Positions 1 to 18,522 of a DNA stretch of 18,522 bases are shown here, piece after piece (the stretch's first letter is position 1; the number at the start of each line of letters is the position of its first letter). This DNA comes from Candidatus Magasanikiibacteriota bacterium (GTDB taxonomy: Bacteria > Patescibacteriota > Patescibacteriia > Magasanikbacterales > GWA2-37-8): contig JAPLWP010000013.1 of the NCBI GenBank assembly GCA_026396535.1, forward strand, positions 1 to 18,522, given 5' to 3'. The notes beneath the pieces were generated by a model. It was given only the letters and a program-made list of their open reading frames with translations. It did no database searches and was not told where the DNA came from. A program made the translations under genes and the position numbers.

Positions 1-1
1 T

Positions 2-2236
2 ACTAATTATGGCGTACAATCGGCTGCTCAAAGCTACTTCCACAAAGAGGCCAAAGATCTCACATTAGCTGAGTCCGCTACTCTAGCCGCGATGATCCAG
101 GCCCCCACTCGCTATTTAAACAACATCGACTCTTTACATGACCGTCGCGACACTGTACTACGACTGATGGCAGACCAAGGATATATCACCGTAGACCAAA
201 AAACCCAAGCCCAAAACGAAGCCCTTAGAATTTACCGAAACGGCGTTATTATGGATGCTCCTCATTTTGTATTATATGTAAAACAACTTTTGGCTGATCA
301 GTTTGGTGAAAAATTAGTAGATAGTGGTGGACTCAAAGTAATCACTACTATTGATTATGACAAACAAAAAGCTGCGGAAAAAATTGTAAAAGAAAATGGC
401 GATAAATTTGCTAAACAATACAATGCTAATAACGCCGCTCTAGTTTCAATGGATCCAAGGACTGCCCAGATCATCGCGATGGTGGGTTCGCGTGATTTTG
501 AAAATGAAGAAATAAATGGACAATTTAATGTAGCGGTACTAGGCAAACGCCAACCGGGATCTTCTTTCAAACCATTTGTTTATACTGCCGCTTTTGAGAA
601 AGGTTTTACTCCAGATACTGTAATTTATGATACCATCACCAACTTCGATCAGCGTATCGATGGCGATTACACCCCTCATAATTATGACGGCAAGGAACAT
701 GGCCTGGTAACTATTCGTAAAGCCCTCCAAGGTTCGCTCAACATTCCAGCTGTAAAAACTCTATACATGGTCGGCACCAAAAATGCCATAGATTTTGCCA
801 AACGTTTTGGCTATACCACGTTTACTGGCGATCCTGGTTTAAGTTTGGTACTTGGCGGTGCGGAAGTAAATTTACTTGAGCACACAAATGCTTATGGCAC
901 TTTGGCTGACAACGGAGTTTATCATACCCCGGTTAGCATTCTCAAAGTAACGGATTCCAAAAATAATGTTTTGAGCGAATGGAAACCAAACGAAGGTAGT
1001 ATAGCTATCACTCCAGAATTAGCTGCTACTATCAGTTCAGTACTGAGCAACGATGAAGCTCGTGCTTATATTTTTGGTCGTCACAGCACACTGGCTTTGG
1101 CCGACCGTCCAGTGGCAGCCAAAACTGGTACTACCAATGATTATAAAGATGCTTGGACCATGGGATATACTCCTTCTATTGTGACGGGTGTTTGGGTTGG
1201 CAACACCATTCCATCTACCATGAAAGGCGGCGGCAATACTTTGGCTGGTTTGATTTGGAACCAATTCATGACTACCTCTACCAAAAATACTCCCACAGAA
1301 GATTTCCCAGCCCCTCCACCCAACGATGCGACGAAACCAGTATTGCGCGGATCCGATGGTGGTATAAGATTACAAATAAATTCTGCCAATGGAAAAATTG
1401 CGACTTCTTCTACTCCGCCTGGATTAATAGTTACCAAAATATTTTTGCCTCCTCATGATATTTTGCATTACGTAAATAAAGACGACCCTCGCGGTCCAGC
1501 ACCGACCAACCCAAGCGATGATCCTCAATATCAAAATTGGGAAAATTCTCTACAACAATGGCTAGGCAGATTGCAATCCGCCGGCATGCCAATTACCCTA
1601 GAAGAACCACCAACACAACTGGATGACACGCCATATAACCCAGAATTGGTTCCACAGGTAGAAATAACTTCTCCACAAAGTAACAGCACCATCAACGGAC
1701 GCCAGCTAGATATTCAGGTGAATGCCAGCGCTCCTCGCGGTGTAAAACAAGTAAGTTATTATGTCGACGAAAAATTGATTGGAAATAGTACCGAATATCC
1801 TTTTAGTCTTTCTTACTCTATTCCAAAATTGTATTCCAACCAACACACTCTTAAAGCACTGGCTGTCGACGACCAAGGCAATGCTGGAGAAAACAAGATT
1901 GTATTTTATACTACCGGCGAGTTTGATCAACCTACTTTTAATTGGGTAGATGGTACGGATGCTATTATCAACCAAACGGACTTTCCAAAAACAATGGCTA
2001 TCCAACCTGTACTTTGGGATAATGTCAAAGATATAAAAATACAACTTATAAATTCTAAAGGGGTGGCCAAAAGTATTTTTGACTTCAACCATAAAGAGGA
2101 CCAATTAAACGACCAAGGGAATTTGGAATTTAGTTGGAAGACTTCTCCAGGGGTAGGACAATATACTTTGAAAGCAACTTTGACTTCAAATAGTGGGGCG
2201 ACGGAGAGCAAGGGATTAAATGTAGAGATTAAATAG
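2..2236 (+). CDS. Class A penicillin-binding protein (PBP1a-like), 5'-truncated by the window edge
   Basis: Bifunctional peptidoglycan synthase acting outside the membrane; the glycosyltransferase part polymerises lipid II and the transpeptidase part cross-links stem peptides. The frame is open from base 2, so the true start lies upstream. The first ~40 visible residues (YGVQSAAQSYF, LAESATLAAMIQAP) are the end of a GT51 domain; the GT51 catalytic glutamates are outside the window. Transpeptidase motifs are all present: SSFK with the nucleophile Ser at 560-562, SLN at 734-742 and KTG at 1121-1129. After a Pro/Asp-rich linker, roughly 1650-1920 encodes an Ig-like domain (VEITSPQSNSTI ... YYVDEKLIG), followed by another beta-rich tail, a layout known in Gram-positive-type and CPR PBPs. 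It ends in TAA and is followed by structured terminator element copy 1. The pbp1a-type assignment is firm; orthology to E. coli mrcA is not claimed. Confidence 0.93.
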   Translation, partial: TNYGVQSAAQSYFHKEAKDLTLAESATLAAMIQAPTRYLNNIDSLHDRRDTVLRLMADQGYITVDQKTQAQNEALRIYRNGVIMDAPHFVLYVKQLLADQFGEKLVDSGGLKVITTIDYDKQKAAEKIVKENGDKFAKQYNANNAALVSMDPRTAQIIAMVGSRDFENEEINGQFNVAVLGKRQPGSSFKPFVYTAAFEKGFTPDTVIYDTITNFDQRIDGDYTPHNYDGKEHGLVTIRKALQGSLNIPAVKTLYMVGTKNAIDFAKRFGYTTFTGDPGLSLVLGGAEVNLLEHTNAYGTLADNGVYHTPVSILKVTDSKNNVLSEWKPNEGSIAITPELAATISSVLSNDEARAYIFGRHSTLALADRPVAAKTGTTNDYKDAWTMGYTPSIVTGVWVGNTIPSTMKGGGNTLAGLIWNQFMTTSTKNTPTEDFPAPPPNDATKPVLRGSDGGIRLQINSANGKIATSSTPPGLIVTKIFLPPHDILHYVNKDDPRGPAPTNPSDDPQYQNWENSLQQWLGRLQSAGMPITLEEPPTQLDDTPYNPELVPQVEITSPQSNSTINGRQLDIQVNASAPRGVKQVSYYVDEKLIGNSTEYPFSLSYSIPKLYSNQHTLKALAVDDQGNAGENKIVFYTTGEFDQPTFNWVDGTDAIINQTDFPKTMAIQPVLWDNVKDIKIQLINSKGVAKSIFDFNHKEDQLNDQGNLEFSWKTSPGVGQYTLKATLTSNSGATESKGLNVEIK

Positions 2237-2271
2237 TTTTCAGAATTTATAACTTCAAAATAGTTTCAAAC

Positions 2272-2378
2272 AAAAAGACTGACATAAGTGACTTTTTCGC
2301 TTTCCTCGGCCGCGAGGCCTCAGGGATGAAACCGTGGGTTTCATAACCCGCTCAAAAGTAACTTATGTCAGTCTTTTT
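2272..2378 (+). repeat. Structured terminator-nested element, copy 1
   Basis: A perfect 17-bp inverted repeat (2272-2288 with 2362-2378) encloses a 73-base core (2289-2361) shared with elements at 11798 and 15177. The right arm ends in a long T run and the left arm starts with five A, so it can terminate the PBP transcript and probably also ribD from the other strand. Inside the core, ACTTT pairs with AAAGT. A hairpin GGCC-GCGA-GGCC has a GNRA tetraloop, and a hairpin ATGAAACC-GTG-GGTTTCAT follows. Core ends are TGACTTTTTCG and GCTCAAAAGTAA. It lies between convergent genes. Terminator function is inferred from stem plus T run; the core is of unknown nature. Confidence 0.85.
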
Positions 2379-2391
2379 TTTTTCTTTATTT

Positions 2392-3480
2392 TTAGATTCT
2401 TACTCCTTCTATCATCCAGTTGTCGCCGAAATGTTTGATTGAAATATTTTTTAGCTTTAGGGCTTTGCTTACTTTGTCTGTTCCTTTGCCTCCGATTGCG
2501 CTTAGGGATTCTTTGCCGCCGATTATTATCGGGGCGTAGAAAATATAAAATTTATCGGCTAGCTTGGCATCTTGAAAACTACCTTGCAATTCAGCTCCAC
2601 CTTCTACGAACAGGCTGATTATTTTTCTTTTGGTTAATTCTTGTAAAATGATTTTTATTGGAACTTGTTTTTGTTTTAGCACCACCACCTCAATTCCTTT
2701 TTGAACTAGTTGTTTCATTTTTTTAAGGTCGTGCGACGGGGAGGCAAACACCAAAACATTATTATCGCGATATACTTGGGCGTTTATTTTTATCTTTAGT
2801 TCAGCGTCCAAAATTACTCGTAATGGATCGTGATATTTTTTGTTTCTTACTCCTAGATGCGGGTCGTCTTTTAGAACAGTATTAGTACCTACAATTATCG
2901 CTTGATATTGCCCGCGTAGATCCCGAGAAAATTCTCGAGCAGCTTCATTGGTGATCCATTTGGAATCACCGCTGTGGGTCGCTGTGCGGCCATCCAGAGA
3001 ACAAGCGAACTTAATAGCGACAAACGGGCGTTGCTTCTGGTGGAAGCAGAAAAAAGCTTCGTTTAGCTCTTGGGCTTCTTTTTGCAAAACTCCTACTTCT
3101 ACTTGTATGCCGGCAGCCTTTAATTGTTTTATGCCTCGGCCTGAAACTTTTTCATTCGGATCGATTGTACAACAAACCACCCGCTTTATTCCAGCCGCTA
3201 TTATGGCCGGCACACAGGGCGGAGTGTTTTTCCAGATATGAGAACACGGTTCTAGAGTGACATACAGAGTGGCGCCTTTAGGGTTTTCTTTACAATTTTT
3301 AAAAGCCTCTACTTCTGCGTGAGGCCCTTTGTACTTTTTATGATATCCTTGTCCAAGTACTTTCCCATTCTTTACCACTACCGCCGCGACCATCGGATTG
3401 GGATTGGTCTGCCCTCTAGCTTTGGCGGCAAGCCCCAGAGCGAGCGTAAGATATTTTTTATCTTCGTTTGTTATTGCCAT
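2392..3480 (-). CDS. ribD: Bifunctional riboflavin deaminase/reductase RibD
   Basis: Second and third steps of riboflavin synthesis: deamination of the pyrimidine made from GTP, then NADPH-dependent reduction of its ribosyl side chain; cytosolic. The N-terminal deaminase domain (about 1-145) has HAE with zinc ligand His54 and PCSH...TPPC with Cys79 and Cys89. The C-terminal reductase domain (about 150-362) has SLDGRTA, SKWITNEAAR and FVEGGAELQGSF. Length 362 is normal for the fused enzyme. The two zinc cysteines are one residue further apart than in E. coli RibD (PCSHIWKNTPPC against PCSHHGRTPPC). Last gene of a tight run after ribA (1-base gap), so it probably depends on translation and transcription from upstream. 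ATG start follows directly on the ribA stop. Confidence 0.95.
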   Translation of the reverse strand: MAITNEDKKYLTLALGLAAKARGQTNPNPMVAAVVVKNGKVLGQGYHKKYKGPHAEVEAFKNCKENPKGATLYVTLEPCSHIWKNTPPCVPAIIAAGIKRVVCCTIDPNEKVSGRGIKQLKAAGIQVEVGVLQKEAQELNEAFFCFHQKQRPFVAIKFACSLDGRTATHSGDSKWITNEAAREFSRDLRGQYQAIIVGTNTVLKDDPHLGVRNKKYHDPLRVILDAELKIKINAQVYRDNNVLVFASPSHDLKKMKQLVQKGIEVVVLKQKQVPIKIILQELTKRKIISLFVEGGAELQGSFQDAKLADKFYIFYAPIIIGGKESLSAIGGKGTDKVSKALKLKNISIKHFGDNWMIEGVRI

Positions 3481-3481
3481 A

Positions 3482-4078
3482 TTACTTTATTTTTAATTGA
3501 TGGCCCATTTTTTTCTTTTTTATCTGCAGATATGATTTGTTGTATTTATTGGATTTCACTTCTAGAGGAGTTCTTTTTATCACATCTATTCCACCCTCTT
3601 CGAGTTGAATTACTTTGTCTGGATTGTTGGTAATGAGATTTATTTTTCTAATCTTTAAATATTTTAAAATCAAAATTGCAATACTATAATCCCGGGCATC
3701 TTGAGGTAAACCCAGGCCAACATTGGCTTCTACCGTATCCATACCCTGATCTTGTAGAGCGTAGGCCTTTATTTTATTTTCCAGACCAATATCACGGCCT
3801 TCTTGGTTGAGATAAAGCAAGACTCCGCCGGATTTGGCTATTTTTTTTAAACTCAAATCCAACTGTTCACCACAATCACATTTCAAAGAAGCAAAGGTGT
3901 CACCAGTAATACATTTAGAATGCATTCGGACCAAAACCGGCTCTTTTAAAATCTTACCTTTGGTCAAAACCACTTGATTACGATCGTCGATATTAGATTT
4001 AAAAATTGAAATCTGAAAATTACCGTATTTGGTCGGTAAATTAGCTTGAGCAGTTTGTTTTACCTGCAACTTTTTCAT
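3482..4078 (-). CDS. ribA: GTP cyclohydrolase II, stand-alone RibA
   Basis: Opens the GTP branch of riboflavin synthesis, releasing formate and pyrophosphate to give the diaminopyrimidine used by RibD. Zinc ligands Cys56, Cys67 and Cys69 sit in SKCITGDTFASLKCDCG; the catalytic block QEGRDIGLENKIKAYALQ and the nucleotide-binding LITNNPDKV are present. The frame can start at 4114, but that would overlap ribH by 34 bases; the ATG at 4078 gives a 2-base gap and 198 residues, close to the 196 of E. coli RibA, so I chose it. There is no fused RibB (dihydroxybutanone phosphate synthase) domain, unlike the RibBA of many Gram-positives. Lysine-rich C-terminus. Sits between ribH and ribD in the operon. 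Confidence 0.95.
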   Translation of the reverse strand: MKKLQVKQTAQANLPTKYGNFQISIFKSNIDDRNQVVLTKGKILKEPVLVRMHSKCITGDTFASLKCDCGEQLDLSLKKIAKSGGVLLYLNQEGRDIGLENKIKAYALQDQGMDTVEANVGLGLPQDARDYSIAILILKYLKIRKINLITNNPDKVIQLEEGGIDVIKRTPLEVKSNKYNKSYLQIKKKKMGHQLKIK

Positions 4079-4080
4079 AC

Positions 4081-4524
4081 CTAAATTTTGGCGATAGTTT
4101 CGAGAGTTTTCCACGCGGCTTCAGCAGCTTCTATGCCGCGATTGTCTTTTATTTGAGTAGAGCGATCATAAGCATCCTGAATATTATACACCGCCAACAC
4201 TTCAAAAATTACTGGAATTTCAAACTCGACACTAAGCGTCATACAAGCTCGTGCACATTCGTTGGCAATAAGTTCAAAGTGATAGGTTTTGCCTTTGTGG
4301 ATTGCGCCGAAAGTTATAATCGCATCATACACACCTTGTTTGGCGAGCTTTTTTACCAACAAAGGTATTTCAAAACTGCCGGGCACACTCACTATTTTAA
4401 TATTTTCTTTTTTTATCCCTTTTTTCTCCAGAGTCGCTACACAATTTTTCTCTAGATTATTTACTATTTCCTCCCAGAAAGCACCACTAACAATGGCAAT
4501 TTTCAGTTCGTTGGCTGGCTTCAT
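4081..4524 (-). CDS. ribH: 6,7-dimethyl-8-ribityllumazine synthase RibH
   Basis: Condenses the RibD product (after dephosphorylation) with dihydroxybutanone phosphate to form lumazine; the family assembles into pentamers or 60-mer capsids. At 147 residues it is a normal length. Visible signatures: Phe16 in IVSGAFWEE for ring stacking, VPGSFEIPL, GAIHKGKTYHFE with catalytic His82, and IPVIFEVL followed by Arg121 in YDRS for phosphate binding. It deviates from the common GA-TPHFD form (here GKTYHFE) but keeps the His. Ten bases separate it from ribE and two from ribA, consistent with co-transcription. The ATG start agrees with the usual family N-terminus. Confidence 0.95.
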   Translation of the reverse strand: MKPANELKIAIVSGAFWEEIVNNLEKNCVATLEKKGIKKENIKIVSVPGSFEIPLLVKKLAKQGVYDAIITFGAIHKGKTYHFELIANECARACMTLSVEFEIPVIFEVLAVYNIQDAYDRSTQIKDNRGIEAAEAAWKTLETIAKI

Positions 4525-4534
4525 AAAAATAGGG

Positions 4535-5110
4535 TTATTTTAAAAACTTTTTAATATATTTAGCGACCACATCTATCTCAATATTTATTTTATCGCCGAG
4601 TTTAATATTTTTAAGATTGGTGTTTTGCCAAGTATGAGGAATTACAGCGATAACAAAACTTTTACTTTTTAATTTTGCGATAGTCAAAGAAATACCATTC
4701 AGAGCAATAGAGCCTTTTTCTACCAAAAATCTCATCGTATCTTTTTCGACTGAGATTTCTATCTCTCTACTATTTCCTTGTTTTTTGATTTCTTTTATTT
4801 CCCCAATTCCATCCACATGCCCTTGTACCAAATGACCAGACAAAAATGTCTGCATAGTAAGCGACATATCCAAGTTTAACTCTTCACCAATTATAACATC
4901 ACCCAAATTACTTCTTTTAAGAGTTTCCGGAACCGCTGAAAAAGACAGTTTGTCTTTCGTTTTCTTTTCCACCGTCAGACATACCCCATTTACAGCAATA
5001 CTATCGCCAATTTTTGTTTTGGAGACAAATTTAGGATCTGTTTGCATCACAAACACACCTTGTTTGACTGAAAATAACTTAGCAGTATGAGTAATTATTC
5101 CAGTAAACAT
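4535..5110 (-). CDS. ribE: Riboflavin synthase alpha chain
   Basis: Catalyses dismutation of two lumazine molecules into riboflavin and the pyrimidine substrate of RibH. It begins with the hallmark MFTGII and contains two lumazine-binding barrels: repeat 1 with VNGVCLTV, repeat 2 with LNGISLTI, joined by SGHLVQGHVDG; IPHTWQNTNL lies near the C-terminus. 191 residues is slightly short of the usual 200-215. It starts 3 bases after the dnaN stop (-), so the riboflavin genes appear to be read from the dnaN transcript; I see no separate promoter or FMN riboswitch. The symbol follows Bacillus usage; the same enzyme is called ribC in E. coli. Confidence 0.95.
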   Translation of the reverse strand: MFTGIITHTAKLFSVKQGVFVMQTDPKFVSKTKIGDSIAVNGVCLTVEKKTKDKLSFSAVPETLKRSNLGDVIIGEELNLDMSLTMQTFLSGHLVQGHVDGIGEIKEIKKQGNSREIEISVEKDTMRFLVEKGSIALNGISLTIAKLKSKSFVIAVIPHTWQNTNLKNIKLGDKINIEIDVVAKYIKKFLK

Positions 5111-5113
5111 AAA

Positions 5114-6238
5114 TTACTGACGTATAGGCATGATGATGTATAAGAAGTTTGGATCGTTGGTCGGAGTTACCAAACAAGGACTATCAGCGTTGATGATTTT
5201 GAAGACCGCACTTTCAGATTTCAAATTATTTAGACCGTCCAAGACATAACGGTGGTTTAAAGTAATTTTATTATCATCACCTTTGATATCAGCTACAACC
5301 TCAGAATTATATTCACCGGTCTGAGATGAAATAGAAGCGAGTTTTACCACACCTTCTTTACCTTCAAACGAACAATTAATAGCATTTACGCCAGTAGTAG
5401 TGAACAAACTAGCAGTTTTTATTTCTTTAGTCATTTTTTCAGTATCGAGAGTAGCTGTGGTTTTAAATTCTTTAGGAATAATCTGGGCATAATCCGGATA
5501 ATTTCCTTCAACCAAACGTGATACCAATTGAGTATTACCAAAATGAACAGCAATCTGATTTTCTCCAACCAAAAAGCGAACATTCTTTTCACCATCTTCA
5601 GTTTCCACCAAAGACAAGATACGAATGATCTCAGAGGTAGTACGACCAGGCACTATAATCTTGAATTCACCCTCTCCTTGCTTGATAGCGACTCTTTTTT
5701 CAGCTAAACGATAACTATCCGTAGCAGCCAATACCAAACCGGCGTAGTAAGAAGTATTAAAACCAAAATACATACCAGATAATTCTGGGCGGATTTCTGA
5801 TTTGGCTAAAGAAGACACTGTTTGCCCCATACCTGTTTTGAGTTCATCCACTGCAAACAAGAATCCAGTACCAGTATGAACAGAAGGGATCACTGGGAAT
5901 TCGTCAGCAGGGGAGCCTTTTATTTTTGTAGAAGACTTTCCACAGTTTATCACCAATTCATTGTCTTTGAGTTCCATCTCAATCTTTTCTTCAGACAACA
6001 ATCCGACAAACTCGGTCAAAGTACGAGCCGGTACTGTGAAAGATCCTGGTTCGTCCACTTTGGAACGAACATGGACCACTATCGCGAGTTCAAGATTGGT
6101 TGCAATGATTTCTGTTTTTTGGTCATCGGCTTTGATCAACACATTTCCAAGTATCGGTAAATTCACACTCTTGTTGGCGATGCCTCCGACTATCGATAAA
6201 GCTTTGGACAAATTCTCCTTCGTACAGGTTATTTTCAT
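5114..6238 (-). CDS. dnaN: DNA polymerase III sliding clamp (beta subunit)
   Basis: Ring-forming processivity factor that tethers the replicative polymerase to DNA. The 374 residues fit three clamp domains; recognisable blocks are LPILGNVLI, ATNLELAI, TVPARTLTE, GSPADEFPVI, ATDSYRLAEKR, EGNYPDYAQIIP and the C-terminal LVTPTNDPNFLYIIMPIR that forms the binding pocket for clamp-interacting peptides. It follows dnaA on the same strand across the oriC-like gap. Upstream of the ATG I see no Shine-Dalgarno sequence. ribE begins 3 bases after its stop, an unusual operon partner. Confidence 0.97.
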   Translation of the reverse strand: MKITCTKENLSKALSIVGGIANKSVNLPILGNVLIKADDQKTEIIATNLELAIVVHVRSKVDEPGSFTVPARTLTEFVGLLSEEKIEMELKDNELVINCGKSSTKIKGSPADEFPVIPSVHTGTGFLFAVDELKTGMGQTVSSLAKSEIRPELSGMYFGFNTSYYAGLVLAATDSYRLAEKRVAIKQGEGEFKIIVPGRTTSEIIRILSLVETEDGEKNVRFLVGENQIAVHFGNTQLVSRLVEGNYPDYAQIIPKEFKTTATLDTEKMTKEIKTASLFTTTGVNAINCSFEGKEGVVKLASISSQTGEYNSEVVADIKGDDNKITLNHRYVLDGLNNLKSESAVFKIINADSPCLVTPTNDPNFLYIIMPIRQ

Positions 6239-6254
6239 ATTGGGTGGTGTATAA

Positions 6255-6308
6255 GTGTTTTATATATAAATATAGTAATACTAATAAGGGTGGGGACAGA
6301 GTGAATAA
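6255..6308 (+). other. DnaA-trio / basal unwinding-like module
   Basis: Reading the plus strand: an AT-rich run (6255-6272), then five triplets TAG TAA TAC TAA TAA (6273-6287), a G cluster GGGTGGGG (6288-6295), four bases, and the DnaA-box-like AGTGAATAA (6300-6308). In the Bacillus origin the DnaA-trio strand has this order and polarity: trio repeats, GC stretch, then a box in the TGTGNATAA orientation. DnaA loaded on the box would extend along the trios and open DNA toward dnaN. The match is architectural and by eye. Confidence 0.55.
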
Positions 6309-6443
6309 GTCGTTATTTTGTCTAGTCTCAGCAAAATTTTTTGTTAATAAGTTTTATCTGAAAAGTTGGTAAAGTGGGGATGAAAACAGTGGAAAACTTT
6401 TTTAATTTTTTTATGTTGATAACTCGGCACTTTATTCAGGTGG

Positions 6444-6462
6444 TGTGAACAAGTTGTTCACA
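6444..6462. promoter_or_regulatory. Perfect 19-bp palindrome of two opposed DnaA-like boxes
   Basis: TGTGAACAAGTTGTTCACA: two 9-base arms around one central G, each arm one mismatch from the DnaA box consensus (TTGTTCACA against TTATNCACA). A third box-like site follows at 6466-6474. It may be a DnaA pair in the origin or the operator of another regulator. Confidence 0.6.
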
Positions 6463-6499
6463 TAAATATTCACAGTGCTTAGCCAAGAAATAAAACTAT

Positions 6500-7813
6500 T
6501 TATATATTATTTATGTACAAACGTTGTCGAATTAACTCTACTTCTTGTTTGAGTTTTAGTTCGTTCTCTACTTCTTTGGAAATCTTTTCATTGGCATGCA
6601 TAGCGGTGGTATGGTCGCGACCGCCGAGCTCATCACCGATAGCTGGAAAAGACATTTTAAGATCGTTGCGTAGTAGATACATAATAACTTGGCGTGGGAA
6701 AGAAAGCTTCTTCTCACGGCTTTTTCCACAGACATCCTCAAAGCTCGAGAGTAATGATTTCACAGACTCTTGGGTCGGAACCATGTTTTTTAATTGATGG
6801 TAGGCAATAATCTTGTTTAATGCACCTTCGAGTTCGCGGATATTACTCTGTACTATAGTAGCGACGGTGTGCAATATCTTAGTTTCTAGAGGAAAATTCT
6901 TTTCATGACATTTTTTATCTAGAATAGCAGCGCGAGTTTCAAAGTCAGGTGCGGTGACATCCACAATCATACCCCATTCAAAGCGGGATTTGAGACGATC
7001 TTCTAAAGCCGGAATAGCTTTTGGTGGACGATCCGAAGTGAGAATAACTTGTTTGTTGGCTTGGTGAAGCTCGTTGAAAGTGTGGAAGAACGATTCTTGA
7101 GAAGCGTCTTTGCCAGCAATAAATTGAATATCATCAATAAGCAAAGCATCAATAAGGCGGTAGCGATTTTGGAAATCACGAGAGCTGCCAGTGCGTAGTG
7201 AGGTAATAAAATCATTGGTAAACTTCTCAGCACTTACATACATAATGTTGGTCTGAGGGTTTTTACGCAGTAATTCATTGGCTACGGCCTGTAAAAGATG
7301 GGTTTTGCCCAAACCTACACCACCATATATAAATAGAGGGTTGTAGGATTCGCCAGGTCTGTCTGCTACGGCTTTGGCCGCAGTAAAAGCTAATTCAGAG
7401 CCTTTGCCGACCACAAAATTATCAAAAGTATATTTAGGATTGATGCTAAATCCAGGGGAGATTAAAGGTGTGGACTGGGAGGCGGTGGAAAAGCTGACTT
7501 TTTCCTCCTGGTGGGCTTGAGGTGGAGTAATTGAGGTGTTTATAGTCAATTCAGTAACATTTTTGATATTTTCGATCTTGTATTCTAGTTTACGAATTGG
7601 CAAAGAAGTGATTCTTTCAAGGGATTGAATGATCTGTTGGTGGTGTTTTTTTTCAATCCAGGCTTGGTTGAAAGTATTTGGTACGCAAAGTACTACGTGG
7701 CTTTCTTGGAAAGAAACAATGCCGGTATTTTTGAACCAAGTATTGAAATTAGCCTTGGAAATGTTCAACTCTAGCTCGGAAAGGACAGCTTGCCAGATTT
7801 CGTTATTAGTCAT
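6500..7813 (-). CDS. dnaA: Chromosomal replication initiator protein DnaA
   Basis: AAA+ ATPase that binds DnaA boxes, opens oriC and helps load the helicase; also a transcription regulator. Order: domain I (about 1-80, IWQAVLSELELNIS and FNTWF), a short linker to about 120, AAA+ domain with Walker A GGVGLGKT (164-171), Walker B LLIDDIQF around Asp226-Asp227, Arg-rich LEDRLKSRFEWG, and domain IV with the box-binding signature GGRDHTTAMHANEKI from 397. At 437 residues it has a short domain II. The ATG at 7813 matches the usual N-terminus; no Shine-Dalgarno is visible in the ~23-base predicted leader. Palindrome and DnaA boxes upstream suggest autoregulation. Confidence 0.98.
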   Translation of the reverse strand: MTNNEIWQAVLSELELNISKANFNTWFKNTGIVSFQESHVVLCVPNTFNQAWIEKKHHQQIIQSLERITSLPIRKLEYKIENIKNVTELTINTSITPPQAHQEEKVSFSTASQSTPLISPGFSINPKYTFDNFVVGKGSELAFTAAKAVADRPGESYNPLFIYGGVGLGKTHLLQAVANELLRKNPQTNIMYVSAEKFTNDFITSLRTGSSRDFQNRYRLIDALLIDDIQFIAGKDASQESFFHTFNELHQANKQVILTSDRPPKAIPALEDRLKSRFEWGMIVDVTAPDFETRAAILDKKCHEKNFPLETKILHTVATIVQSNIRELEGALNKIIAYHQLKNMVPTQESVKSLLSSFEDVCGKSREKKLSFPRQVIMYLLRNDLKMSFPAIGDELGGRDHTTAMHANEKISKEVENELKLKQEVELIRQRLYINNI

Positions 7814-7836
7814 AGATAGTTATTTTTTAAAACTTT

Positions 7837-7853
7837 TGTGCTATTTTAGCACA
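7837..7853. promoter_or_regulatory. Perfect palindrome over the dnaA -10 box
   Basis: TGTGCTATTTTAGCACA, 7-base arms and a 3-base centre, covering the predicted dnaA -10 hexamer (7843-7848). Its placement fits a repressor operator; the palindrome itself is certain, the role is inference. Confidence 0.6.
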
Positions 7854-7871
7854 GATAGTAGGGTTGACCAA
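7843..7871 (-). promoter_or_regulatory. Predicted dnaA promoter
   Basis: On the minus strand: -35 TTGGTC (7866-7871), 17-base spacer, -10 TAAAAT (7843-7848). Predicted transcription start near 7836 leaves a leader of about 23 bases before the dnaA ATG. Confidence 0.55.
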
Positions 7872-7900
7872 TTTTAAAGGTTAGCAAAGTGTGCAAAACC

Positions 7901-7929
7901 TGTGGATAACTCGCTTCATTTGTGGATTG
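7901..7929 (+). promoter_or_regulatory. Two DnaA boxes between dnaA and rpmH
   Basis: TGTGGATAA at 7901-7909 is an exact consensus DnaA box; TGTGGATTG at 7921-7929 is a same-orientation variant 20 bases later, i.e. about two helical turns. The second abuts the rpmH -35 box. Likely used for dnaA autoregulation, or as an origin subregion upstream of dnaA. Confidence 0.75.
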
Positions 7930-7958
7930 TTGACTTTTACCTTTAAATATGCTATAAT
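7930..7958 (+). promoter_or_regulatory. Predicted rpmH promoter
   Basis: TTGACT (7930-7935), exactly 17 bases, TATAAT (7953-7958): a near-perfect housekeeping sigma promoter, as expected for a ribosomal protein gene. Predicted start near 7965, giving a ~20-base leader. Confidence 0.85.
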
Positions 7959-7984
7959 ATTCATGTTACTAGTTAATATATAAT

Positions 7985-8164
7985 ATGGCAACAAAACGAA
8001 CTTACCAACCAAAGAAGAAACATCGCGCCAAAGCTCATGGCTTTTTAGAAAGAATGGCTACAAAAGGTGGTCGCACTGTATTAAGTCGTCGTCGCGCTAA
8101 GGGGCGCAAGAAACTTACAGTTTCTGATGAGAAAAAGGGTAAAAGATTAAGAAAAACACACTAA
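7985..8164 (+). CDS. rpmH: 50S ribosomal protein L34
   Basis: Small basic protein of the large ribosomal subunit. Translation gives 59 residues beginning [20 protein letters not shown], with the conserved [20 protein letters not shown] core and a stop TAA at 8162-8164. Bacterial L34 is usually 44-47 residues; here there are three extra N-terminal residues and a lysine-rich tail ([12 protein letters not shown]). The rpmH-rnpA-yidD order divergent from dnaA is a very common bacterial arrangement. A strong promoter precedes it and a hairpin with a T run follows. No Shine-Dalgarno sequence precedes the ATG. Confidence 0.96.
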
Positions 8165-8171
8165 AAGACAG

Positions 8172-8201
8172 TCCCGACCTAAATAGTCGGGATTTTGTTT
8201 T
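8172..8201 (+). terminator. Terminator or attenuator between rpmH and rnpA
   Basis: TCCCGAC (8172-8178) pairs with GTCGGGA (8186-8192) around a 7-base loop, followed by TTTTGTTTT. It lies 8 bases after the rpmH stop and just before rnpA, so it probably lowers rnpA expression relative to rpmH. Confidence 0.8.
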
Positions 8202-8208
8202 AAGGCCT

Positions 8209-8601
8209 ATGTATAAGAAAGACAATCATCTCACCAAAGTTCGGGATTTTAACTTGATTTTGAAGCACGGCATCTGGCATAATGGCCGTTTTTTGAGTTT
8301 GCGTGTGCTAGAATTAGCCAAAAATGAACAATATTTTCCACCCACAGCTGATGTGGATAAGTTCAAAAAACAGCTAAAGTTAGCGATAAATGTGGGCTTA
8401 AAGGTGTCTAAAAAGGCAGTTATCCGCAATCGAGCCAAACGTCAGATTCGCGAGGTAGTGCGCCTGATTATGCAGACCGATGGTATAAAAGATGGGTATT
8501 ATCTATTTTTCATTGCCAAGCCGGAAATCAAAGAGAAAGAATATGCTGAGATTAGCGAAGAAATAAAAGTATTATTACAGCGCGCGAAAGTGTTTGTGTA
8601 G
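8209..8601 (+). CDS. rnpA: Ribonuclease P protein component
   Basis: Basic protein subunit that binds the RNase P RNA and helps process tRNA 5' leaders. The family signature is seen as KKAVIRNRAKRQIREVVR at about 68-85, including the RNR core, and the N-terminal RDFNLILKHG segment fits. 130 residues is within the usual 110-135. It is second in the rpmH-rnpA-yidD run, behind an attenuator-like hairpin. A weak AAGG lies 5-8 bases before the ATG. The start is supported by the position of the conserved RDF block. Confidence 0.93.
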   Translation: MYKKDNHLTKVRDFNLILKHGIWHNGRFLSLRVLELAKNEQYFPPTADVDKFKKQLKLAINVGLKVSKKAVIRNRAKRQIREVVRLIMQTDGIKDGYYLFFIAKPEIKEKEYAEISEEIKVLLQRAKVFV

Positions 8602-8674
8602 TTTTTTTGTTTTTCAAAATTTTGTTTTAGAATAAATAAAAAAAATATTTTGAAAGATAAAATAAATATTCAAA

Positions 8675-8950
8675 ATGAAAAAAAAGCTCTTAGATTACAT
8701 AAAAAAGATAATTATTTTGCCGCGTTGGCCGTTGGTTTTTTTAATTTGGGTCTATCAAAAAACAATTTCTCCAGATCATGGACCGTTAAAATATTTTTTC
8801 CCGCATGGGTATTGTCGGTTTTATCCTAGCTGTAGTGAGTACGGAAAACAAACTATCAAAAAACACGGCGTGGTAGTCGGCGTGTTTAAAGCTGGTTGGA
8901 GAATTTTACGTTGCAATCCTTGGAATGATGGCGGTGTGGATTTACCTTAA
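8675..8950 (+). CDS. yidD: Membrane protein insertion efficiency factor YidD
   Basis: Small membrane-associated protein thought to assist YidC-dependent insertion. A hydrophobic or amphipathic N-terminus (LPRWPLVFLIWVYQK) precedes the family core: ISPDHGP, YCRFYPSCSEYG with Cys47 and Cys53, and GWRILRCNPWNDGG with Cys80. 91 residues is typical. Usually yidC is the next gene on the same strand; here the gene instead meets the convergent DUF167 gene, with stop codons overlapping by 4 bases and no terminator between. The preceding ~70 bases are extremely AT-rich and show no Shine-Dalgarno. Confidence 0.94.
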   Translation: MKKKLLDYIKKIIILPRWPLVFLIWVYQKTISPDHGPLKYFFPHGYCRFYPSCSEYGKQTIKKHGVVVGVFKAGWRILRCNPWNDGGVDLP

Positions 8951-9174
8951 TCCAAAATCTCAATAGTTTTATTTTTACTCGTCGCACCAGCGGCGATTTT
9001 TATTTTGCTTTTTGGTTTATCAAAATATTTGGCAAGTAATTTTATTAGGGAATCGTTGGCGGCACCATCTACGGGCGGGGCAGTGAGTTTTACTTTTAAT
9101 GTGCCGTCACTCATTTCACCTATTACTTCGTTTTTGGAAGAACGAGGAAGGACTCTGATTTTTATTTTTGGCAT
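8947..9174 (-). CDS. DUF167 (YggU/UPF0235) family protein
   Basis: Small alpha/beta protein of unknown biochemical role. Family hallmarks are RVLPRSSKNEV near the start, LKVKLTAPPVDGAAND in the middle and a C-terminal IAAGATSKNKTIEI. The frame could begin at a GTG at 9189, overlapping the nfo stop, but the ATG at 9174 gives the standard N-terminus (MPKIKIRVLPRS) and 75 residues, so I prefer it. It follows nfo at 7 bases on the same strand and is likely co-transcribed with it. Confidence 0.88.
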   Translation of the reverse strand: MPKIKIRVLPRSSKNEVIGEMSDGTLKVKLTAPPVDGAANDSLIKLLAKYFDKPKSKIKIAAGATSKNKTIEILD

Positions 9175-9181
9175 AAATGTT

Positions 9182-10015
9182 TTATCCACGCAAACTTTTT
9201 AAAACTTCTAAATCCTTTCGTACTTTATCATCTTCAGTTTCCAAAAAATAATTTACATCCTTTAATTTCTTATTTTTTATCAGAGCTTCAAAACCGGCTT
9301 TACCAATTAATCCCTCGCCGATATGGTCGTGGCGATCACGAAGGCCGCCTAGTTCAATTTTACTATCATTGCAATGGAACATTTTTAGTTTGTCCAACCC
9401 AATAGTAGCGTCAAATTTTTTTAGAGTTTGTTCGACGGCTTTAGGATCGCGAATATCGTAGCCGCTAGAGAATCCATGTTGAGTATCATAGCAGATACCA
9501 ATATTATATTTTTTTAGTTTATGGTGGTGAACCATTTCTGCCAGCTGTTCAAATTTGTGGCCAATAGCATTACCAGAGCCAGCGGAGATTTCTATTAGAA
9601 ATTGGGTTGAGCCTTTGTATCCTTTTAAGGTTGTGGCGAGACCTTCTATAAGTTGTAGAAATCCTTTGGCTTCGCCTAGATCCTTATAGCTGCCCAAATG
9701 GGTCATGGCATAGGCGGCGCCGAGCATTGAGGATCTTTCTAATTCTTCACGCACTACCGCGGCTGAGCCATGCATTATTTTTGGATTGGCGCTGGCGAAG
9801 TTTATAAAATAAGGAGTGTGCACTACCCATTCTTTTTGTCCGTATTCTTTGCAGGCCGCTTTAAAATTGTCAGCGATTTCTTTGGTCAGCGGGGCTACAA
9901 AACCACCACGTGGTGAGCGGGTAAAAATTTGAAAAACTTCACAGCCAATATCGGCCGCATTTTTTGGGGCGTTGATGAGGCCGCCGGCAATGGATACATG
10001 AGCGCCAAAGTACAT
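9182..10015 (-). CDS. nfo: Endonuclease IV (AP endonuclease)
   Basis: Zinc-dependent base-excision-repair enzyme that cuts 5' of abasic sites. The fold starts with MYFGAHVSIAGGL. Metal ligands by alignment with E. coli Nfo: His66 (VVHTPYF), His106 (THLGS), Glu142 (IEISAGSG), Asp177 and His180 (YDTQHGF), His214 (FHCND), Asp227 and His229 (RDRHDHIGEG), Glu259 (LETE). All nine are present, so it should be active. 277 residues is the usual length. Gene order nfo then the DUF167 gene. A short TGTCT precedes the ATG; no Shine-Dalgarno. Confidence 0.96.
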   Translation of the reverse strand: MYFGAHVSIAGGLINAPKNAADIGCEVFQIFTRSPRGGFVAPLTKEIADNFKAACKEYGQKEWVVHTPYFINFASANPKIMHGSAAVVREELERSSMLGAAYAMTHLGSYKDLGEAKGFLQLIEGLATTLKGYKGSTQFLIEISAGSGNAIGHKFEQLAEMVHHHKLKKYNIGICYDTQHGFSSGYDIRDPKAVEQTLKKFDATIGLDKLKMFHCNDSKIELGGLRDRHDHIGEGLIGKAGFEALIKNKKLKDVNYFLETEDDKVRKDLEVLKSLRG

Positions 10016-10054
10016 AGACAGGTTGGTTAAACGGTGTTAGTATTGTTAATGTAA

Positions 10055-10071
10055 ATAGTTTAACAAACTAT
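10055..10071. promoter_or_regulatory. Perfect short palindrome between nfo and the small membrane protein gene
   Basis: ATAGTTT-AAC-AAACTAT, 7-base arms, in the 73-base divergent gap. It could be an operator for either gene. Weak promoter-like hexamers exist on both strands, none convincing. Confidence 0.35.
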
Positions 10072-10088
10072 AGTTAAATAAGCAAAAT

Positions 10089-10397
10089 ATGAAAGTGAAT
10101 ACTTATAAAGCAATATTTTATGTAGTAACTGGTTTATGTTCAATAATTCTTTTATTAGATATCATATTTAACGCCAATGCATTTTTTACAATTTTTCAAC
10201 CACCCTTTAATCCATCATCGGCAATGATAAAAATTGACCATCGAATTCTCGGCATTTTATTTTTTCTTCCGGCAACCTGTCTTATTTTTTCTAAATTTAT
10301 TAAAAATAAAACTTTTTTTATTTTGTTTTCTGTAATTAATTTTATTATATTGCCACTTTTAATAATATTTTCCTTAGTTATAACATCTCGTACATAA
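10089..10397 (+). CDS. Small hypothetical membrane protein (three predicted helices)
   Basis: I do not recognise a family. The 102-residue product has three hydrophobic stretches: about 7-29 (IFYVVTGLCSIILLLDII), 52-70 (ILGILFFLPATCLIF) and 75-97 (FFILFSVINFIILPLL), with short Lys-rich links and an IDHR segment before helix 2. The gene is markedly more AT-rich than its neighbours, partly because of its Phe/Ile/Leu content, which could also mean recent acquisition. It is flanked by divergent nfo and convergent tig, and its stop directly abuts a strong bidirectional terminator, which supports a real gene. No Shine-Dalgarno. Confidence 0.6.
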   Translation: MKVNTYKAIFYVVTGLCSIILLLDIIFNANAFFTIFQPPFNPSSAMIKIDHRILGILFFLPATCLIFSKFIKNKTFFILFSVINFIILPLLIIFSLVITSRT

Positions 10398-10427
10398 AAA
10401 AAGACACCTTTTAGTAGGTGTCTTTTT
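10398..10427. terminator. Bidirectional terminator between the small membrane protein gene and tig
   Basis: AAAAAGACACCT (10398-10409) pairs perfectly with AGGTGTCTTTTT (10416-10427) around a 6-base loop. A and T runs on both sides allow use from both strands. It is the ordinary, core-less counterpart of the three large elements in this window. Confidence 0.88.
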
Positions 10428-10435
10428 GTTTAAAA

Positions 10436-11716
10436 TTATTTTACCACTTTCTCTGCCAAGAAAGCTACAACTTTTCTATTCTGCACAGTCGCGGCCAAAG
10501 TGTCTAGCACATCGCGGCGTTCCAGAGCTTCTAAAACTTTTGGATCATTCTGGTAAGTAGCTTTGATGATTTCGATCTCTTTGTCCAATTCTTCTTTTTC
10601 CACTTTAATATCATTATCTTTGGCAATCTGGCGAGAAACCAAGGCGGCTTTTACACGCATTAGAGCACGTTCGGAGAAATCGTTGCCAATTTCTTCTTCG
10701 GTCTTTTTGATATCGGCCATGTATTTGTCCATGGTAATGCCTTGTTGTTCCAAACTGGATTTGAGTTCGTGGAACATTTTTTGTTTTTCGGCGTTGATCA
10801 ATACATCTGGTATGACGTCGAATTCTGATCCCAAAACAGTCTTTTCTAGAATTTCAATTTCCTGTCTTTGAGCTTCTTTGTTTTCCGCTTCTTTGGTGAG
10901 GTTAGTCTGGAGAAGTTCTTTGAGAGCGATCATGCTTGGCTGACCAAGTTTGACTGCCAACTCATCATTGATCTCTGGATATTCGATTGAGTAAACTTCG
11001 TTTACTTTAATGTGAAAATCCATAGTTTTTCCAGCCAAATGTTTTTGGTAATGTTCTTCTGGAAATTTCAAAGAAAATTCTTTTACATCATCTTTTTTCA
11101 AACCAACCAATTCCTCGGCAAAGCCTGGAATATAATGTGGTTCGGAAAGATATACTTGGTGTTGAGGAGCTTGTCCGCCTTCTACCGGTACTTTGTTGTT
11201 GGTCATATTCATGGCCACAACTATTTTATCTTCTTTGGCGGCTGCACCTTCTTTGATTACTTCCATCGCCTGCATCTTGCGGAGATTTTCCATTACTTCA
11301 TTGATTTGTTCTTCTCCAGCAGCTACATCTTTTTTGTTTACAGTAATGGTGGAAAGATCAGCTACTTTTACTTTTGGTAAAAGTGCGGCCACGGCTTTGA
11401 AAACAAAATCATTGCCTGGAGCCATTTTTTCAATCGTAATTTCCGGCATGCCGATGGTATCGATTTTTTCGGCCAATACGGCGGCGTGATAATTTTTTTC
11501 TACGATAGATTGTAGAGCTTCTTCCAATATTTTAATTTCACCCAAATTCTGTTTTACAATTTCGTAAGGAGCTTTTCCTGGACGGAAACCGTGAATGGCA
11601 GCGCGTTCAGAAAGACGGGCAGCGGCGGCAAACATGTCTTTTTCATAGTCAGCTGGAGTGACAGTGACTACTAATTCTACCTGAGATTTTTCTAGTTTCT
11701 TGAGAGTCTGTTGCAT
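10436..11716 (-). CDS. tig: Trigger factor, ribosome-associated chaperone
   Basis: Binds the ribosome exit tunnel and shields nascent chains. The ribosome-docking signature GFRPGKAP lies at 43-50 (GFRKGKVP in E. coli). An FKBP-like domain covers about 161-241 (YIPGFAEELVGLKKDD, FPEEHYQKHLAGK), and the helical chaperone arms fill 250-426, rich in Glu/Lys. 426 residues is typical. A good promoter sits upstream (separate entry) with a ~19-base leader and no Shine-Dalgarno. The gene is downstream of hppA on the same strand, but element copy 2 with its T run separates them, so tig probably has its own transcript. Confidence 0.96.
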   Translation of the reverse strand: MQQTLKKLEKSQVELVVTVTPADYEKDMFAAAARLSERAAIHGFRPGKAPYEIVKQNLGEIKILEEALQSIVEKNYHAAVLAEKIDTIGMPEITIEKMAPGNDFVFKAVAALLPKVKVADLSTITVNKKDVAAGEEQINEVMENLRKMQAMEVIKEGAAAKEDKIVVAMNMTNNKVPVEGGQAPQHQVYLSEPHYIPGFAEELVGLKKDDVKEFSLKFPEEHYQKHLAGKTMDFHIKVNEVYSIEYPEINDELAVKLGQPSMIALKELLQTNLTKEAENKEAQRQEIEILEKTVLGSEFDVIPDVLINAEKQKMFHELKSSLEQQGITMDKYMADIKKTEEEIGNDFSERALMRVKAALVSRQIAKDNDIKVEKEELDKEIEIIKATYQNDPKVLEALERRDVLDTLAATVQNRKVVAFLAEKVVK

Positions 11717-11741
11717 AAATACAAGTTAAAATTACGTGGGG

Positions 11742-11770
11742 ATTTTATCCTAAATGGATGAAAAAGTCAA
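11742..11770 (-). promoter_or_regulatory. Predicted tig promoter
   Basis: Minus strand TTGACT (11765-11770), 17-base spacer, TAAAAT (11742-11747); predicted start near 11735. Confidence 0.75.
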
Positions 11771-11797
11771 TTATAATAAAGTGTTAATTTTAAAGAT

Positions 11798-11902
11798 AAA
11801 AAAACACCGGGAACAGTTACCTTTGAGCGGGTTATGAGGCCCACGGCCGATTCCCTGAGGCTTCGCAGCCGAGGAAAGCGAAAAGGTTACTGTTACCGGT
11901 GT
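11798..11902 (-). repeat. Structured terminator-nested element, copy 2
   Basis: Minus-strand orientation, directly 3' of hppA. Outer arms 11890-11902 and 11804-11816 pair at 12 of 13 positions and end in a T7 run on the minus strand (A run 11798-11804). The 73-base core (11817-11889) matches copies 1 and 3. Differences are compensated: the inner stem is ACCTTT/AAAGGT here instead of ACTTTT/AAAAGT, and the tetraloop hairpin is GGCT-GCGA-AGCC. Likely terminator of hppA. Confidence 0.85.
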
Positions 11903-11914
11903 GTTAGAAAGATA

Positions 11915-13702
11915 TTACTTAATCAATAATCCAACGATAAGCAAAGCCACAATATTGGCTACTTTAATCATAGGATTGATGGAAGGACCGGCAGTGTCTT
12001 TATATGGATCACCGACAGTATCTCCAGTCACAGCGGCTTGATGAGCAAAGGAGCCTTTGCCGCCGTAGTTACCAAGTTCAATATATTTTTTAGCGTTGTC
12101 CCAAGCAGCACCACCGGTAGTCATAGAAATAGCCACGAAGATACCGGTGATAATTGTACCAACGAGTAAACCGCCTAGAGCTTCAATACCCAAGAAGTAG
12201 CCAACCAAGATTGGAGTAACAACTGGAATCAAAGATGGTACCAACATTTGGCTAATAGCACCTTTAGTAACAATATCTACCGCTTTGGCGTAGTCTGGTT
12301 TTCCAGTACCTTCCATAATACCAGCAATTTCGCGGAATTGACGACGTACTTCTTCTACTACTTGTCCGGCTACTTTTCCTACAGATTCCATAAGCATAGC
12401 ACCAAACAAATATGGCAACAAACCACCAATAAACAAACCAACCAAAACTTTTGGATCATTGATCATGAAAGTTACAGTACTTGGTAATTTATGAGTGAAG
12501 TCGGCAAATAATACAAGTGAAGCTAAGCCAGCGGAAGCAATAGCGTAACCTTTTGTTACAGCTTTTGTGGTGTTGCCTACAGCATCCAAAGGATCAGTCA
12601 CGTTACGTACGTCTTCGGATAATTCAGCCATTTCAGCAATACCACCAGCATTGTCAGTGATAGGACCAAAAGCGTCGATAGTGACGATGATACCAGTCAA
12701 AGACAGCATGCTAACAGCGGCAATAGCCACGCCGTACAAACCAGCCAAAGTAAATGAACCCATCATCGCAGCCATAATCAAAAGCACAGGGAGTGCAGTG
12801 GATTTCATAGATACTGCGAGACCGGCAATCACATTGGTGCCATGGCCAGTAGTACTGGCTTTGGCAATATGTTGTACTGGAGAAAATTTAGTAGAAGTAT
12901 AATAGTCGGTAAGAGCTACCATCGCAGCGGTGAGAATCAAACCAATAATTCCACACAAGAAAAGATTCATCACACTGTAGCCAACCAAGCCGCCCATTAA
13001 ATATTTTGTAGCTGGGTAAAAACCAATCAAAGCAAATACGCCGGCAGCAATCAAACCTTTATAAAGAGCAGTCATTACATTTTTATCTTCACCCAAACGG
13101 ATAAAGAAAGTTCCAAGAATAGAAGCGATAATAGAAATACCGCCGAGCATTAAAGGATAAACAATAACATTATTGTTGCCTGGGAAAACTAGAGAACCTA
13201 GAACCATAGCAGCAATAGTAGTGATAGCATAAGTTTCAAAAAGATCCGCAGCCATACCAGCACAGTCACCCACATTATCACCGACGTTGTCGGCGATTAC
13301 TGCTGGATTACGTGGATCATCTTCTGGAATTCCTTTTTCTACTTTACCTACCAAGTCAGCGCCAACATCAGCGGCTTTGGTAAAAATACCACCACCGATA
13401 CGAGCAAAGACAGAAATTAAACTTCCACCAAAACCTAAACCAATCAAAGCGGAAATGTCGTGAGTCAATAAATAAAAACCAGAAACTCCAAGCAATCCCA
13501 AACCAGAAACCAAAAGACCGGTAACTGATCCGCCTTTTACCGCCACATCAAGTGCAGCTTTAAAACCTTTTTTAGCAGCCTCGGCAGTACGTACATTGGC
13601 TTTGACCGAAATCAACATACCAATAGTACCGGCCAATCCTGATAGTAAAGCACCAACCAAGAAACCAAAAGCGGTTACCCAATCAATACCAACGCCGAGC
13701 AA
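11915..13702 (-). CDS. hppA: Membrane-bound proton-translocating pyrophosphatase, N-terminus incomplete
   Basis: Integral membrane pump coupling pyrophosphate hydrolysis to H+ export. Catalytic blocks are intact: [49 protein letters not shown] and the C-terminal [27 protein letters not shown] carries Lys where K+-dependent enzymes have Ala, so a K+-independent H+ pump is predicted. The coordinate end is a TTG codon, the only ordinary start candidate in frame. Homology continues upstream in frame ([20 protein letters not shown]) to about 13771, and the frame stays open to 13792, where TAA stops it. The first transmembrane helix and the usual residues before EGAKAF are absent. Hence 595 residues against the usual 660-800. 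Either a 5' deletion, an unusual start or an assembly fault. Confidence 0.9.
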
Positions 13703-13868
13703 AACAAAAACAACTACCGCTACATAAGCAATAGTTTTATACTGACGACTTAAAAAAGCTTTAGCGCCATCTTCTTCCTTTCTACTGGTATTTTATCGTT
13801 TTTTTGGTTTTTTTGGATACCGCATAGGCCTCTTTTTAAAGAAAATCGGATTTATCAGTGGTAATCGT
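13703..13868. other. Overlapping start-less 5' ends of hppA and the M23 gene
   Basis: The minus strand continues the hppA frame to 13792. The plus strand continues the M23 frame back to 13746, encoding YRFFGFFGYRIGLFLKKIG and ISGNRL before the TTG at 13869. The two open frames overlap for 47 bases, and neither contains an ATG or GTG upstream of the TTG used. An AAGGAAG followed by ATG occurs on the minus strand (ATG at 13770-13768), but it is one base out of the hppA frame and stops after six codons. I find no recognisable promoter. Confidence 0.6.
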
Positions 13869-15053
13869 TTGATTGCCCGCGATATTATTCAGCCGGTATT
13901 TTTTGGATTATTATTTTTAATTACTATACCGCAGACCAAATTTTTTGTGCAGAAAAGTATTTTTTTACCTGGTCAAAAAACAATTGCTTTTAATTTGGTC
14001 GGAGACAATAGCGATTATAGTTTTGAAGAAGTGGCCGCCGACAGTCAGTCTGGTTTTGTGAATTCCAATTATGCTTGGCGCAGCGGAGTGATAACTGCTG
14101 AAGATAATTTGGCTACAGATGAAGTTGTGTATAACCAAGATTTGGTAGGTACTTTTGCGGGCGGTATGGCCATAAACAAACCATGGCTTATGTCTGGAGC
14201 AGTAAGTAAAAGTGGTTCGGTGGAACGTAAAGAGGCAGCTAAATATATAGTGGCTCCAGGAGATACCTTAAAAAGTGTAGCAATAAAATTTGGAGTGAAT
14301 GTTGATACAATTTTATGGGAAAATAATTTAACAGCGAAAGCTACTTTAAAATTAGGACAAGTTTTGAGTATTCCTCCAGCTAGTGGTGTGATGTATACAG
14401 TGAAAAAAGGCGATACCTTGGGTAGGATTGCCGGAGTATATGGTGCAAAATCAGCGGATATTATTGCTTTTAATAATTTAACTTCAGATGGTCATGATTT
14501 GCACGTGGGTGAAAGAATTATGATTCCAGGTGGTACAAAACAAGAGATCAGATCGCCGGTGACATTGGGAAGTAAAATTGCTTCCAATAATGTCGCTCCA
14601 AAAAATAGTAAATACATTATTCAGCAGGAAATAAATGGTTCAGTCATTGCCCCACCTTCTTCTAGACAATCGCCTGGTGCGGCTGGTTTTGTGTGGCCGG
14701 CGGCAGTACATACTATTACACAGTACTTTGGTTGGACACACCATGCTTTAGATATCGCCGGTCCGTTTGAAACTCCAACTTATGCGGCTAAAGCTGGTGT
14801 GGTAGAAAAATCACAATGTGGATGGAATAGTGGGTATGGTTGTGTGGTTATTATTGATCATGGAAATGGTATTAAAACTCTATATGGTCACCATGCCAAA
14901 TTATTGGTGTCGGTCGGGGATCATGTGGAAACTGGTCAAACTATTGGTTTGATGGGCAATACTGGTAATGTGCGTGGTATCACTGGTATCCATGTTCACT
15001 TTGAAGTAATAGTAAATGGTGCGCGTGTGAATCCGCTAGGATATGTGAGATAG
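13869..15053 (+). CDS. LysM-containing M23 family metallopeptidase
   Basis: Probably a membrane-anchored, extracytoplasmic peptidoglycan hydrolase or its regulator. A hydrophobic N-terminal segment (IIQPVFFGLLFLITI, about 6-20) is followed by a low-complexity stretch, LysM 1 (about 125-169, YIVAPGDTLKSVAIKFG), LysM 2 (about 175-220, YTVKKGDTLGRIAGVYG) and an M23 domain (about 275-391). Zinc ligands are His291 and Asp295 (HHALD) and His377 of HVH, with His341 and His375 as likely catalytic partners, so it looks active. Cys317 and Cys325 could form a disulfide. The start is TTG; the frame is open further upstream and the encoded residues look protein-like, so the true start may be earlier. tRNA-Cys follows. 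Confidence 0.9.
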   Translation: MIARDIIQPVFFGLLFLITIPQTKFFVQKSIFLPGQKTIAFNLVGDNSDYSFEEVAADSQSGFVNSNYAWRSGVITAEDNLATDEVVYNQDLVGTFAGGMAINKPWLMSGAVSKSGSVERKEAAKYIVAPGDTLKSVAIKFGVNVDTILWENNLTAKATLKLGQVLSIPPASGVMYTVKKGDTLGRIAGVYGAKSADIIAFNNLTSDGHDLHVGERIMIPGGTKQEIRSPVTLGSKIASNNVAPKNSKYIIQQEINGSVIAPPSSRQSPGAAGFVWPAAVHTITQYFGWTHHALDIAGPFETPTYAAKAGVVEKSQCGWNSGYGCVVIIDHGNGIKTLYGHHAKLLVSVGDHVETGQTIGLMGNTGNVRGITGIHVHFEVIVNGARVNPLGYVR

Positions 15054-15103
15054 TCCAAACCTTGATTTTTTGGGATTATTTTGGTAAGCTGTAAAAACAA
15101 TTT

Positions 15104-15175
15104 GGTACCGTCGTCAAGCAGTAAGACCAGGGTCTGCAAAACCCTTATGCGTGGGTGCAATTCCCACCGGTACCT
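15104..15175 (+). tRNA. tRNA-Cys (GCA)
   Basis: Cloverleaf by hand: acceptor GGTACCG/CGGTACC (7 bp); D stem GTC/GAC; anticodon stem AGGGT/ACCCT with loop CTGCAAA, anticodon GCA at 15136-15138; T stem GTGGG/CCCAC with loop TGCAATT. Discriminator U at 15175 is the main CysRS identity base, confirming Cys. The 3' CCA is not encoded. G15-C48, U8-A14 and G19-C56 are kept, but position 18 is A and position 55 is G, replacing the near-universal G18-U55 elbow pair. It is followed after one base by element copy 3, its likely terminator. Confidence 0.93.
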
Positions 15176-15176
15176 C

Positions 15177-15299
15177 AAAAATAAAACACCACACATATAG
15201 TGACTTTTTCGTTTTCCTCGCCCTGCGAAGGGCTCAGGGAATCGGCCGCGGGCCTCATAACCCGCTCAAAAGTAACTATATGTGTGGTGTTTTATTTTT
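15177..15299 (+). repeat. Structured terminator-nested element, copy 3 (longest arms)
   Basis: Perfect 24-bp outer arms (15177-15200 with 15276-15299) enclose a 75-base core (15201-15275). The core has the same ends as copies 1 and 2 (TGACTTTTTCG, GCTCAAAAGTAA). Its hairpin is GCCCT-GCGA-AGGGC, extended relative to the other copies but with the same tetraloop. GCGGG/CCCGC around CCTCATAA closes the 3' half. It lies right after tRNA-Cys and ends in a T-rich run, so it should terminate the tRNA/M23 transcript before polA. Confidence 0.88.
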
Positions 15300-15301
15300 G
15301 G

Positions 15302-15330
15302 TTGCCGAAAAGTTATTTTACAGGTAAAAT
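15302..15330 (+). promoter_or_regulatory. Predicted polA promoter, near-leaderless
   Basis: TTGCCG (15302-15307), 17 bases, TAAAAT (15325-15330). Transcription would start near 15337, only about 3 bases before the polA ATG. Confidence 0.6.
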
Positions 15331-15339
15331 GATAGGACT

Positions 15340-18009
15340 ATGACTAAATTTGTTATTATTGATGGCAACGCTATTATTCATCGGGCATACCACGGTATTC
15401 CTCCTTTACATTTGAAAGATGGGCAGATGGTGAATGCGGTGTATGGATTTACTTCTATGCTTTTTAAGGTATGGCATGATTTGAAGCCTACGCATTTGTG
15501 TATAAGTTTTGATGTGGCTGGCGGTAGTCATGCTCGCCAGGAAAAATATGACAAATATAAAGCGACCCGCGTGAAGGCGGATCAGGAATTGTATAATCAA
15601 ATTCCGCTGGTACATGAAATGGTGGAGTGTTTGGGTTTGCCAATTTATGAAAAAAAAGGATTTGAAGCGGACGATGTGATTGGTACGGTAGTAAAAGAGA
15701 TGAAAGATAAGGTAGATGAAATTTATATTGTGACGGGGGATATGGATACGCTGCAGCTCGTGAATGAAAATACCAAAGTATATACGATGCGTAAAGGCAT
15801 GAGTGATATTGTGGTTTATAATATTGAAGAAGTGAAAAAAAGATTTGGTTTTGGTCCAGAACTCGTAGTGGATTATAAAGCATTGCGTGGGGACACTTCG
15901 GATAATATCCCGGGTGTGCCGGGCATTGGTGAAAAAACTGCGACCGATCTCATTTTGAAATATGGAAATCTACAAGAGATATATGAGGTGGTAGAAAAGG
16001 AAAGTCAGAAAACAAAAAGTGATTTATTTTCTGCCAGTGTTTTGAAAAAAATGGTGGACGGAAAAGAGAGTGCTCAGATGAGCTATCATTTGGCGACTAT
16101 TGATTGTGCGGTGCCGGAGATGGATTTGAAATTGAAAGATTGTGAACTGGGAGAATTTGATCGCGCAAAAGTAGTTTCTTGTTTTCAAAAATTTGAGTTT
16201 GTTTCTTTGCTCAAAAGATTGCCTGGTTTTAAAGATGTGGTAGAAGAAAAAACAGCTCCAAAAACAAAAAGTAAAAAGATCTTAGATTTTAATTTTAAAG
16301 AATTAAATAATAAAGACGAGGTAGATCAGTTGGTAGAAAAGATTAAGCAGGCCAGAAGCTTTGCGGCCAAAGCAGTGACTAGTAGTGCTGATGTGCTCAC
16401 TGCTGAATTACTTGGTTTGTCAGTGATGGTAGGGTTGGATGGATATTATATAAAAAGTAATTTAGTAAAAGATTTTGTTAAAATTTTTAATGAAACTAAA
16501 GTAGAATTAGTTGGTCATAATCTTAAACAGTTGGCCAAGGTTTTATTTTTACAAAAACAAGAAATTAAAAATTCTTTGTTTGATGTAATGGTAGCTTCTT
16601 ATTTGCTCAACCCTGGTACACGTGCCCACGATGTGTCGAGTGTAGTTTTAAAATTTTTGGGTAAAGAATTACCAAGTGGTAGTGGGCAGGAAAGTTTGTT
16701 TGGGGTGGATACCAAAGCGGTGACCAATGAATTGTATTTGATAACCCAGACGGTGGCAGATCTGAAAGAAGAATTGGTAAAGACCGATAATTTAGGTTTG
16801 CTACAAAATTTGGAAATGCCTCTGATGTTGGTGTTGGCTGAGGTGGAATTAAATGGTGTGGCACTGGATTTGGAGCTGCTCAAAAAATTATCAGATCAGG
16901 TAAATAATGAAATTAAAAGAGTTTCCAAGAAAATTTTTGATTTGGCTGGAATGGAATTTAATATTTCTTCGCCTACCCAATTGCGTGAAGTTCTGTTTGA
17001 AAAATTGGAGATTCCGGTGGATGGAATAAAAAAAGGAAAGACCGGTTTGTCTACAGATTCGCAACAGCTTGAAAAAATGCGCGACCTGCATCCAATTATT
17101 AATGAGATTGAAATTTATCGCGAAATTACCAAATTGCAAAATACTTATATTGATGTTCTGCCAACTTTGGTGAACAAAAAAACTGGCAGAATTCATACTA
17201 ATTACAATCAAGTGGTAGCCGCGACTGGACGCCTATCCTCTGTTGATCCAAATTTACAAAACATTCCGATTCGTACTGAGCTTGGGCGTGAAATTCGCAA
17301 AGCATTTGTGGCTGCTGAAGGAAACGTGTTGCTAAGTGCGGATTATTCACAGATTGAATTGCGTATCGTGGCATCGTTGGCCAAAGATGAAAAGATGATG
17401 GAAATTTTTGAGAAAGATTTGGATATCCACAAAGCTACCGCCGCCGCTATCAATGGGGTAAAGCTGGAAGAAGTAACCAAAGAGATGCGCCGTGCGGCTA
17501 AAGAAGTAAATTTTGGCGTGCTCTACGGCATGGGCACATATGGCTTGAGCTGGCGCGCGGAAATTCCGCATTGGCAGGCCAAAGAATTTATTCAAAAGTA
17601 TTTTGAACAGTTTAGTGGGGTAAAAAAATACCTGGATCAGACGATTGTTTTTACCAAAAAAGAAGGATATTGCGAAACATTGTTTGGCCGTCGTCGTTAT
17701 ATTCCAGAATTAAATTCACAAAATTTTCAGTTGCGTAGCGCGGCGGAACGTATGGCCATTAATCATCCGATCCAGGGTACAGCGGCTGATCTGATAAAAA
17801 TGGCGATGATCGCGGTGCAACCACAATTAAAAGATTTGGATGCAAAAATGATATTACAGGTGCACGATGAGTTGGTTTTTGAAATTAAAAAAGGACAAGA
17901 AGAAAAAGTGGGGAAAATTGTGAAAGAAGCGATGGAAGGTGTGGTGAAACTTAGTGTGCCAGTGAGGGTGGATCTGAATTTTGGAAAAAGTTGGGGAGAA
18001 ATGAAATAA
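15340..18009 (+). CDS. polA: DNA polymerase I
   Basis: Fills repair gaps and removes RNA primers. The 889 residues contain a 5'-nuclease domain (1 to about 290) with metal-binding acids in IIDGN, GFEADDVIGT, VTGDMDTLQLV and LRGDTSDNIPGVPGIG. Next is a 3'-5' exonuclease-like domain (about 315-480) that lacks the catalytic residues: no D-x-E in the first motif, and GHNLKQLAKV lacks the expected Asp. The polymerase domain has motif A DYSQIELR (Asp668), motif B RRAAKEVNFGVLYGMG (717-732, with Lys721, Phe725 and Tyr729) and motif C QVHDELVF (His842, Asp843). No proofreading is therefore expected, as in Taq and Bst enzymes. A TAGGA lies 4-8 bases before the ATG. holA starts 2 bases after its stop. 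Confidence 0.97.
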   Translation: MTKFVIIDGNAIIHRAYHGIPPLHLKDGQMVNAVYGFTSMLFKVWHDLKPTHLCISFDVAGGSHARQEKYDKYKATRVKADQELYNQIPLVHEMVECLGLPIYEKKGFEADDVIGTVVKEMKDKVDEIYIVTGDMDTLQLVNENTKVYTMRKGMSDIVVYNIEEVKKRFGFGPELVVDYKALRGDTSDNIPGVPGIGEKTATDLILKYGNLQEIYEVVEKESQKTKSDLFSASVLKKMVDGKESAQMSYHLATIDCAVPEMDLKLKDCELGEFDRAKVVSCFQKFEFVSLLKRLPGFKDVVEEKTAPKTKSKKILDFNFKELNNKDEVDQLVEKIKQARSFAAKAVTSSADVLTAELLGLSVMVGLDGYYIKSNLVKDFVKIFNETKVELVGHNLKQLAKVLFLQKQEIKNSLFDVMVASYLLNPGTRAHDVSSVVLKFLGKELPSGSGQESLFGVDTKAVTNELYLITQTVADLKEELVKTDNLGLLQNLEMPLMLVLAEVELNGVALDLELLKKLSDQVNNEIKRVSKKIFDLAGMEFNISSPTQLREVLFEKLEIPVDGIKKGKTGLSTDSQQLEKMRDLHPIINEIEIYREITKLQNTYIDVLPTLVNKKTGRIHTNYNQVVAATGRLSSVDPNLQNIPIRTELGREIRKAFVAAEGNVLLSADYSQIELRIVASLAKDEKMMEIFEKDLDIHKATAAAINGVKLEEVTKEMRRAAKEVNFGVLYGMGTYGLSWRAEIPHWQAKEFIQKYFEQFSGVKKYLDQTIVFTKKEGYCETLFGRRRYIPELNSQNFQLRSAAERMAINHPIQGTAADLIKMAMIAVQPQLKDLDAKMILQVHDELVFEIKKGQEEKVGKIVKEAMEGVVKLSVPVRVDLNFGKSWGEMK

Positions 18010-18011
18010 GT

Positions 18012-18522
18012 ATGGTGATATACATTTACGGTGAAGATTCGTATCGCAGCCGACAATATTTGAGCGATCAGATAACAAAATTTAAAACCGCGCGTGATCC
18101 GCAGGGGTATAATGTGGCGATTTTTGACGCACAAAAAGTAGAGCCTGGAAAAATTTTATCCGAAATTGTGTCGTCACCTTTTTTGGCGGAAAAGAGACTT
18201 GTGGTAGTAGAAAATATTCTATCTATTTCTGATAAGGTTTTTTTGGGAGAATTAATTGAGCGGGTAGAAGAAAAAAGGATTCCGGAAAGCAATATCGTAA
18301 TTTTTTGGCAGAGCGAAAAACTTAGTAAAGTAAAAGAAGCCAAGGAATTTGAGGCAATTTTGAAAAAAGAAAAATATGCCCAGGAATTTGAAGCTCTGGA
18401 CAGCTCGGCGCTATCGGCCTGGATCGCCACGGAAGTAAAAAAGAGGAATGGTAAAATTTCTAATCAGGCTATCAATTATTTGGCGCAGAATACTGCAGGT
18501 GATATTTGGTTTCTTACTTCTT
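18012..18522 (+). CDS. holA: DNA polymerase III delta subunit (clamp loader), 3'-truncated by the window edge
   Basis: Delta opens the DnaN clamp during loading. The 170 visible residues start MVIYIYGEDSYRSRQYL, the usual YGED/YGxx N-terminus of the family, followed by VSSPFLAEKRLVVVENI and VIFWQSEKLSKVKEAKEF, then LSAWIATEVKKRNGKIS, which matches the family order (AAA-like domain entering the lid region). It begins 2 bases after polA and is probably translated from the same mRNA. The GTATGG context offers no Shine-Dalgarno. The C-terminal collar domain lies outside the window. Divergent family, hence slightly lower certainty. Confidence 0.85.
   Translation, partial: MVIYIYGEDSYRSRQYLSDQITKFKTARDPQGYNVAIFDAQKVEPGKILSEIVSSPFLAEKRLVVVENILSISDKVFLGELIERVEEKRIPESNIVIFWQSEKLSKVKEAKEFEAILKKEKYAQEFEALDSSALSAWIATEVKKRNGKISNQAINYLAQNTAGDIWFLTS

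Follow-up and report, generated by a model that had tools for sequence, protein, structure and literature searches.

A family of dispersed palindromic elements with a conserved, covarying three-way-junction head in Candidatus Magasanikiibacteriota

Results

The window, a stretch of 18,522 nucleotides from a Candidatus Magasanikiibacteriota bacterium (contig JAPLWP010000013.1), carries three members of a family of dispersed elements. These elements keep a common, covarying fold, show a strand asymmetry in the pairing of their outer stem (P1), are present or absent as whole units at the same sites of related genomes, and differ between species by swaps of core class and core orientation. The reading that we tentatively favour, while holding it for somewhat less than an even chance, is that of REP/MITE-like dispersed palindromic DNA elements whose head is a three-way junction and which serve as terminators in this genus. 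Each unit, about 90-130 bp in size, is an inverted repeat (P1), long and perfect or nearly so, with a conserved three-way junction (GC:GC, P2, P3) as its cap. Units would spread and recombine as DNA, probably via the hairpin formed by a single reverse strand, and would land or persist at the 3' ends of genes. Within the genus, arms with A/T runs would turn them into intrinsic terminators, often bidirectional ones, which replace ordinary terminators.

To our knowledge, repetitive and non-coding elements are poorly known in Patescibacteria, and the genomes of this group are considered too reduced to carry such repeats. Compensatory changes are abundant in the family, its pairing is biased to one strand and its units vary in presence between genomes, which makes it a direct test case for RNA selection versus palindrome maintenance at the DNA level. 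It may also point to a novel mechanism of spreading.

Three structured elements in the window

The window encodes a penicillin-binding protein (PBP), ribD, GTP cyclohydrolase II, ribH, ribE, dnaN, dnaA, rnpA, yidD, tig, hppA, a LysM/M23 peptidase, tRNA-Cys and polA, with the names of the protein genes assigned by us from Pfam matches. Three structured elements had been proposed here by the initial annotation, and long inverted arms together with cores were indeed found at all three sites, beyond chance when compared to shuffled sequences (Table 1). Core lengths were 57, 57 and 59 nt for elements 1, 2 and 3, with fold z-scores against shuffles of -7.5, -5.4 and -11.1, respectively. A degenerate core pattern had 2 exact matches in the window, with 0.00 expected from shuffles, and the third copy was one base off. 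Each of the three copies has a stem and a following T run, oriented in the same sense as the gene upstream, which is the penicillin-binding protein gene for element 1, the H+-pyrophosphatase gene for element 2 and tRNA-Cys for element 3.

Table 1. Coordinates of the elements and of one core-less site in the window.
Feature	Position	Strand	Arms	Core	Covariance model (bits)	Site or description
Element 1	2268..2382	+	2268-2296 / 2354-2382	2297-2353	92.4	penicillin-binding protein gene (+) and ribD (-), convergent neighbours
Element 2	11801..11905	-	11882-11905 / 11801-11824	11825-11881	81.6	flanked by hppA and tig, both on -
Element 3	15176..15300	+	15176-15208 / 15268-15300	15209-15267	74.4	flanked by tRNA-Cys and polA
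Element 3, reverse strand	15201..15275	-				better-kept pairing of the family: three-way junction, P2 hairpin, P3 hairpin (family evidence)
Core-less site	8593..8674	+				rnpA-yidD; AT-rich inverted repeat instead in the source genome

That no described family matches, as had been stated from the sequence, agreed with Rfam: the three window elements gave no match at the gathering score or up to an E value of 5, and a known RNA family was rejected for them. Over the whole window a tRNA at 15104-15175 was the sole Rfam match. A literature search without full texts yielded no description of such an element.

Apart from the elements, genes for riboflavin synthesis (ribD, GTP cyclohydrolase II, ribH, ribE) form a cluster at 2392-7813, immediately downstream of dnaA/dnaN, which is unusual in so reduced a genome. 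No DHBP synthase domain was seen in this cluster by Pfam matches.

Copies in the source genome and its relatives

The suggestion that further copies should occur in this genome and in relatives was borne out by a covariance model built from 54 aligned copies. The model matched 14 of 192 genomes (source genome included) with 1-21 matches each in a patchy distribution, leaving 178 genomes without a match. Since no more than 22 candidates per genome were scored among the 192 genomes, and no more than 11 in a further set of 379, high copy numbers are lower bounds. The genus is represented by five genomes (G000, the source genome, to G004), which had 8, 10, at least 17, at least 21 and 10 matches, mostly intergenic. 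The 8 copies of the source genome include 5 outside the window, on contigs C29, C88, C139 (two) and C142. Beyond the genus, G009 had 8, G013 12 and G018 at least 19 matches, and single matches occurred in G024, G039, G050, G080, G175 and G180. Among the 379 genomes, drawn across the phylum, three matched, namely the source genome, G039 again and G282, the copy of the latter with a divergent core. A scan with the core pattern gave 44 matching stretches, 40 of them named Ca. Magasanikbacteria. One Tagabacteria and one Giovannonibacteria contig had a single match each with the outer stem present, while a match in Cyanobacteria (L070) is doubtful, as no outer stem was seen by eye. The strict pattern had 0 matches in the viral_contigs set, and carriage by viruses was rejected on this basis.

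The G180 match (E 0.0018) is weak, looks like chance and was left out of the arm counts. The contig of the G175 copy has flanks 99.8-100% identical to those of G018 (L126 versus L131) with differing family assignments, so that this copy is probably the G018 organism counted twice through mis-binning; it was kept within the 110-copy set nevertheless. These 110 copies were obtained from 113 model matches by dropping L145 (E 0.0021), a minus-strand match in L108 (E 0.0053) and L203, where the contig end cuts the copy. For counts per position, L132:4670 and L127 were also excluded, as their arms were out of register, and 108 copies were left.

Two further observations concern the form of the copies. 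L146 (G080) and L147 (G039) represent a divergent subfamily, in which P2 is of another kind and the arms of 20-24 bp pair perfectly. In G013, three pairs of adjacent elements were found (L109, L112, L116), in direct orientation once and inverted twice; the model matches of a pair are separated by 21-47 bases.

A conserved fold with strong covariation

On the strand taken by the initial annotation, here called the strand read (its complement being the reverse strand), the layout is P1 - TTTTC - GC - P2 - GG - P3, followed by AACCC - GC - TC - AAAA - P1', with variable P1 arms. P2 falls into two classes, one fully paired and the other interrupted by a CCTC/TCAG-type internal loop. The GCGA tetraloop on top of P2, initially described as invariant, was found in just 42 of 54 family rows; GTGA occurred in 3, ATGA, GCGT and GCTG in 1 each, and loops of other lengths in 6.

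Compensating changes inside the fold, noted before for the three window copies, were strongly evident in the 54-copy alignment. Changes on both sides were found in 27 of 31 pairs (21.1 in shuffles), 82.1% of cells were paired compared to 59.6%, and double-change cells numbered 380 compared to 123.7. The covariation score of 0.526 versus 0.138 in shuffles was reached by 0 of 500 shuffles, which keep the relatedness among the copies, and structures slid along the alignment scored at most 0.172. The number of further pair types was less extreme (81 versus 73.6, attained in 12 of 500 shuffles). Because covariation is this strong, the fold is a kept one.

Gene context and T runs

The original description of the elements as lying 3' of a gene, in its sense orientation and with a T run, holds for all three window copies; across the family, sense orientation and T run are not general. 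Using the longest open reading frames as neighbour genes, without a gene finder, 94 of 110 copies were located 3' of one or both neighbours, and another 9 lay between divergent genes. The contexts were 41 times >E>>, 27 times >E><, 23 times <E><, 9 times divergent and 10 times other. A fixed orientation to a served gene was not observed, given the 41 >E>> and 23 <E>< copies and flips at orthologous sites. T runs of at least 4 were present at either end in 47 of 65 copies within the genus and in 8 of 43 outside, and at both ends in 33 of 65 and 1 of 43 copies, respectively.

Termination is a plausible use of the elements within the genus, as judged from these runs. In G018, copies were found in the rpsB-tsf and rpmE-prfA intergenic regions (we named these genes from their translations), positions at which termination would be unexpected. 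In line with the initial annotation, a host RNA module could act at the 3' ends of mRNAs, combining a terminator with a protein-binding head, the three-way junction, which would control termination or mRNA stability. It would account for the preference for gene 3' ends, with few copies between divergent genes, and for the T runs within the genus. We consider such a module possible, though rather unlikely, since orientation to genes varies and flips, T runs are scarce outside the genus, and the wobble pairs described below oppose the sense strand.

The reverse strand pairs better

On the strand read, the P1 arms of the 110 copies contained 2528 Watson-Crick pairs, 122 A.C, 29 G.U and 83 other combinations. 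For the inner 15 pairs of 108 copies A.C outnumbered G.U by 113 to 13. Positions 5-7 were then excluded because conserved A bases of the 3' arm with drifting partners give part of this excess, and 52 A.C versus 11 G.U were left; for pairs 8-14 the numbers were 27 and 5. Beyond pair 15 the asymmetry was gone (A.C 9, G.U 16). Counted per copy, an excess of A.C was found in 69 and of G.U in 4 copies, with 35 ties. The A.C excess was present alike in >E>>, >E>< and <E>< sites and had the same sign in 8 of 8 multi-copy genomes, where it rests on 1 pair in G004 and 3 in G000. As a control, 109 ordinary terminator-like hairpins from 62 stretches of the genomes studied were counted in gene sense and gave 64 G.U versus 27 A.C. 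A pair read as A.C becomes G.U (or G.T) when the complement is read, so that the pairing tolerated here belongs to the reverse strand. There, G.U makes up 122 of 2762 P1 pairs (4.4%), equal to the control terminators (64 of 1452).

The loops and the energy of the whole hairpin favour the same strand. A TC/TC mismatch conserved in 48 of 54 rows reads as tandem G.A on the reverse strand, where at family level these tandem G.A pairs adjoin GC:GC of the three-way junction, and the class-A loop of P2 reads C-G, U.G, G.A, A.G. Over the whole hairpin (model span), RNA parameters predicted the reverse strand to be more stable in 100 of 110 copies, and DNA parameters did so in 87 of 110. When the core was folded with 5 bp of stem, RNA parameters preferred the reverse strand slightly (60 versus 45 copies), while DNA parameters pointed in the opposite direction (38 versus 58). 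P2 and P3 outside the class-A loop showed no asymmetry (A.C 13, G.U 15); a third P3 pair, at columns 48-75 and seemingly in favour of the reverse strand, was set aside as column 48 pairs with column 27 in P2. Among the window copies the reverse strand was predicted to be more stable in 2 of 3, and for element 3 alone the + strand (-67.6 kcal/mol versus -65.2 kcal/mol on the - strand).

The flanks of the units in G000-G004 were also seen to share features: a C precedes the arms (66%) and T.T follows (72% and 67%), with many cases of TTTC...TCT, which on the reverse strand could provide another pair of G.A steps.

Of the selected RNA fold that had been postulated initially, the kept and covarying fold thus stands. 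Its assignment as an RNA module to the sense strand of the upstream gene is not supported in this form, as wobble, loops and whole-hairpin energy point to the reverse strand: even in >E>> sites A.C exceeded G.U by 42 to 10 (three P1 zones) against the sense strand, and orientation varies. The 4.4% share of G.U fits an RNA of the reverse strand equally well, as would the tandem G.A pairs, conserved unpaired core bases and variable stem. A trans-acting small RNA family transcribed from this strand, with one gene per copy, is nevertheless unlikely. The reverse strand had no consistent promoter (mean excess over shuffles 0.34, se 0.22, 108 copies), at the 41 >E>> sites both neighbours would be transcribed in the direction opposite to such an RNA, and its transcription would be head-on to replication for most scored copies. 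On the strand read, the promoter score exceeded shuffles by 0.98 on average (se 0.23) at no fixed position, and a dedicated promoter was rejected on both counts.

Regarding replication, the strand read coincided with the leading strand for 47 of the 66 copies scored (p 0.0008, the copies being not independent of each other), with 9 more ambiguous; the leading strand was deduced from the third-position GC skew of neighbouring genes, covering 75 of 110 copies and none from G003. Leading to lagging counts were 7:1 in G009, 4:0 in four single-copy genomes, 8:2 in G013, 6:1 in G001, 7:3 in G002 and 2:1 in G000, with a weak bias in G018 (8:6) and none in G004 (5:5). The window includes dnaA and agrees gene by gene with its counterpart in G004; with oriC placed between dnaA and rnpA there, the bias falls to 45:21 (counted by hand; p 0.004). 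The better-pairing strand would mostly be the leading-strand template and least exposed there, which is suggestive only. Integron attC sites show a similar replication-orientation bias.

Arms change in pairs

Paired arm lengths across the family were 10-59 bp, the longest being 49-59 bp. The outer arms had been called unrelated in sequence yet self-complementary. Simply unrelated they are not, as pairs 8-21 of the 5' arm were alike beyond shuffles in G003 (0.47 versus 0.31) and G013 (0.49 versus 0.28), and hardly so in G018 (0.31 versus 0.27). Pooled sets, which include orthologues, gave 0.45 versus 0.29 for G000 with G004 and 0.38 versus 0.35 for G001 with G002.

In 15 orthologous comparisons, some with reused copies and all with letters paired without gaps, 106 pairs had changed on both sides and were still Watson-Crick, 23 had changed on one side, 269 were unchanged, and 10 had changed on both sides and were unpaired; in the most diverged comparisons the arms are perhaps not homologous letter by letter. 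The ratio of 106 double to 23 single changes means that arm pairing is kept as letters turn over, with few intermediates, which is what a host RNA module would also maintain at orthologous sites. Either strong selection or arm-to-arm copying at the DNA level would give this double-change pattern. In its pure form, the latter describes a self-perfecting quasi-palindrome, in which template switching during replication copies one arm onto the other and creates complementarity without selection. The dominance of double changes, the arms of up to 49-59 bp and their extension into coding ends at rnpA-yidD would all follow from such copying. Conserved core bases, covarying P2 and P3 and the strand-specific A.C excess are left unexplained by it, and we regard it as improbable.

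Gain, loss and flipping at the same sites

At hppA-tig, the source genome has a class-A core and G004 a class-B core in related arms, whereas in G002 and G003 the site is occupied by an ordinary hairpin followed by a T run, and in G001 the spacer consists of only eight bases. Ordinary terminators, identified by eye, replace the element in relatives at hppA-tig, at the PBP 3' end and at tRNA-polA, a point in favour of a host RNA module. At rnpA-yidD, core-less in the window, G001, G002 and G004 have an element. A flipped core within related arms was found in G001 L185 versus G002 L193. G001 L181 and G003 L154 likewise have a flipped core compared to G004 L172, but their arms differ from it, which leaves room for a second insertion. 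Units missing together with their arms in relatives comprise at least two copies of G002 L197, that of G002 L201 and that of G001 L182. At these empty sites, compared by eye between diverged genomes, no clear target duplication was found. Several sites are common across the genus with intact cores, which host selection would also give.

Empty sites, terminator replacements, flipped cores, class swaps, patchy spread and the adjacent pairs of G013 suggest mobility-like behaviour, as far as genome comparison can tell. The family behaves more like a DNA repeat that is gained, lost and flipped than like an ordinary signal of mRNA tails.

Of the mobility enzymes searched for, none tracked the elements. 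The Y1 transposase domain PF01797 had 0 matches in the seven element-rich genomes searched (G000-G004, G009, G013) and matches in 8 of 24 genomes searched overall, a set without G018 and G024; mobility of the RAYT/IS200 type was rejected. Reverse transcriptase (PF00078) was found in 16 of 25 genomes and was absent from G000, G009 and G024, and retro-mobility was likewise rejected. Tyrosine recombinases (PF00589, at family level) had one match each in G001-G004, G009, G018 and G024, two in G013 and none in G000, an incomplete genome; with usually one per element genome, integrase-driven cassettes were discarded. A new kind of mobile palindrome, whose conserved cap moves and acts as folded single-stranded DNA, recognised by an enzyme that belongs to none of the known hairpin-transposase families, and whose arms are re-copied from one another at each site, seems quite unlikely to us. 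If true, re-copying of the arms would give every copy its own near-perfect stem.

Comparison with known systems

Dispersed palindromes are in themselves a familiar kind of repeat. With structured RNAs in Rfam the family shares a conserved core with covarying helices, without a match for the window copies. REP/BIME elements, associated with RAYT (Y1) transposases, are short imperfect intergenic palindromes in many copies, found at gene 3' ends singly or as inverted pairs, and usable as terminators or mRNA stabilisers. Our family resembles them as short palindromic repeats dispersed in many copies between genes. It differs by longer arms that are copy-specific yet complementary, by the conserved three-way-junction head, and by the absence of a Y1 transposase from all seven element-rich genomes searched. 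Unlike MITEs of DDE transposases, it has no terminal inverted repeats common to the copies, as the arms differ.

The attC site of integrons is an imperfect palindrome of which the bottom strand folds and acts, with an orientation biased by replication. One favoured strand in a palindrome and the bias in replication orientation are shared; however, our elements are dispersed singly or at most as adjacent pairs (G013) instead of tandem cassette arrays, and their conserved part is the tip, not the base. The intrinsic terminators of these genomes are similar in position and, within the genus, in the succession of A run, stem and T run. The 109 control terminators have stems of 13 bp on average and of 38 bp at most, with G.U above A.C, whereas the family has arms of 10-59 bp, A.C above G.U and a conserved head.
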